A DNA stretch of 64,000 nt from Caballeronia calidae (GTDB lineage Bacteria; Pseudomonadota; Gammaproteobacteria; Burkholderiales; Burkholderiaceae). Positions 1 to 64,000 of this stretch are shown here, one piece after another. Under the pieces are notes generated by a model. The model was not told the origin of the DNA, made no database searches, and saw nothing but the letters and a program-made list of their open reading frames with translations. Position numbers and translations under genes: made by a program. Numbering within the stretch: position 1 is the first letter of the stretch; each line of letters opens with the position of its first letter. The stretch covers positions 186,001 to 250,000 of the forward strand of contig NZ_FCOX02000004.1 of the NCBI RefSeq assembly GCF_900044055.2, written 5' to 3'.

Positions 1-816
1 GCGATGGTGCTCGGCCTTTTGCTCGGCTCCGCGGTGCAGGCGCTGATTCCGCCGCGCTGGGTCTCGCGGGCGCTCGGCGAGCACAACTTCGGCAGCGTCG
101 TGAACGGCGGCCTCATGTCCCTTCCGGGGATGATGTGCACGTGCTGCGCGGCGCCGGTCGTCGCGGGCTTGCGCGCGCGTGAGGCGGCGCCGGGCGCGGC
201 GGTCGCGTTCTGGCTCGGCAATACGGTGCTCAATCCGGCCGCGCTGGTGTTCATGGGCTTCGTGCTCGGCTGGGAATGGACCGGGCTGCGGTTCGTGCTC
301 GGCGTGCTGATGGTGTTCGGCCTCGGCTACGCGGTCAACCGCATGGTGACGCCCGCGCAGGCGGCGGCATCGCGTCAGGCGCTCAGCAAGTTGATCGAAG
401 AAGACGAGCCGGGCACCGCATTCTCCCGCTGGATCAAGATCCTCGGCCGGATGTCCTTGCGGCTCGTGCCGGAGTACATCGTGCTCGTGCTGCTGCTCGG
501 CGCGGCGCGCGCGTGGCTCTTTCCGCACATCGGGCCGGATATCGGCAACGGCATGCTGTGGATCGCCGCGTTCGCCGTCGCGGGCACGCTGTTCGTGATT
601 CCGACGGCGGGCGAGGTGCCCATCATCCAGGCGATGCTGTCGCTCGGCATGGCGGCGGGGCCCGCCGGCGCGCTGCTGATGACATTGCCGCCCGTCAGCG
701 TGCCGTCGCTCGCGATGCTCGCGCGCTCGTTTCCGCCGCGCGTGCTCGCGTTCGTGGCGTTGTCGGTGGTCGGGTTCGGGATCGTGAGCGGGGTGCTTGC
801 GGCGGCGTTGTTCTGA
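1..816 (+). CDS. Permease of the DUF318/ArsP type, left end cut by window
   Basis: The reading frame is open to the window edge and the first ATG (position 4) falls inside what looks like the first membrane helix, so the gene probably starts upstream. The visible 270 residues are almost all hydrophobic, with about seven membrane helices. A CTCC motif near residue 46-49 and a helix containing GNTVLNPAAL are typical of the DUF318 (PF03773) permease family, which includes ArsP organoarsenical efflux permeases. The substrate cannot be told from sequence. The gene is followed by the convergent oxidase operon. Confidence 0.7.
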   Translation, partial: AMVLGLLLGSAVQALIPPRWVSRALGEHNFGSVVNGGLMSLPGMMCTCCAAPVVAGLRAREAAPGAAVAFWLGNTVLNPAALVFMGFVLGWEWTGLRFVLGVLMVFGLGYAVNRMVTPAQAAASRQALSKLIEEDEPGTAFSRWIKILGRMSLRLVPEYIVLVLLLGAARAWLFPHIGPDIGNGMLWIAAFAVAGTLFVIPTAGEVPIIQAMLSLGMAAGPAGALLMTLPPVSVPSLAMLARSFPPRVLAFVALSVVGFGIVSGVLAAALF

Positions 817-828
817 GCGCGCGCTCAG

Positions 829-966
829 TCAGTGAATCGCCGCCCCCGCGCGGATCAGCAACTTGAACGGCAGCGCGAGCAGCATCGCGCCGCCGACGCC
901 CGCCGTCCACAGCGCGACGAACCAGAACACCTTCCGCGCGCGCTCAATGGTAGTGATGTTCGCCAT
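829..966 (-). CDS. DUF2474-family small membrane subunit next to CydB
   Basis: This is a 45-residue protein with one membrane helix (about residues 14-38) and a short charged N-terminus. Its start overlaps the end of cydB by 23 bases. Small single-helix proteins at this position (CydX/CydZ or DUF2474 type) are accessory subunits of bd-type quinol oxidases; DUF2474 is usual beside cyanide-insensitive oxidases. The assignment rests on size, the helix and the operon position. Confidence 0.75.
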   Translation of the reverse strand: MANITTIERARKVFWFVALWTAGVGGAMLLALPFKLLIRAGAAIH

Positions 967-1945
967 GGCGCACCTTTCCTCTGAAGACCCAATACCCTAG
1001 CGTCGTATAAACCACGATCACCGGCAGAATCACCGCCGCGCCGACGATCGTGAAGAGCTGGCTCGAACGGGGCGCGGCCGCATCCCAGATCGACACGCCC
1101 GGGAAAATCTCATGCGGCGAGATGCTCGCGACGAGCCCCGCGTAGCCGAGCAGCACGAAGCCGAGCGCCACCGCGAACGGCCGCTTTTCGTGGCGCGACG
1201 CGATCGAGCGACGCATCGTCCACGCGCAAGCCGCGACGAGCACCGGCACCGGCAGCAGCCGATAGAACAGCGGCGAATCGAACCAGCGCGACGCGATGCC
1301 CGCATCCTGCAGCGGCGTCCAGATGCTGACCACGGCGATCGTCGCAAGTTGAAGCACGGTCAGCGGCCACACGACGCGATACATCCGCCGCTGAAGATCG
1401 CCTTCGGTCTTCGCGATCAGCCAGCACGCGCCGAGCAGCGCATACGTGACGACGAGCGCGCCGCCGGTGAAGATGGAGAAGGGCGTGAACCAGCCGAAGG
1501 CGTCGCCGGCGAAGCGGCCGTCGGCGACGGGAATGCCGCCGAGGAACGCGCCCAGCGCCACGCCCTGAAAGAAGGTCGCGCCCGCCGATCCGCCGATGAA
1601 CGCGAGATCCCACATGTGTTTCGTGCGCTGCGCCTTCGCGCGGATCTCGAACGACACGCCGCGGAAGATCAGGCACACGAGCATCAGCACGAGCGGCAGA
1701 TAGAGCGCGGAGAGCACGGTGGAATAGACCATCGGGAACGCGGCGAAGAGTCCCGCGCCGCCGAGCACGAGCCACGTTTCGTTGCCGTCCCAGACGGGCG
1801 CGACGGTGTTCATCATCACGTCGCGATCGTGCTGGTCGGGAAAGAACGGAAAGAGAATGCCGATGCCGAGATCGAAGCCGTCGAGCACCACGTAGAGAAA
1901 AAGGCCCAACGCGATGATCGCGGCCCAGGCGAGTGTGAGATCCAT
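944..1945 (-). CDS. cydB: Cytochrome bd-type quinol oxidase subunit II
   Basis: The 333-residue protein has about eight to nine membrane helices and the family opening YVVLDGFDLGIG followed by WDGNETWLV, both conserved in CydB/CioB. It forms the membrane-embedded quinol:O2 oxidoreductase with CydA. The start at 1945 is chosen because MDLTLAW is the usual CydB beginning; the longer upstream frame is cydA sequence in another frame. cydA ends four bases upstream, so the three genes are cotranscribed leftward in the order cydA, cydB, DUF2474. Confidence 0.95.
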   Translation of the reverse strand: MDLTLAWAAIIALGLFLYVVLDGFDLGIGILFPFFPDQHDRDVMMNTVAPVWDGNETWLVLGGAGLFAAFPMVYSTVLSALYLPLVLMLVCLIFRGVSFEIRAKAQRTKHMWDLAFIGGSAGATFFQGVALGAFLGGIPVADGRFAGDAFGWFTPFSIFTGGALVVTYALLGACWLIAKTEGDLQRRMYRVVWPLTVLQLATIAVVSIWTPLQDAGIASRWFDSPLFYRLLPVPVLVAACAWTMRRSIASRHEKRPFAVALGFVLLGYAGLVASISPHEIFPGVSIWDAAAPRSSQLFTIVGAAVILPVIVVYTTLGYWVFRGKVRHGEHHYH

Positions 1946-1949
1946 GTGC

Positions 1950-3356
1950 TTAGGCTCCTTCGATGGATTGATGCGGAAGGCTGAGCGGACGACGCGCGCT
2001 GCCGTCGCCCGAGGTCGGCTCGTGCGTATGCGAGCCCGGTAGCGCCGGACCATGGCGCAGCAGCTTCAGCATGTAGTAGATGCCGGTGCCGAACACGATC
2101 GTGTAGACGATCACGAACGCGAGCAGCGACACGCCGACTTGCTGCGCCGTCACGGGCGACACGGCATCGGCGGTGCGCATCACGCCGTACACGACCCACG
2201 GCTGGCGGCCCGCTTCGGTCGTGACCCAGCCCGCGAGCAGCGTGATGAAACCGGTCGGGCCCATGGCCAGCGCGAAGCGGTGGAACCAGCGCGCGTCGAA
2301 CAGCTTGCGCTTGCGATGCAGCCACCACGCGGCGAACGACATCACGATCATCAGCACGCCGAGGCCGGCCATCACGCGGAAGCTCCAGAACACGAGCGTC
2401 GAGTTCGGGCGCTCGTCCTTCGGGAATTCCTTCAGGCCGCGAATCTCGCCGTCCCAGCTATGCGTGAGGATCAGGCTGCCGAGATGCGGAATCGATACCG
2501 CGTACTTCGTGGTTTCGGCTTCCATGTCCGGAATGCCGAAGATATTGAGCGCGGTGCCGCCTTTCTCGGTGTCCCAGATGCCTTCGATGGCCGCGATCTT
2601 CGCCGGCTGATGTTCGCGCGTGTTGAGGCCGTGCGCGTCGCCGACGAGCGCCTGGATCGGCGTCAATGCGAGCAGCAGCCAGAGCGACATCGAGAACATC
2701 TTCCGGATGGCCGGATCGCGCCGGCCTTTCAGCAGATGCCACGCGCCGGTCGCGGCCACGACGAGCGCCGCCACGATGAACGCCGCGATCGCCATGTGCG
2801 CGAGCCGGTACGGAAACGACGGGTTGAAGATGATCGCCCACCAGTCCACCGGCACGACATGATCGCCCTCGATGCGAAAGCCCTGCGGCGTCTGCATCCA
2901 GCTATTGGACGCGAGAATCCAGAACGTGGAGATGAGCGTGCCGATCGCGACCATCAGCGTCGCGCCGAAGTGCGCCTTCGGACCGACCTTGTTCCAGCCG
3001 AACAGCATGATGCCGAGGAAGCCCGCTTCGAGGAAGAACGCGGTCATCACTTCATACGTGAGCAGCGGCCCGGTGATCGGACCGGCGAAGGTCGAGAAGC
3101 CGCCCCAGTTGGTGCCGAATTCGTAGGCCATGACGACGCCCGACACGACGCCCATGCCGAACGCGACGGCGAACACCTTCGACCAGAAAAGACACAGCTC
3201 CTTGTAGACCGGTTTGCCGGTTTTGAGCCACGCGCCCTCGAGCACCGCGATGAAGCTCGCGAGCCCGATGGAAAGCGCGGGAAAGATGATGTGAAACGAG
3301 ACGGTGAACGCGAACTGGATTCGCGCCAGATCGAGTGCTTCGGGAGTCGAATGCAT
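1950..3356 (-). CDS. cydA: Cytochrome bd-type quinol oxidase subunit I (cyanide-insensitive type)
   Basis: This 468-residue CydA homologue starts MHSTPEALDLARIQFAF and has the His in FHIIFPALSIG, RLAHM, and the quinol-site signature GRQPW near the C-terminus. It lacks the long Q-loop insert of the E. coli enzyme, which with the DUF2474 partner points to the CIO/bd-II-like short class. It oxidises quinol and reduces O2 at a high-affinity haem centre in the cytoplasmic membrane. The frame extends upstream to 3428, but the start at 3356 matches the family. Confidence 0.95.
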   Translation of the reverse strand: MHSTPEALDLARIQFAFTVSFHIIFPALSIGLASFIAVLEGAWLKTGKPVYKELCLFWSKVFAVAFGMGVVSGVVMAYEFGTNWGGFSTFAGPITGPLLTYEVMTAFFLEAGFLGIMLFGWNKVGPKAHFGATLMVAIGTLISTFWILASNSWMQTPQGFRIEGDHVVPVDWWAIIFNPSFPYRLAHMAIAAFIVAALVVAATGAWHLLKGRRDPAIRKMFSMSLWLLLALTPIQALVGDAHGLNTREHQPAKIAAIEGIWDTEKGGTALNIFGIPDMEAETTKYAVSIPHLGSLILTHSWDGEIRGLKEFPKDERPNSTLVFWSFRVMAGLGVLMIVMSFAAWWLHRKRKLFDARWFHRFALAMGPTGFITLLAGWVTTEAGRQPWVVYGVMRTADAVSPVTAQQVGVSLLAFVIVYTIVFGTGIYYMLKLLRHGPALPGSHTHEPTSGDGSARRPLSLPHQSIEGA

Positions 3357-3744
3357 GATGACTTGTGCCTTGAAATTCACGCGTGTCCGCGTTTGGAAAA
3401 GCGGTTTGTCCTGTACCGGATCAGGCATGTGACGGGCCGGAGCTTAGCGCTATTTCGCGAAAGTGTTGCGCTGCGTCAGTGATTGCGCATTGCGCGCAAA
3501 TGCCGCAGTTTCAAGGGCTTAGTGCGTCTACCGGATTGATTTCCGGCGCATTTTGGGATGGCTCGATACTGCGGTGCGGCAAGAGCGCGCAGGCGCTTTC
3601 GCGACAATCGACCGCACGGTCGCCGCCGACGTGCGCAAAGCCGAAAACAAGTTTTACGATATGCCGGCACGAGACGTGCGAGCGGCCCGAGTACCATAGT
3701 GGTTTTTGGACACGCGCACCGCGCGGGCAGGAAGGAGAAGCATC
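3357..3744. other. Divergent intergenic region between cydA and the metallopeptidase gene
   Basis: No coding signal is visible on either strand. The region must hold promoters for the leftward oxidase operon and the rightward metallopeptidase gene. A 6-bp inverted repeat, TTGCGC (3483-3488) and GCGCAA (3494-3499) with a 5-bp centre, could be a regulator site. No canonical FNR/Anr box (TTGAT-N4-ATCAA) was found. Confidence 0.4.
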
Positions 3745-4617
3745 ATACGCCTCGATGACGAAGCAGAAAGTCAGAATGTCGAAGACCGGCGCGGCGGGGG
3801 CGGCTTTCGGATCGGCGGCGGATCGATCGGCATCGGCACGATCATCGTCGCGCTCGCGGCATCGTATTTCTTCGGCATCAATCCGATGACGATCATCAAC
3901 GGCGCGCAGGTGCTGCAGGGCAACGCGCCGCAACAGCAGGCCGCGCCGAGCAACGCGCCGCCCGCCAACGATGCCGGCGCCGTGTTCGTGCGCCGCGTGC
4001 TCGGCAACACCGAGCGCACCTGGCAGCACGTCTTCCGCGCGCAGTTCAATCAGGGCTATCCGGCGCCGAGGCTCGTGATGTTCTCCGGCGCCACGCAGAC
4101 CGCGTGCGGCACGGGACAGACGGCGATGGGCCCGTTCTATTGTCCCGGCGACCGCAAGGTCTACATCGATCTCTCGTTCTATCGGGAGTTGCGCGACCGG
4201 TTCGGCGCGAGCGGCGACTTCGCGCAGGCTTACGTGATCGCGCATGAAGTCGGGCATCACGTGCAGAACGTGCTCGGCATCATGGAGAAAGTCGATCAGG
4301 CGCGCTCGCGGATGTCTCGCGAACAGGCCAATGCGCTGTCGGTGCGCGTCGAATTGCAGGCGGACTGCTTCGCGGGCGTGTGGGCCGCGGTTGCGCAGCG
4401 CGACAACGCGAAGCTGATCGAACCGGGCGATTTCGAGCAAGGTCTGAACGCGGCCGCTGCGATCGGCGACGACCGCCTGCAGCAGCAATCGCAAGGGCGC
4501 GTCGTGCCCGAGGCGTTCACGCACGGCACGAGCGCGCAGCGCCAGCGCTGGCTGCGGCGCGGTCTGACGACGGGCGATGTCGGCCAGTGCGATACCTTCT
4601 CGACGCGCTCGCTCTAA
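3745..4617 (+). CDS. Membrane-anchored neutral zinc metallopeptidase, YpfJ family (apparent ATA start)
   Basis: The protein (about 290 residues) has the family opening RLDDEAESQNVEDRRG, one N-terminal membrane helix (about residues 28-46), a Pro/Gln-rich linker, and a metallopeptidase domain with HEVGHH (HExxH zinc site) and a downstream ELQADCFAG motif supplying the third ligand. This is the putative neutral zinc metallopeptidase family PF04228; substrates are unknown. Family members begin Met-Arg; here that Met codon is ATA (3745), seven bases after AAGGAG (3732-3737). The only upstream in-frame alternative is TTG at 3706 without a Shine-Dalgarno sequence. Confidence 0.85.
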   Translation: MRLDDEAESQNVEDRRGGGGFRIGGGSIGIGTIIVALAASYFFGINPMTIINGAQVLQGNAPQQQAAPSNAPPANDAGAVFVRRVLGNTERTWQHVFRAQFNQGYPAPRLVMFSGATQTACGTGQTAMGPFYCPGDRKVYIDLSFYRELRDRFGASGDFAQAYVIAHEVGHHVQNVLGIMEKVDQARSRMSREQANALSVRVELQADCFAGVWAAVAQRDNAKLIEPGDFEQGLNAAAAIGDDRLQQQSQGRVVPEAFTHGTSAQRQRWLRRGLTTGDVGQCDTFSTRSL

Positions 4618-4829
4618 GGAAGGCATCGAGAACGCCGCCGCATCTTCATCTCAAAATAGGACTATCCTGAACCGTCGCGCCGCGCCGGTTCAGCGTCGCA
4701 CTTACAAACACTGACAGTGCGACCGTCTCAAATTCATTAGAATCGTGGGTTTTCCGGGGTGCGGCCAGCCGCCCCATGCGATGTCGCGACCTCGCGTCGG
4801 CATGCGCACCGGAACACTCTCTGACCGTT

Positions 4830-5843
4830 ATGAAGCGAATTCTGATCGTCAAAGTCACGTCGCTCGGCGATATCGTCGAGACGCTTCCGGTCGTCTCGGA
4901 CTTGCGGCGTGCATTCCCGGACGCCAAAGTCGATTGGGCGGCGGATGCCGCCTTTGCCGACATCATCCGCTGGAATCCTGGCGTCGATCGCGTGCTGAGC
5001 GCGCCGCTGCGCAAGTTCAAGAAGGCGCGCAACCTGAACGATCTGAAGGAGATCACCGCGTCCATCGGCGAGCTTCGGGCCGAAAAATACGACGTGATCG
5101 TCGATATTCACGGCGTCTACAAGAGCGCGATCATCGCCTTCATCGCGCGGGGGCGGCGGCGCTACGGATATCTGAATCAGGATCTCGGCGAGCGCGGCGC
5201 GGCCTTCGCCTACAACGCGCGTTTTGGTCCGCGTCCGCTGACCGATGCGTGGCGCGGCATGCGAGTGAGCGTCGCCGACGCGCTCGGCTATCGGTTCGAC
5301 GAGACGCCCGATTACAACATCCGCCTGCCCGCGCCCACGCGCGACCTGGGCATCCCGAGCGGCGCACGTATCGCGATGCTGTTCCACGCGACGTCGGCGG
5401 ACGTCAAGAAGTGGCCCAAGGCGCACTGGGGCGAAGTGGGCCGCTGGCTCGCCGCGCGTGGCTACTCGATCGCGCTGCCGTGGGGCACGGAGCGCGAGCG
5501 CGAAGAGGCACAGGCCATCGCGGCGCTCGTGCCGGGTGCGACGGTGCTGCCGAAGCTCTCGGTCGAGGAATGCGCGCACTGGATTCAGGCGTCGGAACTC
5601 GTCGTCGGCACGGATACCGGACTGGTGCATCTCGCGCATGCGCTGCAGCGGCGCACGGTCATGCTGTTCGCCGCCACGTCGCGCGAGCATTTCGGCGTGA
5701 ACGATCCGGGACGCACGGTTTCGGTGGGAGAAGAGGGCGCGGCGCCCGACGTGCCGCAAGTTCTGGCCGCCATCGAAAGCGTGACCGGGGCGCCGTCGCA
5801 GACGATCGCCCGTTCGGCGGAAACCAGCGCTGCGAGTCGCTGA
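4830..5843 (+). CDS. waaC: LPS heptosyltransferase I
   Basis: This 337-residue GT-B glycosyltransferase of family 9 transfers the first L-glycero-D-manno-heptose from ADP-heptose to Kdo2-lipid A on the inner leaflet of the inner membrane. It starts MKRILIVKVTSLGDIV with the acceptor-side Asp, has the HATSADVKKWP motif with the conserved Lys pair, and the nucleotide-sugar motif GTDTGLVHLAHAL. The start at 4830 is fixed by this conserved N-terminus; upstream codons are not family-like. It stands alone rather than in a waa cluster. Confidence 0.92.
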   Translation: MKRILIVKVTSLGDIVETLPVVSDLRRAFPDAKVDWAADAAFADIIRWNPGVDRVLSAPLRKFKKARNLNDLKEITASIGELRAEKYDVIVDIHGVYKSAIIAFIARGRRRYGYLNQDLGERGAAFAYNARFGPRPLTDAWRGMRVSVADALGYRFDETPDYNIRLPAPTRDLGIPSGARIAMLFHATSADVKKWPKAHWGEVGRWLAARGYSIALPWGTEREREEAQAIAALVPGATVLPKLSVEECAHWIQASELVVGTDTGLVHLAHALQRRTVMLFAATSREHFGVNDPGRTVSVGEEGAAPDVPQVLAAIESVTGAPSQTIARSAETSAASR

Positions 5844-6023
5844 GTACGCCTTTCTAATAAATGATTTTATGCGCATAAAACTTTCTGCCGTCCGGCGACG
5901 GTAGGAAGTCCCTGCGTCCAAAGATATATCAGCGTGCGCTAACGTAAAACTTGCCGCACGATACTTGACGGCAGACTCGGCAAGCATGACGATTGCGGAA
6001 ATACTTAAGAATCGTCCTACAAG

Positions 6024-6926
6024 ATGACCGAAGAAACCGTCGAGGGGGCGGGCCAGACACTGGTTCGCCTCGAAGCTTCCGAGATTCCGCTGAACGCATC
6101 GCTCGAATGGCCGATCGTCGCCGCCGATGGCGCGACGCTGTTCGATGCGGGCGCCGTCGTGCCGGACGCGCCCGCCCGCGAATTCATGTTTCGGCATTTC
6201 GAGCCGCACCGCGCGCTTCGGGAGCCGGCCCCGAGCGTGTCCGAAGAGGACACCGCCAGGGACGGGCCGCCGACGCTCGAAGACATCGGCCTTACGATCG
6301 GCGTGCGGGTCGGTCTGCGCGGCACCGGCGGCGTGGGCTCGGTAATGTACGCGAGCCGCGTGATCGGCTTCTCCACGCCGCGCCGTAATGGCGAGCGTTC
6401 GCTCTTCGTGACGCAACCGTTGATGACGGGCTTCGATCCGCTCGAGCTCACGCTCGGCGAGCAGGTCGATCTCGTCGCGCTCACGGGGCGCGGTGTTTTC
6501 CGCTTCGCCTGCACCGTCGACGCGACCTGCCGCGAGCCGTTCAACTATGCGGTGCTGTCGGCGCCGGGTGCGATCCGCAGATTGCGCACGCGCAAATTCG
6601 CGCGCATGCCGACGCGCCTAGCCGCGCATTTCGCCCCGGAGGGCGAGCCGGACAGCGCGCGCCGGCTGGCCCGCGTGAGCGACATCAGTCCTTATGGCAT
6701 GTCGCTGACCGTCGCGAGTCCGGCCGCGCGCATGGGCGACCGTTTGCAGGTCTCGTTTCAGTTCAAGACCGATGGCGTCGACGTGAAGATCGACGCCATT
6801 GCGATCGTGCGCCATGTCGGCACGTCGGACCCCGCCGACGGCAGCGCGGCCTACGGGCTCGAGTTCGAATCGCTCGAGCCGTCGCAGCGTATCGCGCTGA
6901 AGTCGTTCATGGCCGAACACAGCTAG
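6024..6926 (+). CDS. PilZ-domain protein, YcgR-like flagellar brake
   Basis: The 300-residue protein has an N-terminal YcgR-N-like beta-barrel region (about residues 90-180) and a C-terminal PilZ domain. The c-di-GMP motifs are present: an RxxxR-type basic segment in RRLRTRKFARMPTR (about residue 185-197) and DISPYG (DxSxxG, about residue 219-224). Proteins of this layout bind c-di-GMP and slow the flagellar motor. The gene is monocistronic; 180 bases upstream carry no other gene. Confidence 0.85.
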   Translation: MTEETVEGAGQTLVRLEASEIPLNASLEWPIVAADGATLFDAGAVVPDAPAREFMFRHFEPHRALREPAPSVSEEDTARDGPPTLEDIGLTIGVRVGLRGTGGVGSVMYASRVIGFSTPRRNGERSLFVTQPLMTGFDPLELTLGEQVDLVALTGRGVFRFACTVDATCREPFNYAVLSAPGAIRRLRTRKFARMPTRLAAHFAPEGEPDSARRLARVSDISPYGMSLTVASPAARMGDRLQVSFQFKTDGVDVKIDAIAIVRHVGTSDPADGSAAYGLEFESLEPSQRIALKSFMAEHS

Positions 6927-6982
6927 CCGTCCGACAGGCACGACCGGGCCCGGTTTCTCGCCGGGCCGATGATCGAAGCGGC

Positions 6983-7636
6983 TCAGTTCCCCGGAAAGCC
7001 GTCCGGAAAGAGGCGCTCGACCGCCGCCTCGAAATGCTGGACCGGCGCCGCGCCGCGCAGTGCGATCGGCGCGGGCGCTTCCTGGCCGGGCGCGGGCTCG
7101 CGCGACAGCACCGCGAACGGCACGCCGCTCACACCCAGCTTCTTCGCGAACTCTTCGTCTTCGATCACGAGATCGGTGTAAGTGCCGTCGTCGAGCGCTT
7201 CTTCGAGCATCTCGGGATCCACGCCGCAGGTCGCCGCGATATCGAGCAGCGCATCGGTGTCGCCGATGTCGATGCCTTCCTTGAAATACGCCTTGAAGAT
7301 CGCGCGATGCACGAGATCGAAGCGGCCGGATTCGCGCGCGAACAGCGCGGTTTCGAACGCCTTGCGGCTGCGCGGCGCGACGGGCGGCATGCGCATCGTC
7401 ACGCCACGTTCCTCCGCGAGCGGGCGCACCGAGTTTTCCCACGACTCGAGGATCTTTTCGTTGTTGGGATCGAGCAGAGGCGCGGGCTCGGGCCGCAGCT
7501 CGAACGCATGCCAGCGGATCTCGACCGCGTCGCCGTAAGCGTTGCGGAACTGATCGAGCACGGGCGTCTCGAGATAGCAGAACGGACATACGAAGTCCGA
7601 CCAGACGTCGATGTAGAGAACAGGCGTGGATGCCAT
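6983..7636 (-). CDS. DsbA-family (FrnE-like) thiol oxidoreductase
   Basis: The 217-residue protein begins MASTPVLYIDVWSDFVCPFC. The CPFC pair (about residues 18-21) is the thioredoxin-like active site of the FrnE/2-hydroxychromene isomerase-like DsbA branch. It has no signal peptide, so it likely acts in the cytoplasm. The start at 7636 is used because the family begins just before the first beta strand; the longer frame adds unrelated residues. Confidence 0.88.
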   Translation of the reverse strand: MASTPVLYIDVWSDFVCPFCYLETPVLDQFRNAYGDAVEIRWHAFELRPEPAPLLDPNNEKILESWENSVRPLAEERGVTMRMPPVAPRSRKAFETALFARESGRFDLVHRAIFKAYFKEGIDIGDTDALLDIAATCGVDPEMLEEALDDGTYTDLVIEDEEFAKKLGVSGVPFAVLSREPAPGQEAPAPIALRGAAPVQHFEAAVERLFPDGFPGN

Positions 7637-7765
7637 TGGGAGCCTCAAATGCGAACGGCGCACGTGCGCCGTTTGACTGAACCGGGCCAACGTCGCACGT
7701 GGGCGACGGCCGCGAAACCCGTATGTTAGCGCGTGCCGGCGGGCGCTGTGCGCGTCTACGTTGCG

Positions 7766-9106
7766 TCAGAACCCTCCGTCGATCTCGATCCTGCTGCTGT
7801 CGAAAAAGCGCGACAGGCGAAACGCGTGCGGATCGACGAGCGGCGCGTCGTTCGCGACGAGGTCGGCCATCAGCTGGCCCGCGCCGGGCCCGATGCCGAA
7901 ACCATGGCCCGAGAAGCCCGTCGCGATGAACAGCCCCGGCCTGCGCTCGACTCCCGAGATGACCGGCACGGCGTCGGGCGTCACGTCGATATAGCCGGCC
8001 CAGGCCTGTTCGATCCGCGGATGAGCGAGCGCCGGGAAGAGCGTGCGGAACTCCGCGACCGCGGCCTCGTTGAACGACTCGACGGGCGCGGGATCGAGCG
8101 TGCGCGCCGTCTCGAATACGGTCGGCCGATCGAGCGGCCAGCGGCGCGGCCGGCGGAATTCTTCGAAGAAGCGCGCGTTCAGGCCGAGCTTGATCGAGCC
8201 GATCTGACTCTTCAGCGCGGGCAGGAATTTGCCGAAGAGACGAAAGCTGTCCGGCGTGAGGTCGTGGTAGCTGTGAAACGCGTTTGCGATCGTGTAGCCG
8301 CCGTCGAGACGCTTGCGATAGCCCATCTCCCGATTGCACGCGCTGACTTCCGGCCCGCCGTCGAGCGGCGAAGTGCGCATGACCGACGAGCGCACCATGA
8401 GTTGCGGCACGTCGATGCCGAGGCTGCCCGCGAAGTATCGCGTCCACGTGCCGCCCGCGACGACCACGCTCGCGCAGCCGATGCGCCCGTATTCGGTGAC
8501 CACGCCGCTGATTGCGCCGCCGCTCGTCTCGATGCCGCGCACCGCGCAGGGCGTCAGCACTTTGACGCCGCGTTCGCGCAGCGCCGCGGCCATGGCGGGC
8601 ACGGCGCGCTGAGGCTCCGCGCGGCCGTCGCTCGGCGTGTGAATGCCGCCGGCGAAGCGCCGCGCGGTGCCCGACATCAATGCGGCCGTTTCTTCCGGCG
8701 AGACGATGCGCGAATCGAGCGCTTCGCGTCCCACGAGCGCCACGGCGCGTGCGAGCCATGCTTCATGATCGGCGAGGGCGCGGGCATCGTCGGCGGCGTA
8801 GAGAATGCCGCACTCGCGATAGCCCGTGTCGATACCGAGTTCGTTATCGATGCGCCGCCAGAGCTTGAGGCTTTCGAGGCTCAACTCGAGCTCGCGCAGA
8901 TCGCGATGCGTCGCGCGGCACCAGCCCCAGTTGCGGCTCGACTGCTCGCCCGCGATATAGCCCTTCTCACAGACCGCGACCGACAGGCCCTTGGCGGCGA
9001 GCGCACGTGCGGTGCTGATGCCGATGACGCCGCCGCCGATGATGACGACATCGACGTGATCGGGAAGGGTGCGGTCTTCGGTGATGCGTTCGGTGGGTGG
9101 TCCCAT
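7766..9106 (-). CDS. FAD-dependent oxidoreductase of the DAO family
   Basis: The 446-residue flavoprotein has the dinucleotide-binding motif VVIIGGGVIGIS near residues 20-31 and a C-terminal SGHGFGIGPGAGQL segment typical of D-amino-acid-oxidase-like deaminating enzymes. SRNWGWCR near residue 60 resembles the flavin-attachment region of this group. The substrate, probably an amino acid or amine, is not determined. It ends ahead of the divergent DsbA-like gene and follows the HEPN pair with almost no gap. Confidence 0.85.
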   Translation of the reverse strand: MGPPTERITEDRTLPDHVDVVIIGGGVIGISTARALAAKGLSVAVCEKGYIAGEQSSRNWGWCRATHRDLRELELSLESLKLWRRIDNELGIDTGYRECGILYAADDARALADHEAWLARAVALVGREALDSRIVSPEETAALMSGTARRFAGGIHTPSDGRAEPQRAVPAMAAALRERGVKVLTPCAVRGIETSGGAISGVVTEYGRIGCASVVVAGGTWTRYFAGSLGIDVPQLMVRSSVMRTSPLDGGPEVSACNREMGYRKRLDGGYTIANAFHSYHDLTPDSFRLFGKFLPALKSQIGSIKLGLNARFFEEFRRPRRWPLDRPTVFETARTLDPAPVESFNEAAVAEFRTLFPALAHPRIEQAWAGYIDVTPDAVPVISGVERRPGLFIATGFSGHGFGIGPGAGQLMADLVANDAPLVDPHAFRLSRFFDSSRIEIDGGF

Positions 9107-9107
9107 G

Positions 9108-9491
9108 TTATGTGGTGGTTTTTAGAACGGTCAGGGCGAGATCCGTGGATTCCGAAGCGAGTGCATGATCGACGTGCTGATTGAGGTGATAGTCCGCGAT
9201 GACACGCGCGTCGCGCAACTCCATCAAGTCTCTGGCGATCGCTCTAGACATCTTGTACTTCTCATCGATCGGATTGATCATCGGGTGATTCAACTGCGCA
9301 ATCAGTTGTTCATGTCGGCCGCGCGCATTGCCGACCGTGCCTGGAACCGGCAGTCGCCGGTGAAACGCAAGCGCTGCATGGAACGCGCCGTAATACGCGC
9401 GGCTGCAGACGGCCCGAAACTGCGGTTCATCGGCTGCATTGCGAAGCAGCGCGGTCGCGCATTCGACGAGTTCTTCCGCCGTGCTGCTCAT
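9108..9491 (-). CDS. HEPN-domain protein, possible RNase toxin
   Basis: The 127-residue, mainly helical protein contains SRAYYGAFHAAL at about residues 29-40. This is the R-x6-H arrangement and RxYYxxFH pattern of HEPN domains (PF05168-like), many of which are metal-independent RNases in toxin-antitoxin and defence systems. Its start overlaps the end of the upstream gene (ATGA, 9488-9491), so the two are translationally coupled. No MNT nucleotidyltransferase partner is present, so a toxin role is inference. Confidence 0.6.
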   Translation of the reverse strand: MSSTAEELVECATALLRNAADEPQFRAVCSRAYYGAFHAALAFHRRLPVPGTVGNARGRHEQLIAQLNHPMINPIDEKYKMSRAIARDLMELRDARVIADYHLNQHVDHALASESTDLALTVLKTTT

Positions 9492-10255
9492 AGCGACTCT
9501 CCATTGATCGTGACGTAGAAAGCGAATGCCGCGAGAGCACCCTGTCTTCCTTCCTCCCGGATCACTTCGTGCTTCATGTCGTGCGCCTGCTGCCACGGCA
9601 GCGGGATTCTCAAGCTGTAGTTCACGCTGCGGCAGATATCCTCCACATACAGCACGCGCGGCACGACGACCGGCCGAAACCCGTGCCGCCTCAACACCGT
9701 CCCCGCGCAATCGAGCAACCGTCCGGCCTGCTGATCGGTGACGTCCGTTTCGACCATGATCCTGCGCGCGGTCATCACCTGTTCGGCCCATTCATCGTTC
9801 CACGCGAACCCGGCCGCACGCGTTTCCTCGATCAACTCCGCCGTGCGCCCGATGGCGCCCGCAAGAAAGCCATAGCGCGCGATAGCCACGAGATCCCGCT
9901 TCGACGGCGTGCCGAGCGCCCGATACAACGCCTGCGCCTCCGAGAACAACCCGAGATTCAGCCGCATGATCATCCAGTTCTCGCGCCCGACATCCGTCAG
10001 CCCGAGCGCCACGCTGTTCCTGAACGCCGCCTCCGCGCCTTCGACATCGCCGGCGAGCCCGCGCCACGACCCCGTCAGCTCCCACGCGGCGCACGCGTCC
10101 ACGCGCATCAACTGATCGATGTCATGTCTGATCGCGCGCCATTCGCGCGAGCGCGGAGAGATTTCCGACGGATCGATGAAGCGGGGCGACGCGGCCTGCA
10201 GCGCGTTGATGCGATCGACGATCTGATGTGTTTTCGGTTGCGGTATTGCGTTCAT
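9488..10255 (-). CDS. Uncharacterised helical protein coupled to the HEPN gene
   Basis: The 255-residue protein starts MNAIPQPKTHQ. It is rich in helices and Arg/Ala, with TPR-like helical hairpins in the middle (segments such as GAEAAFRNSVALG and FSEAQALYRALG). The last part, VNYSLRIPLPWQQAHDMKHEVIREEG, looks like a small alpha/beta unit. No catalytic motif is recognised. Its stop overlaps the start of the HEPN gene, which suggests a regulator or antitoxin-like role, but nothing in the sequence proves it. Confidence 0.6.
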   Translation of the reverse strand: MNAIPQPKTHQIVDRINALQAASPRFIDPSEISPRSREWRAIRHDIDQLMRVDACAAWELTGSWRGLAGDVEGAEAAFRNSVALGLTDVGRENWMIMRLNLGLFSEAQALYRALGTPSKRDLVAIARYGFLAGAIGRTAELIEETRAAGFAWNDEWAEQVMTARRIMVETDVTDQQAGRLLDCAGTVLRRHGFRPVVVPRVLYVEDICRSVNYSLRIPLPWQQAHDMKHEVIREEGRQGALAAFAFYVTINGESL

Positions 10256-10676
10256 GTCGTGTTGCCGGGAGATGCGAAAAGCGATGCCGTATCCGTGCGC
10301 GCGTAACACTTTACTTATCGCGCATCGGCCAAAACGGCGGGTGAAAGGATGCTAAGTGAATCGTTCGTGTTTGACCATACGAATGAAATTGCCAAGCGGC
10401 ATCGAGTCATCGTCGAACGGGCGCAAACCCTCGTCGGACAAGGCGCGCGGGCTGGCATAGTTCGAATGGCATAAGCCATTTCGCAGGCTCTCTGCGTCCG
10501 CACGCACGATCCGATACGATGCACGACGACACGCTCGCCGAAACCGTTCAGGCGATTCGAACAGGCGGCAGCGCGTCGAACCGCAACCGTCATCGGGCGC
10601 GCGCCTCGCATCTGATCGGGCACGGCGCATGCGGCGCCGGTCATCGCAATTCCACTTCATCTTTCGGAGAACTCTC
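10256..10676. other. Intergenic region upstream of osmC
   Basis: No strong gene is seen apart from the doubtful small frame at 10352-10507. The stretch should contain the divergent promoters of the HEPN operon and osmC. No clear palindrome was recognised. Confidence 0.3.
10352..10507 (-). CDS. Possible small protein, GTG start, unrecognised
   Basis: An open frame of 51 codons from GTG runs on the minus strand; its last 30 residues (LSDEGLRPFDDDSMPLGNFIRMVKHERFT, quoted as: LSDEGLRPFDD then SMPLGNFIRMVKHERF) read like real protein with balanced composition, unlike neighbouring shadow frames. No ribosome binding site of note and no ATG are present, so it may be the 3' remnant of a longer gene. 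Function unknown. Confidence 0.3.
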   Translation of the reverse strand: MRADAESLRNGLCHSNYASPRALSDEGLRPFDDDSMPLGNFIRMVKHERFT

Positions 10677-11108
10677 GTGCAAAAGACAGCATCGGCAAAA
10701 TGGAGCGGCGGCATCAAGGACGGCAAGGGTTTCATCTCGACGCAAACCGGCGTGCTCAACGAAGCGCCGTATGGCTTCAAGTCGCGCTTCGAGGAAGGTC
10801 CGGGCACGAATCCCGAAGAGCTGATCGGCGCGGCGCATGCGGGCTGCTTCACGATGGCGCTTTCGTTGCAGCTCGAACAGGCGGGCATGAAGGCCGAGAG
10901 CCTCGAAACGAAGTCGACGGTCACGCTGGACAAAGACGGCGACGGCTTCACGATCACCGCGTGTCAGCTCGATCTGAAAGCGAAGATTCCCGGCGCGGAC
11001 AAGGCCGCATTCGATAAGGCCGCGCAGGCCGCGAAGGAAGGTTGTCCGGTGTCGAAGCTGTTCGCCGGCAACACGAAGATCACGTTCAACGCGGAGCTGG
11101 TTTCCTGA
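10677..11108 (+). CDS. osmC: OsmC-family peroxiredoxin
   Basis: The 143-residue protein carries both redox cysteines of the OsmC/Ohr fold: AGCFTMALS (about residue 60) and EGCPVSKLF (about residue 123). It reduces organic hydroperoxides in the cytoplasm. The GTG start at 10677 follows a GGAG sequence with suitable spacing; the family usually begins a few residues before ASAKWSGG. OsmC is favoured over Ohr by the KWSGGIKDGKG opening. Confidence 0.88.
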   Translation: MQKTASAKWSGGIKDGKGFISTQTGVLNEAPYGFKSRFEEGPGTNPEELIGAAHAGCFTMALSLQLEQAGMKAESLETKSTVTLDKDGDGFTITACQLDLKAKIPGADKAAFDKAAQAAKEGCPVSKLFAGNTKITFNAELVS

Positions 11109-11642
11109 TCCGAGGCTTGCGGCAATCGAGTGGACGCGGACGGGCATTTCAGCCGTCCGCGTTTTTCTTGCGCGCGAATTCCTCATCGGCCATGTGTGAT
11201 ATGTGCTTCAAGAGCGGGGCAGGCAGTTGTTTGAATCTGTTCCCACGACGTACTCATCGATTCGTGGTCCTGGGCGGCGCGCGACGAACATAGCCGCGTG
11301 CGAAGCAGGCTCCCGAGGTGGTTTCGGACTTTGTCGTCGCCAGCGACTTCAGTGAACTCATCCGTGACTACGATGTCGTGACGAAAAGATAAGGAAAGCC
11401 AAAAAAGAAGAGCGGCGAGAACGACGTCCGCATCACGTACATCACGAAATCGCCTGCCGGGCTCGACGTCATGATCGAACTGACCTCGGTCAAAGTCGAC
11501 CGAATTGACAACCCTGATGCAGAAGACTCGCAGATCGCATTTCGCCGGCTATACCGCGCATATGGAATGAGGCTTGCTGACCGGTCCTTTACGAATACAT
11601 TCAGGCCCCGCTGACCGATTGCTGCGGTACACGCGGGTTGAA
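11109..11642 (+). pseudogene. Gene-poor stretch with a probable coding relic
   Basis: No intact gene is seen. Between about 11411 and 11570 the plus strand reads GENDVRITYITKSPAG... into ...FRRLYRAYGMRLADR in a protein-like way but without a start codon, following a TAA and an A-rich patch. It looks like the decayed 3' end of an older gene. The promoter of the kinase gene should lie here too. Confidence 0.3.
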
Positions 11643-14600
11643 ATGGGCCTGAAACACAACCGGGCCCATGAAATTCCTACAGACGACCGTCTTTATCGGG
11701 CAAGTTCCATGGTGCAGTCGAGTGCTGCAAAATCCGCGCTAGACCGGTCCGTTTCTTCGGAGGCGTCGCGCCTGGTGGAACTGATCCCCTGCGCCGCGTT
11801 GTTGTACTCCGAGGACGAAACGATCCTCGCTGCGAACCGGATGTTCTGCGAACTCGTCGGCTATGCCCCGGCCGAGTTGCGACGCCAGCGCGTGGGCGAC
11901 CTGACGCTGAGGCAGGATCGTCAGCGCGACGATGCCGCACGCATCCGGTTGCTGGAACGGCGGCAGACCGAACTAGCCTACGAGAAGCATTTGCTCGGAA
12001 AGAGCGGCAATGCCATCCGCTGCGAAGTGGCGCTCAAGCGCATCACGGAAAGCGGGGCGGTCCGGTATCTTGCGCTCGTGCGCAACCTCGACGCGCATCG
12101 GCCGGACGAACTCGACGTCGACGATCCGCGTGACGAAGGCGAGTTGATCCTGCAGTCCATCGATGAGGGCTTCGTTCTGCTCGACCGCGAATTCCGCGTC
12201 AGACGCATCAACGACGAAGCGCTGCGGATCGACGGTCGCCCGCGCTCGGCCATCGTCGGCAGGACTCACTGGGAGGTCTGGCCCGGATCCGAAAACCTGC
12301 CGCTCGCGGACGCCTACCGCCGGGCGATGCGCGAACGCATCCAGATGAGTGTCGAACAGGTCTACCGCCACAACGGAAAAGACATGTGGATCGAAGCCCG
12401 GGCTTACCCCTTCGACGACAACCTCGCGGTGTTCTACCGGGATATCACGCAACGCAAGCAGGCCGAACGGGCGATCCGCGAAAGCGAAGCGAAGTTTCGG
12501 ACGATCGCCGACGCCATGCCGCAACTCGTCTGGTCGACACGGCCCGACGGCTTTCACGACTACTTCAACCGTCAGTGGTACGAGTACACGGGCGTGCCGG
12601 AAGGCTCGGCCGATGGCGCCGTGTGGGCGGGCCTGCTCCATCCCGACGACCGGCCCGCCATGCAGGCGCGCTGGCAACACAGCCTGGCCACGGGCGAACC
12701 CTACGAGACCGAATTCCGGCTCCGGCATCGCTCGGGGGAATATCGCTGGCGGCTCGGGCGCGCGCTGCCCGTGCGCAACGAGGACGGCGAGATCGTGCGC
12801 TGGATGGGAACGAGCACGGATATCCACGAACGCATCGTGATGCAGGCCACCCTGCGCGATACGCAGTCGCGCCTGGAAGCGGCGCTGACCGCCGCGGAGA
12901 TCGGCACCTGGACGTGGGACATTCCGGCCGATCACGTCCGCGCGGATCGCAACCTGGCGGCGATGTTCGGCATTGCCGAGGAGGTCGCCGACGCCGCGCC
13001 GATGGCCGCCTATTTCGATGCCGTACACCCGGACGATCGGGGCGCCGTTCGCGCTGGCATCGACAGGTCGCTGAGTACCGGCGAGCCCTATCACGCGCAA
13101 TTCCGCATCCGCGAGGCCGGCGGGGCCATCCGCTTCATGCAGGCGCGCGGCACGGTGGCCACCGATGCCGACGGAAAGCCACAGCGCATGTCAGGCGCGG
13201 TCATCGACGTGACCCGTCAGCGGATGGCCGAAGAGGCGCGCCGCATCAGCGAATCGAAATTTCGCACCATCGTCGAGTCCAATGTCATCGGCATCATTCG
13301 ATATCGGTTCGACGGTACGGTGGTCGAAGCGAACGACGCTTTCCTGCATATGCTCGGCTACTCGCGCGAGCACTTCGAGCTTCACGGCTTGTCCTGGCGT
13401 GCGCTCACCCCGCCTGAATGGGGCGAAGCAGACCGCCGCGCCCGGGCCAGCCTCGAGACGACCGGCAGGATGGAGCCCATGGAGAAAGAGTACTTTCACC
13501 GCGACGGCAGCCGCGTACCGGTGTACATGGGCGCCGCGAACTTCGAAGGCTCGCGCGACGAAGGTATCGCCTATCTCCTCGATATCGGAAAAGTGAAGCA
13601 ATCCGAAGCAGCGCTCAGGTCGAGCGAGCTCACCTTCCGGACGCTCGCGGAGAACATCCCGCAACTGGCCTGGATGGCCGACAGCGACGGGTTCATCTTC
13701 TGGTACAACAACCGCTGGTTCGAATACACCGGCACCACGCTCGAAGAAATGCGGGGCTGGGGCTGGAAGAAGGTGCACCATCCCGACTACGTCGAGCGCG
13801 TGGTGGAGCGCTACCGAAAGCAGATAGTCGAAGATCAGTGCATCTGGGAAGACACCTTTCCGCTGCGCGGCGCGGACGGTCAGTATCGCTGGTTTCTGTC
13901 GCGCGCCATGCCGATCCGCGATCAGCAAGGTCGTGTGATGCGCTGGCTGGGCACGAACACCGACGTCACGCTGCAACGCGAGGCCGAAGAGGAGCTACAG
14001 CAGGCGAACCGGCGCAAGGACGACTTTCTCGCGATGCTGGCGCACGAGCTGCGCAATCCGCTCGCGCCGATCAGCACCGCAGCGCAATTGCTCAAGATGG
14101 GGGAGCGAAACGCCGAGAACATCAGGCGTTCCAGCGAGATCATCGACCGTCAGGTCAAACACATGACGGACCTGGTGAACGACCTGATGGATGTGTCGCG
14201 CGTCACGCGGGGCCTCGTGTCGATCGAGAAGGAGGAGGTGAGCGTGGCGTTCGTCGTCAACAGCGCGATCGAGCAGGCGCGGCCGTTGATCGAGGCGCAC
14301 AGGCAAGAGCTGGTGCTGGATCAGGGCGATGGCGACGTCATCGTGCTGGGCGACCGCAGCAGGCTGATCCAGGTACTGACGAACCTGCTGAACAACGCTG
14401 CGAAATACACCCAGCAAGGGGGCCGCATCACGCTCACGGTGCGCGTTCGCGGCGCTCAGATCGACATCAGTGTCGCCGATAACGGCATCGGCATAGACGC
14501 GACGCTGCTGCCGCATGTATTCGAATTGTTCAGTCAGGCCGAACGCACGCCCGACCGCGGCGAAGGCGGCCTCGGTCTCGGCCTGGCGCTCGTGAAAAGC

Positions 14601-15104
14601 ATCGTCGTGCTCCACAACGGCCATATCGCCGCGAGCAGCGCAGGGCGCGGGATGGGCAGCACATTCAGCGTCTCGCTGCCTCTGCTGCCCGAAGACGGTG
14701 CGTGCGAGACCTCGTCGCACACGGACCGAGTCGCCGTTCGGGTTCTGCGCATTCTCCTGATCGATCGCGCCGAAGACGGTGACGCGGCCCTGTCCGCAGC
14801 GCTGCAGTCGGACGGCCACACGGTCGCGCTGTGCCGCGACGGATCGTGCGCGCAGGCGCGCGCAAGCGAGTTGCATCCGGACGCCGTCCTGATTCGTACC
14901 GATCTGCCCGATCTGGATGGCTACGCGCTCGCACGCCAACTGCGCGCGTTGCATCCACATGAGCAGGCGTTGTATATCGCGCTGAGCAGTACATGCCAGT
15001 CGCACGACAAGATCGTCGCTCGCAGCGCTGGCTTCGACCACCACCTGGAGTGGCCGGTAGCGCTGACTTCACTGAGAAAGATTCTGGCGATGACGTCGCT
15101 CTAA
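11643..15104 (+). CDS. Multi-PAS hybrid sensor histidine kinase with degenerate receiver
   Basis: About 1,153 residues, soluble. The order is: several PAS/PAC repeats (roughly residues 35-770, with repeated FRTIADAMPQLVW / FRTLAENIPQLAW starts), HisKA with DDFLAMLAHELRNPL (phospho-accepting His near 801), HATPase with NLLNNAAKY, DNGIGID and GGLGLGLALV, then a C-terminal receiver-like domain (from about 1030). In that domain the phospho-acceptor position reads LIRTDLPD, the acidic pocket LIDRAED, and the conserved Lys site EWPV, so it probably cannot be phosphorylated. The start is uncertain (11643 or 11709). No response regulator gene is adjacent. Confidence 0.88.
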   Translation: MGLKHNRAHEIPTDDRLYRASSMVQSSAAKSALDRSVSSEASRLVELIPCAALLYSEDETILAANRMFCELVGYAPAELRRQRVGDLTLRQDRQRDDAARIRLLERRQTELAYEKHLLGKSGNAIRCEVALKRITESGAVRYLALVRNLDAHRPDELDVDDPRDEGELILQSIDEGFVLLDREFRVRRINDEALRIDGRPRSAIVGRTHWEVWPGSENLPLADAYRRAMRERIQMSVEQVYRHNGKDMWIEARAYPFDDNLAVFYRDITQRKQAERAIRESEAKFRTIADAMPQLVWSTRPDGFHDYFNRQWYEYTGVPEGSADGAVWAGLLHPDDRPAMQARWQHSLATGEPYETEFRLRHRSGEYRWRLGRALPVRNEDGEIVRWMGTSTDIHERIVMQATLRDTQSRLEAALTAAEIGTWTWDIPADHVRADRNLAAMFGIAEEVADAAPMAAYFDAVHPDDRGAVRAGIDRSLSTGEPYHAQFRIREAGGAIRFMQARGTVATDADGKPQRMSGAVIDVTRQRMAEEARRISESKFRTIVESNVIGIIRYRFDGTVVEANDAFLHMLGYSREHFELHGLSWRALTPPEWGEADRRARASLETTGRMEPMEKEYFHRDGSRVPVYMGAANFEGSRDEGIAYLLDIGKVKQSEAALRSSELTFRTLAENIPQLAWMADSDGFIFWYNNRWFEYTGTTLEEMRGWGWKKVHHPDYVERVVERYRKQIVEDQCIWEDTFPLRGADGQYRWFLSRAMPIRDQQGRVMRWLGTNTDVTLQREAEEELQQANRRKDDFLAMLAHELRNPLAPISTAAQLLKMGERNAENIRRSSEIIDRQVKHMTDLVNDLMDVSRVTRGLVSIEKEEVSVAFVVNSAIEQARPLIEAHRQELVLDQGDGDVIVLGDRSRLIQVLTNLLNNAAKYTQQGGRITLTVRVRGAQIDISVADNGIGIDATLLPHVFELFSQAERTPDRGEGGLGLGLALVKSIVVLHNGHIAASSAGRGMGSTFSVSLPLLPEDGACETSSHTDRVAVRVLRILLIDRAEDGDAALSAALQSDGHTVALCRDGSCAQARASELHPDAVLIRTDLPDLDGYALARQLRALHPHEQALYIALSSTCQSHDKIVARSAGFDHHLEWPVALTSLRKILAMTSL

Positions 15105-15218
15105 ACGGCGCCCCGTGCGATTCGAACTGAACGTGCTCTATATCCACGCACGCCTTGGACTACGATCACGTCGTGAACTATCGTGGAGATGACGAACAAC
15201 GTGCAGATGGAGAACGCG

Positions 15219-16604
15219 ATGATCGATTCCTCCAGACTTCGGCAGGCCGGTTTTCGAGGTGAGCTCATCGAGCCAGGCGATCCGCGTTACGACGATGCTC
15301 GCACTGTCTTCAATGTGTCGATCGACCGGCGTCCCTTGCTGATCGCGCGCTGCGTCGATGCCGACGACGTCTCACGGACCGTGCTGTTCGCACGCGAACA
15401 GGATTTGCCGCTTGCGGTGCGCGGCACCGGTCACAACGTCGCCGGATATGCCGTATGCGACGGAGGCGTCGTCATCGATCTGTCGCTCATGAAAGCGATA
15501 GCCGTCGATTCGTCGGCGCGCACCGTGCGTGCGCAAGGCGGTTGCAACTGGGGCGAAGTGAATGATGCGCTTCAGCCGTTCGGCCTTGCCGCTACGGGCG
15601 GTTTCGTCTCCATCACCGGCGTCGCCGGACTGACGCTCGGCGGCGGCTTCGGCTGGCTCGTCCGCAAGCATGGACTCGCACTCGACAATCTGCAAAGCGC
15701 CGAAATCGTGCTCGCCGACGGTCGCACGGTGAACGGCAGCAGCCACGAGAACGAAGATCTTTTCTGGGCGATTCGCGGTGGCGGCGGCAACTTCGGCGTG
15801 GTGACATCGTTCGAATTCAGGGTTTATCCAGCCGGGACCGTGCTTGCCGGCATCGTGCTGCATCCCGCGAGCGCAGCGGCCGATGCCATTCGCACATGGC
15901 GAGATATGGAAATGGAGGCACCGGAGGAATCGACGATCGGCGCGCTTCTGCTTCACATGCCGGATGATCCCTCGCTGCCGCCAGCATTGCGCGGCGCGCC
16001 GGTCGCGGGTCTCGGCGGCGTGTATGCCGGTCCGGTCGAAGAAGGCGAGAAAGCGCTTCGGGCGTTGCGCGAATATGGCCCGCCTCTCGTCGACAAGTTC
16101 GCGCCCATGCCCTACAACGAAGCCCAACGCATGGCGGACGCACTGTGGCCGCCGGGCCTTCACGGCTACTGGAAATCGAGCTACCTCAAAGGACTCGACG
16201 ATGCAGCCATCGCCGTCGTGGTCGATGCTTTCGCGCGGGTGCCATCGCGTCAAACGGTGATCGTCGTGGAGCACTACGGGAACAGCGCGTGGAGTCGCGT
16301 TTCCGAATCGGCGACTGCGTTCGGGCATCGCGAGTGGCCGTGGAATATCGTCGTCACGTCCGCGTGGTCCGATGCCGGCGATGCTGAACGGAACATCGCC
16401 TGGACGCGTGAACTGATGGATGCGCTGCTGCCGTACAGAGCGCCGGCCGCGTATGTGAACTATCTTGGTGGCGACGAAGGAAGCGCCGGCCTTCAGGCGG
16501 CGTACGGAAGCAAACTAGAGCGCCTCGCCGCGATCAAGGCGAAGTACGATTCCGCGAACCTGTTCCGACAGAATCCGAATATCGTGCCTGCGGCGCAGGG
16601 GTGA
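15219..16604 (+). CDS. FAD-linked oxidase, berberine-bridge-enzyme type
   Basis: The 461-residue protein has a PCMH-type FAD domain with RGTGHNVAGYAVCDGG, where the His is the usual covalent FAD attachment residue, and GGGFGWLVRKHGL. The C-terminal BBE segment contains KYDSANLFRQNPNI. Such enzymes oxidise sugars, alcohols or alkaloid-like compounds; the substrate is unknown. In-frame starts exist at 15183 (GTG), 15189, 15204 and 15219; MIDSSRLRQAGF at 15219 follows GGAG and is preferred. Confidence 0.85.
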   Translation: MIDSSRLRQAGFRGELIEPGDPRYDDARTVFNVSIDRRPLLIARCVDADDVSRTVLFAREQDLPLAVRGTGHNVAGYAVCDGGVVIDLSLMKAIAVDSSARTVRAQGGCNWGEVNDALQPFGLAATGGFVSITGVAGLTLGGGFGWLVRKHGLALDNLQSAEIVLADGRTVNGSSHENEDLFWAIRGGGGNFGVVTSFEFRVYPAGTVLAGIVLHPASAAADAIRTWRDMEMEAPEESTIGALLLHMPDDPSLPPALRGAPVAGLGGVYAGPVEEGEKALRALREYGPPLVDKFAPMPYNEAQRMADALWPPGLHGYWKSSYLKGLDDAAIAVVVDAFARVPSRQTVIVVEHYGNSAWSRVSESATAFGHREWPWNIVVTSAWSDAGDAERNIAWTRELMDALLPYRAPAAYVNYLGGDEGSAGLQAAYGSKLERLAAIKAKYDSANLFRQNPNIVPAAQG

Positions 16605-16640
16605 TCTGCTCAAGCAAGAAGCGACCGCTGGTCATCGCGC

Positions 16641-17381
16641 ATGCATTTCGCACATCGGTTCGACGTCGACAATTTGAACGATTCTTTCCAGATCAATAAC
16701 TCGGTGAAGTATCTGAGTCCCGACTACGCTGGGTTCAAGCTTGGTGCGTTGTACGGATTTTCCAATCAGGCTGGCGGCTTCGCGAACAATCACGCGTATA
16801 GCTTTGGCTTGTCGTATTTGTGGGGGCCGCTCAACTTCGGTGCCGGATTCCTGCAATTGAACGGCGCCGCGCAGACGCCCGGCCAGCTCAATACGAACGG
16901 CGCGGTCACCGATACGCCCGGCTCCTCCCTTTCCAACGGCGTTCCGCTTGGCGCGCTGGCCAGTCGTCAACAGACCTGGGGTGCGGGCGTGAACTACGCA
17001 TTCGGCCCCGCGGTGGCGGGCTTCGTCTACACGCAGACCAATCTGATGCAGCTACTTCAAACGGGCTTCAGTGCTCATTTCCAGAACTTCGAAGGCAACT
17101 TTCGCTATGCGCTCACGCCGGCAGTCCAGCTCTCGGCCGCATACACCTATTCGCGCGCAGGCGGCAATGCAGGCGGTGGCAGCCCGCACTGGAATCAGGT
17201 AAGCGCCATGGCCGACTATCGCTTCTCGCGACGCGCGGACGTCTATCTCCAAGGCGCATGGCAGGGCATCAGCGCGAGCAGCAGTTCGCCACTTGGCGTC
17301 GCGTGGATCAGCGGTGTCAGCGCGCCGTCCTCCACGAGCGACCAGGTTCAGGCGACTGTCGGGATGAGGCATCGCTTCTGA
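16641..17381 (+). pseudogene. 5'-truncated Gram-negative porin (OmpC-like)
   Basis: The frame encodes the C-terminal two thirds of a trimeric porin: LNDSFQINNSVKYLSPDYAGFKLGALYGF and the closing strand DQVQATVGMRHRF with the terminal Phe needed for outer-membrane insertion. The signal peptide, first beta strands and the family start are absent, and sequence directly upstream is the end of the oxidase gene region. It is therefore a decapitated remnant that cannot be exported. A deletion between the oxidase and porin genes is the simplest explanation. Confidence 0.8.
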
Positions 17382-17443
17382 CGCGATCGCAGGCTAAGCC
17401 TTACCCGCACAGCGACGCGAAACGCGGCATCGAGCGACGTGCT

Positions 17444-18418
17444 TCAGCGCGCCTGGCCGTGTTTCCGCGCGGCCTTGTGCGCGTACATCTTGCTGTCGCT
17501 CGACGCAAGCAGATCGATGATCGACGCATGCCGAGCCGCTTCGAACTGCGTCTGCCCGACGCTGAAGCGAATCTCATAGCCGCGCGACGATGCCGCGTTG
17601 CTCGCCGCCAGCGCGACGCGCAGACGGTCGAGCGCGTGGCGCGTTTCGTCGTCGCGGGCGTCGGTCAGAAGCGCGACGAACTCGTCGCCGCCCAGACGCC
17701 CGATCACATCGCTCTCCCGCAAGGACTCGCGCAACGCGGCCGCAAAGGTCGCCAGCGCGCGATCGCCTTCCGCATGGCCGAAGGTGTCGTTGATGCGCTT
17801 GAAATCGTCCAGATCGAAGAACAGCAGCGACGCGTCGCGGCCCATGCGCTTGCACACGTTCAGCGCGTGCTGTGCGAGCGCCTCGAAGCCGCGGCGGTTC
17901 GCGATGAGCGTCAGCTCGTCGACGGTCGCGAGCTCGATCGCCGCGATCTCCTGCTCCGCGATGTGCGCAAGATCGCGCAGCAAGCCGCGCTGCTCCGTAT
18001 CGAGCTCGCGCGGACGCGTGTCGATGAGGCATAGCGTGCCGAGCTTCGACCCGTTGGGCACCGTGAGCGGCTGGCCCGCGTAGAAGCGGATGCCCGGATC
18101 GCCCGTGACGAGCGGATTGTCGTGAAAGCGCGCGTCGGCGCGGGCATCGGGGATCATGAAGACGTCGTCGTGAAGGATCGCGTGTCCGCAGAAGGACACG
18201 TCGCGCGCGGTCTCCTGCACCTCGAGGCCTGCGCACGACTTGAACCACTGCCGGTTTTCGTCGATGAGGCTCACGAGTGCGATCGGCACGTCGAACACGC
18301 GCCGGGCCAGGCGCGTCAACCGGTCGAAGCGTTCCTCGGCCGGCGTATCGAGGATGCCGAGCGTGCGCAGCGTCGCCAGGCGGGCGGGTTCGTTGTCGGG
18401 TTTCGGTGCGACGAGCAT
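17444..18418 (-). CDS. GAF-GGDEF diguanylate cyclase
   Basis: The 324-residue soluble protein has an N-terminal GAF domain (about residues 25-155, with SLIDENRQWFKS and FCGHAIL) and a C-terminal GGDEF domain. The catalytic motif LGGDEF is intact, and RESD five residues before it is the product-inhibition I-site. It should make c-di-GMP from two GTP in response to a cytosolic signal. The start at 18418 follows GGAGG. It may feed the PilZ protein at 6024-6926. Confidence 0.9.
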   Translation of the reverse strand: MLVAPKPDNEPARLATLRTLGILDTPAEERFDRLTRLARRVFDVPIALVSLIDENRQWFKSCAGLEVQETARDVSFCGHAILHDDVFMIPDARADARFHDNPLVTGDPGIRFYAGQPLTVPNGSKLGTLCLIDTRPRELDTEQRGLLRDLAHIAEQEIAAIELATVDELTLIANRRGFEALAQHALNVCKRMGRDASLLFFDLDDFKRINDTFGHAEGDRALATFAAALRESLRESDVIGRLGGDEFVALLTDARDDETRHALDRLRVALAASNAASSRGYEIRFSVGQTQFEAARHASIIDLLASSDSKMYAHKAARKHGQAR

Positions 18419-18686
18419 GGGCCTCCGGTTCCTGTACGTAACGACTGAAGACATTATTTTCCGACAATTGTGCGAACAATTCATCCGCCCGCGTTTACGC
18501 ACCCCGACAAACGCGCGGCGCCGCGTTTTCGCTATCATGCCGATGGTCTGCGGCCCTTTGTCACGGCAATTTCTTCGCACGCCCGGCGCCCGACGAGGTC
18601 CGACGCATTCGGCGCGATTTGCAGCGACCTTGCGGCCTCATCGCATGTGCCGACGATCCCATTCACCCGATCCGCCCGGAGCGCCG

Positions 18687-19781
18687 ATGAAATTCAAGCT
18701 GGACTGGACCCTCGTCACCCCCATACTCGCGCTCGTCGTGCTCGCCGCGGCCGCGTTCATCCACACCGGCGTGTTGACGGTGCTCGCGGCCGTCGCGCTC
18801 GCGTTCGCCGTATTCGCGGCGGTGCATCACGCGGAAGTGGTCGCGCATCGCGTCGGCGAGCCGTTCGGCACGCTGGTGCTCGCGATCGCGGTCACGGTGA
18901 TCGAGGTCGCGCTGATCGTCTCGGTGATGCTCTCCGGCGGCCCCGACAAGGCGGGCCTGCCGCGCGATACCGTGTTCGCCGCGATCATGATCTGCAGCGG
19001 CGCCATCGTCGGCCTGTGTCTGCTGGTCGGCGGCCTGCGGCATCACGTGCAGGACTTCCAGCTGCAAGGCGCGAGCGCCGCGCTCGCGATTCTCTGCGCG
19101 CTTTCCGTGCTCACGCTCGTGCTGCCGAATTTCACGAGCACGATCGCCGGTCCGACGCTGTCCACGTCGCAACTCATCTTCGTCGGGGTGATCTCGCTCG
19201 TGCTGTACGTAACCTTCGTGTTCGTGCAGACGATCCGTCACCGGGATTACTTTCTGCCTTTCACGCCGCCGGCCGCATCGGGCGCGCTGGAGGAAGACGA
19301 CGCGCCGCACGCGCCGCCGCCTAGCAACCGCGAGGCGTGGGTCGCGCTGCTGTTCCTGCTGCTGTCGCTCGTGGCGGTGGTCGGGCTCGCGAAGCTCCTG
19401 TCGCCGGCGGTCGAGGCGGGGGTCGCCGCGGCGGGCGCGCCGGAAGCCGTGGTCGGCATCGTGATCGCCGCGCTCGTGCTCCTGCCCGAAGGCCTCGCGG
19501 CGCTGCGCGCGGCGCGTCTGAACCGTCTGCAGACGAGCCTGAACCTCGCGCTCGGCTCGGCGCTCGCGAGCATCGGCCTGACGATTCCGACGGTCGCGGT
19601 CGTATCGATCGTCATGGGCCAGCCGATCGAGCTCGGGCTTGCGCCAAAGGAAATCGTCATGCTGGCGCTGACGCTGCTCGTATCGGTCATCACGCTCGGC
19701 ACCGGCCGCTCGACGGTCCTGCAAGGCGTCGTGCATGTCGTGATCTTCGCGGCGTTCCTGTTCCTTTCGGTCGTGCCTTGA
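18687..19781 (+). CDS. chaA: Cation/proton antiporter, ChaA family
   Basis: The 364-residue protein has eleven or so membrane helices in two inverted halves. It shows the alpha-repeat signatures of the CaCA superfamily: AVTVIEVALIVSVML in the first half and ALVLLPEGLAALRAA with LGSALASIGLTIP in the second. Members exchange Ca2+, Na+ or K+ for H+. The start at 18687 gives the short N-terminus before the first helix. An acidic cytoplasmic loop (LEEDDAP) separates the halves. Confidence 0.88.
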   Translation: MKFKLDWTLVTPILALVVLAAAAFIHTGVLTVLAAVALAFAVFAAVHHAEVVAHRVGEPFGTLVLAIAVTVIEVALIVSVMLSGGPDKAGLPRDTVFAAIMICSGAIVGLCLLVGGLRHHVQDFQLQGASAALAILCALSVLTLVLPNFTSTIAGPTLSTSQLIFVGVISLVLYVTFVFVQTIRHRDYFLPFTPPAASGALEEDDAPHAPPPSNREAWVALLFLLLSLVAVVGLAKLLSPAVEAGVAAAGAPEAVVGIVIAALVLLPEGLAALRAARLNRLQTSLNLALGSALASIGLTIPTVAVVSIVMGQPIELGLAPKEIVMLALTLLVSVITLGTGRSTVLQGVVHVVIFAAFLFLSVVP

Positions 19782-19875
19782 TGAACGTCTGCGTTCGATC
19801 GTGCGATTTTGTTACCATTCGCGGTTTGTCGCGCGATCTCGTGCGATGGTTCATCGAAAGTCCCGAAGGAAAAGC

Positions 19876-20664
19876 ATGTCATTCAAGAAGTCCGCATCGC
19901 TCGCGATGCTCGCCGCACTCGCCGCCGTGTCGTTCGCGGCGCACGCCAAAGAGATCACGCAAATCCGCTTCGCCGTCGATCCGTCCTATCCGCCGTTCGA
20001 ATCCAAGCAGGCCGACGGCAAGCTCGCCGGCTTCGACATCGACCTCGGCAATGCGCTCTGCGCGCAGATGAAGGTCAAGTGCGTGTGGGTCGAGAACAAT
20101 TTCGACGGCATGATTCCCGGCCTGAAGGCCCGCAAGTTCGACGCCGTGCTGTCCGATATGGGCATCACCGAAGAGCGCCTGAAGCAGATCGATTTCACCG
20201 ATCCGCTCTACGACACGCACGCGCAACTCGTCGCGCGCGCCGGTTCGGGCATCCTGCCGACGGCGCAGGCGTTGAAGGGCAAGCGCGTCGGCGTGGAGCA
20301 GGGCACGGTGCAGGAGCGTTACGCGAAGGTGAAGTGGGAGCCGCAGGGCGTGACGGTCGTCGCGTATGGCGACCAGGAGCAGGTCGAGGCGGATCTCGTC
20401 GCGGGCCGCATCGACGCGATGTTCACCGACGCCGCGCAGGCCGCCATCGGCTTCCTGAAGAAGCCGCAGGGCAAGCCGTTCGCGCTCGTCGGGCCGATCG
20501 TCGAAGACAAGGCGATCATCGGTCCGGGCACGGCCATCGGTCTGCGCAAGGGTGACGCCGATCTGAAGAACGGCCTGAACAACGCGTTCGCCGAGATCAG
20601 GAAGAACGGCACGTTCAAGCGCATCATGGCGAAGTACTTCGAGACCGATATCTCGATCCAGTAA
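19876..20664 (+). CDS. Periplasmic amino-acid-binding protein of an ABC importer (ArgT/HisJ type)
   Basis: The 262-residue protein has a signal peptide (MSFKKSASLAMLAALA... with AHA cleavage near residue 24). It has the family-3 binding-protein motifs FAVDPSYPPFESKQADG and GFDIDLGNALCAQ, and GPGTAIGLRKGD towards the end. It should capture polar or basic amino acids. No permease or ATPase genes are adjacent, so it is an orphan here. The gene ends in a hairpin at 20689. Confidence 0.88.
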   Translation: MSFKKSASLAMLAALAAVSFAAHAKEITQIRFAVDPSYPPFESKQADGKLAGFDIDLGNALCAQMKVKCVWVENNFDGMIPGLKARKFDAVLSDMGITEERLKQIDFTDPLYDTHAQLVARAGSGILPTAQALKGKRVGVEQGTVQERYAKVKWEPQGVTVVAYGDQEQVEADLVAGRIDAMFTDAAQAAIGFLKKPQGKPFALVGPIVEDKAIIGPGTAIGLRKGDADLKNGLNNAFAEIRKNGTFKRIMAKYFETDISIQ

Positions 20665-20688
20665 GCGCCGTCCGGCGCTTTCGACCGA

Positions 20689-20720
20689 AAAAGGCATCGC
20701 TCGCGGTGCCTTTTCTTTTC
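20689..20720 (+). terminator. Rho-independent terminator after the binding-protein gene
   Basis: An 8-bp stem (GGCATCGC with GCGGTGCC, one G-U pair) with a 2-base loop region is followed by TTTTCTTTTCC. Confidence 0.75.
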
Positions 20721-20745
20721 CTTTTCGATAAGAGACCGATCGACG

Positions 20746-21870
20746 ATGCAGGTTAAACATCATCCGCTCGTCGGCGCGTCGCTCGGCACCGGGCGCGCGA
20801 TCACGAGCTACCGGTTCGGCCCGGAAGACGGCGATGCGTCGCCCAAGGTCTACATTCAGGCGTCGCTGCACGCGGACGAGCTGCCTGGCATGGTGGTCGC
20901 GTGGTATCTGAAGCGGCGCTTCGCGGAACTCGAGGCGGCAGGGCGGCTCGCGGCGCGCGTCGTGCTGGTGCCGGTCGCCAACCCGGCGGGCTTGAATCAG
21001 CACTGGTTCGGCACGCAGATGGGCCGCTTCGAGACGGGCTCGGGTCAGGACTTCAACCGGCGCTTTCCCGAAGCCGGGCCCGCACTGGCGCTCTATCTGA
21101 AAACCCGCCTGACGGACGACGCCGCGCATAACGCGAGGCTCATCCGCGCCGCGTTGCGCGAGCATTTCGCGGCGCTGCAAGCGGGCAGCGAGCTCGAATC
21201 GCAACGCATCGAGCTGTTGAAGCTCGCGTGCGATGCCGATCTCGTCATCGACCTGCATTGCGACTGGGAAGCCGTCGCGCATCTCTATACGACGCCCGAC
21301 GCATGGCCCCGCATCGAGCCGCTTGCGCGCTATCTCGGCAGCGAGGCGCAATTGCTCGCGGACGTATCGGGCGGCGAGCCGTTCGACGAGGCGTGCGCGT
21401 CGGCGTGGCGTTATCTGCGCGGCGCGTTCGGCGAGCGCTTCCCGATTCCGATGGGCCTCACGCCCGTCACGCTGGAATTGCGCGGCGTGCGCGACGTGTC
21501 GCACGAGACCGCGGCGCGCGATGCGCAGGCGATCGTCGATTATCTGACGCATATCGGCATGATCGCCGGCGACGCGCCCGAGCCGCCGCCGCTGCGCCAT
21601 CCCGCGACGCCGCTCGCCGGTTGCGAGTATGTGCATGCGCCGGTGTCGGGCGTGATCCTGCATCGGCGGGAAACCGGCGAGACGGTGCGCGCGGGGGATG
21701 TCATCGCGGAAGTGCTCGATCCGCTCGCGGACAAGCTCACACCGCTCATCGCGCAGACGGACGGCGTGCTGTACGCGCGTCACTGGACGCGCTTCGCGAC
21801 GGCGGGGATGCTAGTCGCGCGCATCGCGGGCGAGCACGCCGCGCGCACGGGCGACCTGCTCGTGCCCTAG
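20746..21870 (+). CDS. Succinylglutamate desuccinylase/aspartoacylase-family enzyme
   Basis: The 374-residue M14-like zinc hydrolase has SLHADELPG (HxxE zinc site, about residue 43-46) and DLHCDW (third His, about residue 169). The fold matches AstE/aspartoacylase, which releases carboxylic acids from N-acyl amino acids. The C-terminal region, with VHAPVSGVILHRRETGE, resembles a lipoyl-like beta-sandwich seen in longer members. It lies just downstream of an amino-acid-binding protein, suggesting amino-acid use, though a terminator separates them. Confidence 0.82.
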   Translation: MQVKHHPLVGASLGTGRAITSYRFGPEDGDASPKVYIQASLHADELPGMVVAWYLKRRFAELEAAGRLAARVVLVPVANPAGLNQHWFGTQMGRFETGSGQDFNRRFPEAGPALALYLKTRLTDDAAHNARLIRAALREHFAALQAGSELESQRIELLKLACDADLVIDLHCDWEAVAHLYTTPDAWPRIEPLARYLGSEAQLLADVSGGEPFDEACASAWRYLRGAFGERFPIPMGLTPVTLELRGVRDVSHETAARDAQAIVDYLTHIGMIAGDAPEPPPLRHPATPLAGCEYVHAPVSGVILHRRETGETVRAGDVIAEVLDPLADKLTPLIAQTDGVLYARHWTRFATAGMLVARIAGEHAARTGDLLVP

Positions 21871-21930
21871 CCGCGCCGCGGCGGGTACCATGCATTCAAA
21901 CCGGCCTCACGTCATGGAGAACAAGAAAAC

Positions 21931-22398
21931 ATGCTGAAGAACATCGATCCGCTGCTCAATCCCGACATCCTGCACGCCCTCTGCTCGATGGGCCACGGCG
22001 ACGAAGTCGTGATCTGCGACGCCAACTTTCCCGCCGACTCCGTCGCGCGCCAGACCGTGCTCGGCCGCGTGCTGCGCCTCGATGGCGTGAGTTCGCCGCG
22101 CGCGGTGCAGGCGGTGCTGTCGGTGCTGCCGCTCGATACCTTCGTCGATCATCCCGCCGAGCGCATGGAAGTCGTCGGCGATGCGGCCGCGCTTCCCGTC
22201 GTGCAGCGCGAGGCCCAGCGCGAAGTCGACGCCGCCGAGGGCCGCACCGTGCCGTTTGCATCGATCGAACGTTTCGCGTTCTACGAGCGGGCGAAAAAGG
22301 CGTATTGCGTGATCGCGACGGGCGAGACGCGCGGCTATGGCTGCTTCGTTTTCAAGAAAGGCGTGCAACTGGCGCCGGACGCGTCGCAGCAAAACTGA
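21931..22398 (+). CDS. RbsD/FucU-family sugar mutarotase
   Basis: The 155-residue protein starts MLKNIDPLLNPDILHALCSMGHGDEVVICDANFP. The His in GHGDE and the Asp of DANFP are the conserved active-site pair of RbsD/FucU, and ERFAFYERAKKAYCVIATGE is typical of FucU. Such proteins convert anomers of fucose or ribose. No sugar transporter is adjacent. Confidence 0.88.
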   Translation: MLKNIDPLLNPDILHALCSMGHGDEVVICDANFPADSVARQTVLGRVLRLDGVSSPRAVQAVLSVLPLDTFVDHPAERMEVVGDAAALPVVQREAQREVDAAEGRTVPFASIERFAFYERAKKAYCVIATGETRGYGCFVFKKGVQLAPDASQQN

Positions 22399-22408
22399 CC
22401 AGCGGACC

Positions 22409-22485
22409 TAAGGGAATACCCTGTTGCTTTTTTGAGAAGTTGTTGCAATGCAGCGAGAAAGGCGTATAGTCAGGGTTATCCCTTA
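22409..22485 (+). promoter_or_regulatory. Promoter with two AGGGN4CCCT palindromes
   Basis: A promoter reads TTGCAA (22443-22448), 16 bases, TATAGT (22465-22470). One copy of AGGGN4CCCT lies upstream (AGGGAATACCCT, 22411-22422) and one at the expected transcription start (AGGGTTATCCCT, 22472-22483). The copies are about 61 bp apart, near six helical turns, which fits cooperative binding or looping by one regulator. It drives the small gene at 22509. Confidence 0.55.
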
Positions 22486-22508
22486 GCTACTTACCCCGAG
22501 AGACGCTC

Positions 22509-22658
22509 ATGAAAACCACCGCACAACAATCCTTGGTCGTTTCGTTCGGTTCCTGGCTGCGCGCGGCAAAGGCTGCGGTGCGTCGCGAGTGGAACCGCGC
22601 ACTGACGCTGCATCTGCAGAACTGCGAGATCATGGTCGAAGCGTATCGCCGCAAGTAA
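22509..22658 (+). CDS. Small basic protein, unrecognised
   Basis: The 49-residue protein MKTTAQQSLVVSFGSWLRAAKAAVRREW... is basic and amphipathic, with an Ala/Arg-rich helix and no export signal. It has its own promoter, a reasonable ribosome binding site (GAGAGA) and a strong terminator 30 bases after the stop, so it is very likely a real single-gene transcription unit. Function unknown. Confidence 0.7.
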   Translation: MKTTAQQSLVVSFGSWLRAAKAAVRREWNRALTLHLQNCEIMVEAYRRK

Positions 22659-22687
22659 GCGACAGCATCCCGGTCTCGAGCATCAGG

Positions 22688-22730
22688 ACAACACCCCGGA
22701 AGCCTTTGGCTTCCGGGGTGTTGTCGTTTT
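22688..22730 (+). terminator. Strong intrinsic terminator
   Basis: A perfect 17-bp stem with a TTT loop (left arm 22688-22704, right arm 22708-22724) is followed by CGTTTT. It ends the small gene at 22509 and insulates the ArsR operon. Confidence 0.85.
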
Positions 22731-22758
22731 GGCGAGCTTCAGGCGGCTAAAGCGATGC

Positions 22759-22786
22759 TTGACATGCAACCAAATGGTTGCATAAT
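22759..22786 (+). promoter_or_regulatory. ArsR-operon promoter with perfect operator palindrome
   Basis: TTGACA (22759-22764) and CATAAT (22781-22786) are 16 bases apart. The spacer is filled by a perfect inverted repeat, ATGCAACC-AAAT-GGTTGCAT (22764-22783), which overlaps both promoter boxes. This is a classic autorepression site. Transcription should start about at the ATG (22793), giving a leaderless message. Confidence 0.75.
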
Positions 22787-22792
22787 GCGTCC

Positions 22793-23116
22793 ATGGATGA
22801 CGATTCGGTGTTCCGCGCCCTCGCGGATGCGAGCCGCAGGCAGTTGCTCGACCGGCTGCACGCAGAGAACGGCCAGACGCTAGGCGATCTGTGCGACGGC
22901 CTTCGCATGACGCGCCAGGCCGTATCGAAGCATCTGGCCGTGCTGGAGGCCGCGAATCTCGTGTCGACGCGGCGTCAGGGCCGCGAGAAGCGTCATTTCC
23001 TCAATCCCGTGCCGATCCACGAGATCGCGCAACGCTGGATCAGCAAGTTCGAGCGTCCGCGCCTGGACGCTCTGTCCGACCTGAAACGCACGCTCGAAGG
23101 AGACGATCATGGCTAG
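22793..23116 (+). CDS. ArsR/SmtB-family winged-helix repressor
   Basis: The 107-residue protein begins MDDDSVFRALADASRRQLLDRL and has the recognition region LRMTRQAVSKHLAVLEAANLV and the wing RRQGREKRHF. It lacks the CxC metal motif, and belongs to the subgroup paired with SRPBCC (AHSA1) proteins. It overlaps the next gene by 8 bases and likely represses the promoter at 22759. Confidence 0.9.
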   Translation: MDDDSVFRALADASRRQLLDRLHAENGQTLGDLCDGLRMTRQAVSKHLAVLEAANLVSTRRQGREKRHFLNPVPIHEIAQRWISKFERPRLDALSDLKRTLEGDDHG

Positions 23117-23546
23117 CGAGACCTTTGTGTATGTCACTTACATCCGCACGACGCCGGAAAAGCTGTGGGATGCGCTGACGACCCCGGAGTTTGTCCGGCA
23201 ATACTGGTTCGGCATGCATCAGGAGTCGGACTGGCAAGCCGGATCGGCGTGGAAGATGCTGTTTTCCGACGGCCGCGTCGCCGACTCGGGCGAAGTGCTC
23301 GAAGCCGAGCCGGGCAGGCGCCTCGTGCTGAAGTGGCGCAACGAATTCCGCGACGATCTGAAGGACGAAGGCTGGTCGAGGTGCACGTACGACATCGAGG
23401 CGCTCGACGGAGCCGTCAAGCTCACGGTCACGCACGAGAGCGACGGAAGGAAGTTCATCGAGGCCGTGTCGGGCGGCTGGCCGAAGATTCTCTCGAATCT
23501 CAAGTCGCTGCTGGAGACGGGTGCCGTCGCGCTGGCGACGAAGTAG
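23109..23546 (+). CDS. SRPBCC (AHSA1-type) hydrophobic-ligand-binding protein
   Basis: The 145-residue protein starts MASETFVYVTYIRTTPEKLWDALTTPEFVRQYWFG, the usual AHSA1/Bet v1-like opening, and ends in an amphipathic helix that closes the cavity. It is co-transcribed with the ArsR gene. Its ligand is unknown; in such pairs the SRPBCC protein is often the regulated output. Confidence 0.85.
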   Translation: MASETFVYVTYIRTTPEKLWDALTTPEFVRQYWFGMHQESDWQAGSAWKMLFSDGRVADSGEVLEAEPGRRLVLKWRNEFRDDLKDEGWSRCTYDIEALDGAVKLTVTHESDGRKFIEAVSGGWPKILSNLKSLLETGAVALATK

Positions 23547-23561
23547 TCCTGCAAGAAAGAG

Positions 23562-23600
23562 AAACGGCGCGCTGCCCGTAAGGACAGCGCGCCGTTTTCA
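23562..23600. terminator. Bidirectional terminator
   Basis: A 12-bp stem, AACGGCGCGCTG with CAGCGCGCCGTT, has a 10-base loop and T-rich tracts on both sides. It lies between the convergent SRPBCC and purine-permease genes. Confidence 0.8.
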
Positions 23601-23622
23601 TTTCAGGCGATGCAGCGGCCGA

Positions 23623-25029
23623 TCAGATCGCCCAGCCGCCGAGATAGAACACGGCGAGCACGACCGCGATCGCCACCGTGCCGACGTTCAGCTTGCGCCA
23701 TTCGCCCGCCACGATGCGGCCGATCACGAGCGTGGTGAAGCCGAGCATGATGCCCGTCACGATGTTCGCCGACAGCACGATATACACCGCGCAGACGAGG
23801 CCCGACATCGTGTCGACGGTGTCGTCGAAATGCAGCTTGCTGACGTTGCCGAGCATCAGCAGGCCGACGTACATCAGCGCGGGCGCCGTCGCGTAGGAAG
23901 GCACGAGCGCGGCGAGCGGCGAGAGGAACATCACCACGAGGAAGAGTACGCCGACGACCGTTGCCGCCAGGCCCGTCTTCGCGCCCGCCGCCACGCCCAC
24001 CGACGATTCGATATACGCCGCCGCCGGCGCGCCGCCGAAGCAGGCCGAGAAGATCGAGCTGAGTGAATCCGCGGTCAGCGCGCGGCCGCCGTTGACGATG
24101 CGCCCGTTTTTATCGATCTGGCCCGCCTGGCCGGCCACGGCGCGGATCGTGCCGGTCGCGTCGAACACGGCGGTCATCACGAGAGCGAGGACGCTCGGCA
24201 GCACGGCCATCGAGAGCGCGCCCTTGATGTCCATCGCGCCGATCAGCGACGAATGCCCCGGCGCCGACAGCGACGGCAGCGCGAACACGCCATGAAAGCG
24301 CACCGACGGATCGAAGATCAGGCCGATCACCGACAGGCCGATCACGACGAGCAGGATGCCGCCAGGCACGCGCCGGCGCTCCAGACCGAAGATCGCGGCG
24401 AGGCCGAGCACCGACATCAGCACGGGAAACGCGGTGATATGCCCGAGCGACACCGGCATGCCGGGCGCGGGATTCTTGATGATGAGGCCGACATCGTTCG
24501 ACGCGATCAGCAGCAGGAACAGGCCGATGCCGATGCCCGTGCCGTGCGCGACGCCCGTCGGCAGATTGCGCAGGATCCACGAGCGCACGCCGGTGACGGA
24601 GATCGCGGTGAACACGACGCCCATCAGGAACACCGCGCCGAGCGCGATGGCGGGCGTGAGCCCCTTGCCGAGCACGAGACCGAAGGCCGTGAACGCGGTC
24701 AGCGAGATCGCGCAGCCGATCGCGATCGGCAGGCGCGCCCACACGCCCATCAGCAGCGAGCCGAACGCGGTCGTGAGACACACGGCGACGAACACCGCGC
24801 TCGTGTCGAAGCCCGCCTTGCCGAGCATGCCCGGCACGACGAACACGGAATAGACCATCGCGAGGAACGTCGTGATGCCCGCGACGACTTCGCGCTTCTG
24901 GGTGCTGCCGGTTTGCGAAATGCCGAAATAGCGATCGAGAAAACCGCCGCCGGCGGTCTGAACGCTTTCTTCACGCTCTGAAGTGGTGATGTCGATGTCG
25001 CCAAGCTGCTGGGCGGAGGATTCCAACAT
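23623..25029 (-). CDS. NCS2-family purine permease (AzgA-like)
   Basis: The 468-residue protein has about twelve to fourteen helices. Features are [35 protein letters not shown] at the N-terminus, [15 protein letters not shown], and [18 protein letters not shown], which are signatures of the AzgA/PbuG adenine-guanine-hypoxanthine branch. It imports purine bases with protons. The start MLESSAQQL at 25029 follows GGAGCAGC. A long leader lies upstream. Confidence 0.88.
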
Positions 25030-25290
25030 GAGCTGCTCCTTTATCAGCACGCTGAAACGGAAATCCGTGCGCTGCGTGTGGAACACGCCCGGCACTGCGG
25101 GTCCGTCATCAGGGTCGTCTCGTCTGTAGTTCTGGATGATGCCGAGTGACGGGCTCTCGCGGCTGCACTCGGTCAGGACAGAGACTAGGGGAACAGAACG
25201 CAGGGTCCAATCCCATGAAAAACATGCCGGTCATGCCAAGGGGCTTATATGCCGCGAATGCCCCATGAAACGGGGCTCTTGCAAGACCGG
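25030..25290 (-). other. Long leader of the purine permease gene
   Basis: No gene is seen. On the minus strand the leader holds a stem CCGAGTG/CACTCGG (plus positions 25142-25148 and 25166-25172) with a 17-base loop that also has partial self-pairing. Purine transporter genes often carry riboswitches, but I cannot match this to a specific class. Confidence 0.35.
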
Positions 25291-25326
25291 AAAACGGCCG
25301 GACTAGGGCAAACGCCTAGTCCGGCC
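25291..25326 (-). terminator. Terminator after ggt
   Basis: On the minus strand a perfect 12-bp stem (25315-25326 with 25296-25307) with a 7-base loop is followed by GTTTTCC. Confidence 0.8.
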
Positions 25327-25372
25327 AGGGCCGCTATTTTACCCGCTCGCCGTTGTGCGGCGCACTACTGCG

Positions 25373-27106
25373 TTACTGGATCACGCGCGATACGCCGCGT
25401 CCGCGCGGGTCGGACATCGGTTGGGGTTTGTCGCCGTCGATGCGGATCGCCTGGATGTCGCCGTTGAAGCCCTGCATCGTGAACTTGTAGCCCTTCGCTT
25501 CGAGCTGCTTCACGACTTCGGGATCGAGCTGGTGAAACGGCTCCTGATAGATCGTGTCGGGCGGCAACAGCTGATGATGAAAGCGCGTCGCGCCCACGGC
25601 TTCGGGCAGCGGCATGCCGAAGTCGTACACGTTCGTGATGACCTGGAAGATCGACGTGAAGATGCGCGAACCGCCCGGCGTGCCGATCACCATCGCGACC
25701 TTGTCGTCCTTCGTGAGGATGGTCGGCGTCATCGACGAAAGCGGGCGCTTCTTCGGCGCGATGGCGTTCGCATCGCTGCCGACGACGCCGAACATGTTCG
25801 GCACGCCCGGCTTCGACGCGAAGTCGTCCATTTCGTCATTGAGCACGACGCCCGTACCTTCCGCGATCACGCCCGCGCCGAAGTAGCCGTTGATCGTGTA
25901 CGTGTTCGACACCGCGTTGCCCCATTTGTCGACGACCGAAAAATGCGTCGTCTCCGCCTTCTCCGGCATCGACGTGCCGAGGCCCGGCTGGACGCTCTTC
26001 GTGTCCGAAGGCGTATCGGGATTCACCTCCTGCGCGCGCTTCAGGATGTAGTCGTCGTTGATGAGCTGCGCGACCGGCACCTTGTAGAAGTCCGGATCGC
26101 CGAGATACTGCGCGCGATCCGCGAACACGCGCTTCTCGATCTCCGACACGAGATGGATGTACTGCGCCGAATCGAGCGGCACGTCGGTGAATTTGTCCTT
26201 GAGATCGGCCTTCATCTTCAGCAACTGCACGAGGCCGACGCCGCCCGAGCTCGGCGGCGGCGCGGTGATCACGCGATAGCCGTTCCAGCTCGCGGTGATC
26301 GGCTGGCGCCACACGGCCTTGTAGTCCTTCAGATCGCGCTTCGTGATGAGGCCGTGGCCTTCCATCGACTTCGCGATGAGATCGGCCGTGTCGCCTTCAT
26401 AGAAGCCCTTCGCGCCTTTGTCGGAAATGCGTTGCAACGTCGTTGCGAGATCCGGCTGCCTGAACACTTCGCCCGCCTTCATGCTGCCGAAATAGAGGTC
26501 GAAGTTGGTTTTGCCGGCGAAATCCTTCGATGCCCGGTCGCGGCGCGCGATCAGCTGATCGTCGACGGTGAAGCCGTCCTGCGCATACTTGATCGCGGGC
26601 GCGAGCACCTGCTTCCATTTCAGCTTGCCGAAGCGCTTTTGCGCTTCCCACATGCCGTCGACGGTGCCGGGCACGCCCACCGCGCGATGCCCGTAGAGGC
26701 TCATGCCCTTGATGACCTCGCCCTTGTCGTCGAGATACATGTTGCGCGTGGCGGACATCGGCGCGCGCTCGCGATAATCGAGGAAGTACGGACGATGATC
26801 GACGTAGAGCGTCATGAATCCGCCGCCGCCGATATTGCCCGCTTCCGGATACGTGACGGCGAGCGTGAAGGCGATCGCGACGGCCGCATCGACCGCGTTG
26901 CCGCCTTGCTTGAAGATCTGCTCGGCGGTGTCGGCGGCGTATTTATCGGCGACCGCGACGGCCGACGCGGTCAGTACTTGCGGCTGATTCTCCGCGGTTT
27001 TCGCATACGCCGGCGCGGTCTCGACGAATCCCGCCGTGATGAGCGCGGACGCGACGATCGCGCCGAGCGCGAGCGAGCGCAACCGCGGTGTTTGTTTCAA
27101 AAGCAT
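25373..27106 (-). CDS. ggt: Gamma-glutamyltransferase (glutathione hydrolase)
   Basis: The 577-residue precursor has a signal peptide (cleavage after APAYA, about residue 35), GGNAVDAAVAIAFTLAVT, and the self-processing site ETTHFSVVD near residue 385, where the Thr becomes the N-terminal nucleophile of the small subunit. SSGGVG and GGSRIF contribute to the active site. It cleaves glutathione and transfers gamma-glutamyl groups in the periplasm. It ends at the terminator 25291-25326. Confidence 0.93.
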   Translation of the reverse strand: MLLKQTPRLRSLALGAIVASALITAGFVETAPAYAKTAENQPQVLTASAVAVADKYAADTAEQIFKQGGNAVDAAVAIAFTLAVTYPEAGNIGGGGFMTLYVDHRPYFLDYRERAPMSATRNMYLDDKGEVIKGMSLYGHRAVGVPGTVDGMWEAQKRFGKLKWKQVLAPAIKYAQDGFTVDDQLIARRDRASKDFAGKTNFDLYFGSMKAGEVFRQPDLATTLQRISDKGAKGFYEGDTADLIAKSMEGHGLITKRDLKDYKAVWRQPITASWNGYRVITAPPPSSGGVGLVQLLKMKADLKDKFTDVPLDSAQYIHLVSEIEKRVFADRAQYLGDPDFYKVPVAQLINDDYILKRAQEVNPDTPSDTKSVQPGLGTSMPEKAETTHFSVVDKWGNAVSNTYTINGYFGAGVIAEGTGVVLNDEMDDFASKPGVPNMFGVVGSDANAIAPKKRPLSSMTPTILTKDDKVAMVIGTPGGSRIFTSIFQVITNVYDFGMPLPEAVGATRFHHQLLPPDTIYQEPFHQLDPEVVKQLEAKGYKFTMQGFNGDIQAIRIDGDKPQPMSDPRGRGVSRVIQ

Positions 27107-27198
27107 CTCCTGCGATCTCCTTTGTTACGTGCGACGAAAGACTAGACGCTTGTATATACCACGACGAGCGCCGCGCGCCAGTTGACGCGGCGCAGCGA

Positions 27199-27960
27199 TC
27201 AGGGCATCAGCTGACCGCCGTTCACGTCGATGATCTGCCCGGTCACGTAGCGCGACATCGCTTCCGATGCGAGATACAGGAACGCGCCGCTGCAATCGTC
27301 CGGTTCGCCGATGAAGCCCATCGGAATGGATTTGCGGAAGGATTCGAGCTGCTCGGGCGACGTGAAGCGCTCCTGGAACGGCGTCTGGATCACGCCCGGC
27401 GCGACGGCATTCACGCGGATGCGGTCCGGCATCAGCTCCTTCGCCATGCCTTTGGTGATCGTGCTGACGAAGCCTTTGGACGCCGCGTAGAGCAGCGCGC
27501 CCGGCCCGCCGCCGTTGCGCGCCGCGACCGATGTCACGTTGATGATCGAGCCGCCGCCGCCCGAGCGCAGCGACGGCAGCGCCGCGCGCGTGAACGCGAC
27601 GACCGAGCGCGCGTTGATGTGCATGATTTCGTCGAAGAGCTCGTCGCTCGCGGAGGCGATCGGCTCGCGCTTCACGAGGCTGCCCGCGTTGTTGATGAGC
27701 ACGTCGATCTTGCCGAAGGTATCGACGACCTGCGCGACGGCGGCGTCGATGGCCTTCGAATCGCGCACGTCCGCGCCGACGGTGATCGACGTGACGCCGA
27801 GTGCGCGCACGTCCTTCGCGACTTCCTCGGCCTTGTCCTTCGAGCTGTTGTAGTGCACCGCGACATTCGCGCCGTATTGCGCGAACGCGCGCGCCGCCGC
27901 CGCGCCGATGCCCGTGCTCGCGCCGGTGATGAGAATCGACTTGCCTTTCAGATCGTGCAT
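27199..27960 (-). CDS. Short-chain dehydrogenase/reductase
   Basis: The 253-residue classical SDR has the cofactor motif TGASTGIG (residues about 11-18), NNAG, a catalytic Ser in VTSVAA and YAASK (Tyr-x3-Lys). An Asn-Ser after the second strand (HYNSSKDK) suggests NADP(H) preference. It resembles 3-oxoacyl-ACP reductases but stands alone, so the substrate is open. The start at 27960 is the family start. Confidence 0.9.
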   Translation of the reverse strand: MHDLKGKSILITGASTGIGAAAARAFAQYGANVAVHYNSSKDKAEEVAKDVRALGVTSITVGADVRDSKAIDAAVAQVVDTFGKIDVLINNAGSLVKREPIASASDELFDEIMHINARSVVAFTRAALPSLRSGGGGSIINVTSVAARNGGGPGALLYAASKGFVSTITKGMAKELMPDRIRVNAVAPGVIQTPFQERFTSPEQLESFRKSIPMGFIGEPDDCSGAFLYLASEAMSRYVTGQIIDVNGGQLMP

Positions 27961-28171
27961 GAGTGCTCCGTATGGGAAGGGGTTTGAAGCGTTTGCCACA
28001 AACGAGAGTATGAAGCGAAGCGGGAAAGTGCGTTCGGCGGCGAGGGCGCCGGGAAGTGCGCGACAGCATGCCCGAGACACGGGGACGGATCAAGGCCGGG
28101 CACCATCGGCGGCGCGTGCGTGTCGAAGAAGGCGCGGGCAGGGCGCCCGCAACATTTCCGAGGAGACAGAC

Positions 28172-28639
28172 ATGGCATCGAAAGTCGATCCGATTCCGGA
28201 AGACCGTCGCGGCGTGATTCCGTACATGGCGGTGGCGGGCTGCGCCAGCGCCATCGACTTCTATACGAAGGTGTTCGGCGCGACCGAAACGTTCCGCATC
28301 GAGCAGCCGGACGGGCGCGTCGGTCACGCGGAGTTGGAGATCGGCGGGAACGTGATCTACCTGTGCGACGAGTTCCCGGACTACGGCACGGTCGGCCCGC
28401 TCTCGGTCGGCGGCACGCCGGTGATGCTGCATCTCTATGTGAAGGACGTCGACGCGGTCGCGCAACGCGCCGTCGACGAAGGCGCGACCGTCCTGCGCCC
28501 GGTCGAGGACCAGTTCTACGGCGACCGCGGCGGCAAGCTGCGCGATCCGTTCGGGCACGTATGGTGGATCGCCACGCACATCGAGGATGTGTCGCCCGAG
28601 GACATGCGCGAGCGCGCGCGCAAGCTGTTCGGCGGCTGA
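28172..28639 (+). CDS. Glyoxalase/VOC superfamily protein (PhnB-like)
   Basis: The 155-residue protein has the two-repeat VOC layout: IPYMAVAGCASAIDFYTKVFGA followed by a second half with KLRDPFGHVWWIATH. The DPFGHxW motif is typical of PhnB-like proteins. A good ribosome binding site (GAGGAG) precedes the ATG. Metal and substrate are unknown. Confidence 0.88.
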   Translation: MASKVDPIPEDRRGVIPYMAVAGCASAIDFYTKVFGATETFRIEQPDGRVGHAELEIGGNVIYLCDEFPDYGTVGPLSVGGTPVMLHLYVKDVDAVAQRAVDEGATVLRPVEDQFYGDRGGKLRDPFGHVWWIATHIEDVSPEDMRERARKLFGG

Positions 28640-28654
28640 TGCGCGCGAGGCGCG

Positions 28655-28849
28655 TCAGTCCGCCGCCAGCGGCGCTTCCTCGGATTCGGACGCTTCGAAC
28701 GAATAGTGCTCGACGACGCGCTTCACCGAGCTGCGGAACGCCGCGACGAGATCCGAGCGGATGCCGCTGCTCGGATACGACAGCGCGTACTCGTATTCGG
28801 AGTATGCATCGAGAACGGAGCCTTTCTGCGTAAGGGTTTGCGGGGTGCG
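28655..28849 (-). pseudogene. 3' remnant of a host gene cut by the prophage
   Basis: An open frame of 64 sense codons runs leftward, reading ...TPQTLTQKGSVLDAYSEYEY... then SGIRSDLVAAFRSSVKRVVEHYSF and ending EEAPLAAD-stop. Composition is protein-like, but there is no start codon, and the frame hits TAA (28850-28852) where the AT-richer prophage sequence begins. I do not recognise the family. The missing 5' part should lie beyond the right end of the prophage. Confidence 0.6.
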
Positions 28850-28878
28850 TTAAAAATTCGTCTAATAGATTACCAAAA
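28835..28878. other. Probable left attachment junction (attL)
   Basis: Host-type coding sequence stops between about 28835 and 28852, and an AT-rich segment leads straight to the integrase stop codon. No tRNA or tmRNA gene is present, so integration used a protein-coding gene. The core cannot be set without the right junction. Confidence 0.5.
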
Positions 28879-30000
28879 TCAGCCAGTCTTTTGGGGGAGC
28901 TGAACCTCGACCCAATGCTGTCCCCGGACGTCAATGTAGAGCTCGGTCATGGCTTTGGAACTATGCCCCAAAAGCGCCTGCGCGAACTTCTCGCCATTCT
29001 GCTCCGCGTGCAGTCGGGCGGTCAGAGACCGGATCTCGTGAAAGGTGGTAGGCGTGAGCCCTTCCGGGGTCTCTATTTCATTCTCCTGCGTAGCCTTCTC
29101 CCGTGCCGCGATGAACGCCCCGTTCAACGTTTCGTAGCTCACCGGCTTGCCCCGCATCGAGGAGTATCGCCCATCGCAGAAGTGGATCAGATGTCGGCTC
29201 ACGACATTGTCCCGGCACTGCGAGATGGCCCCGGCAACGGAATGCTCGCCCAGTGCAACATCGAGCGGGATTTTTATCTTCGTCTTCCCGTTCTTCTTAA
29301 GCTGATCCACCCACAGGAAGCCGTCGCGCACGTCGTCGAAGCGCATCTTCCTTACGTCGCTCACGCGTTGCCCGGTGAGAAGGGCTAGCAGCAGCGCGTT
29401 CTTGAGCCACTGCTGGTCGGCTCTCTTATAGATGGCCCAAAAATCGTCTTTCGTCATTCGCGCGCGTTTGACTTCCGTTTTCGGCTTGAGCACGGATTCG
29501 ACCGGGTTCCGGCCGGCCTCGACTAATCCGTGCGTGATCGCGTCGCGGAAGATGTCCTTCAGACGCGTGCGAATGTTAGTCGCTTGAGTTGGACCACGCG
29601 ATCGCTCCGCTTCCTTGATTAGGTCAGCCGCATCCTTGGGCGTGAACTGGTCGATCGGTTTGCTTGCGCGCGCATCATCACGAATTGCTTTAATCTGCGA
29701 TTTGTAATTTTTAACGGTGTTTGGCTTGCGGTCCTTGGTGTACTCATTCTGATAGTCAACACAATGCTCGGCCAGGGTCTTCTTGCCATCGCCGGTCAGC
29801 GCGAGCAGATTTTGCTCATCCAGATTCCGAGCAATTTCCAAATTCGCTCGCTTGACCTTCTTGATTGCCGCTTCTAGATCTCTACCGAGGCCAGCCGATT
29901 TCCCCGTCAGTGGGTTCTTGAACCAGAGGTAGCCATTGCTATTTTGGTAGAGATTATTAGGCCAGGTTCGACGGGTAGCCTGTCGTTTGCGCGCGTTCAC
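28879..30000 (-). CDS. int: Tyrosine-recombinase integrase
   Basis: The 373-residue protein has an N-terminal arm-binding region (NNLYQNSNGYLWFKNPLTGK), a core-binding helical domain (about residues 75-175), and a catalytic domain with Arg in LLTGQRVSDVRK (about 212), HEIRS (HxxR, about 318), GHSSKAMT (about 346) and Tyr in ELYIDV (about 354). It inserts and, with excisionase, removes the prophage. Its gene overlaps the excisionase gene by four bases and faces the left junction. Confidence 0.95.
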   Translation of the reverse strand: MNARKRQATRRTWPNNLYQNSNGYLWFKNPLTGKSAGLGRDLEAAIKKVKRANLEIARNLDEQNLLALTGDGKKTLAEHCVDYQNEYTKDRKPNTVKNYKSQIKAIRDDARASKPIDQFTPKDAADLIKEAERSRGPTQATNIRTRLKDIFRDAITHGLVEAGRNPVESVLKPKTEVKRARMTKDDFWAIYKRADQQWLKNALLLALLTGQRVSDVRKMRFDDVRDGFLWVDQLKKNGKTKIKIPLDVALGEHSVAGAISQCRDNVVSRHLIHFCDGRYSSMRGKPVSYETLNGAFIAAREKATQENEIETPEGLTPTTFHEIRSLTARLHAEQNGEKFAQALLGHSSKAMTELYIDVRGQHWVEVQLPQKTG

Positions 30001-30194
30001 ATCGTCCTCTCAAGCAGGTCGCATTCTGACGGGACATATTCCGCCTTCGGGTCTACGAAATAAGTTCGGCCGATCTTTTTCGGCTGCGGCGAAATGCGGC
30101 CATCGTGGACCCATCGAAGCAGCGTGCTAGGGTGAAACGTGTTTTCGCCGAAAACTATCACTGCCCATTCAGACAGCGGAATCAATCGCGGCAT
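29997..30194 (-). CDS. Excisionase-like DNA-binding protein
   Basis: The 65-residue protein MPRLIPLSEWAVIVFGENTFHPSTLLRWVHDGRI... is a MerR/AlpA-like winged helix, with PSTLLRWVHDGRISPQPKKIGRTYFVDP as helix-turn-helix and wing. Its stop overlaps the integrase start (ATGA). By position it is the recombination directionality factor. Confidence 0.85.
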   Translation of the reverse strand: MPRLIPLSEWAVIVFGENTFHPSTLLRWVHDGRISPQPKKIGRTYFVDPKAEYVPSECDLLERTM

Positions 30195-30229
30195 GATGCA
30201 TCCCCTCGATTTGCGTTCGATGTTGTTTG

Positions 30230-30358
30230 CTACTCGTCCTGCTCATCGCCGCACCAGTCGCAATCGGATGCTGGCGCAATGCCGTGGCGGCAGGTTTTTG
30301 GCTCGTCGTCGTATGCGGCGTCCGGCTCGTCCCAGTCGTCATCTTGTTCTTCGATCAT
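30230..30358 (-). CDS. Small acidic Cys-containing protein
   Basis: The 42-residue protein opens MIEEQDDDWDEPDAAYDDEP and ends with CRHGIAPASDCDWCGDE, whose C-x2-H... C-x2-C spacing suggests a metal-binding knuckle. It overlaps the preceding gene by ATGA, supporting translation. Function unknown; similar short acidic proteins are common in phage left arms. Confidence 0.6.
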   Translation of the reverse strand: MIEEQDDDWDEPDAAYDDEPKTCRHGIAPASDCDWCGDEQDE

Positions 30359-30624
30359 TGGATATTCCTCTCTTTGCTCGGCTCATTGATGAGCGCACGA
30401 ATCGTCCTGGCGAGGCTTGCTGCGCAGTCCATGTGCTGCATCAACTCGATCAGCCGAGCTCTCTCAACAACCAGATCGCATTGATACGCCGCGAGCTCAT
30501 ACGCCTCGCGCTCGATCGCTTTGGCGAAGCCTCGGTAGTTGAAGTCCTCGAAGGTGTCATGCATCGAATAGCGGCGGCACGTGAATTCTGCCTTGAGCGC
30601 GTGGATCTTTTCTGTAGTTAGCAT
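30355..30624 (-). CDS. Uncharacterised phage protein
   Basis: The 89-residue helical protein starts MLTTEKIHALKAEFTCRRYS. No motif is recognised. It sits in the leftward operon and its stop overlaps the start of the 42-residue gene. Confidence 0.6.
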   Translation of the reverse strand: MLTTEKIHALKAEFTCRRYSMHDTFEDFNYRGFAKAIEREAYELAAYQCDLVVERARLIELMQHMDCAASLARTIRALINEPSKERNIQ

Positions 30625-30639
30625 GGGGCGTCCTCGTTG

Positions 30640-31020
30640 CTAGACGCGGCTCAGAGCGCGTATGGCGTCGGCACACTCCGACATGGACTTCATCGCGCAG
30701 CTGCATCGTGTCGGCGAATGGCGTTGGATTTCCAAGACCGCTTCCAGCGCCCGTTCTAGTGCTTGGTGCTCGAAGTGCTTATCTAAGCCGCGTTGCGCCA
30801 TCAGGCGTTCGACCATTCGTTTGTCGATGATGGTTCGTGGGGCGACACCGCTTCTGCGTGCGGCTTGCCACCCGATCCATCGGTTGTTCAGCCACTCCAG
30901 GTAAGTGCCGTCCTCGTATGTCGCATGCTCCAGCGCCTTCTTCGTAAGTTTCAACGAGAGCATTGCAGTCTCGAAGGCTTTACGCTCATCCATGAATTTG
31001 CTTAGTTCTTCGTCGGTCAC
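30640..31020 (-). CDS. Uncharacterised phage protein
   Basis: The 126-residue, mostly helical protein includes YLEWLNNRWIGWQAARRSGV, a motif often seen in small phage left-arm proteins, and ends with a cysteine pair (TRCSCAMK). It is coupled to the upstream gene by an ATGA overlap. Function unknown. Confidence 0.65.
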   Translation of the reverse strand: MTDEELSKFMDERKAFETAMLSLKLTKKALEHATYEDGTYLEWLNNRWIGWQAARRSGVAPRTIIDKRMVERLMAQRGLDKHFEHQALERALEAVLEIQRHSPTRCSCAMKSMSECADAIRALSRV

Positions 31021-31736
31021 TTTCCGCTCTCCTTTGCCAGTTCGCCAGCGAAGTTGAACAGGTCGTCATCGCAGTGAAACGACCAGCCCTTTTCTTCGCT
31101 CCATCCGTCGCCGTGTTCTTCGGCCAGCGCCATAACGCGCGTCCAGTCGATGTTGTCGGGCAGGTGCGCAGCCGATTCGCCACCGCCAAAAGCCATCTGT
31201 GCTTTCTGCCATCGATTCGGCTCGTTACTCGCCCCGGCTGCGTCGATAGCAGGGGAAGCGGTATTCTCGTCGCACGCGAAATTGGCCCATTCTTCAGCCA
31301 TCGCATCGGGAAGATAGCCCTTGTTTTCCGCTCGTTCGAGCGCGGCAATCAGCGCATCGAAGTGTTCATTGACTCGCACCAGCTTCCATCCTTGCGGCTT
31401 CGTCCCCGCTGTGTCGGAGAAGTCTTTCCCGGTGAGTTCCTTGAACCGCTGCTCGAATACGGGCAAACAGCGCTTGGCGGCATCAATGTCTTGCGCGCTA
31501 ACTTCCCCCGCTGTGTCGGCGATCACTGGGGCGGATGCGGCGGCTTCGATGGCACCAATTGCCGCGTCTGCGATCTCAGCTACGCGCGAGTCATCCTCGG
31601 CCACAAGCGAGAAGTCGTCAGCGCTCATCGTGCCGTAGCCCCATGCGCGCCATACGCGCAAGCAGTCGTAGGCATCGCCCAAGGCTTCAGCTACCGCGTC
31701 GCATACTGCTTGGCGTTGCTCGTCGGTCAGTTCCAT
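31017..31736 (-). CDS. Uncharacterised phage protein
   Basis: The 239-residue acidic protein starts MELTDEQRQAVCDAVAEALGDAYDCLRVW, after GGAG at good spacing; the longer frame upstream is HNH sequence in another frame. Central and C-terminal parts contain Trp-rich acidic helices (GDGWSEEKGWSFHCDDDLF). No catalytic motif is recognised. Confidence 0.65.
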   Translation of the reverse strand: MELTDEQRQAVCDAVAEALGDAYDCLRVWRAWGYGTMSADDFSLVAEDDSRVAEIADAAIGAIEAAASAPVIADTAGEVSAQDIDAAKRCLPVFEQRFKELTGKDFSDTAGTKPQGWKLVRVNEHFDALIAALERAENKGYLPDAMAEEWANFACDENTASPAIDAAGASNEPNRWQKAQMAFGGGESAAHLPDNIDWTRVMALAEEHGDGWSEEKGWSFHCDDDLFNFAGELAKESGK

Positions 31737-31767
31737 TCTCTTTCTCCAATCTCTCTCGCTATGGCGG

Positions 31768-32100
31768 TTACGAGGCGGCGAACAAATCGCCGATCGCCTT
31801 GCGCGCGCGGCGTGTCTCGCGTGCGGTCCGCGCGTGATGCTCGGCGTCATAACCGAGATGACATCTCTGGCACCAGCAGCGCAGGTTGCTGAGATCACAG
31901 TTTTCCGGAACATGGTCAAGATGCGCTGTAGTGAGCACTACCTTGCTGCCGGTCTCAGGATGCGGCTGTCCGTTCTCGGCGCGGCAATCAGGCCACTTCG
32001 GCGAGCCCTCGCAGCAGTTGCCAGATCGCTCTCGTACGGCAGCAACAATAGCCTTCCAGTTGGCTGGATAACGGGTTCGGTTTTCAGGCTTGATCGGCAT
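31768..32100 (-). CDS. HNH-type nuclease-like protein
   Basis: The 110-residue protein has CRAENGQPHPETGSKVVLTTAHLDHVPENCDLSNLRCWCQRCHLGYDA, quoted in parts: LTTAHLDHVPE carries the core HxxH-like histidines, and CWCQRCHLGYD gives the zinc-binding Cys pair and the closing Asn/His region of HNH families. The start at 32100 follows GGAGACAG. Its place in an early operon suggests a nuclease of unknown target; it is not next to the terminase. Confidence 0.7.
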   Translation of the reverse strand: MPIKPENRTRYPANWKAIVAAVRERSGNCCEGSPKWPDCRAENGQPHPETGSKVVLTTAHLDHVPENCDLSNLRCWCQRCHLGYDAEHHARTARETRRARKAIGDLFAAS

Positions 32101-32368
32101 GGCTGTCTCCAAATAGATCGCCCTGAAGCTTGCCCTTGCTCGACTCCGAAAGGTGCGCCGGGCAGAAGTGTGCATCGGTGCCGACCTGGTGCGCGTGCAC
32201 GGCACACAGGTGCCGATCGCAGGTCTTTCCGGTCTTCGTGCGAAAGTCGCATTGAAACCCGCTTGGCACGCTGCATCAGTCGACGGAGCAGCGCTGCACA
32301 CGCTTGCGACCTCGCGTGCAGACGATTCCGGATATGCCGCCGGGGAGGCGGAAGGGCGTACAGGGCAT
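32084..32368 (-). pseudogene. Zinc-binding phage protein interrupted by an in-frame TGA
   Basis: From ATG 32368, four bases after the RT stop, the frame reads MPCTPFRLPGGISGIVCTRG and continues to RCSVD, then TGA (32276-32278), then CSVPSGFQCDFRTKTGKTCDRHLC and FCPAHL to 32084. The two halves form one cysteine/histidine-rich protein: cysteines flank the stop on both sides. A single GGA-to-TGA change would explain it. The distal half can still restart at GTG 32269. Whether the product is made is unknown. Confidence 0.6.
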
Positions 32369-32372
32369 GGCA

Positions 32373-33500
32373 TCATCTCTTCTTGTAGGTCTTCGTGAAT
32401 GCAACGTCTACGGCATGGCCGCGAGCGCGGATGACGTTCGCGAGTTGCGCGCGGTCATAGTGACTGGCCGTCGCCTGCCGTAACAGACCGAAATAGGAGT
32501 TACCGACTTCTAGCAGCTCGGTTGCTGGCGTGCATGCGACGCGTCGCAGGGCTTCGTTCCGCGTCCGCTTCCGCGTCGCACGGTGCCACGGCTTGATGAC
32601 TTGCCCGACAAAATCGACGCCGCGCGCGACTGGCTGCAGGATCGTCTTGCGCGGATTGATCCGCACGCCAAGATGCGCCGGCAGGAACGCTGTCACGTCC
32701 TCTAGGATCTCGTTCAAGCGTGCCGCTGACTCATCGAGGAACAGAAAATCGTCGACGTATCGGATGTAGTGCCGCACACCGAGAATGTGCTTCGCGCGCT
32801 GGTCGAGTACGTCGAGATAGACATTCGCAAAGAACTGGCTCGACAGGTTTCCGATCGGCAAGCCGAGATGCGCAGGCTGTCCGATCAGGCGTTTGTGAGA
32901 CGGCACGCGTTCCATCATCGCCGGGGCACCTCGGTAGACGAAGTCGGCCCGTGGATCGTGCATCAGCACGAGCTCGGTCAGACTGCGCCAGAAGGGCTCG
33001 CGGATCTTCGAGAGAAGCAGATCCAACACAATTCGTTTGTCGATGCTGACGAAGAAGTTCGCGAGGTCGCATTTCAGGTAATACGCTGGGCGCGACCAGT
33101 TTTGCGTAATCGATCGAACTTTCGCTTCGAGGCGCCGCGCTGCGTAGAGCGTCCCGCGACCCTTGATGCACGCGCACGAATCGGCGATGAACGATCGCTC
33201 GAAGAACGGTCCGATGCGGTTGTACAGCAGGTGATGCACGATGCGGTCGCGAAATTCCGCCGCCCACACTTCGCGCGGCTTCGGTCTCGTGATGACGAAG
33301 CAGATCGAGCCGCCAGGGCGATACCTTCCATCGGCTAGCTCGTCGTGCAGTTCGCGCAAATTGCGTTCGAGGTTCATTTCGAAGGAGAGCGCGGCATTGC
33401 TGTTGCGCTTCGTGCGCCGACAGTCGAGATAAGCCTCGACGAGGTCGGCGAACGTAAAACCATCTTTCCAATCTGCGGACGGCGCGGGCGCGGAACTCAT
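32373..33500 (-). CDS. DGR reverse transcriptase
   Basis: The 375-residue RT makes the mutagenised cDNA of the diversity-generating retroelement. Domain order: FTFADLVEAYLDCRRTKR opening, RPGGSICFVITRPKPREVWAAEFRDRIVHHLL (quoted in part), first catalytic Asp in YYLKCDLANFF (about 145), the DGR-type LPIGNLSSQFF motif (about 215-224; SQ where other RTs have QG), and YVDD (248-251). A C-terminal thumb follows (NSYFGLLRQATASHYD). ATG 33500 lies inside the template repeat and has no good Shine-Dalgarno sequence; the frame is open further upstream to 33800. Confidence 0.95.
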   Translation of the reverse strand: MSSAPAPSADWKDGFTFADLVEAYLDCRRTKRNSNAALSFEMNLERNLRELHDELADGRYRPGGSICFVITRPKPREVWAAEFRDRIVHHLLYNRIGPFFERSFIADSCACIKGRGTLYAARRLEAKVRSITQNWSRPAYYLKCDLANFFVSIDKRIVLDLLLSKIREPFWRSLTELVLMHDPRADFVYRGAPAMMERVPSHKRLIGQPAHLGLPIGNLSSQFFANVYLDVLDQRAKHILGVRHYIRYVDDFLFLDESAARLNEILEDVTAFLPAHLGVRINPRKTILQPVARGVDFVGQVIKPWHRATRKRTRNEALRRVACTPATELLEVGNSYFGLLRQATASHYDRAQLANVIRARGHAVDVAFTKTYKKR

Positions 33501-33561
33501 TGTTCTGTTCGTTGTAGTTCTGGTTGCCGTTGTTGAAGTTCTGATACCAAGCCCAGCCGGA
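33469..33561 (-). repeat. DGR template repeat (TR)
   Basis: On the minus strand this 93-bp element reads as eight AAC and one AAT codon among invariant TGG, CAG, TAC and GAG codons, an adenine-loaded design. It matches VR1 (34115-34203) and VR2 (34597-34688) except at adenines. Its 3' part, from GAGTTCCGCG to GTCCGCAG, is adenine-poor and identical in all three copies, as expected of the site where cDNA integration begins. It overlaps the start of the RT reading frame. Confidence 0.95.
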
Positions 33562-33582
33562 TGTATCGTGCTATCTACATCG

Positions 33583-33604
33583 CCCGGCCGATCGCTCGGC
33601 CGGG
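33583..33604 (-). other. Perfect GC-rich hairpin between avd and TR
   Basis: A 9-bp perfect inverted repeat (CCCGGCCGA, 33583-33591; TCGGCCGGG, 33596-33604) has a 4-base loop. It lies 21 bp upstream of the TR in the transcript. No T-tract follows on the minus strand, so it is unlikely to be a terminator. It may structure the template RNA. Confidence 0.75.
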
Positions 33605-33702
33605 AAACTGCGCCGGACCGTGCCGCACTCCGGCGGTCGGTATCCGTGATGCGCATGGCGGTGGCCTCGTGAGCCAGCGGCACGACCAGATTGAAAGATC
33701 GC

Positions 33703-34077
33703 TCAGCCATGGAAGCCTTGGCCTCCACGGTGCGGGCGACTTGCGGCGTTTTTCCAGCCGTTGGCCTGCTTCCCGATGCTCGTCGTCTGCTCGATCGCAC
33801 CGGCGTAAGCCGGGCGGGCGATCAAGCGCTTGTCCATGCCAAGCCGAAGAAGCAACTCGATAACCTGTAGGCGCTCGATCAGCTCATTGAGATGAGGCGA
33901 CTTGTCGGTCGCGACGTTGGCGCGGAACACCAGCACCATGATCTCGATGCATTCCGCGCTGATCTTCTCGCCGATGGAGCGCTTGAAGTCGCGGGGCATG
34001 TTCTTGACTAGGTCGGTCACGACATCGAGCAGCGTATATGCCGCTCGATAAATGGGCAGTTGGGTATGCAGTGCCAC
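33703..34077 (-). CDS. avd: DGR accessory variability determinant (Avd), four-helix bundle
   Basis: The 124-residue, basic, all-helical protein (MALHTQLPIYRAAYTLLDVVTDLVKNMPRDFKRSIGEK... in part) matches the S23-like four-helix-bundle family to which Avd belongs. In DGRs it forms a pentamer that binds RT and the template RNA and is needed for mutagenic retrohoming. The GTG start (34077) is six bases after the first target gene. The C-terminus (ASRPHRGGQGFHG) is disordered and basic. Confidence 0.88.
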   Translation of the reverse strand: MALHTQLPIYRAAYTLLDVVTDLVKNMPRDFKRSIGEKISAECIEIMVLVFRANVATDKSPHLNELIERLQVIELLLRLGMDKRLIARPAYAGAIEQTTSIGKQANGWKNAASRPHRGGQGFHG

Positions 34078-34083
34078 GGCGTT

Positions 34084-34557
34084 TTAAATGATCAAATTAC
34101 TGAAGGGATAAAACCTGCGGACGGCGCGGGCGCGGAACTCATTGCTCTGCCCGTCGTAGTACTGGCGGCCGTAGGTGAAGTGCTGATACCAAGCCCAGCC
34201 GGAGTTTTCCTCGTGCTGTTGGCCCGACCAGTACCAGGCGCCTTCGAACTCCTCCTTCAGGTTGGCGAACAGGAGCGATTGCTCGCGGCGCGTCGGCAGT
34301 TCACCGCCTTGCTCAGCGGCCCATTCACCGGCACGCTTCCATTCGGCGTCTTCGATCTCGCCAGGCAGCAAGATCAGGTGGTAGTCCGCTTCGCGTTCAT
34401 CGCCGAGCACGAGACCGGCGTAGCGCTCACCGGGCGCAAGGGGAATCTTGACGCCTGCAACAACGTATTCCGTCGCTTTCGGTTGTTTCTTGAACTCTTC
34501 GATCATGGCGCTGATACGCGCATGCTCGCTCTGGATTACTTCAAGCGTGATCGTCAT
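34084..34557 (-). CDS. DGR target 1, DUF1566-like protein with variable C-terminus
   Basis: The 157-residue protein has a short helical N-terminus (1-30) and a DUF1566-like domain: YAGLVLGDEREADYHLILLPGE, GGELPTRREQSLLFANL, AWYWSGQ, then the variable segment 119-148. Diversified residues are H126, T128, Y129, R131, Y133, D135, G136 and S138, all encoded by AAC or GAA in the template. The invariant frame (GWAWYQ, NEFRARAVRR) fits a C-type-lectin-like scaffold displaying a variable surface. There is no signal peptide. Its ligand is unknown. Confidence 0.92.
   Translation of the reverse strand: MTITLEVIQSEHARISAMIEEFKKQPKATEYVVAGVKIPLAPGERYAGLVLGDEREADYHLILLPGEIEDAEWKRAGEWAAEQGGELPTRREQSLLFANLKEEFEGAWYWSGQQHEENSGWAWYQHFTYGRQYYDGQSNEFRARAVRRFYPFSNLII
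34115..34203 (-). repeat. DGR variable repeat 1 (VR1)
   Basis: Aligned without gaps to the TR, ten bases differ, all at template adenines (A to C 3, A to T 2, A to G 5). A further A to G occurs in the final AGA codon. No non-adenine base differs across the 89 bp. Confidence 0.95.
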
Positions 34558-34587
34558 TGCGATGCTCCGTTGAAAATTGATGAAGGG

Positions 34588-34953
34588 TTAAATCGACAAT
34601 CTGCGGACGGCGCGGGCGCGGAACTCACTGTACTGTTCGTCGTAGGTCTGGTCGCCGTAGGCGAAGGTCTGACACCAAGCCCAGCCGGCATAATCTGGAT
34701 CATCATCCGATGTATTTGACCAATACGCACGCTTCTGAAACTGATCACGATGATTCGCCCAGAGCATGGCCTGCTCAACGCGTGTCGGCAGATCGCCGCC
34801 GATACTCTTCGCCCATTCCACCTGCGCTTGCCAGGTGGCGGCATCGTTATCGCCGGGCAGCAGAATGACGTGGTGAAAATCGCCATTCTTATCGCCGATC
34901 ACGCCAACATAGATTTCGCCTTCCACGAGCGGCGGCAGTTGAATTTGTTGCAT
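34588..34953 (-). CDS. DGR target 2, DUF1566-like protein with variable C-terminus
   Basis: The 121-residue paralogue of target 1 lacks its N-terminal helix: it starts MQQIQLPPLVEGEIYVGVIGDKNGDFHHVILLPGD (in part), then GGDLPTRVEQAMLWAN and RAYWSN. The variable segment is at 90-119, with diversified residues C94, T96, A98, Y99, D101, T103, D105, Y108 and S109; E106 keeps the template codon. The start at 34953 follows GGAGAAACG. It is the first gene of the DGR cassette. Confidence 0.92.
   Translation of the reverse strand: MQQIQLPPLVEGEIYVGVIGDKNGDFHHVILLPGDNDAATWQAQVEWAKSIGGDLPTRVEQAMLWANHRDQFQKRAYWSNTSDDDPDYAGWAWCQTFAYGDQTYDEQYSEFRARAVRRLSI
34597..34688 (-). repeat. DGR variable repeat 2 (VR2)
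   Basis: Ten bases differ from the TR over 92 bp, all at template adenines, including TAT to TGT, a site unchanged in VR1. The adenine-poor 3' tail matches the TR through CGCAGATTG. Confidence 0.95.
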
Positions 34954-34974
34954 CGTTTCTCCTTGGATGATGAA

Positions 34975-34994
34975 GGCCGGACGTCGCGCCGGCC
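34975..34994 (-). other. Small hairpin ahead of the DGR cassette
   Basis: Between the DUF2303 stop and target 2, GGCCGG (34975-34980) pairs with CCGGCC (34989-34994) across an 8-base loop. There is no T-tract; it could be an RNA-processing or partial attenuation point. Confidence 0.4.
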
Positions 34995-35008
34995 CCCGGT
35001 CAGATGGC

Positions 35009-35866
35009 TTACGAGATGAAGGGCTCGCCGAAGAAGAACGGAGCTCCCGTCTTATCCTTGATCGTCGCAATCACGGTCGAAGACGCCGCTTCGAGGATCT
35101 TGTCGGTGCGCACGAGCTCATACCAAAAATTGAGCTTTCCGTCGCGCACGCGATATCTCAGGCGGGCGTCGACCTGATAGGGATCACCGCTCCAGAAGAC
35201 GGGAATTCCGATAGCGAAGCGCTCGAACACAGCCATCTTCTGCAGTGTTTGCGCGTCATCATCTTGAACGAACGAGAGATTGACGCCGCCATTCGAGAGG
35301 CGGATGGCGCTCTTGAAGCGCATGTCTTGGGTGGCTTCGAAGGAAAGCGCCATTTCGAGCATGGCGGAGCCAGTAGGAAGCCCTGAACCTTCGACGCTCG
35401 CGATGTCGCGCAGGTTGTCTTCAATGAACGAAGCGAAGTCGGTTTGGCTCATCGGCTTCTTGTGAAATCCTGTCCAACGATTCCACTCTTCGCTGAAGGC
35501 CGGCGAGAAATGCACCAGGTGATCACGCCATGCCGCTTTATCGGCGTCTTCGCCATGATCGTTCACGATGCCAGTGAACGCGATCCTGCCCTGCGTATAG
35601 TCGGCGAGGCACCAGACGGTGGAATCGGTCAGCGAACCGTGGCGCTTCATGTACTCGATGAAGCTTTCGGTGTCGCGCACGCGAACCTTCGCGTACTTCC
35701 GCAGCGGCGTCGGCAGGAGCTTCGAATCATCCTTCTCTTCGAGATGCCAACCAGGCGGCAGTGCGATTCGGGTCTTCGCGGCGTCCTTGTTCGAACCGAT
35801 GTCTATCGGTTGCTTGATCTCGCGAGCCAGAGTTTCTGCGAAGTTGTCGTGTTCAGTGAGTTCCAT
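35009..35866 (-). CDS. DUF2303-family (YfdQ-like) phage protein
   Basis: The 285-residue protein has the DUF2303 layout: IALPPGWHLEEKDDSKLLPTPLRK, TDSTVWCLADY, FTGIVNDHGEDADKAAWRDHLVHFSPAFSEEW (in part) and a C-terminal half ending GAPFFFGEP. The family is found in recombination modules of temperate phages; its function is unknown. It lies between the exonuclease genes and the DGR. Confidence 0.85.
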   Translation of the reverse strand: MELTEHDNFAETLAREIKQPIDIGSNKDAAKTRIALPPGWHLEEKDDSKLLPTPLRKYAKVRVRDTESFIEYMKRHGSLTDSTVWCLADYTQGRIAFTGIVNDHGEDADKAAWRDHLVHFSPAFSEEWNRWTGFHKKPMSQTDFASFIEDNLRDIASVEGSGLPTGSAMLEMALSFEATQDMRFKSAIRLSNGGVNLSFVQDDDAQTLQKMAVFERFAIGIPVFWSGDPYQVDARLRYRVRDGKLNFWYELVRTDKILEAASSTVIATIKDKTGAPFFFGEPFIS

Positions 35867-35899
35867 GGCGATGGAAGTTCCTTTTTGTTTGAGAGAGGT

Positions 35900-36247
35900 T
35901 TAGGACGCCGTCTTGAGCGCGACGGGTGGTGCGTCTGAAGCGCTTTCGACACGCTTCAAATCAAGCTTTTGCTGGCGTGGATCGTCCGCTAGGAGGTTTC
36001 CATCGGGCGTGGCGAATAGCATCGCCTCCATAGGCTCGTCGGCGGGTTTCTTGAGTGTCGTCTTGCCTGTGACGAGCATCGCGCCGCCTCGCGTAGCCTT
36101 CTTTACGGTCACTTCGATGACGAGCTTTCCCGTACCGCCGTTCTCGTCGATGGCGCGCACCAGGTCATTCATTTGATCGCTCGCGGTGTCGATCAGTGTT
36201 CCGCCGCCAATCAGGCGAAGGGTGTCGGTGATAGGTCTTGCTGACAT
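35900..36247 (-). CDS. Uncharacterised phage protein
   Basis: The 115-residue protein starts MSARPITDTLRLIGGGTLIDTASDQMNDLV and has beta-rich central strands (KLVIEVTVKKATRGGAMLVTG). Genes of this kind commonly precede DUF2303 genes in phages and may act with them. A good GGAG precedes the ATG. Confidence 0.7.
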   Translation of the reverse strand: MSARPITDTLRLIGGGTLIDTASDQMNDLVRAIDENGGTGKLVIEVTVKKATRGGAMLVTGKTTLKKPADEPMEAMLFATPDGNLLADDPRQQKLDLKRVESASDAPPVALKTAS

Positions 36248-36261
36248 GGTGTCTCCTAGGG

Positions 36262-36441
36262 TTATTTCTGTATCCGCGCGTGAACCACGCGCATGATTTC
36301 GATCTTGTCTTCCGGCATCGGAATAACTGGCGCGCCGTGCAGTGCCGCGAAGTACGGATCCAGCGACCGGCGTTCTTGCGCCGACATTTCCGCGTCTTCA
36401 ATCGCGGACAGCATCCTGAAGAGGGGTGGTGTAACGGTCAT
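36262..36441 (-). CDS. Small phage protein overlapping the exonuclease stop
   Basis: The 59-residue protein MTVTPPLFRMLSAIEDAEMS... ends MRVVHARIQK. Its ATG overlaps the exonuclease TGA (ATGA), and the stop is 15 bases before the next start. Composition is protein-like. Function unknown. Confidence 0.65.
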   Translation of the reverse strand: MTVTPPLFRMLSAIEDAEMSAQERRSLDPYFAALHGAPVIPMPEDKIEIMRVVHARIQK

Positions 36442-38105
36442 GCGGTACTTGTCTCAAGAATCGCTGTTTGGATGTGCTCAATCAGTGCCGCGCAGATATG
36501 CGGGAATATCTCCTCGTGATAGAGCTTGGCGGACTTGTCTGTCGCTGCAGGGGCGAAGCCGAGAGTTGTGAGGCCATCGGCGGTGACCATGACAGGTGCC
36601 AGGCGCTCGTTGATCTGGCCGAGGCGCAACGTCGGTGCACCGGACGGGGTGACGTTCGCTTTAACTCCAGTCCCTACGAATCCACTCCGTGTGGCCACAG
36701 CCGGAGATGCAGCTCCAGAAACCGTAGAAGCTGTTGAACCAGACGCGGCCTCCGCAGAGGCAACTACGTTTTTTGCAGCAGCCTCGTCCGCCTTGCGCTT
36801 CGCCTCGCGCTCGTCCTCCTGCCGTTTGTGCTCCGCAATGCGCGTCGTCACTGCCAGCTTGAAGTCGTCGATCGGCTTCTGGATCAGCGGCTGCAGATCG
36901 CGGAATAGGAACATGTGCTCGACGGCGATCTCCTTGTACCAATCGAGCTTGGCGCGCAGGTCGCGCGCTGCCTCGTCGGCGGCGATCTTGCCATTGGCCA
37001 ATGCGGTGTCGACCGCATCATGCAGGCTCGCGAGTGTGCGCTTGTTCTTCGCTGCCGCGACGAAGTCAGGTGCTAGCACCACGATAGAGACGATGTGCAG
37101 CTCGTCATTCAACGCTGCGACGTGATCGGCATACGCCTTCCGGCCGTCCGCGATGACTCCGGCCTTGATCTCGTCCTTCCGCTTCGTGACCAGCTTGTCG
37201 AGGCTCAGGCGCTTGTCGCGCAGTTGTGCCTTGATGAAATCGACGGTACGCATCAATTCGTCGATGCTCGACGTCTGCGCGAGCGCGGCGTTCTTCGCGA
37301 CTTCTAGATCCTTCTCGGCGGCCTCGCAGAACTTGACCGTCGCTTCCGCATCGGCGAAGTCCTGATCGGTTTCGAGCGTTGTCTTGATTCCCGCGATGAA
37401 GCGCTCGGCGGCGCTGCGGAACGCCGGCAGGTTGCTGGTGACGACTTCGCCGCGGATCTGCACCGCGAGTGCGGGCAGCGCCATGATCGCGTCGGCCTGA
37501 GGCTTGTCGGCGAGCTCGTGCGGCTGATACACCGCAAGGTCGCGCTCGAACTGATTCCAGCCCGAAGTGATGCGATCGAACCATGCCAAGTTGGGCTCGA
37601 TCTCGATGTGCTCGAGATTTTCGCGCGTGCCGTCCGAGACGACGAAGATGACCTTTTGTGCGCCGGTCACGAGCATGATCTGCTGGCACTGGGGCTGATA
37701 CTCATCGGGCAGCACGCCCGAGCGCACGGCGTGAGCGAGATCCGTGTTCCATTGCTTATGCTCGAACGCGAGCTCGTCGTCGATCGTCAGCCCATCGCAC
37801 GAGGCGGAGAGGGTGCCGAGCGAGCAGGTGACCGGGTAGAGATCCTGCCCGAGCATTTCTTCGACGATCGGCCGGGCCAGCGCTTCGACCTCGTGACCGT
37901 AGTCGAGGATGTTTTTCTGCACCCAGTCCGAGAACTCCTGCGGCGTTGCCGTGTGCTTCATGTGCAGCAACTCGTTGCGCTTGATCTTCGTGGAAAGGCC
38001 AAGCATCGCGGCGGCTTCGCTCGCGCCGAAGCGCGTCAGGCGAAATTGCCGCCATTCGTCTGAGCCCTGCGCCAGGTCGTGGGTTTCGCGTTTAGTCATT
38101 CTCAT
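36438..38105 (-). CDS. YqaJ/lambda-exonuclease-type recombination nuclease with long C-terminal extension
   Basis: The 555-residue protein has an N-terminal PD-(D/E)XK domain: GSDEWRQFRLTRFGASEAAAMLG, YGHEVEALARPIVEE, SCDGLTIDDELAFEHKQW (Asp and ExK triad). This chews 5' ends to give 3' ssDNA for annealing. Residues about 230-440 are a helical, charged region (DUF1351-like), and the C-terminus has a low-complexity Ala/Ser linker and a short domain. It overlaps the upstream annealing-protein gene by 14 bases. Confidence 0.85.
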   Translation of the reverse strand: MRMTKRETHDLAQGSDEWRQFRLTRFGASEAAAMLGLSTKIKRNELLHMKHTATPQEFSDWVQKNILDYGHEVEALARPIVEEMLGQDLYPVTCSLGTLSASCDGLTIDDELAFEHKQWNTDLAHAVRSGVLPDEYQPQCQQIMLVTGAQKVIFVVSDGTRENLEHIEIEPNLAWFDRITSGWNQFERDLAVYQPHELADKPQADAIMALPALAVQIRGEVVTSNLPAFRSAAERFIAGIKTTLETDQDFADAEATVKFCEAAEKDLEVAKNAALAQTSSIDELMRTVDFIKAQLRDKRLSLDKLVTKRKDEIKAGVIADGRKAYADHVAALNDELHIVSIVVLAPDFVAAAKNKRTLASLHDAVDTALANGKIAADEAARDLRAKLDWYKEIAVEHMFLFRDLQPLIQKPIDDFKLAVTTRIAEHKRQEDEREAKRKADEAAAKNVVASAEAASGSTASTVSGAASPAVATRSGFVGTGVKANVTPSGAPTLRLGQINERLAPVMVTADGLTTLGFAPAATDKSAKLYHEEIFPHICAALIEHIQTAILETSTA

Positions 38106-39165
38106 GCCCCCATGAATCGATGGTCATCTTTTGATCGTCGGTGAGCCGCGTCTTGGTCTCGATCATCTTGACCAGATCGGCTGCTGTCTTTTTCTTTTCG
38201 AGAACAAGCTTTCGCCAGCCTGGCGTCTTCTGTTTGAACTCGTCGTCAGAGCAGATAGCAGGCGCCGCGCGGGTTTCAGTAGCGGGTGCATTGCCGCTCT
38301 CGCCGGAGCTTGATCCGGTTCCGGACTGTTCCGCCTTGTTCTCCATGACCTGTTTCCAGGTCGCCTCGCCATCCTTGATCGCGCCATAGATGCCGCGCAG
38401 ATCAACGAGCTCAGTGGGCGAGCAGGTGTCTAGCGAGTGCCCGAGGTAGGCCGTCAAATCCGCTGCTTTCACACCTATCTCTGCGAACGCGTCGGCGATA
38501 CGCTTTCGCTCGGCGGCAGGGTCTTTTGCAGCTTCATCTTTACGAACCGCCTTGATGATCTCCTCAGCTTCGTCCTGCAAATCGCCGGGGATGATGCGCA
38601 GGCCGAGCGTGCGCATGGCCTTCGAGATCTGCGCGCCGCGCTTGTTGAGGAGATCGTCTTCGTTGGCCGGGACGGTATAGGACAGATTCCCGTAGCTGTT
38701 CTTGCGCACGGAAATGTATGTTCCGTCGTCCATCGGCTTTGAGCGCTCGACCGTCTTCGATACGCGGACATCAAGCGGGTACGTAAGGTTCGATTCGAGG
38801 TCCGTAACGCTGACGCGGTGAACCTCCTTCGAGTCGTCCTCGAAGATCATCGTCGTCTCGATTAACACATTCTTCATGCAACGGAGCGCGACTTCGACAA
38901 AGCGAATGCCGAGACCTTCAACACCTTTCCCGATCGGCTTTTTGTACCAGGCGCTTTTATTGTTAGCGAAGGTCGGACGCTTGCATTCAGCCATCAAGTC
39001 TTGGCGGACCTGATCCCAGTTTCGCGGGTTGCGCATTGCCATGATGTAGCGAGCCTCGACCATCGCCTTCGACTGGGCTGCGATGGCGGTTGACGCGGTT
39101 TCCACCAGGGCGGTTGTCGTTTCTTGCGCGCCGAACTCCTGACGCACGGAAAGTGCTGTTGACAT
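38092..39165 (-). CDS. Putative single-strand-annealing recombination protein
   Basis: The 357-residue protein starts MSTALSVRQEFGAQETTTAL, with an RNPRNWDQVRQDLMAECKRP segment, a beta-rich core (GLGIRFVEVALRCMKNVLIETTMIFEDD in part) and a helical C-terminus. Its place directly before the exonuclease in one operon, as in lambda bet-exo pairs, supports an annealing or RecT/ERF-like role. I do not see a diagnostic motif. Confidence 0.6.
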   Translation of the reverse strand: MSTALSVRQEFGAQETTTALVETASTAIAAQSKAMVEARYIMAMRNPRNWDQVRQDLMAECKRPTFANNKSAWYKKPIGKGVEGLGIRFVEVALRCMKNVLIETTMIFEDDSKEVHRVSVTDLESNLTYPLDVRVSKTVERSKPMDDGTYISVRKNSYGNLSYTVPANEDDLLNKRGAQISKAMRTLGLRIIPGDLQDEAEEIIKAVRKDEAAKDPAAERKRIADAFAEIGVKAADLTAYLGHSLDTCSPTELVDLRGIYGAIKDGEATWKQVMENKAEQSGTGSSSGESGNAPATETRAAPAICSDDEFKQKTPGWRKLVLEKKKTAADLVKMIETKTRLTDDQKMTIDSWGHEND

Positions 39166-39171
39166 ATGACC

Positions 39172-39393
39172 TCAGAAAATTGGTTCGTCGGGGTGCCAAA
39201 GCACGACGCGCTTCATGTCGTCGATGTAGCGCAGATCCGTGGCCTTGAGCACGTAGAACTTGGCGTTGCGAGCTGCCCGGGCGAGACGCTCCGCTTCTGC
39301 GATCGCGCCCGCTTCCGATGTGTGACGATAGGACGGCGGGGCGCTTCCCGTCGGGCACCACACCAGCCAGAAGATCTCGTCGCGTTCCATCAT
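39172..39393 (-). CDS. Small phage protein
   Basis: The 73-residue protein MMERDEIFWLVWCPTGSAPP... reads as a compact beta-alpha-beta unit often found in phage left arms. GGAG precedes the start, which overlaps the KTSC stop (ATGA). Function unknown. Confidence 0.7.
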   Translation of the reverse strand: MMERDEIFWLVWCPTGSAPPSYRHTSEAGAIAEAERLARAARNAKFYVLKATDLRYIDDMKRVVLWHPDEPIF

Positions 39394-39677
39394 TCCGACT
39401 CCACCGGCGCCGGCATCTTCTCGATGCACGCATACGGGAAGCGTTCCTTGAACGGCTTGATATGGCGGTAGAAGTGACTCCCAACGGACTCGGCTTCCTT
39501 CAGCGCCTTGAAATTCGACTCGGTGAAGTTCGAGTAGTGGTAGAGCGACGTCGGTGCGCCGGTCGCGCGATCCTTGAAGCGGATCGCGAGCGTCTCTGTC
39601 GCGGAATCCCAGCCATAACTATGTATTTGCGAAGAGTGAACTTCATCCATCCCGATGACGGGTGCTGTGGCAGTCAT
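39390..39677 (-). CDS. KTSC-domain protein
   Basis: The 95-residue protein carries the KTSC domain: SSQIHSYGWDSATETLAIRF, YHYSNFTESNFKALKEAES, then SVGSHFYRHIKP. The domain is named after its usual KTSC end, here replaced by the His-containing HFYRHIK segment. The domain is widespread in phages and of unknown function; the start at 39677 follows AAAGGAAAG. Confidence 0.82.
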   Translation of the reverse strand: MTATAPVIGMDEVHSSQIHSYGWDSATETLAIRFKDRATGAPTSLYHYSNFTESNFKALKEAESVGSHFYRHIKPFKERFPYACIEKMPAPVESE

Positions 39678-39699
39678 GTCTTTCCTTTGTGGTTTGTGA

Positions 39700-39780
39700 T
39701 TAGAAGACGCCGCGAAAGATCGAAAACAGAGGCACGGCGAACACAGCGATAGCGATGAAGAGATAGATGCCAATGCTCAT
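39700..39780 (-). CDS. Tiny membrane peptide
   Basis: The 26-residue peptide MSIGIYLFIAIAVFAVPLFS... is one membrane helix. Its ATG overlaps the stop of the upstream gene (ATGA), the coupling seen through this operon. Confidence 0.55.
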   Translation of the reverse strand: MSIGIYLFIAIAVFAVPLFSIFRGVF

Positions 39781-40136
39781 GCGATCCTCGAAAGAGTCAT
39801 GCACAGCGCCATCCGGTTGTTCAACTCGGCGTCATATCCCTTGATCTCGCCCGTCAGATTTCGTGTGATAAGCCGCTGCGGGATCTCGAACTCGCCGTGG
39901 GCGATGACTGTCGGTGCTGTGGGATGCTCGACGAAGTACAGGTAGGGCGCGCGTTGATTTTCAGATTCACGCTTGCGAAGGATCTTTCCCTCGTCGACCA
40001 TCTGGAATACCTTCCTACGTACGATCTCCCGCCGAAGTTCGAGGAGAGACGCGAGGCCGGTGACTGTGAGCTTATCGCCCGAGATCAAGCGACTCAGGAT
40101 CATTTCATCGGTGATTTCAACAACGGGGCGGCTCAT
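39777..40136 (-). CDS. Winged-helix-like phage protein
   Basis: The 119-residue protein starts MSRPVVEITDEMILSRLISGDKLTVTGLAS; the segment LTVTGLASLLELRREIVRRKVFQMVDEGKILRK (in part) looks like a winged helix with conserved wing basic residues. It may regulate the early operon. ATGA overlaps link it to both neighbours. Confidence 0.6.
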   Translation of the reverse strand: MSRPVVEITDEMILSRLISGDKLTVTGLASLLELRREIVRRKVFQMVDEGKILRKRESENQRAPYLYFVEHPTAPTVIAHGEFEIPQRLITRNLTGEIKGYDAELNNRMALCMTLSRIA

Positions 40137-40282
40137 CGTGCGACTCCAAGTGGTATTGATGACTTGTTAGCGATGCACAGCACTGCGACTGCTGCGAGGA
40201 CCATCAGAAGAAGCGTCAGGCGAGGGCGCTTGCAGTAGAACGCATCTAAACCTCGGGTCATGCGGTTGACTAGCGCGATCAT
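40133..40282 (-). CDS. Small membrane protein
   Basis: The 49-residue protein has a basic N-terminus and one helix (LTLLLMVLAAVAVLCIA). Start and stop both overlap neighbouring genes by ATGA. Confidence 0.6.
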   Translation of the reverse strand: MIALVNRMTRGLDAFYCKRPRLTLLLMVLAAVAVLCIANKSSIPLGVAR

Positions 40283-40473
40283 TCTGAAAGCTTTTTGGTT
40301 ACACCCTTGATGGTGAATCTCGCAGCGATTTCACACTCGGAATTCATCTCGACGCCTATGAAATAGGCAAGTGAATCTATGACGCACTGAATTTCATGCC
40401 CGCCAGGGTTGCTGTTTTCTACCAGCAGGCGCACAGATTCGGAGAGGTTTTGCTTATGGATGTCCATGCTCAT
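40279..40473 (-). CDS. Small phage protein
   Basis: The 64-residue protein MSMDIHKQNLSESVRLLVEN... has no recognised motif. It is coupled by ATGA overlaps on both sides. Confidence 0.6.
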   Translation of the reverse strand: MSMDIHKQNLSESVRLLVENSNPGGHEIQCVIDSLAYFIGVEMNSECEIAARFTIKGVTKKLSE

Positions 40474-40595
40474 GACGTGACTCCGTAGAGGAAAACAGCA
40501 AGCAATGCGACTATGCTGAGCCCACACGCGACGCAGTGGACCGTGATGACCCTGCACGCGCAGGTCAGATCTGAATCAGTGATTTCGGGCTTCAT
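40470..40595 (-). CDS. Small membrane protein
   Basis: The 41-residue protein MKPEITDSDLTCACRVITVH... has a short acidic start, four cysteines within 20 residues and a C-terminal helix (LSIVALLAVFLYGV). Its stop overlaps the next ATG. Confidence 0.55.
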   Translation of the reverse strand: MKPEITDSDLTCACRVITVHCVACGLSIVALLAVFLYGVTS

Positions 40596-40615
40596 GACGC
40601 ACCTGCGTCTTGCGC

Positions 40616-40906
40616 CTAGATGCGGAGCGTTTCAGTTGCGCGGCGCTTCGCTATCGCCTCGATTGCATCCGTGAAAGCGGCTTCTAGTCGATATGCGAAA
40701 TGACGAGGGTCGCATTCGATCTGCGACATGACGGCGATCTTTCGTGCCTCAGGTAGCTCGGTGAGTTCTTCGAGCACGTCATCGAAGGTGACTTCCTTCG
40801 CTGCGGCTTCCTTGGCGTCCTCGAAGGCCCATTGCGCGTCATCCGCCTCAGCCTTAACTTGGCTCGTCGCATAGTCAGCGAGGCTCATCGTCTTTGCGAG
40901 GATCAT
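40616..40906 (-). CDS. Uncharacterised phage protein
   Basis: The 96-residue acidic helical protein starts MILAKTMSLADYATSQVKAE after GAGGA. No motif is recognised. It is the second gene of the leftward operon. Confidence 0.65.
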   Translation of the reverse strand: MILAKTMSLADYATSQVKAEADDAQWAFEDAKEAAAKEVTFDDVLEELTELPEARKIAVMSQIECDPRHFAYRLEAAFTDAIEAIAKRRATETLRI

Positions 40907-40914
40907 GACTATCC

Positions 40915-41046
40915 TCACTGAAGGCAGATGCTGTTCAGGTCCACCGTGCGTCGAAAGACACACCGGTTCTGCCACGGGATGAAGCTACATTCGAGATATG
41001 CATTGGCTCCGACGTATATCCAATGGCTGATTCGATTCATGCACAT
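40915..41046 (-). CDS. Small Cys/aromatic-rich phage protein, first gene of the leftward operon
   Basis: The 43-residue protein MCMNRISHWIYVGANAYLEC... contains CSFIPWQNRCVFRR, a C-x8-C pair. A GAGGG site sits five bases before the ATG, and the promoter at 41105-41132 lies about 50 bases upstream. Function unknown. Confidence 0.55.
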   Translation of the reverse strand: MCMNRISHWIYVGANAYLECSFIPWQNRCVFRRTVDLNSICLQ

Positions 41047-41104
41047 GGCAACCCTCACAGTGGTTCGGCTTGCGCCGCGCGCCGGGTGACGCTGTGAGAT
41101 GTAT

Positions 41105-41145
41105 ATTAGCAGCGCTGTTTTGCATGTCAAGAGCAGTGCTGTTAT
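41105..41145 (-). promoter_or_regulatory. Leftward early promoter with two operators
   Basis: On the minus strand TTGACA (plus 41127-41132) and TAATAT (plus 41105-41110) are 16 bases apart, a near-consensus sigma-70 promoter. AGCAGCGCTGTT (41110-41121) fills the spacer and AGCAGTGCTGTT (41134-41145) lies against the -35 box. The same core AGCNNNGCT occurs at the repressor/Cro region, so this is the P-L-like promoter under repressor control. Confidence 0.8.
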
Positions 41146-41199
41146 TTTTTGTACGACGTCCCGCTCTCGAAAGGCGGGACGCGGGATGGGAAGACGCAA

Positions 41200-41224
41200 A
41201 ATAGCCCGCACGAAGCGGGCTATT
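41200..41224 (-). terminator. Terminator of the repressor operon
   Basis: A 10-bp stem, AATAGCCCGC with GCGGGCTATT, has a 5-base loop, followed on the minus strand by TTTGCG. It separates the repressor-side genes from the leftward promoter. Confidence 0.75.
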
Positions 41225-41262
41225 GAGAAGTCGGAAGAGGCCGGACTACATGGCCATTGGCT

Positions 41263-42084
41263 TCACCGAAGTGGGACGAATCGACCGTTCGGATACATGC
41301 AGTGTTCGGCGACTTGATTGGCCAGCGCTTCGCCTCCGGCGTTCGCAAACCCGGGATCGAAGTACACATTGTTGATCGCAGTCTTAACGAAACGATCTGA
41401 GAACCCTTCCGATTTCGTCCAAGCAAGTCCTTGTCGTGCCATTTGGGGAGAATTTCCTGAGTCTCTCGAAGATGCGGCTTGCCGGTAGATTGCACCTTCG
41501 AGCATGCAAATATTCATGACGTCCCGTTCCGACGGGCCTTTCTTAGAGTTTTCTCCCATTTGGGCCATCCAGGTTTGGCAATCTTTATTGGTTGACCAAA
41601 ACGAGGTTGAGTGGCCGACGATATCGACCCCAGAACACTCGACGTCCGTAATTTTGGTTCGCTTTTTGGATGCTGTTCGAGGCAACTTCGGCGTCGCGTC
41701 CCAAGTCTCTAGATCGATTTGCGTAAATTTACGCCGTACGTTTTGCGTAGCTTGCGGCTGGTCTTTTACCCAAGTAGCCATCGATTGATTGGATCCGGAT
41801 GGCCGGAGAGACAATGTACCGGGTTCTAGATGTCCGTCTTTGAATTCCATAGTTCCGCCGCAAGAGATAACGTCGGGCGGATTTGGGGAGTGAGATGCGA
41901 TTCCCCAAAAAGCGACCGCCGTTGTTTGATCGCTTTTTGTTTCCGGAGAACTCTCGTTATAAGACTTTGCCATGTACGCCTGGCTCTGCGGGTCGGTACA
42001 TATCTGATTGTCAGATACGGCCTGCTTTGCCGGTAAAGCACAAGCATCCAGGAGTGCCACCACTAAAATTGCGATCAAAAGCAT
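41263..42084 (-). CDS. Exported or lipoprotein-like protein expressed with the repressor
   Basis: The 273-residue protein starts MLLIAILVVALLDACALPAK, a hydrophobic leader ending in Cys that may be a lipobox (with an unusual Asp at -2). The mature part has several cysteines (ISCGG, VECSG, KDCQTW, ICMLEG, EHCMYP). No family is recognised. It lies downstream of the repressor on the same strand, so it may be expressed in lysogens. Confidence 0.6.
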   Translation of the reverse strand: MLLIAILVVALLDACALPAKQAVSDNQICTDPQSQAYMAKSYNESSPETKSDQTTAVAFWGIASHSPNPPDVISCGGTMEFKDGHLEPGTLSLRPSGSNQSMATWVKDQPQATQNVRRKFTQIDLETWDATPKLPRTASKKRTKITDVECSGVDIVGHSTSFWSTNKDCQTWMAQMGENSKKGPSERDVMNICMLEGAIYRQAASSRDSGNSPQMARQGLAWTKSEGFSDRFVKTAINNVYFDPGFANAGGEALANQVAEHCMYPNGRFVPLR

Positions 42085-42091
42085 GCGCGTT

Positions 42092-42367
42092 TCATAGTCT
42101 ATGGTCCATTGCGAGTCTGATGAGCTGGTCAGCAAGATATATCACGGGGGCCAGAAGGAAAAGGGCGTTCCGACCATCCGCGTGCGACAGCCCATACGAC
42201 AGGTTTCCGGTTCGGTCTAAATCAACGTAGACGCGAGCGGTTTCAGACTCATCGTTCTTTTTCTGTACAGGCCGGCGGAGGAAACGTCGTTTTTTGGTCC
42301 TGCTGTATTCGCCAAAATCCACGACATTACCCGGTTCCGGTATTTCCCCGTTTGGATGACCGTCCAT
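42092..42367 (-). CDS. Small basic phage protein
   Basis: The 91-residue protein MDGHPNGEIPEPGNVVDFGE... has a basic centre (TKKRRFLRRPVQKK) and a hydrophobic C-terminus (ALFLLAPVIYLADQLIRL). It overlaps the end of the repressor gene by 41 bases. Function unknown. Confidence 0.55.
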   Translation of the reverse strand: MDGHPNGEIPEPGNVVDFGEYSRTKKRRFLRRPVQKKNDESETARVYVDLDRTGNLSYGLSHADGRNALFLLAPVIYLADQLIRLAMDHRL

Positions 42368-42896
42368 GATTTAGATCGACTTTTTGAGTATGGTGCTGGT
42401 CGCCTCGGACGGGCGCGCGCATACCAGCGCGAATCATCCACGCAAGTGCGTTGAGCAGCTCATCAGATAGGCCCTCTTCAGCAACCGCCTGCATTATTTG
42501 TCGCTTCAGTTCTTCAGCGGAGGCCGTAATGTTATTTTTTACGCCCTCATCCGGTAAGGATGTATTGGGGTTTCCTTCCCCTATAGAACCCTGACTAACC
42601 GCCGTTAACCTTGACCCTTCGTCTCCAAAAAATTGCGTCATCAGCCGCGGACTCACATCCATCGGCTTTGCACCAAGCACGCCGCATAGCCGCAGCATAG
42701 CTTCGAGATTCAGTGCGATCTTTCCGAGCAGATACTGGCTCACTGCGCTCTGGCCGCCGATACCGGCTTCCTTGCCGAGCCATTCCTGGGACACGCCAGG
42801 GTTCCGCGTTTTGAAATCCTCCCAGATCGCTGCAAGGCGGCGAGCTTCCTCAAGCTCTTCGGGGGTCGGTGGACGACGTTCGATGGATTTCTTCAT
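42327..42896 (-). CDS. Phage repressor, XRE-type helix-turn-helix (CI-like)
   Basis: The 189-residue protein has an XRE helix-turn-helix at about 36-75 (VSQEWLGKEAGIGGQSAVSQ, then GKIALNLEAMLRLCGVLG). There is no S24 peptidase domain; the C-terminal part (about 105-165) is helical and may dimerise. It likely binds the AGCNNNGCT palindromes at 42911-42981 and 41105-41145 and keeps the prophage silent. The start is ATG 42896 or GTG 42902. Confidence 0.85.
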   Translation of the reverse strand: MKKSIERRPPTPEELEEARRLAAIWEDFKTRNPGVSQEWLGKEAGIGGQSAVSQYLLGKIALNLEAMLRLCGVLGAKPMDVSPRLMTQFFGDEGSRLTAVSQGSIGEGNPNTSLPDEGVKNNITASAEELKRQIMQAVAEEGLSDELLNALAWMIRAGMRAPVRGDQHHTQKVDLNHGRSSKRGNTGTG

Positions 42897-42910
42897 GGTC
42901 ACATTTTATT

Positions 42911-42981
42911 AGCGTTGCTTTTTCCGTTGTTTCCTCCTTGAACAGCACTGCTGTTTTTGCTAGAGTAGCAGCAGTGCTAAT
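42911..42981. promoter_or_regulatory. Repressor/Cro operator region and rightward promoter
   Basis: Three AGCNNNGCT palindromes lie between the divergent genes: AGCGTTGCT (42911-42919), AGCACTGCT (42944-42952) and AGCAGTGCT (42970-42978). A rightward promoter TTGAAC (42938-42943), 17 bases, TAGAGT (42961-42966) is overlapped by the middle site and followed by the third. AACAGC...GCTGTT extends the middle site to a perfect 15-bp palindrome. Confidence 0.75.
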
Positions 42982-42994
42982 GTGAGAGGACGCG

Positions 42995-43261
42995 ATGCGA
43001 CTCGATGAATATTTGAAGGACCAGAAGCTCTCTCAGGCCGCGCTGGCAGCGCTGCTCCAACCGCCGGTGACGCAATCACTCGTCAGCCAATGGATACGCG
43101 GGATGGTGCGCATGAACTTGGATCAGGCGGTTCAGATCGAGGAAATCTCGAACGGCGCCGTGACGCCGCGGGATCTGGCTGAGATGTTCGTGCCCGATGC
43201 ACGGGTCAATCGATCCCAGCCGGCACTGCCGGAAGCCGAGCCTAGTCAGGAGGCGGCGTGA
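42995..43261 (+). CDS. Cro-like repressor
   Basis: The 88-residue protein starts MRLDEYLKDQKLSQAALAALLQPPVTQSLVSQWIRG; the segment SQAALAALL-TQSLVSQWIRG is a helix-turn-helix of the Cro/YdaS type. GAGAGGA precedes the start. It is the first rightward gene and should compete with the repressor at the operators. Confidence 0.85.
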   Translation: MRLDEYLKDQKLSQAALAALLQPPVTQSLVSQWIRGMVRMNLDQAVQIEEISNGAVTPRDLAEMFVPDARVNRSQPALPEAEPSQEAA

Positions 43262-43440
43262 GCACTGCTGACGAAGAATGCGTCCGCAACTGGCTCCGCG
43301 ATGTGCTCGCGGAGCGCGACCGCATGATTCGCGGGTTACGTCGTGGACGATTGCCGATGCGACTGGGACGTCTCCGGCGGATGCCTTCTCTATCGCACCG
43401 TCGACTAGGAAAGATTCGCCGCCGGAGACTGCCGCTATGA
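43258..43440 (+). CDS. Possible small Arg-rich protein
   Basis: The 60-residue frame begins GTG overlapping the Cro stop (GTGA) and reads MSTADEECVRNWLRDVLAER in a protein-like way, then becomes strongly Arg-rich. The end may be a frameshifted or artefactual tail. Confidence 0.4.
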   Translation: MSTADEECVRNWLRDVLAERDRMIRGLRRGRLPMRLGRLRRMPSLSHRRLGKIRRRRLPL

Positions 43441-43455
43441 ATAGGCTTCGTGAAC

Positions 43456-43716
43456 TTATTGGACGGAACCTGGCTTGGTTAGCTGTTCGAGTGGCGTATC
43501 CAGAGCTTTTTCGAGGGCTTTCAGCCCGCGAAGGAAGTTTTGTGTTGCTGCCGGCGATAAGGTCATCCGAACAGAACCGCCGCCCGGCATGGCCGGAGAA
43601 ACCCGATTTGACGTTATGTGCAGCTCCCCTGTACTGGGGTCTAGATCGACCTGCAAAGGCTGATCGAGATAGAAGCTGAGGTTGTATTGCGCAATCGACT
43701 GGTCGTTGTCGTCCAT
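43456..43716 (-). CDS. Small phage protein on the opposite strand
   Basis: The 86-residue protein MDDNDQSIAQYNLSFYLDQP... has SFYLDQPLQVDLDPSTGELHI and TLSPAATQNFLRGLKALEKAL, a beta-hairpin followed by a helix. AGGAAG precedes the ATG at good spacing. It is antisense to the rightward early transcript. Function unknown. Confidence 0.7.
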   Translation of the reverse strand: MDDNDQSIAQYNLSFYLDQPLQVDLDPSTGELHITSNRVSPAMPGGGSVRMTLSPAATQNFLRGLKALEKALDTPLEQLTKPGSVQ

Positions 43717-43897
43717 AGGAGCTTCCTTTTATGAAGGAGTTGATGTTGAAGCAGCGCTTTGTGAGCGCTGCTGCCCTGGCAGGCGACAGCGATTCTGACA
43801 TGGTTGGAAGCTCCTCCCTTTAACCCGTGGTTGACAGTGGCCGAATCATATCGAGCACGTCATTCCGGCTCATTGATAGTTTCTGGAATCGGAAGGA

Positions 43898-44212
43898 ATG
43901 GAAACGAATACCTGGGAATCGGCGGACGCCGAAGTGCCGTCATCGATCATCGTGGAGCGCTTGCTTTACGTCTGCGCGGACAAGCGACGTAAGCATGATT
44001 TCGCCGAGGTGATGGGGTGGTCTGTCGACATGGTGGACAAGGTTCGGCAGGGGACGACTGGCGTGCCGGTCAACAAGCTTGCCACGTTCATGGCGGCGCT
44101 CGAATTGGTCACCTTTACGATTGGTTACGCGGACTATCTCGCTCGCGGGAACGTCATTGGATCGAACTGCCATTGCGCTCGCATGAACATGGGCGAGTGC
44201 GGCCGGAGATAG
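43898..44212 (+). CDS. CII-like helix-turn-helix regulator
   Basis: The 104-residue protein has KHDFAEVMGWSVDMVDKVRQ at about 32-51, the helix-turn-helix of lambda CII-type activators, followed by PVNKLATFMAALELV, the helical multimerisation part. Its position, second in the rightward early operon before the replication gene, supports a lysis/lysogeny role. Confidence 0.7.
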   Translation: METNTWESADAEVPSSIIVERLLYVCADKRRKHDFAEVMGWSVDMVDKVRQGTTGVPVNKLATFMAALELVTFTIGYADYLARGNVIGSNCHCARMNMGECGRR

Positions 44213-44214
44213 CC

Positions 44215-44295
44215 ATGGACGCCGACCTTCTCACGTTCGGTATGTTCGCGCTCATCGTGGCCGCGTGTGCTGTTTGCTGGAGGGCGCATGACTGA
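44215..44295 (+). CDS. Tiny membrane peptide
   Basis: The 26-residue peptide MDADLLTFGMFALIVAACAV... is one membrane helix. It overlaps the start of the replication gene by eight bases. Confidence 0.45.
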   Translation: MDADLLTFGMFALIVAACAVCWRAHD

Positions 44296-45400
44296 TCTCC
44301 CGAATCCGCTCACTCCAGCGGACTGCGATCTGCGAGACTTCGGATTTATGCAGATCGACGTCAAGCGCCTTTTAAGTTCCGAGACATGGGTGTTGGGAAC
44401 AGGCGAGGAGCGAGCAGCAGCCGTCGCTCTTTGGCTTGAAAGCTGGCATCAGGTACCCGCCGGAAGCCTGCCCGAAAACGATCGAATGCTCGATCACCTG
44501 TCCCAATCGAAGAAATGGAAGTCAGTCAAAGCGCATGTCATGCGCGGCTGGCTCAAATGTAGCGATGGTCGCTTCTACCATCAGGTTGTCGCTGAGAAGG
44601 CACTGGAAGCATGGATCGAGAAGCTGCTCAACCGTTTCTCCGGGGCTGTCGGAAACGCTACGCGATGGAATGTCGAGACCGACACTGGACCGTTGCGCGC
44701 GCGCTTGATTGAGGCTGTGAATCTTCTCACCGAGATCGCCCCCCGATCAAAAACTCTCACCAAAAAACGGGTATTGCAAATCCTTAAGGGATCGCCTAGC
44801 GATCCAAAAGACCATCCACCAGAGCGGCCATATTCGTCGCCCCCAGAATCGCCCCCCGATGAAATTCCACCTCCATCGAATTCGCGCCACGAATCGCCTC
44901 CCGATCGCAAGGGAGAGGGAGAGGGAGAATTTAAAACCATAGGTTCTAACAACGGCAGCGGACCACCTCGCGCGCGCGACGAAAATGCGCCGCTCGCCGC
45001 CGCCGAAATTTCGGATGCCCTTGTCGCTTGGGAGCGGGATCGAGGGAAGGTGGCGCGGAACATCACACCCGCCCAGGAGCAGGTGCTCGAGCTCGCCGCG
45101 CTGGACGTGACTGCTGCCGAGCTGCGCAAGGCATACGACGCGGCGGTCGCTGATCGCGATGCCACCGGCGATCCGAGCCCGATCAACCCCGGGTTCGTGC
45201 GCACGTTCGTCGAGAAGCACCGCCGGCCTGAGCGCCCTAAGCGGGATCCGCCCATCCCGTTGAATTCGATGACCGACATCCAGCTCAACGCGTTAGGCAA
45301 GGAGCTCGGAATTGGTGAGTCGCGGATTGGTGAGTATCGTCCGCAATTCATCGCTCGAATTCTGCAAAAACAAGACGAAATCCGAGGGAGGATCGCATGA
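44288..45400 (+). CDS. DUF1376-type replication-initiation-like protein
   Basis: The 370-residue protein opens MTDLPNPLTPADCDLRDFGFMQIDVKRLLSSE. The N-terminal 110 residues match DUF1376 (winged-helix-like phage replication proteins: LDHLSQSKKWKSVKAHVMRGW and DGRFYHQVVAEKA). A Pro/Ser/Gly-rich linker (about 175-235) leads to a C-terminal helical domain (ISDALVAWERDRGKVARNITPAQEQVL in part) that may bind a helicase. The start follows GGAGG. It ends in an ATGA overlap. Confidence 0.78.
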   Translation: MTDLPNPLTPADCDLRDFGFMQIDVKRLLSSETWVLGTGEERAAAVALWLESWHQVPAGSLPENDRMLDHLSQSKKWKSVKAHVMRGWLKCSDGRFYHQVVAEKALEAWIEKLLNRFSGAVGNATRWNVETDTGPLRARLIEAVNLLTEIAPRSKTLTKKRVLQILKGSPSDPKDHPPERPYSSPPESPPDEIPPPSNSRHESPPDRKGEGEGEFKTIGSNNGSGPPRARDENAPLAAAEISDALVAWERDRGKVARNITPAQEQVLELAALDVTAAELRKAYDAAVADRDATGDPSPINPGFVRTFVEKHRRPERPKRDPPIPLNSMTDIQLNALGKELGIGESRIGEYRPQFIARILQKQDEIRGRIA

Positions 45401-45498
45401 CCATCGCAACCCCAGACGCAATGGGCGTCGTCTTCGTGGTCGTATGGACGGCCTTGTGCTTTGGAGCTATGGCGGCTCTTTCGATGAGGGGATTGTGA
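45397..45498 (+). CDS. Tiny membrane peptide
   Basis: The 33-residue peptide MTIATPDAMGVVFVVVWTAL... is one membrane helix. Its ATG overlaps the upstream stop (ATGA) and its stop shares a base with the next ATG (TGATG). Confidence 0.55.
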   Translation: MTIATPDAMGVVFVVVWTALCFGAMAALSMRGL

Positions 45499-45857
45499 TG
45501 GTCAAGGTCGGTCAGATTTGGCGAGAAGTCGATCGACGGTTCAGTCGTCACGTTCGGATTGAAGCCGTTGGCGAGGGCTTTGGGAAAGCGTTGATCTGCA
45601 CGATCAACCCGGAAACAGGGCAGAAATGCGGTCCATTCACCCAGGCGCGTCTTTCGCGCTTCAACGGCAAGAGCGGCGGCTACACGATAGTTCTGGAGGC
45701 CGCGCGACGGGATGAATCGATGAAACCGCACATCTACCTCTCGAGCGAGAAATGGCACGTCTACGCGCCTCCGGACCAGGGCTTCGGCTTCATCTTCATG
45801 CGCAACGCGTTCTCGTACGCGAAGGGCATTTGGAAGCGGAGGACTAAGCAATGCTGA
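45498..45857 (+). CDS. Uncharacterised phage protein
   Basis: The 119-residue protein starts MVKVGQIWREVDRRFSRHVRIEAVGEG, a small beta-barrel-like opening seen in phage proteins that resemble DUF6354-type folds. RYAKGIWKRR-type basic residues end it. GAGGGG precedes the ATG. Function unknown. Confidence 0.65.
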   Translation: MVKVGQIWREVDRRFSRHVRIEAVGEGFGKALICTINPETGQKCGPFTQARLSRFNGKSGGYTIVLEAARRDESMKPHIYLSSEKWHVYAPPDQGFGFIFMRNAFSYAKGIWKRRTKQC

Positions 45858-45885
45858 TTGGACGCTATGGGAAAAGGCACTTCGT

Positions 45886-46146
45886 ATGAATCTGACCGAA
45901 CTGAGACGCAACGCTCGTCTCGCTGCCGTCAAAAGTGGGACAGACGGCTGGGGACAACATGGATCTTCGATGGAACATGTGCGATACAGCGAGCAGCTTG
46001 AGAAGCGTCGTGGGCGCCGAAAGCTCTGCTGGTGTGGGTGCGGAAACCGTCGCACACATCGCGGAATGGCAAACGGCATAGCGCTGACTAGCGCATGCGA
46101 ACTTGGCATCGCTCGATGGGTGAAGACCGGGAGTGTGCGTCCATGA
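45886..46146 (+). CDS. Small Cys-rich phage protein
   Basis: The 86-residue protein MNLTELRRNARLAAVKSGTD... contains KLCWCGCGNRRTHRGMANGIALTSACELGIARWV (in part); the CWCGCG cluster and the later His/Cys look metal-binding. It overlaps the next gene by ATGA. Confidence 0.65.
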   Translation: MNLTELRRNARLAAVKSGTDGWGQHGSSMEHVRYSEQLEKRRGRRKLCWCGCGNRRTHRGMANGIALTSACELGIARWVKTGSVRP

Positions 46147-46418
46147 ACGTCCTCCAGCTCACCGACGAGCCCACTACCACTCCGTTCGTGCGTTCGTGCC
46201 AGCTCCCGCGCGAGCAAGAGTTCCGCCGATTCGTGGCCGATTACGTCGTGCCATCGCGCGATGTGAGCGTCGATGAAGCGGCTCAGTTCATCAAGCTTTG
46301 CGTGGGCATCGACTCGCGCAACGCGCTGAAGACCGATCGCGGCGCGCAGCAGCGCTTCCACGAATTTTTGATGAAGCCGTTCATCGCGTGGCGCGCGCGG
46401 CAGACAGAGACCGCGTAA
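46143..46418 (+). CDS. Uncharacterised phage protein
   Basis: The 91-residue helical protein starts MNVLQLTDEPTTTPFVRSCQ and contains FIKLCVGIDSRNALKTDRGAQQRFHE (in part). No motif is recognised. It is in the rightward early/middle operon. Confidence 0.6.
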   Translation: MNVLQLTDEPTTTPFVRSCQLPREQEFRRFVADYVVPSRDVSVDEAAQFIKLCVGIDSRNALKTDRGAQQRFHEFLMKPFIAWRARQTETA

Positions 46419-46434
46419 CAATTGGGAGACGGTG

Positions 46435-46851
46435 ATGACCGTTTGCGTCGAAGCGAATAAAACCATGAAATCGACACCCGCATACGATGCGATCGATGAC
46501 GTTCTTTACGAGTGGTTTAGGTGGACCAGCGGTTATGGAGAGACTCATGGATACAGCTCTTCGGATGCGACATGCAGAGACTTTAAGTCCAATCGACAGT
46601 GGATGGATCACAGCGATCTTTCCGATCTCGTCGACTATCAACTGCGCAAGAGAAAAGGCGAGCTGGTAGACCCGATTATTTCGAAGCTCGGCCTGCGCCA
46701 CCGCATCGCCGTGAACATGGCGATGCGAAACATGAACTGCGGATATAGCGTCTGGAGCAGCATCAGGTCCGGCACGCAGGAGCAGGATTACCGCGAGGCG
46801 AAGGAAATCATGCGGCCAAGTTTGGTGGCGCGGGGACTTGTAAACGGATAA
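46435..46851 (+). CDS. Possible late-gene antiterminator or regulator
   Basis: The 138-residue protein MTVCVEANKTMKSTPAYDAI... is the last gene before two terminators and the terminase block, the usual place of a Q-like antiterminator. It has DDVLYEWFRWTSGYGETHGYSS and LGLRHRIAVNMAMRNM. The regulatory role is inferred from position only. Confidence 0.5.
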   Translation: MTVCVEANKTMKSTPAYDAIDDVLYEWFRWTSGYGETHGYSSSDATCRDFKSNRQWMDHSDLSDLVDYQLRKRKGELVDPIISKLGLRHRIAVNMAMRNMNCGYSVWSSIRSGTQEQDYREAKEIMRPSLVARGLVNG

Positions 46852-46905
46852 TTGCTGGTGTATTCTTTGCGGCGAAGTGGGGCGAGTCGCGCCCTGAAGA
46901 ATCGT

Positions 46906-46936
46906 AAGCCCCGCCGGCCAGCCGCGCGGGGCTTTT
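46906..46936 (+). terminator. Intrinsic terminator
   Basis: AAGCCCCGC pairs with GCGGGGCTT across an 11-base loop, followed by TTGCTTT. Confidence 0.7.
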
Positions 46937-47028
46937 GCTTTATGGACCAGTCACGCGGCGGTCGGCGTCGCGGAACACATCCGGGCTGGTCCTTCCGTCG
47001 TCTCCTCCATGTCTTCGGACGTGGCCTT

Positions 47029-47051
47029 GCCCGCCTCGCGCGGGCTTTTTA
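47029..47051 (+). terminator. Intrinsic terminator
   Basis: GCCCGC pairs with GCGGGC across CTCGC, followed by TTTTTA. Confidence 0.65.
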
Positions 47052-47218
47052 TTTCTCGACCGCAACGGTCAGCGCAAGCGGCCCAGTGCGCCCAAAACAC
47101 CCGCAGCCCGTGATGCGTTGATCCGGCGGAACCAATCCTCGCCGCCGTGATGATCGGCAGGCGTGGGCAATCTCTACCACTGGAGAATGGGCCTTTCGCC
47201 CTTAGCGAGGGCTCATTC

Positions 47219-47677
47219 ATGGCAAAAGCTCGGGGACGCCCTACTGCCTATTCACCACAAATTGCGAAGGCAATTTGTGCGGCAATCATCGATGGTATGA
47301 CCTTGCGGCAAGCCTGCGAATTGCCGGGGATGCCGGGCAAGACCACCGTTCTGAGATGGCTTCAGGACGATGATAAGGCCGAATTTCGGGACCAGTACGT
47401 GCGCGCGCGCGAGGCGCAAGCGGAAGAAATGGCCGATGACCTGCTGGAAATTGCGGACGATGGCCGAAATGATTGGATGGAGAGATACGACCGCAAGGGC
47501 GAGGCTATTGGCTGGCGCGAAAACGGGGAGGCGGTTAGAAGGTCTGCTCTCCGTGTAGAGACTCGGAAGTGGCTAATGTCGAAGCGAGCGCCGAAGAGGT
47601 ATGGCAGCTCTTCTAGCCCCTCGCATGAAGGAGAAGAGAGCTCTCCCGGCCTGAACGATCCGGACCCGGACGTATGA
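47219..47677 (+). CDS. Terminase small subunit
   Basis: The 152-residue protein MAKARGRPTAYSPQIAKAIC... has an N-terminal helix-turn-helix (GMTLRQACELPGMPGKTTVLRWL) and an acidic helical remainder, the layout of small terminase subunits that bind the packaging site. It overlaps the large subunit gene by ATGA. A longer frame from 47147 lacks family support. Confidence 0.85.
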   Translation: MAKARGRPTAYSPQIAKAICAAIIDGMTLRQACELPGMPGKTTVLRWLQDDDKAEFRDQYVRAREAQAEEMADDLLEIADDGRNDWMERYDRKGEAIGWRENGEAVRRSALRVETRKWLMSKRAPKRYGSSSSPSHEGEESSPGLNDPDPDV

Positions 47678-48954
47678 GGTCGGCGCAGCAGGTCAAGCTG
47701 GAGAAGCTGCACACGAAGCAGGCTGAGATCGGGCGTGCATTCAACGAGAGCCGCCGCGTCGTCATTCGGTGTGGCCGGCGCTTTGGCAAGACGACGCTGC
47801 TTGAGCGCTGCGCGTCGAAGTGGTCGTATCAAGGATTGAAGGTCGGCTGGTTCGGTCCGACGTACAAGCTGAACCTGCCCACGTATAAGCGCATCCTGCG
47901 CACGGTGCAGCCGGTTGTCTTTTCGAAGTCGAAGATCGATCAGGTCATCGAGCTGAACTCAGGCGGTTGCGTCGAGTTCTGGACGCTGCAAGACGAGGAT
48001 GCGGGGCGCTCACGCTTCTACGATCGCGTGATCATCGATGAGGCATCGCTTGTTTCGCGGGGCTTGCGTTCGATATGGGAGCAGGCGATCGCGCCGACGC
48101 TTCTGGATCGCAAGGGTCACGCCATTATGGCGGGCACGCCGAAGGGCATTGATCCGGACAACTTCTTCTACGAAGCGTGTACGGACAAGTCGCTCGGCTG
48201 GGAAGAGTTCCACGCGCCGACTGCCGCGAACCCGATGCTGGATCCGGAGGCGGTCGCAAAGCTGATCGACGAATATCCGGCGCTGGTCTATCAGCAGGAA
48301 TACCTGGCTGATTTCGTCGATTGGAACGGCGCGGCGTTCTTCAGCGAAGACTCGATGCTGATCGATGGGCAGCCTGTCGAATATCCGGCGCGCTGCGATC
48401 AGGTCTTCGCTGTTATCGATACCGCGCTGAAGGACGGCTTGGAGCACGACGGCACCGCTGTGACCTACTACGCGCGCAACAAGATCGAAGGCGTACCACT
48501 CGTCATCCTCGATTGGGAAGTTCTGCAGATCGAAGGCGCGCTGCTCGAGAACTGGCTCCCGCTCGTCAACGCGCGATGTGAAGAACTAGCGCGCGAGACA
48601 AACTCGCGGCAGGGCAACGTAGGTATGTGGGTGGAAGACAAAGCGAGCGGCATCGTGCTGCTGCAGAAGGCCAAGCGCAAGGGGCTGCCTGCGTATCCGA
48701 TCGCTGAAAAGCTGGTCGACCTCGGAAAGGAAGGCCGCGCGCTTGCGGTCAGCGGCAACGTGCACCGCGGCGAAGTGAAGTTCAGCCGCTACGCGCACGA
48801 CAAGGTCATGAACTTCAAAGGCCAGACCCGCAATCACCTCATCTCGCAGGTCTGCGGCTTCCGCCTCGGCACGAAGACGCCGCATCACATGGACTTGCTG
48901 GATTGCTTCACGTACGGCGTGGCGATCAGCCTCGGCGACTCAACCGGTTGGTAA
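47674..48954 (+). CDS. Terminase large subunit
   Basis: The 426-residue packaging motor has the ATPase motifs VIRCGRRFGKTTLLERCA (Walker A-like) and YDRVIIDEASLV (Walker B), then a C-terminal RNase-H-like nuclease with FAVIDTALKDG (Asp) and HHMDLLDCFTYG near the end. It cuts and translocates DNA into proheads. Confidence 0.95.
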   Translation: MRSAQQVKLEKLHTKQAEIGRAFNESRRVVIRCGRRFGKTTLLERCASKWSYQGLKVGWFGPTYKLNLPTYKRILRTVQPVVFSKSKIDQVIELNSGGCVEFWTLQDEDAGRSRFYDRVIIDEASLVSRGLRSIWEQAIAPTLLDRKGHAIMAGTPKGIDPDNFFYEACTDKSLGWEEFHAPTAANPMLDPEAVAKLIDEYPALVYQQEYLADFVDWNGAAFFSEDSMLIDGQPVEYPARCDQVFAVIDTALKDGLEHDGTAVTYYARNKIEGVPLVILDWEVLQIEGALLENWLPLVNARCEELARETNSRQGNVGMWVEDKASGIVLLQKAKRKGLPAYPIAEKLVDLGKEGRALAVSGNVHRGEVKFSRYAHDKVMNFKGQTRNHLISQVCGFRLGTKTPHHMDLLDCFTYGVAISLGDSTGW

Positions 48955-48966
48955 AGGACTCTTTTG

Positions 48967-50412
48967 ATGAGCGGAATCGACGACAGCGGAGCGGCAGTGC
49001 TGGGCGTCGGCGGCAGCGCCGTGCCTTCGCAGCTGATGGAGCTGCTCGCGTGCGATGGCATTGAACCGGGTTCGCCTCCCTCGTATGAGACGTGCAAGAC
49101 AATCTATTCGTATCATCCGATGGGCGCGAAAATGGCCGAAGCGCCGATCGAGGAAGCGCAGTCGCAGGAGCGTGAGATCACGATTCCGGGCGCTCCTGAA
49201 GATGATCTGAAGCAGGCGTTCATGGATGAGTGGGCGCGCATTGGTCGCACCGGTGCCGACGACATCATCAAGAATTTGCAGGTCATGAAGCGAGTGTATG
49301 GCATCAGTTCGCTGATCTATGGTTCGCCTGACGTTCCGACGAACGAGCCCGTACCGCTCGAAAAGTTGCACGAGATCGATCTGTACTTCAACATTCTCGA
49401 TCCGCTTAACACCGCCGGATCACTCGTGCTGAATCAGGATCCGAATGCGCCAGACTTTCAGAAGCCGCAGTTCCTGCGCGTCGCCAATCACGATTACCAC
49501 CCGTCTCGCGCGGTGATCGCACTCAATGAGGCACCTGTTTACATTGAATGGACAAACAGCGCCTTCGGTTTCGTGGGCCGCTCGGTCTATCAGCGCGCCC
49601 TGTATCCGCTGAAGTCGTACATTCAGACGATGATCACGGATAACGCGATCGCGGAAAAGGCTGGTCTGCTCGTCTGGAAGATGGAGTCGCCCGGCTCGAT
49701 AATCGACAAGGTCGCACTCGCGTTCGGCTCGCTCAAGCGCGCGTTTCTGAAGGGCGCGAAGACGGGCAATGTGATCTCGATCGGCTTGAATGAGAACATT
49801 GAGTCCGTCGACCTGAAGAACCTGAGGGATGCCGCTGAATTCTCGCGCGACAACATCCTGAAGAACATGGCGACGGCCGCGAAGATGCCGGCGCTAATGC
49901 TGAACGAGGAAACGCTTGCTGAGGGCTTCGGCGAGGGAACGGAAGACGCCAAGCGCCTCGCTCGCTATATCTCGCGCGTGCGCGTCGAGATGAACCCATC
50001 CTATGAGTTCATGGACAAGATCGTGATGCGTCGCGCGTGGAACCCGGAGTTCTATCGCTCGATGCAGCGTAAACACACAGACTATGCGGCCATGCCGTAC
50101 GAGACGGCATTCACGCAGTGGAAGAACGCGTTCCGCGCAACCTGGCCGAACCTGCTCGTCGAGCCCGACAGCGAACGCATCAAGGTGGACGACACGATCA
50201 CGAAGGCGGCGATCGCGGCCGTCCAGGTGCTCGCGCCGCTGCTCGATCCTGAGAGCAAGGCGAAGGCGGCGTGCTGGCTCGCCGAGGTGATGAACGAGCG
50301 CAAGCTGATGTTCTCGACGCCGCTCGAACTCGACTACGAGGAGATTGCGAGCTACGTGCCGCCGCAGCCGATGGCCGAGCCGAGGCCCGACGTCGAGTCA
50401 TCGCACGAGTAA
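48967..50412 (+). CDS. Portal protein (DUF1073-type)
   Basis: The 481-residue protein matches the DUF1073 phage portal family: MKRVYGISSLIYGSPDV, NSAFGFVGRSVYQRALYPLKSYI and KMPALMLNEETLAEGFGEGTEDAKR. It forms the dodecameric ring at the capsid vertex. The ATG at 48967 is preferred to the preceding TTG. Confidence 0.9.
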   Translation: MSGIDDSGAAVLGVGGSAVPSQLMELLACDGIEPGSPPSYETCKTIYSYHPMGAKMAEAPIEEAQSQEREITIPGAPEDDLKQAFMDEWARIGRTGADDIIKNLQVMKRVYGISSLIYGSPDVPTNEPVPLEKLHEIDLYFNILDPLNTAGSLVLNQDPNAPDFQKPQFLRVANHDYHPSRAVIALNEAPVYIEWTNSAFGFVGRSVYQRALYPLKSYIQTMITDNAIAEKAGLLVWKMESPGSIIDKVALAFGSLKRAFLKGAKTGNVISIGLNENIESVDLKNLRDAAEFSRDNILKNMATAAKMPALMLNEETLAEGFGEGTEDAKRLARYISRVRVEMNPSYEFMDKIVMRRAWNPEFYRSMQRKHTDYAAMPYETAFTQWKNAFRATWPNLLVEPDSERIKVDDTITKAAIAAVQVLAPLLDPESKAKAACWLAEVMNERKLMFSTPLELDYEEIASYVPPQPMAEPRPDVESSHE

Positions 50413-50415
50413 GCC

Positions 50416-51255
50416 GTGAGCATCCGTCCAGCGATCAATCGCACGTTTCACGACGTGCTCACGGAGGCTGTCCGCGACATTAGCGAGAACGGTTACGACG
50501 ATCCGATGCGCCTTCAGGAATGGCTGCGTCGGCTGCGTTTCGCCGCGATGGCTGATCTGCCGACGGATGCTGCGTTGCAGACGCGTATGCAAATGGCGAT
50601 GGAGGCTGTCTTCAAGCGAAGCATATCGAAGACCGCCACTCTGCGGCATCACCCGGGTGTCTCGCGCTTCACGATTGAGCGCATCACGCCGCAACTGCGT
50701 CCCGAGCTCGACAGGCGCATCCGCGCGAGCGTGCAGCTCATCAAGCTGGACCGCGAGAAGGCCGTCGAGACGACGCTCTCGCGCCTATCCGGATGGGCGA
50801 CCTCGATTCCTGAAGGCGGCTCGCGCGCGGTCGAAAAGCCGGAAGTTAAGCAGCACATCGCCAAGCCACTGCGCTCGCTTAGCTTCGAAGAGCGCCGCGT
50901 CGCGATAGATCAAGGTCATAAGCTGATGTCCTCGATCAACGCGGTTATCGCCGAGCATACGCAGGCGATCGCGATGATGTGGCGCTCGCACTGGCGGCAG
51001 TCCGGATACGACTATCGGCCGGACCACAAGGAGCGCGACAAGCTTGTCTTCGCGCTGCGCGGTTCATGGGCCATGCAGCAGGGTCTCGTGAACAAGGGCG
51101 CGGGATACGTCGACGAGATGACGGCGCCGTCCGAGGAGCCATTCTGCCGTTGCTATGGCGTCTACCTGAACAACCTGCGTGATCTGCCGCCCGAGATGCT
51201 GACGGAGAAGGGCAAGCGCGCGCTCGAAGAGACGCGGATCCGGAGAACGGCATGA
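50416..51255 (+). CDS. Head morphogenesis (minor head) protein
   Basis: The 279-residue protein starts MSIRPAINRTFHDVLTEAV from GTG. The C-terminal half has the Mu gpF-like pattern RSHWRQSGYDYRPDHKERDKLV and PFCRCYGVYLNNLRDLPPEMLTEKGK (each in part), with the conserved His and Cys. Such proteins sit next to portal and help DNA ejection or head assembly. Confidence 0.78.
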   Translation: MSIRPAINRTFHDVLTEAVRDISENGYDDPMRLQEWLRRLRFAAMADLPTDAALQTRMQMAMEAVFKRSISKTATLRHHPGVSRFTIERITPQLRPELDRRIRASVQLIKLDREKAVETTLSRLSGWATSIPEGGSRAVEKPEVKQHIAKPLRSLSFEERRVAIDQGHKLMSSINAVIAEHTQAIAMMWRSHWRQSGYDYRPDHKERDKLVFALRGSWAMQQGLVNKGAGYVDEMTAPSEEPFCRCYGVYLNNLRDLPPEMLTEKGKRALEETRIRRTA

Positions 51256-52979
51256 CGTCGAATGACTGCGCGGGCATCCTGTTCCGCGCGCCGGGCCCGC
51301 TTTACCTGCTCGTCGAGCGCAGCGACACCGGCGAGTGGGAACAGTCCGGCGGTCACGCCGAAGGCGATGAGACGCCCGAACAGGCCGCGGTGCGCGAGAC
51401 CGTTGAAGAGATCGGCGGCTGCCCGGAAGGGATTCGTTGGGCCGTGCGTCGCAATGAGATCCCGGGCGCGGGCGGCGAATACACGTGTTTCTTGCAGAAC
51501 GTGCCTGAGCCGTTCAAGTCCCAACTGAACGACGAGCACACGGCATGGAACTGGTACGCGCCTGACGCGCTGCCCGAGAAGATGCATCCGGAAGTTGCGC
51601 GAACGATCGCGCTCGTCACCGGCAACGAGCTCGACATTGCGAAGCGCATGGCGGCAGGCGAGCTGCTCTCGCCGCAGCGCTTCGAAAACATGTGGCTGTT
51701 CGACCTGCGCATCACCGGCACGGGCACGAGCTATCGCATGGCGCTCGATGAGTACGTCTATCGGCCGCCCGAGAACTTCCTCACGGAAGAGTTTCGGCAG
51801 CGTTGCAATGGCCTTCCGGTGATCTTCGAGCACCCGAAGAAGAACGTGCTCGACAGCAGCGAATATCGCGATCGCAACATCGGTTCGATCTTCCTGCCAT
51901 ATCTCACCGACACCGAAGTGCGAGGTGTCGCAAAAGTTTTCGACTCGGACGGTGCTGAGCTGATGTTGGCGTCGCACGAGTCAACTAGTCCCGCGGTGGT
52001 CTTCCGCGACGCGGGCTCAACCGAAACCGTCGAAGTTGACGGCAAGTCGGTTCTTATCGAAGGCAAGCCGTCCTATCTCGACCACTTGGCAATCTGCGAA
52101 GAGGGCGTGTGGGACAAAGGCGGCGAGCCCAGCGGAGTCAACACTGGAGAAACTCAAATGGATGGAATGGAAGAGCAGGTCCCGGCATGGGCTGATGCGT
52201 TCATGAAGAGCTGCGCCGATAGCTTCGGCCAGCTCAATGCGCGCATGGATTCGATCACGAACAAGGGTGGCGACGAGATGCCGACCAAGCCACTGACTGA
52301 CTCGGCAGAAGGTGCGGCCGAGAAGGAAGGCGAGAAGGAGATGCATCTCGAACGCGAGGCCGAAAGCGACATCGAGAAGGCGGTCAAGGCTGGCGAAGCC
52401 GAGCACGGCGACGAAAAGCGCGCCGATTCGGCGGAAAAGGAAGGCGAGGAAGAGAAGGCCGATGCTGCCGCACGTGCCGACTCGCAGAAGCGCCTCGAAC
52501 GCGAGAACGCCGACCTCCGCGCGCAGATCAAGCGCATGGACGGCACGCTCTCGACGCTCACGCGCCCGCTGTCGGCGACGGACCGCGATTCCCTCGCGCA
52601 GGCTCAGACGCGCGCCGATAGCGTGATGTCGATGTTCGGCAATAGCGCCAGCGCGCCGCTGCATGGCGAGAGCCCCATCGACTATCGCCGCCGCCTCGCT
52701 TCGTCGCTCCAGAAGCACAGCGCAGAAATGAAGGGCGTGAAGCTTGAAGCGCTCGACGGCGCGATGTTCAAGATGGCCGAGGACCGCATCTATGCCGATG
52801 CGCAGACCGCTGCAATGAATCCCGCAGAAGCGCCGGCGGGCCGACTCGTCGAACATGTCTCGCATGATGTCGCGGGCCGCAAGATTACGCGCTTTTCTGG
52901 TGACATGGACGCGTGGCTGACTCCGTTCAAAGCGACCGGCACATCCGTCAAATTCATTCGTGAAAAGCAAGGAGCCTAA
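51252..52979 (+). CDS. Nudix hydrolase fused to DUF2213 prohead protease/scaffold-like protein
   Basis: In this 575-residue protein, residues 1-120 are a Nudix domain: box at 34-56, GHAEGDETPEQAAVRETVEEIGG (in part GDETPEQ-RETVEEIGG), matching Gx5Ex7REUxEExGU. Residues about 130-300 match DUF2213 (DEYVYRPPENFLTEEF, GLPVIFEHPKK, EVRGVAKVF, LDHLAICEEG), a phage head protease-like family. Residues 310-440 are an acidic coiled region, fitting an internal scaffold, and the rest is helical. It precedes the capsid gene, as prohead proteases do. Confidence 0.85.
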   Translation: MTSNDCAGILFRAPGPLYLLVERSDTGEWEQSGGHAEGDETPEQAAVRETVEEIGGCPEGIRWAVRRNEIPGAGGEYTCFLQNVPEPFKSQLNDEHTAWNWYAPDALPEKMHPEVARTIALVTGNELDIAKRMAAGELLSPQRFENMWLFDLRITGTGTSYRMALDEYVYRPPENFLTEEFRQRCNGLPVIFEHPKKNVLDSSEYRDRNIGSIFLPYLTDTEVRGVAKVFDSDGAELMLASHESTSPAVVFRDAGSTETVEVDGKSVLIEGKPSYLDHLAICEEGVWDKGGEPSGVNTGETQMDGMEEQVPAWADAFMKSCADSFGQLNARMDSITNKGGDEMPTKPLTDSAEGAAEKEGEKEMHLEREAESDIEKAVKAGEAEHGDEKRADSAEKEGEEEKADAAARADSQKRLERENADLRAQIKRMDGTLSTLTRPLSATDRDSLAQAQTRADSVMSMFGNSASAPLHGESPIDYRRRLASSLQKHSAEMKGVKLEALDGAMFKMAEDRIYADAQTAAMNPAEAPAGRLVEHVSHDVAGRKITRFSGDMDAWLTPFKATGTSVKFIREKQGA

Positions 52980-52982
52980 ACA

Positions 52983-53585
52983 ATGGGCACGATTACTTTT
53001 AACCCCATGTTGACGAGTGCCCCGCAGAACTCGTTCCTCCTACAGACCGATGGATTGGTTCAGGGCACATTCCAGGATGATCCGTCCTCGAATATGTGGT
53101 TGTGCAGCGGACAGCTTGATTCGGGAATCGATCAGCCCATCTGGGGGGGCATGGCAATCACGGAGCAGGTGAATGCGCCCGGCGAGAACCAGATGGGCAA
53201 CACGATCGATCTCGCAGCGAACAGCGCGAGTTTGACTGGCTTCACTGTGTTCAATCGCGGCAACAACATGATCATCACGCCGGGCAACAATGTGCCTCAG
53301 GCTGGTCCCGGCATGTCGATCATGTATTTCCGCACCGGCTCGAATGCGCGCATCGCAGTGCAGTGCGACAACACGCTCGCGGGAAGCCTTGACGCTGGCA
53401 ATGTGAATCAAGCCGTTTCGTGGGACTTCACGAACCAGAAGCTCATCGCGTTCTCGTCCGGTGTTGGTGCGCTCGCCTGCAAGGTGCTACTCGTCACGAC
53501 GAACACGAGCAAGATCGTCAACTACAACTCGGGTACCGGCGCATTGACCTGGACGACCGGTTACGTCGCGCTCATCCAGATCTAA
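52983..53585 (+). CDS. Putative capsid decoration/stabilising protein
   Basis: The 200-residue beta-rich protein MGTITFNPMLTSAPQNSFLL... has low charge and many Gly/Asn/Thr residues (FNRGNNMIITPGNNVP). The position between protease/scaffold and major capsid is where head-decoration proteins lie. Function is inferred from context. Confidence 0.65.
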   Translation: MGTITFNPMLTSAPQNSFLLQTDGLVQGTFQDDPSSNMWLCSGQLDSGIDQPIWGGMAITEQVNAPGENQMGNTIDLAANSASLTGFTVFNRGNNMIITPGNNVPQAGPGMSIMYFRTGSNARIAVQCDNTLAGSLDAGNVNQAVSWDFTNQKLIAFSSGVGALACKVLLVTTNTSKIVNYNSGTGALTWTTGYVALIQI

Positions 53586-53597
53586 GGGGTATCGAAA

Positions 53598-54632
53598 ATG
53601 CCGAATATTTTTCCGTCTCAGGCCAAGGTCTCGCCGAGCTTCTCCGAGCCTGACTTGATTGTGACGTATGCGCAGGCATCCGGCGCCTTTGCCGCTCTGC
53701 CCGGTGGAAAGCCTCGCGTGAAGATCGGCAGCACCGATCTGTACGTGTACATCAACGCGCTGGATCTTCGTACCGACACGCAGTCATCGCAGGCTGCGCC
53801 GAACTTCCTCCCGTCGGCGACGCTAGTCGGCACGTATTACTCGACGCCGACGTACCTGATCCGCACGCGTGCTCAGTGGGACCACCACGACACGGCGGCT
53901 GCGGCGAACTATTCCGTCTCGCTGCCGCATGCGCAGGATCTCGCGCAGCGTCAGGGCATCTTCCAGCAAATGCGTACTGCGCTGCTGTACGGATTCAACC
54001 CAGCGAATGGCGAGGGCCTGCTGAATACCGTCGGCGCGACGGCCGTCACGCTGCCGCCCGATCCATACGGCAACGACGCAGTCACGACCTACGACAACGG
54101 TGCGATGTCGCTCTTCCTGCTCGGTCAGGCTGTCGCGATGAAGACACTCATGTTCCAGTCGGGTGGCAACATCAAGAACAAGATTGTCTTCATCAGTCCG
54201 CAGCGCGTGTTCTTGCAGTTCCAGCTTCAGGGGATCGTGCAGGTCACGGCATACCAGCGCCCGGGGGCTGGCACGTCGACGACCGCGCAGGTCGTGCAGA
54301 ACGTCCTGCTCGAGAGCGGAGACGAAGTCGAATGGCATTACGACGACACGCTCATCGGCAAGGGTGCCGGCGGCACGGATGCCGTTGTGATGACGATTCC
54401 GGAAGTGGAGGTGCCGACGATCCCTGGCATCAACACCAACGAATTCGGCAGCATGTCGCCCTCGATGAAGGCTGTGAGCGTGATGTATGCCGACATGGCC
54501 GCGCCGATGAAGATCCCGACGCCGGTCCCCGATGGCGGGATCACGGAGGTGCAGGAGCTGCGCGTGTCGTCCGGCTGGGGCATCCGCCCGCAGGGCATCA
54601 CGATCATCTCGATGCCCTATCAACCGTCGTAA
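53598..54632 (+). CDS. Major capsid protein (DUF2184-type)
   Basis: The 344-residue protein shows the DUF2184 pattern: YYSTPTYLIRTRAQWDHHD, FQQMRTALLYGFNPANGEGLLN, and RPQGITIISMPYQPS at the end. It is expected to have the HK97 fold and form the shell. The gene is followed at once by a strong terminator, fitting high expression. Confidence 0.85.
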   Translation: MPNIFPSQAKVSPSFSEPDLIVTYAQASGAFAALPGGKPRVKIGSTDLYVYINALDLRTDTQSSQAAPNFLPSATLVGTYYSTPTYLIRTRAQWDHHDTAAAANYSVSLPHAQDLAQRQGIFQQMRTALLYGFNPANGEGLLNTVGATAVTLPPDPYGNDAVTTYDNGAMSLFLLGQAVAMKTLMFQSGGNIKNKIVFISPQRVFLQFQLQGIVQVTAYQRPGAGTSTTAQVVQNVLLESGDEVEWHYDDTLIGKGAGGTDAVVMTIPEVEVPTIPGINTNEFGSMSPSMKAVSVMYADMAAPMKIPTPVPDGGITEVQELRVSSGWGIRPQGITIISMPYQPS

Positions 54633-54650
54633 TTCGTCGCTGTCTCGAAA

Positions 54651-54676
54651 AGGCGCTCTGCGGAGCGCCTTTTTTT
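54651..54676 (+). terminator. Terminator after the major capsid gene
   Basis: AGGCGCTC pairs with GAGCGCCT across TGCG, followed by seven more T residues. Confidence 0.85.
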
Positions 54677-54703
54677 ATTTCAACAATCCCAGAGGAAGAG
54701 ATC

Positions 54704-55213
54704 ATGCCAATCCACATTGCCAACTGCACGAAACAGACGCTGCGCTATTGCTACCGCGCGCCGGAGCAGACGCAGCCGAAGTTTATCGAGATCTCGTCTG
54801 GCCATCAGGACATCATCGGGCATGGCTGGAGCGAGCCGCAGATGCATGCGGTGGTCGGTCATATGGAGCGGCATGGTTTCCGACCAGCAACCGAAGCGAG
54901 CAGACGCCTCACGGAGTTCGCAGGCGTGTTTTACCGCATTGAGAAGCCGGTGACGGAAACGCAAATCCATACAGGTCACGACGCGCTCGTTGAGAGCCAG
55001 CAGAAGCGCAGCGCGCAGGAAGCAACGCGCAGCGCGCTCGCGTTCGATAGCGCCACGCGTGACCCGAAGAACCGGAAGAAGCGCCTCGCCCGCGTCACGG
55101 AAGTGAGCGTCAAGCAGGACGTCCCGCCGCGCGAGAGGCCGACGGGCGATGAAGTCGATTTCTCCATGTCGGTCGATCCCGAAGCTCGGTCCGACGCCAA
55201 ATTGCCGGTCTGA
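54704..55213 (+). CDS. Uncharacterised head-region protein
   Basis: The 169-residue protein starts MPIHIANCTKQTLRYCYRAP after AGAGGAAGAG. It has an N-terminal beta-rich domain (EISSGHQDIIGHGWSE) and a charged, disordered C-terminus. Function unknown. Confidence 0.65.
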   Translation: MPIHIANCTKQTLRYCYRAPEQTQPKFIEISSGHQDIIGHGWSEPQMHAVVGHMERHGFRPATEASRRLTEFAGVFYRIEKPVTETQIHTGHDALVESQQKRSAQEATRSALAFDSATRDPKNRKKRLARVTEVSVKQDVPPRERPTGDEVDFSMSVDPEARSDAKLPV

Positions 55214-55240
55214 CGGCACCATTCGTTCAAGGAAACGACC

Positions 55241-55717
55241 ATGATGAAGAAGCTAGCATTTGCCCTGGCTGCTGCGCTGATCTCGACCGCCGCATTCGCC
55301 GTAGCAAATAACCCGTTGCAGAGCGCGAACAATCTGTCGGACGTAGCCAGCGCAGCAACTGCGCGAACGAATCTCGGACTAGGCTCGCCAAACACGCTTA
55401 TCTCGGCAACGGCACCGACGATCAGCTCGGGCTTTGGTACGGGCGCGTCAGTGCCGAACAATAACGGCACTGCGGCCTTTACGATTAATGTCGGAACGGG
55501 TGGTTCGGCATCGAGCGGTGTCATCGGTCTTCCGGCGGCCGCGCATGGGTGGAACTGCTATGCGACCGACATCACGACCAACTCGACATCCGTCTTCGTG
55601 ACCAAGCAAACGGCATCGACGACGACGTCGGCTACGATCGGCAACTTCAGCGACGTCGCGGTCGCCACTGCCTGGACTGCGAGCGACATTCTCGCGGTGT
55701 CATGCTTCGCGTACTGA
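55241..55717 (+). CDS. Exported phage protein with tail-fibre-like motif
   Basis: The 158-residue protein has a clear signal peptide (MMKKLAFALAAALISTAAFA, cleavage before VANNP). The mature N-terminus reads NPLQSANNLSDVASAATART and NLGL, the short motif that joins domains in phage tail fibres. The rest is Ser/Thr/Gly-rich beta structure. An exported protein in the head-connector block is unusual. Confidence 0.65.
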   Translation: MMKKLAFALAAALISTAAFAVANNPLQSANNLSDVASAATARTNLGLGSPNTLISATAPTISSGFGTGASVPNNNGTAAFTINVGTGGSASSGVIGLPAAAHGWNCYATDITTNSTSVFVTKQTASTTTSATIGNFSDVAVATAWTASDILAVSCFAY

Positions 55718-55723
55718 CGCAAC

Positions 55724-56182
55724 ATGGCCTTCGTCGATCCGAGCACGCCCAATCTGGCGGACTTCACCCTGTTCGTCTATGAGCAAGGCGTGCCCGAAGC
55801 GGATCTGCCCGATGACTCGCCATATCTGCAATGGTCACTGACAACGGCAGAGGCGAAAGCACTCAACGCGCCGCCACCGATCCCGTCGATCATCTATGTG
55901 CTCGCCGTGTACAACCTCGGCATGCATACGCTGCTGAAGATTGCGCAGGATCAAAGCAATCAGACGTTCTTCTCGGATATACGCAAAGGATTCAAGCTGC
56001 TGTCGTTCATCTCCGGTCCGGTAGTGACATCAGCAGACCAGGGGACATCGAATACCCTGCTCGCGCCGGATTTCCTGAAAGGTCTCACTATGGCGGATCT
56101 TGACCTGCTGAAAACGCCGTGGGGTCAATCGTATCTGGCTTACGCGCAGTCATTCGGCCCGAACGTTGTGGGTGTGTCGTGA
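55724..56182 (+). CDS. Putative head-tail connector protein
   Basis: The 152-residue protein MAFVDPSTPNLADFTLFVYE... has a helical core (IIYVLAVYNLGMHTLLKIAQ). Such proteins (DUF4054-like pattern) sit after capsid genes as adaptors. GTGA overlap links it to the next gene. Confidence 0.6.
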   Translation: MAFVDPSTPNLADFTLFVYEQGVPEADLPDDSPYLQWSLTTAEAKALNAPPPIPSIIYVLAVYNLGMHTLLKIAQDQSNQTFFSDIRKGFKLLSFISGPVVTSADQGTSNTLLAPDFLKGLTMADLDLLKTPWGQSYLAYAQSFGPNVVGVS

Positions 56183-56604
56183 CCAAGTTATACCTTGGAG
56201 TTGTCGATGTGGCATACACGGCCGGCGACGGAAAGTCTTCAACGACCACAGGCGACATTGCGACCTTCATCGAGTCTGAGTACCACGTGATGCGTACGTT
56301 TCTCGAATTGTATGAAGGCGATATCAGCCAGCTACTTGCCGACGAGATAACGGGTGCGATCGAAAGCATTGCCCAGGGAAAGCCTGTAACGCGCCTTTCG
56401 TTCGGGGTAGGCACGGACCGTATCGCAGAGAAGTTCCGTGATTACCTCGATGCGCGCGAGTGGAAGCAAACGAGCGGGCAGGCAGTGGCCGCAGCCGATC
56501 GTGGCGATAACGTACGCAAGAAAGCAAGAAAGCAGGACAACGGCCGGGCTGAATTCATCGACTCAGGCTTGTATCAAGCCAGCTTCCGCGCGTGGGTCGA
56601 CTGA
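56179..56604 (+). CDS. Putative head-tail joining protein
   Basis: The 141-residue protein begins at GTG 56179 and contains SEYHVMRTFLELYEGDISQL and LSFGVGTDRIAEKFRDYL. Size, place and coupling at both ends (GTGA, TGATG) suggest a neck or tail-completion protein; no motif is diagnostic. Confidence 0.55.
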   Translation: MTKLYLGVVDVAYTAGDGKSSTTTGDIATFIESEYHVMRTFLELYEGDISQLLADEITGAIESIAQGKPVTRLSFGVGTDRIAEKFRDYLDAREWKQTSGQAVAAADRGDNVRKKARKQDNGRAEFIDSGLYQASFRAWVD

Positions 56605-57560
56605 TGAGCATCCTGAGCGAAGCATCCGGTGCGCCTACCCAATTGCAGGCAGCGTTAGAGATTGGCGTCGAGCAGTTGTCGAACAATCAGTCGATCCCGT
56701 TTCAGCAGTACACGAAGTACACCTTCGCAGTGGACGGTTTCGTTTTTTGGGTTGCGACGGGAACGACTCAGATGTTCGATGGCTCGCTACACATCCTGAC
56801 CGATCGCAAGCAGGACGAAGACCAGACGCTCGCGGCAAATCAGCTTGTCTTCACTGCTGAAGAGGAAGTGTCGCAGCTCAATGCGATCGCGCCGGACACG
56901 ATGTGGATTGGAACATGGCAGACGGACAGCGCGACGCTGCGTGTTGCATTTTCGTCGACGGGATTGAACTATCAGCAGGCAGGGCTGTGGCATTACCGTG
57001 GCTTCGCCGTATATCCCGCGCTGGCGTCTCAGCTCGTTGCCAGTGAGGATGATCTACCATCGGGACCGATCGTATCGAACAGTCTGCCGATCTGGCTCGC
57101 GCAGAACAGCATGGCGCCTGTGTATCCATCGTTCCTTGTGCCCGACAACATAGTGCCGCCGTACATTACGGCGCACATCGAGCCGGAAGAAACGATCGCG
57201 CTCGGCGCGTTCCCTATCTATAGATGGCCCGGCACGACGCGTCCGATGCCGGGACCGGCACCGCTGCACGATCTGCCGAGTTCGCAGCTCATGCGCGATA
57301 CCGTGCGGCTCACGATGTACGGCTTCACGAACGAAAGCGCCATTCAGTTTTATGTCTCGCTAATGGAGTACTCGCTCAACACCGATGATTTCGGCTTTTG
57401 CAACTCTCCATCAATCCGCGATGCGAAGCGAACGCAGGTCGAAATCGCAGCTATTGCGATGAAAAAGACGCTCGAAATTCATGCGTCGTACTACCAGGGA
57501 ACAGCGGACGCGATCGCGCGCCGGTTGATCCTTTCCGCGTCTGTCACCACCACTGTTTAG
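56604..57560 (+). CDS. Putative neck/tail connector structural protein
   Basis: The 318-residue protein starts MSILSEASGAPTQLQAALEI and has QQYTKYTFAVDGFVFWVATG, GLWHYRGFAVYPALASQLV and a C-terminal MKKTLEIHASYYQGTADAIA. Architecture suggests a virion protein before the sheath. Family not recognised with confidence. Confidence 0.6.
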   Translation: MSILSEASGAPTQLQAALEIGVEQLSNNQSIPFQQYTKYTFAVDGFVFWVATGTTQMFDGSLHILTDRKQDEDQTLAANQLVFTAEEEVSQLNAIAPDTMWIGTWQTDSATLRVAFSSTGLNYQQAGLWHYRGFAVYPALASQLVASEDDLPSGPIVSNSLPIWLAQNSMAPVYPSFLVPDNIVPPYITAHIEPEETIALGAFPIYRWPGTTRPMPGPAPLHDLPSSQLMRDTVRLTMYGFTNESAIQFYVSLMEYSLNTDDFGFCNSPSIRDAKRTQVEIAAIAMKKTLEIHASYYQGTADAIARRLILSASVTTTV

Positions 57561-57569
57561 GAGAATCCT

Positions 57570-57866
57570 GTGCCTCAATATCCCCTGGTTCCGCAACCTG
57601 GCGGCACTCAATCCACGCTCAATATCACCGCTGCCACAGTCATTAAAGCGCTGCCGGGTCGTGTTTACACGGTCTCGGTACTCGTTGCAGGATCCGCTGC
57701 CGGCGCCGTCTATGACTCTACCTCGACGAGCGGCAACACGGCTGCTGACCAAATTGCGTCGCTACCTAACGCGGTCGCATTCATCAACACGAACGCGTGG
57801 CCCTGCGCGAACGGCATAGTCGTCGCGCCCGGTACGGGCCAGACCGTCGCTGTCGCCTGGTCCTAA
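57570..57866 (+). CDS. Small virion-type beta protein
   Basis: The 98-residue protein starts at GTG 57570 after AGGAG. VIKALPGRVYTVSVLVAGSA followed by Gly/Ser/Thr-rich strands fits a small jelly-roll head fibre or decoration protein. Function unknown. Confidence 0.6.
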   Translation: MPQYPLVPQPGGTQSTLNITAATVIKALPGRVYTVSVLVAGSAAGAVYDSTSTSGNTAADQIASLPNAVAFINTNAWPCANGIVVAPGTGQTVAVAWS

Positions 57867-57885
57867 TCGATAGGAGGCTGCTCAA

Positions 57886-59208
57886 ATGACGACTACACCT
57901 ACGATCGTCAATCTGAATACTGTCGTCACGGAAGCACCCGCGCCCTCACAGCTCCAACAGAGTGGTGCGTTGATTTCCTTGGGCGGCACGACCCTCTCGA
58001 CAGGATCAGATCAGTATTGCGGTCAGCTTTCTGACCTGGAAGCCATTCTCGATACCGGAAGCGGCAATGCCACCGAGTTGCTGCATATGGGTACGACCTT
58101 TTTCGCGCAAGGTCAAACGGTTGGCGTGTATGTGCTTGAGCTCGGGACGGCAGACGATATCGATGATGAGATTGCGCTTCTGGGCACATGGATCACCGAT
58201 AACCCTGGCGTGTTTTATTCGTATCTCGTTCCGGCCGACTGGGATGATTCGAAAGACAATGTCGGCAGCGTGATTGTCAGCAACGGCGGCTCAGGCTATA
58301 CGGCTGCGCCGACGGTGACCTTTTCGGCACCGGGAGCTGGTACGACGGCCACGGGCACTGCTGTGATTCAGGGCGGCGCTGTTACTAAGGTTAATGTCAC
58401 GAATCCGGGCAGTGGATATTCGGCTGCGCCGACGGTGTCTTTCAGTGGCGGCTCGGGCACGGGCGCGGCAGCCACGGCAAATCTCGTCTCCGCGCTGGAT
58501 GAGCTGGTGGCGCAGTACTCGAATCCTGAGGGTAGGACATACTTCTTCGTCACGACTGACAGTGCGAACGCTTCGATCTATGCGACGCAGAAATCGGTTT
58601 TCGCTGTAGCACCTAGCCCGACTGCCGGATCCACGGAATTTCAGGCGGCCATGCCGTTCTATCAGTGGCTGGTGAATAATCCGGGGCCAGCAAATCCGCT
58701 TGCACCAATGTCCTACCGCTTCGGCTTCGGTGTGACGCCCTGGGTTCGGAAAGGTAATAGCTCGAGCATCAATTCGCTGCTCACCGCTTATTGCAACCTT
58801 ATCCTGACGGGCGCGGAGGGCGGCATTTCGACAGCATGTCTGTTCAAGGGCACGCTGATGGATGGCTCGCAGGCGTCGTGGTGGTACGGCATCGACTGGT
58901 TCCAGATCCACGTAAAACAGGCGCTGGCTGCTGCCATCATCAATGGGTCGAACGAAAATCCGCCTTTGCTTTACGACCAGGCCGGGATCAATTCGTTGCT
59001 CGCCGTCGCGCAGAACGTGGCCAACAGCGCTGTCACGTTCGGCTGCGCGCTAAGCATTGCTGTGTCGGCAGTTCCATTTGCGACATACACGCAGGAGAAC
59101 CCCGACGACTATCAGGCGGGCGTCTACAACGGATTCTCGGCGATTGCGGTCGGTCAGAACGGATTTTTGACCATTAAATTCAATATTGACGCCGTCCAGT
59201 TCGCATAA
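57886..59208 (+). CDS. Tail sheath protein (DUF3383-like) with inserted repeat domain
   Basis: The 440-residue protein opens with IVNLNTVVTEAPAPSQLQQS and ends SAIAVGQNGFLTIKFNIDAV, matching DUF3383-type contractile sheath proteins. Between residues about 125 and 205 lies a two-copy repeat (GGSGYTAAPTVTFSAPG and NPGSGYSAAPTVSFSGG) not needed by the sheath core; it is probably a surface-exposed insert. Presence of a sheath makes the phage a myovirus. Confidence 0.75.
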   Translation: MTTTPTIVNLNTVVTEAPAPSQLQQSGALISLGGTTLSTGSDQYCGQLSDLEAILDTGSGNATELLHMGTTFFAQGQTVGVYVLELGTADDIDDEIALLGTWITDNPGVFYSYLVPADWDDSKDNVGSVIVSNGGSGYTAAPTVTFSAPGAGTTATGTAVIQGGAVTKVNVTNPGSGYSAAPTVSFSGGSGTGAAATANLVSALDELVAQYSNPEGRTYFFVTTDSANASIYATQKSVFAVAPSPTAGSTEFQAAMPFYQWLVNNPGPANPLAPMSYRFGFGVTPWVRKGNSSSINSLLTAYCNLILTGAEGGISTACLFKGTLMDGSQASWWYGIDWFQIHVKQALAAAIINGSNENPPLLYDQAGINSLLAVAQNVANSAVTFGCALSIAVSAVPFATYTQENPDDYQAGVYNGFSAIAVGQNGFLTIKFNIDAVQFA

Positions 59209-59219
59209 GGAGCCGCTAC

Positions 59220-59666
59220 ATGGCAACGAATCCCATGGTCGCCCAGGGCGTCCTAAACCGGCTGCGCGCCAGTGTGGTCTGCCCAAACTTCACCAACCTG
59301 AACGTCACAGCTCCATATATGAGCAAGGCGTTTGTGCGCGTTGCGTTCAACGGAAAGTTCGTCGAAAAGATCGGCACGGCCACGGGCGCGGTCAACTCGC
59401 CCGAACCCTACGTCATCACCACGGTGACAGTCGGCCTGCTACGCACGCAGCCGCTGTCGGCCGCATGGCTGATGCAGTCTCAGACGAACAGCAACATCGG
59501 TTCCATCTCGGTCCATAGCGACACTGCGGCGTTCGCGCCGATCACGCTCGTGAACACGACGATCGGCGACATCGACCCTGGAGCTTTCGACGGCACTGAC
59601 CCGGTCGTGCGGCTGACTTTGGAAGGCATCTTCTACTTGAATAACGATCTGTGGTCGTACGCATGA
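59220..59666 (+). CDS. Tail tube protein
   Basis: The 148-residue beta-rich protein (MATNPMVAQGVLNRLRASVV, then GSISVHSDTAAFAPITLVNT) directly follows the sheath and precedes the chaperone, the fixed position of the tube gene in contractile phages. It overlaps the next gene by ATGA. Confidence 0.75.
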   Translation: MATNPMVAQGVLNRLRASVVCPNFTNLNVTAPYMSKAFVRVAFNGKFVEKIGTATGAVNSPEPYVITTVTVGLLRTQPLSAAWLMQSQTNSNIGSISVHSDTAAFAPITLVNTTIGDIDPGAFDGTDPVVRLTLEGIFYLNNDLWSYA

Positions 59667-60307
59667 CGCAAATCAACGAAGCCATGAACCTGGTCGTTCC
59701 GGTCGTCACCGACGTGGTCCGAGAGAAGAAAGACGGACAGGACATCGAGACGGTCGTGGTGCGCGTATGGGCGTACCACAACCCTATCGCCCGCGAAGTA
59801 TTTGAGGCGAACTACCGGGTGCTGGCGGCGACAAAGGCCGCACTGTCAGGTCGCGGAGCGGCTTACGCAATGGACGCTGGGCCGCGCATCGCCGCTTTGA
59901 CGTTGCGCGATGAGGGCCTGCGAGACGCGGAAGCTAGGGGGCGCTTCGATGCCAATGGAAATACGATCGACGAGGCTGTGCCTGCGTTGCTAGCGGAGAT
60001 CAAGCGTTTGACCAACGTAATGGTGCCGGGCAGCGGCGGCTGGGACTTCATGCCGGTGGAAACGGCGATCGCCGCAGGAAAGATCGATGCAGAAGATTGG
60101 TCGGAGGCGGAGTCCGCAATCGTTTTTTTTACGTCTCACTGGTCGATGGCGAAGAAAGCGGAACGCGCGCGCGTGGCCCGATCAGTGGCTTCAGTGCTCC
60201 GTGCATCGATCACGTCCTCGTCGCCTATGGAATTCGCCGCTTCCTTGCCGAGCTCGACAACGGAAACCACTTCGGCGAAGCGGGCGGCGTCGTCGGATCC
60301 ATCCTGA
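59663..60307 (+). CDS. Tail assembly chaperone, short form
   Basis: The 214-residue protein MTQINEAMNLVVPVVTDVVR... lies between tube and tape-measure genes, where G-type tail chaperones are found. Codons 154-157 run through eight T residues (60123-60130). Ribosomes that stay in frame make this product; its last 58 residues are Ser/Thr-rich. Confidence 0.75.
   Translation: MTQINEAMNLVVPVVTDVVREKKDGQDIETVVVRVWAYHNPIAREVFEANYRVLAATKAALSGRGAAYAMDAGPRIAALTLRDEGLRDAEARGRFDANGNTIDEAVPALLAEIKRLTNVMVPGSGGWDFMPVETAIAAGKIDAEDWSEAESAIVFFTSHWSMAKKAERARVARSVASVLRASITSSSPMEFAASLPSSTTETTSAKRAASSDPS
60123..60130 (+). promoter_or_regulatory. Slippery site for -1 frameshifting
   Basis: In the zero frame the run reads G TT-TTT-TTT-ACG, giving the heptamer T TTT TTT. 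Slipping back one base joins the chaperone to the frame ending at 60435. Confidence 0.75.
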
Positions 60308-60435
60308 GGTATGTAGCAGGTGAGGGATTTCGGGAGACGGTCGAGCGTTTCGGATCGCAGTATCACGACGCTCGGGAGTTCCGTGAACGCCACGTGCTCG
60401 AACTGCTTAACGCACTGAGGATGCCAGGTGTCTAA
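60131..60435 (+). CDS. Frameshift extension of the tail chaperone (long form)
   Basis: After a -1 shift the sequence continues ...FFYVSLVDGEESGTRARGPI and ends ALRMPGV at 60435. The fused product would be 257 residues. The frame extends upstream to 60097 only as open frame without a convincing start, fitting translation by frameshift, like lambda G-T. The end overlaps the tape-measure start by eight bases. Confidence 0.7.
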
Positions 60436-62308
60436 CAAGCCAATCATCGACATCGCGATTGATGACAGCCAATTTCGCGAGTTCTACGAGATGTTCCAGG
60501 AGTACGAGGAACGTCTTGCGGAGATGCCCGAAGACTGGCGTCGCGTTGATGACACCGTGCGCAAGGCGGAAAAGGCCATGGCCGGCGTGTCGGGCGCATC
60601 GGCATCTTCGAAAGAGTACTTGATGATCGCGGCAATCCAGGCGGACGCGATCGCGAAGGGGATCGACAAGGCGACCACCGCGAACAAGTCGTTTGCACAC
60701 TCTGCAAAAGAGGGCTATTCGTGGATGTCGAAGACTGAGAAGTCTGCGCTGAATGTGGCGAAATCGGTTTTTGATATGGGCAAGTGGCTTCTGAAGCTTG
60801 GCGCCATCGGCGGCGGCGTCGCTGGCTTAGGTGGAATTGTCGGCACGATGGGAATGCGCGAACTGGCCAGAGGCGCGGTTTCCGATCAGCGTGAAGCGCG
60901 CGGTGTCGGCGTCACCACTGGGCAGTACAAGGCTTTCTCCCAGGACTTCGGGCGGTACGTTGATCCGTCGATCCTGAATAAGGTCTCTAATGCGCAGAAT
61001 AGCTACGAAGGCCGGATGTGGCTGGGTCAGGCAACTGGCTTCGACCAAAATCGAGTGACAAACGAGAGTCCGGACCAACTTGCGATTCGAGTATTGACGC
61101 GCGCGCACGAATGGTGGCAGAAGACTACTCCAGAGATGCGCACAGAAGAAAACATGCGTTCTACGGGTTTCTCTCAATCCGGTATGTCGCTTGAGGATAT
61201 GCGCCGGATCGGCAACACGCCGATCGAAGAGCTGCGGTCCGCAGGAAAGAACTACGGCGCAGACCAAGGCGCGCTGAATGTCAGCGACAAATCAACGAAT
61301 GCCTGGTACGAGTTTGAGAACCAGCTTCAGCGCGCGGGCAACACGATCGAGACGGCGCTCACCACCAAACTGTCTGAGCTAGCTCCGTCGCTGAGCGACT
61401 TTTCAAAGTCTCTGACGCAAGATGCGAGCAAACTGATTAATGACATTCTCACGCCCGAGAATCTGAAGGGGATTGAGGATGGGATAAGCTCGCTGACGAG
61501 CTACCTTGGCTCGCCACAATGCAAAGAGGACATCAAGAGTCTTGCAGCCTCCGTGAGCAGCATAGCCTCCGGTGCAAAAGGGTTTGCTGAACTCATCAAT
61601 AAAGTCCTGAATCCGTTCTCGGATACGCCAGCCGCACAATCGGCTCAAGATCAAAAGCAGATCGGCGCAGGATTGAGCGCAGCCTGGGCAGATGTCAAGA
61701 ACGGAAATCTGTCCGGCGCGTGGGAGAAGGTGAACGCGCCGTTGCCGGGGGCGCAGCCGCAGGGCACCATGCAAGAGAAGCTAGACGCGGTTCGTCACGG
61801 GCTCAACATGCCGTTGGACCCAAAGGCCCATCTCGCCGAGCTGAACAAGCAATATGGCCTGCCTGCAGGCACGCTCGAGGGAATGTGGAAGAAGGAATCA
61901 TCCGAAGGGAAGAACCTGACCGGACCGAAGTTGAAAGGCGGAGATCAGGCTATAGGCGACTTTCAGTTCACTGCGGCCGCATGGAAAGACTGGGGAAAGG
62001 GCGGCGACCGCTTGAGCTTTAACGATGAAGCGGATGCCGCAGGGCGGTATATGTCGTCGCTCCAAAAGCAGTATAAAGGCAACATCGGAAAAGCTCTCGC
62101 GGCGTACAACTGGGGGCCTGGAAATGTGAACAAGGCAGTTGCGGACGGCGGCGAAAACTGGAACAACCGCCTTCCCAATGAAACCGCGAACTACCTTGCG
62201 CAGATTCTCTCCGAGATCAAGAGGCAAAATTCGTCCAAACCAGCGCTCAAAGTGACGAACAGCACCTCCGCTCAGGTAGCCATGCAAGCCAACGCTGCAG
62301 GGCTATGA
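60428..62308 (+). CDS. Tape-measure protein with C-terminal lytic transglycosylase domain
   Basis: The 626-residue protein starts at GTG 60428. It has helical charged N-terminal segments, a hydrophobic stretch about 119-142 (LLKLGAIGGGVAGLGGIVG), and helices to about 450. The C-terminal 150 residues are a soluble lytic transglycosylase/lysozyme-like domain, with YGLPAGTLEGMWKKESSEG (catalytic Glu about 489) and GKALAAYNWGPGNV. It sets tail length and probably opens peptidoglycan at infection. Confidence 0.88.
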   Translation: MSNKPIIDIAIDDSQFREFYEMFQEYEERLAEMPEDWRRVDDTVRKAEKAMAGVSGASASSKEYLMIAAIQADAIAKGIDKATTANKSFAHSAKEGYSWMSKTEKSALNVAKSVFDMGKWLLKLGAIGGGVAGLGGIVGTMGMRELARGAVSDQREARGVGVTTGQYKAFSQDFGRYVDPSILNKVSNAQNSYEGRMWLGQATGFDQNRVTNESPDQLAIRVLTRAHEWWQKTTPEMRTEENMRSTGFSQSGMSLEDMRRIGNTPIEELRSAGKNYGADQGALNVSDKSTNAWYEFENQLQRAGNTIETALTTKLSELAPSLSDFSKSLTQDASKLINDILTPENLKGIEDGISSLTSYLGSPQCKEDIKSLAASVSSIASGAKGFAELINKVLNPFSDTPAAQSAQDQKQIGAGLSAAWADVKNGNLSGAWEKVNAPLPGAQPQGTMQEKLDAVRHGLNMPLDPKAHLAELNKQYGLPAGTLEGMWKKESSEGKNLTGPKLKGGDQAIGDFQFTAAAWKDWGKGGDRLSFNDEADAAGRYMSSLQKQYKGNIGKALAAYNWGPGNVNKAVADGGENWNNRLPNETANYLAQILSEIKRQNSSKPALKVTNSTSAQVAMQANAAGL

Positions 62309-62309
62309 C

Positions 62310-63062
62310 ATGTCGTTATCCGATACCGTTTCCGCAGCGTTTCGCAGCACATACGATCTTGCGTTTCAGATCTCGCCGATCATACTGAACGGAGGGATTG
62401 TCGCTGGAACGCTGGGCGGCATGATGCCAATCATCGGCCTGAATGGGCAACTCACATCGCTTGCATCAAGCGTTCTGACCGGAGGGGGGCTCAGCCTAGA
62501 CGACTTCTATGCGAGGTTTGTTCCGCTGCCGGGAAGCGCGGTAATCAGCAACGCTATCGGAACGTATCCGTTCGCAAATCAGCAAGTGGCGGCGAATGCG
62601 ATCATCACGCAACCGAGGCACGTTTCCATGATGATGATTGCCCCAGTGAAGGATGCATCGGGATACCTTTCGAAGCTGGCCTTGTTTACGGCACTGCAAA
62701 CTTCGCTGCAGGCACATTGCAATGCGGGCGGGACGTTCCATGTTGCAACGCCTTCTTTCCTATTCACCGACTGCCTGTTAACGAGCATGACGGATGTGAC
62801 GACGGGAGAGTCGAAACAACAGCAGATTCAATGGCAGCTCGATTTCGTGAAGCCGCTTGTCACGCAGCAAGCGGCGCTCGCGGCTTATAACGGACTGATG
62901 GGAAAGATCGCTGGTGGTGCACAGGTGCTGCAATCGTCGGCAGCAGGCACATCGATTTGGTCCAGCGCAGTGGCGGCTGCGGGGTCGGCAGTGCAGGGTG
63001 CCGTGCCGGGCATCACTGGCATGTCGGGTGCCGTCAATACGTTCCTATCGCAACCGTCATGA
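62310..63062 (+). CDS. Putative baseplate hub/tail protein
   Basis: The 250-residue protein MSLSDTVSAAFRSTYDLAFQ... is hydrophobic and Gly/Ala-rich with low charge. It follows the tape measure, where hub-associated or LysM-less tail proteins are coded. It overlaps the next gene by ATGA. Family not recognised. Confidence 0.6.
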   Translation: MSLSDTVSAAFRSTYDLAFQISPIILNGGIVAGTLGGMMPIIGLNGQLTSLASSVLTGGGLSLDDFYARFVPLPGSAVISNAIGTYPFANQQVAANAIITQPRHVSMMMIAPVKDASGYLSKLALFTALQTSLQAHCNAGGTFHVATPSFLFTDCLLTSMTDVTTGESKQQQIQWQLDFVKPLVTQQAALAAYNGLMGKIAGGAQVLQSSAAGTSIWSSAVAAAGSAVQGAVPGITGMSGAVNTFLSQPS

Positions 63063-63337
63063 CGACCCTTGTTCCATTCAACCCATCGAACGCGACGTCG
63101 CCTCCGTTCCAGGCAATTTTCATTCTTGATGGTCAGGCATATAGCGGCGTCGCAACGTGGAACCTCACTGCGCAACGCTGGTATCTGACGCTTCTGGACC
63201 AGAGCGGCAAACCTGCGTGGAGCGGCGCTCTTGTTGGCTCCCCATTGAGCGCCGATATTTTCCTAGCTCCCGGCATTTTCTCGAGCTCGACGATCCTGTA
63301 TCGAGAAGATTCCGGAAACTTTGAAGTGACACCGTAA
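63059..63337 (+). CDS. Small tail/baseplate protein
   Basis: The 92-residue protein contains FQAIFILDGQAYSGVATWNL and RWYLTLLDQSGKPAWSGALV, a pattern seen in small beta proteins (DUF6983-like) beside phage hub genes. It probably belongs to the baseplate. Confidence 0.6.
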   Translation: MTTLVPFNPSNATSPPFQAIFILDGQAYSGVATWNLTAQRWYLTLLDQSGKPAWSGALVGSPLSADIFLAPGIFSSSTILYREDSGNFEVTP

Positions 63338-63338
63338 C

Positions 63339-64000
63339 ATGCGCTATTACGACATTGCCCTGAGCGACACCGGCAGCGCCACGCCGAACAAACGATGGAC
63401 GTCTCATCCCGGTGGGATCTTCGACCCTGAGGCGCAGAATATCGAGTTTGACATCCCGGTCGCTGCCCTTGGGGCGCCGATGGGTGCGCAGAGGTTAACC
63501 ATCGAAGGCATTTCGCTGGAAGACCTACAGCAGCCTCAAGCGTACACGGGCAATCAGCTGTTGATGAAAGGCGGGATGCAAGCAGGACTTCCGCTAGCAA
63601 ACGCGAAGCAAGCCGGACCGTTGCTCGCCGGGCGGGTATTTCAGTCTTTTGCCAACTGGGAAGGCACTGAGATGACGCTCGATTTTGTGCTGACTCCGAC
63701 GCAATACACGCCGAGCGAGCCTGGCAACTTCGTTTTGAACTGGGTGGCAGGCACCAAGCTATCGGACGCGTTGCAGCAAACGCTGTCGGTTGCCTTTCCT
63801 GATCTTCCAATCTCGATCAATATCAGCGACCAGATCGTCGCGAACCGGACGATCCCGCACGCGTCCAAAACGCTCACTGAGTTGGCGCAGTTCATTCTGC
63901 AACTGACCGACGGCCAGTTCCTGGGGGCGAGTTACACGGGTGTCAGCGTCGTGGCACAGAACGGCAAAATATTGGTCTTCGACTCGACCTACACGCCTGA
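63339..64000 (+). CDS. Baseplate hub protein, right end cut by window
   Basis: From ATG 63339 the frame is open to the edge (220 codons), starting MRYYDIALSDTGSATPNKRW. FDIPVAALGAPMGAQRLTIEGISLEDLQQ and FVLNWVAGTKLSDALQQTLS (each in part) fit the gpD/gp44-like hub family at the tip of contractile tails. The C-terminus is outside the window. Confidence 0.65.
   Translation, partial: MRYYDIALSDTGSATPNKRWTSHPGGIFDPEAQNIEFDIPVAALGAPMGAQRLTIEGISLEDLQQPQAYTGNQLLMKGGMQAGLPLANAKQAGPLLAGRVFQSFANWEGTEMTLDFVLTPTQYTPSEPGNFVLNWVAGTKLSDALQQTLSVAFPDLPISINISDQIVANRTIPHASKTLTELAQFILQLTDGQFLGASYTGVSVVAQNGKILVFDSTYTP

Follow-up and report, generated by a model that had tools for sequence, protein, structure and literature searches.

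Evidence for a diversity-generating retroelement with one template and two lectin-fold targets in a Caballeronia calidae prophage

The DNA analyzed, here called the window, is a stretch of 64,000 nucleotides from Caballeronia calidae. Its minus strand, on which all features described below are located, carries at positions 32373-34953 a cassette with the order target A, target B, avd, template repeat (TR) and reverse transcriptase (RT). The original prediction had claimed this order of two targets, avd, TR and RT, and the open reading frames and repeats agree with it. Target A (34588..34953) codes for 121 aa when the ATG at 34953 is taken as start, which was picked by likeness to the annotated gene of the Burkholderia phage Magia; the mechanical reading frame begins further upstream, at a TTG. 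Target B (34084..34557) codes for 157 aa. The accessory variability determinant gene avd (33703..34077; PF22296, phrog_3206) comes next, followed by the TR (33469..33560) and the RT gene (32373..33656). The tyrosine integrase gene of the prophage (28879..30000; PF00589, PF09003) and a gene for a YqaJ/RecE-like exonuclease of the early recombination module (36438..38105; PF09588, phrog_7655) are found on the two sides of the cassette, and the claim that it belongs to a temperate phage in a member of Burkholderiaceae is supported.

The TR was defined by comparison with two variable repeats, VR-A (34597..34688) and VR-B (34111..34202), each placed at the 3' end of its gene and thus at the C-terminus of the target. 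A single template with two targets, as had been predicted, is therefore what the repeats give. Only 26 of the 92 TR bases are A, and still the mismatches fall at TR adenines in 10 of 10 cases for VR-A and in 11 of 12 for VR-B, i.e., 21 of 22 when both are pooled (binomial P for 21 or more = 4.8e-11). The single non-adenine mismatch of VR-B is the final base of the repeat. At their GC-rich ends the VRs match the TR. A blastn search of the 9.6 Mb assembly gave no further copy of the repeat, so a third target was not found in this genome. Nor was there any obvious GC-rich hairpin of the BPP-1 type 3' of the VRs in one fold per VR end; such a stem-loop just 3' of the VR, as BPP-1 has it, is described as important to efficiency without being strictly required (PMC12875486).

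Since the targets are paralogues, one might think of the repeats as the ends of duplicated genes which have merely drifted apart, with no retroelement mechanism behind them. The bias toward TR adenines speaks against this, as do the RT gene, avd and the RNA element RT-15 adjoining the repeats, and the VR differences among relatives (below) are concentrated on TR adenines as well. Drift alone is refuted by the present data and we give it practically no chance.

The RT is most likely read from an ATG at 33656 preceded by GAGG, giving an open frame of 427 aa; the same start is annotated in Magia. A shorter form of 375 aa would start at 33500, inside the TR. The protein matches the general RT families PF00078 and phrog_1423, and the top PDB chain is 8ub7, "Reverse transcriptase" (E 1e-35), followed by a match at 2e-9. 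The predicted DGR-type motifs are there, as NLSSQ and RYVDD. In an unrooted tree of 22 RTs, none of them from a retron, ten host RTs with the group II-type motif QGxxxSP form one clade (support 1.0); the other twelve RTs, all of DGR type and including that of the window, are found opposite to it. The RT is thus set apart from the group II type, as predicted, and its model scores are low for both group II (77 bits, cutoff 300) and retron St85 (45 bits, cutoff 235). Avd scores 49 bits with PF22296 (bAvd; cutoff 40) and 51.3 bits with NF033474, which is under the cutoff of 80 for that model.

A structured RNA, RT-15 of Rfam (RF03018), covers 33559..33741 with 173.4 bits (gathering 82) and E 9e-43. 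It lies 5' of the TR and overlaps the 3' end of avd; it was present in all 11 relatives scanned. The one paper that came up in a literature search for RT-15 as an RNA motif deals, judging by title and abstract, with a different subject. Because the RT probably starts upstream of the TR, inside RT-15, the TR falls within the RT reading frame. A constraint from the RT peptide on the TR was not seen: among 55 sequences TR variation peaks at the second codon position of the RT frame (0.449 vs 0.281 and 0.244), which, reckoned from the coordinates, corresponds to the third codon position in the target frame.

The adenine bias between TR and VRs, an RT on the DGR side of the tree, Avd and the RT-15 RNA bear out the predicted identity. 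We consider it very likely, with a probability of about 0.93, that the cassette is a diversity-generating retroelement (DGR) located in the early region of a prophage with a contractile tail and that two targets with a C-type lectin fold are rewritten from one template.

A conserved RNA 5' of the TR, a TR in the RT frame and possible hairpins in the RT coding sequence are less expected features. Two hairpins may follow the TR inside the RT coding sequence. Hairpin 1, the proposed RNA element just 3' of the TR (33409..33456), was placed from z scores, shuffles and pair counts, and the position of hairpin 2 (33351..33395) from shuffles and pair counts; in some relatives hairpin 2 is strong, and the window copy does not form it as such. 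Over 30 loci the mean z after the TR is -2.12, while two further segments of the RT gene give -0.10 and -0.19. With synonymous-codon shuffles, z is below -2 just after the TR in 25 of 60 loci, and in 0 to 12 of the 60 in eight other segments; these 60 are the loci with the closest RTs among 108 non-redundant loci. Hairpin loops of at least 6 bp recur in two codon bins: 35 loci have one in the first bin and 31 in the second, vs 7.8 and 12.0 after synonymous shuffling, a count covering at most 115 loci. The pair counts were made on 73 sequences with a structure taken from a single row (L009), which biases them in its favor. Paired cells amount to 79.5% vs 77.3 shuffled and 30-44% when slid, and double-change cells to 53 vs 27.2 shuffled, although a slide of -1 also gives 53. 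The covariation score of 0.101 (0.080 shuffled) was reached by 0 of 500 shuffles, whereas 116 of 500 reached the 11 pairs with a double change (9.3 shuffled) and 55 of 500 the 40 further pair types (36.4 shuffled).

Other results speak against the hairpins. The window copy after the TR has a z of only -1.37 in the 30-locus comparison; in the synonymous-shuffle scan it has -2.77, but -2.60 is also found in an unrelated RT segment, and the -3.17 of the hairpin 1 segment belongs to a segment picked after the fold was seen. It should be noted that RT-15 itself is unflagged by z (mean -0.70). Conservation at synonymous positions after the TR is not unusual, and entropy is unusable there because locus lengths differ near the TR end. 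RNAalifold gave a consensus of 3 pairs for 77 close sequences; for 75 distant sequences it gave none, nor did it for the whole set, which is poorly aligned. In an anchored alignment the window hairpin loses many of its pairs (36 of 165 rows anchored; 32 unique, mostly distant). One could imagine that the RT mRNA is also the template RNA, with RT-15, the TR and the two hairpins in one molecule that encodes the RT start, so that RT translation would compete with TR templating as a built-in switch between enzyme and mutagenic cDNA. The hairpins would then take the place of the intergenic spacer of BPP-1. We regard this model as unlikely; if it were true, a template RNA can hide inside an RT gene, which would bear on both regulation and detection of DGRs.

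The AF2 models of the targets (pLDDT 95.7 for A and 91.6 for B) have 8q4e, the C-terminal domain of Lcl, as top PDB match, and the predicted fold of both is that of a C-type lectin, nearest to Legionella Lcl. Target B has an additional N-terminal helix and strands. The original prediction named the targets DUF1566, presumably the former name of PF07603 (Lcl_C). The predicted fold agrees with this name, but the PF07603 scores of 28.3 (A) and 23.7 bits (B) stay under the gathering score of 34.9, and we therefore call the targets only Lcl-like. They are paralogues (profile match of B to A, E 6e-57), and from their sequences they look like old ones. A recent duplication is disfavored since the tree of the N-terminal parts keeps A apart from B: one clade (support 0.72) contains 57 of the 59 B sequences and none of the 58 A sequences, and another (support 0.96) contains 55 of the 58 A sequences together with a single B and 11 extra targets, at least one of which is a wrong-frame reading. 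The tree leaves out 82 VRs unassignable to a reading frame by pattern, loci with RT identity below 71%, and duplicate sequences.

Variation of the VRs among relatives had been predicted, and it was found in 11 of 21 close pairs, which differ strongly at TR adenines. The other ten are identical or nearly so: nine show no difference anywhere, at least some of them probably because the same genome is present in two collections, and in the tenth only two positions differ, both within VRs. In the pair L053/L055, 18 of 55 VR positions opposite a TR A differ vs 2 of 2412 positions outside VR and TR; the corresponding values are 24 of 58 vs 39 of 2307 for L017/L019 and 25 of 74 vs 51 of 2542 for the Pseudomonas phages Haboob and phPA-G. 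Both VRs are affected in each of these pairs. Since both VRs of several close relatives thus differ mainly at TR adenines, members of the family appear to be active. The DGR of the window could nevertheless have been active once and now be silent in the lysogen, leaving the VRs as fossils: no independent variant of this locus was found, and the only identical record (L004), probably the same isolate, has identical VRs. Against this, the sequences of RT, Avd, RNA and TR are intact and the VRs of several close relatives vary; moreover, VR-A and VR-B differ from each other at 14 positions with a TR adenine and otherwise only at the final base, as expected from separate events. Silence is in our opinion quite improbable.

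By analogy with BPP-1 we infer that retrohoming occurs at the window locus. The TR RNA would be copied into cDNA by RT and Avd with misinsertion opposite adenines, and the cDNA would replace VR-A and VR-B, both of which agree with the TR at their GC-rich ends. Replacement of both from one TR would give two small proteins of the C-type lectin fold new binding surfaces. They could be virion receptor-binding or decoration proteins encoded away from the tail genes, the DGR altering adsorption as in BPP-1. Mtd, by annotation, is the precedent, and viral targets of clades 1, 4 and 6 are described as mostly tail proteins (PMC8144416). This deserves serious attention, yet we lean against it: the targets are only 121 and 157 aa, they lie among integrase and recombination genes outside the tail module, as in three complete related phages, whose early regions hold 8 of 8 VRs, and no VR is near annotated structural genes in Magia, QDWS or the window (LPPA56 is mostly unannotated). 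Hydropathy gave no hydrophobic membrane or signal segment in either target (maximum 19-residue mean 0.69 and 0.88). From position, size and fold we infer, more weakly than retrohoming, that the targets are non-virion binders and not tail fibers. The locus is a clean case for asking what makes temperate phages maintain, next to integrase and recombination genes, two hypermutated lectin-fold proteins that apparently do not belong to the tail.

The two-target arrangement had been thought new. This is at variance with reports from 2012 and 2019, with Magia, and with the related loci: of the 149 that extend far enough upstream, 141 have at least two VRs. DiGReF tabulated two-VR DGRs for Burkholderia thailandensis and B. 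glumae in 2012 (PMC3521204); in 2019 several VRs were reported in 271 of 948 DGRs, as was one TR serving two DUF1566 targets in Vibrio cholerae (PMC6642488). The layout is frequent in related phages and already published, and the locus adds one member. As described there, the multi-VR DGRs of both collections, with Burkholderia listed, have one TR and several paralogous targets like the window, and a TR overlapping the RT frame is their structural group 3; a comparison by description established no difference in kind (PMC3521204; PMC6642488). Gut phage DGRs with tentaclins also have two target genes per TR; according to that report their targets differ in topology and one VR is near the 5' end, whereas here the targets are paralogous and both VRs C-terminal (PMC10743442).

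The Bordetella phage BPP-1 shares the logic of RT, Avd, TR and VR (RT identity 31%) and a lectin-fold target, as we take Mtd to be. It diversifies one annotated tail protein, compared to two targets outside the tail module here; its RNA domain RF03022 is 3' of the TR, between TR and brt, while RF03018 is 5' of the TR in the window, where the TR, unlike in BPP-1, is inside the RT frame. There is a close likeness with Magia (MT701587), which has the same order of targets, avd, TR and RT, the same early position and two lectin-fold genes whose annotation names them potential or possible DGR targets. The cassettes are 79% identical in DNA over 99% of the cassette. Magia differs in having a third target at a distance of about 6 kb, and its matches to the window at E 1e-8 are limited, beyond the DGR itself, to an HNH gene and a single gene on the replication side.

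A diversity-generating retroelement (DGR) had been predicted at 32373-34953 on the minus strand, in the order target A, target B, avd, template repeat (TR) and reverse transcriptase (RT). These elements were all recovered where they had been placed, by a repeat search, by comparison of TR with the variable repeats (VRs) and by matches of avd and RT. A general repeat search found a 92-base repeat with three copies in the window, all on the minus strand: TR at 33469-33560, adjoining the RT gene, VR-A at 34597-34688 and VR-B at 34111-34202. VR-A differs from TR at 10 positions, each opposite a TR adenine, and VR-B at 12, of which 11 are opposite adenines; the exception is the final base of the repeat. 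Adenines make up 26 of the 92 TR bases, and the chance of at least 21 of the 22 mismatches falling on them is P = 4.8e-11. No further copies were found in the 9.6 Mb assembly.

The avd product matches the DGR family PF22296 and phrog_3206 in profile searches. The RT matches general RT families by profile and carries the motifs NLSSQ and RYVDD. An unrooted tree was built from 22 RTs, ten of them host RTs that carry the group II type motif QGxxxSP. These ten fall into a single clade (support 1.0); the window RT lies outside it, alongside those of the Burkholderia phage Magia (MT701587), phage QDWS, BPP-1 and other DGR-type RTs, so the predicted separation from group II type RTs held in this tree.

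Related loci were collected by an RT pattern scan of IMG/VR (516 related stretches, 80 used) and of species genomes (129, 80 used); 113 phage records matched, and cassette regions were taken from seven. VRs were counted within the fetched flanks of the 149 loci whose sequence reaches 4.4 kb or more upstream of RT, a set selected by RT similarity which includes the window and nine pairs without any difference in the region compared. Two VRs were present in 110 loci, three in 29, four in two, one in six and none in two, and because of these counts two targets is the normal state of this DGR lineage. The loci with four VRs per TR are a Janthinobacterium and an Undibacterium locus (L143 and L148). 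One identical pair is the window and the IMG/VR locus L004, which is probably the same provirus.

If the element works, VRs should not stay identical in related strains. This was so for part of the 21 close pairs: nine are identical throughout and one has two VR-position differences only, while in the other eleven changes are far commoner at VR positions opposite TR adenines than elsewhere. Such positions differ at 18 of 55 against 2 of 2412 elsewhere in L053/L055, 24 of 58 against 39 of 2307 in L017/L019, and 25 of 74 against 51 of 2542 in Haboob/phPA-G. In the seven pairs analysed VR by VR, every VR compared varies, while the remaining VR positions show 0 to 2 changes, and therefore, judged from these alignments, both targets are diversified in nature within this DGR family. 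We only infer that the window copy is active, since the compared loci hold no independent sibling of it.

Targets A and B (121 and 157 aa) match PF07603 (Lcl_C) below its gathering score. Structures predicted with alignments of relatives are confident (mean pLDDT 95.7 for A and 91.6 for B), and the best solved-structure match of both is the C-terminal domain of Legionella Lcl; no other match reaches E 0.001, and many C-type lectins rank behind it with weaker E-values. The two targets match each other in profile comparison (E 6e-57). In a tree built without the VR part, which excluded 82 VRs without ORF assignment, 57 of the 59 B proteins share a clade that contains none of the 58 A proteins (support 0.72), and a second clade (support 0.96) includes 55 of the A proteins and a single B. 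Because A and B separate in this way, they look like old paralogues retained side by side and not like a recent duplication.

An integrase, a RecE-like exonuclease and the terminase, portal and tail-sheath genes (the last three at 47.7-59.2 kb) show that the window holds a contractile-tailed prophage. The DGR sits between integrase and recombination genes, distant from the tail genes. The complete phages LPPA56, QDWS and Magia, scanned end to end, have 2, 3 and 3 VRs, and all eight are near integrase or recombination genes; LPPA56 is mostly unannotated and its early-region placement rests on a recombinase gene near the cassette. The third QDWS VR (L196:44976-45064), unannotated as such, lies in a hypothetical gene adjoining a RecT-like gene. 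Shewanella phage vB_Sb_QDWS (L087/L196, OK094664) and 'Hujiaoplasma phage zrk29-1' (OP650936) have the same length, 47902, and near-equal match values; as the hosts given for them are only very distantly related, one of the two host assignments may be mistaken. Shortly downstream of RT, 31780-32109 encodes a relative (46% identity) of a Magia HNH endonuclease, which may be a conserved DGR neighbour since it is near the DGR in Magia too. Near another prophage DGR, L007:280-337 matches the Rfam family RF02278 (Betaproteobacteria_toxic_sRNA).

An RT-15 RNA (RF03018) was found at 33559-33741 on the minus strand, ending at the TR start (173.4 bits, gathering score 82), and in all 11 relatives scanned, whereas BPP-1 has another family, RF03022, on the opposite side of TR. 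An alignment of 119 sequences gives this 5' element 32 consensus pairs, of which 19 show at least three standard pair types. From an ATG within RT-15 an uninterrupted frame runs into RT in 79 of the 80 loci whose RT identity is at least 70% and in 25 of 58 below 70% (30 of 168 loci, lacking motif or sequence, were excluded). A Shine-Dalgarno-like stretch, GAGG in the window, lies just ahead of this ATG in 93 of the 104 open loci against 5 of the 34 others. As many as 31 of the 104 have no later ATG, GTG or TTG to about RT codon 16; in these, therefore, either TR is translated or RT begins at a later or non-standard start. The Magia RT is annotated from the matching ATG, and an overlap between TR and one end of RT is among the established DGR layouts (DiGReF group 3; PMC3521204).

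On the 3' side of TR the evidence for RNA hairpins within the RT coding sequence is suggestive. Hairpin loops fall in two codon bins just 3' of TR in 35 and 31 loci, of at most 115, where synonymous-codon shuffles give 7.8 and 12.0, and folding there is better than in shuffles at 25 of 60 loci, compared with 0 to 12 of 60 for eight other segments. Pair counts in 73 sequences gave partial support and consensus folding of the region practically none; conservation at its synonymous sites is unremarkable. The recurrent hairpins of relatives map to 33351-33456 in the window, and the second of the two proposed is absent from the fold of its own sequence.

Novelty had been claimed for two DUF1566 targets served by one TR, and this claim has to be given up in view of PMC3521204, PMC6642488 and PMC10743442. 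DGRs with two VRs are tabulated for Burkholderia thailandensis MSMB43 and B. glumae BGR1 in DiGReF 2012 (PMC3521204), which names duplication followed by independent diversification as the likely origin of paralogous targets. Several VRs occur in 271 of 948 DGRs, 216 of them with one TR, and in Vibrio cholerae two DUF1566 targets share one TR (PMC6642488); two-target phage DGRs are treated in PMC10743442. The Magia cassette has 79% DNA identity to that of the window, and its record already labels two lectin-fold genes as potential or possible DGR targets. Because of the published precedents, the two-target DGR of the window is a well-made observation of an already known arrangement. The points of interest left are the RNA arrangement and the role of the early-region lectin-fold proteins; a proposal for DGR-based immunity has a variable cytosolic protein binding viral proteins (PMC10053308).
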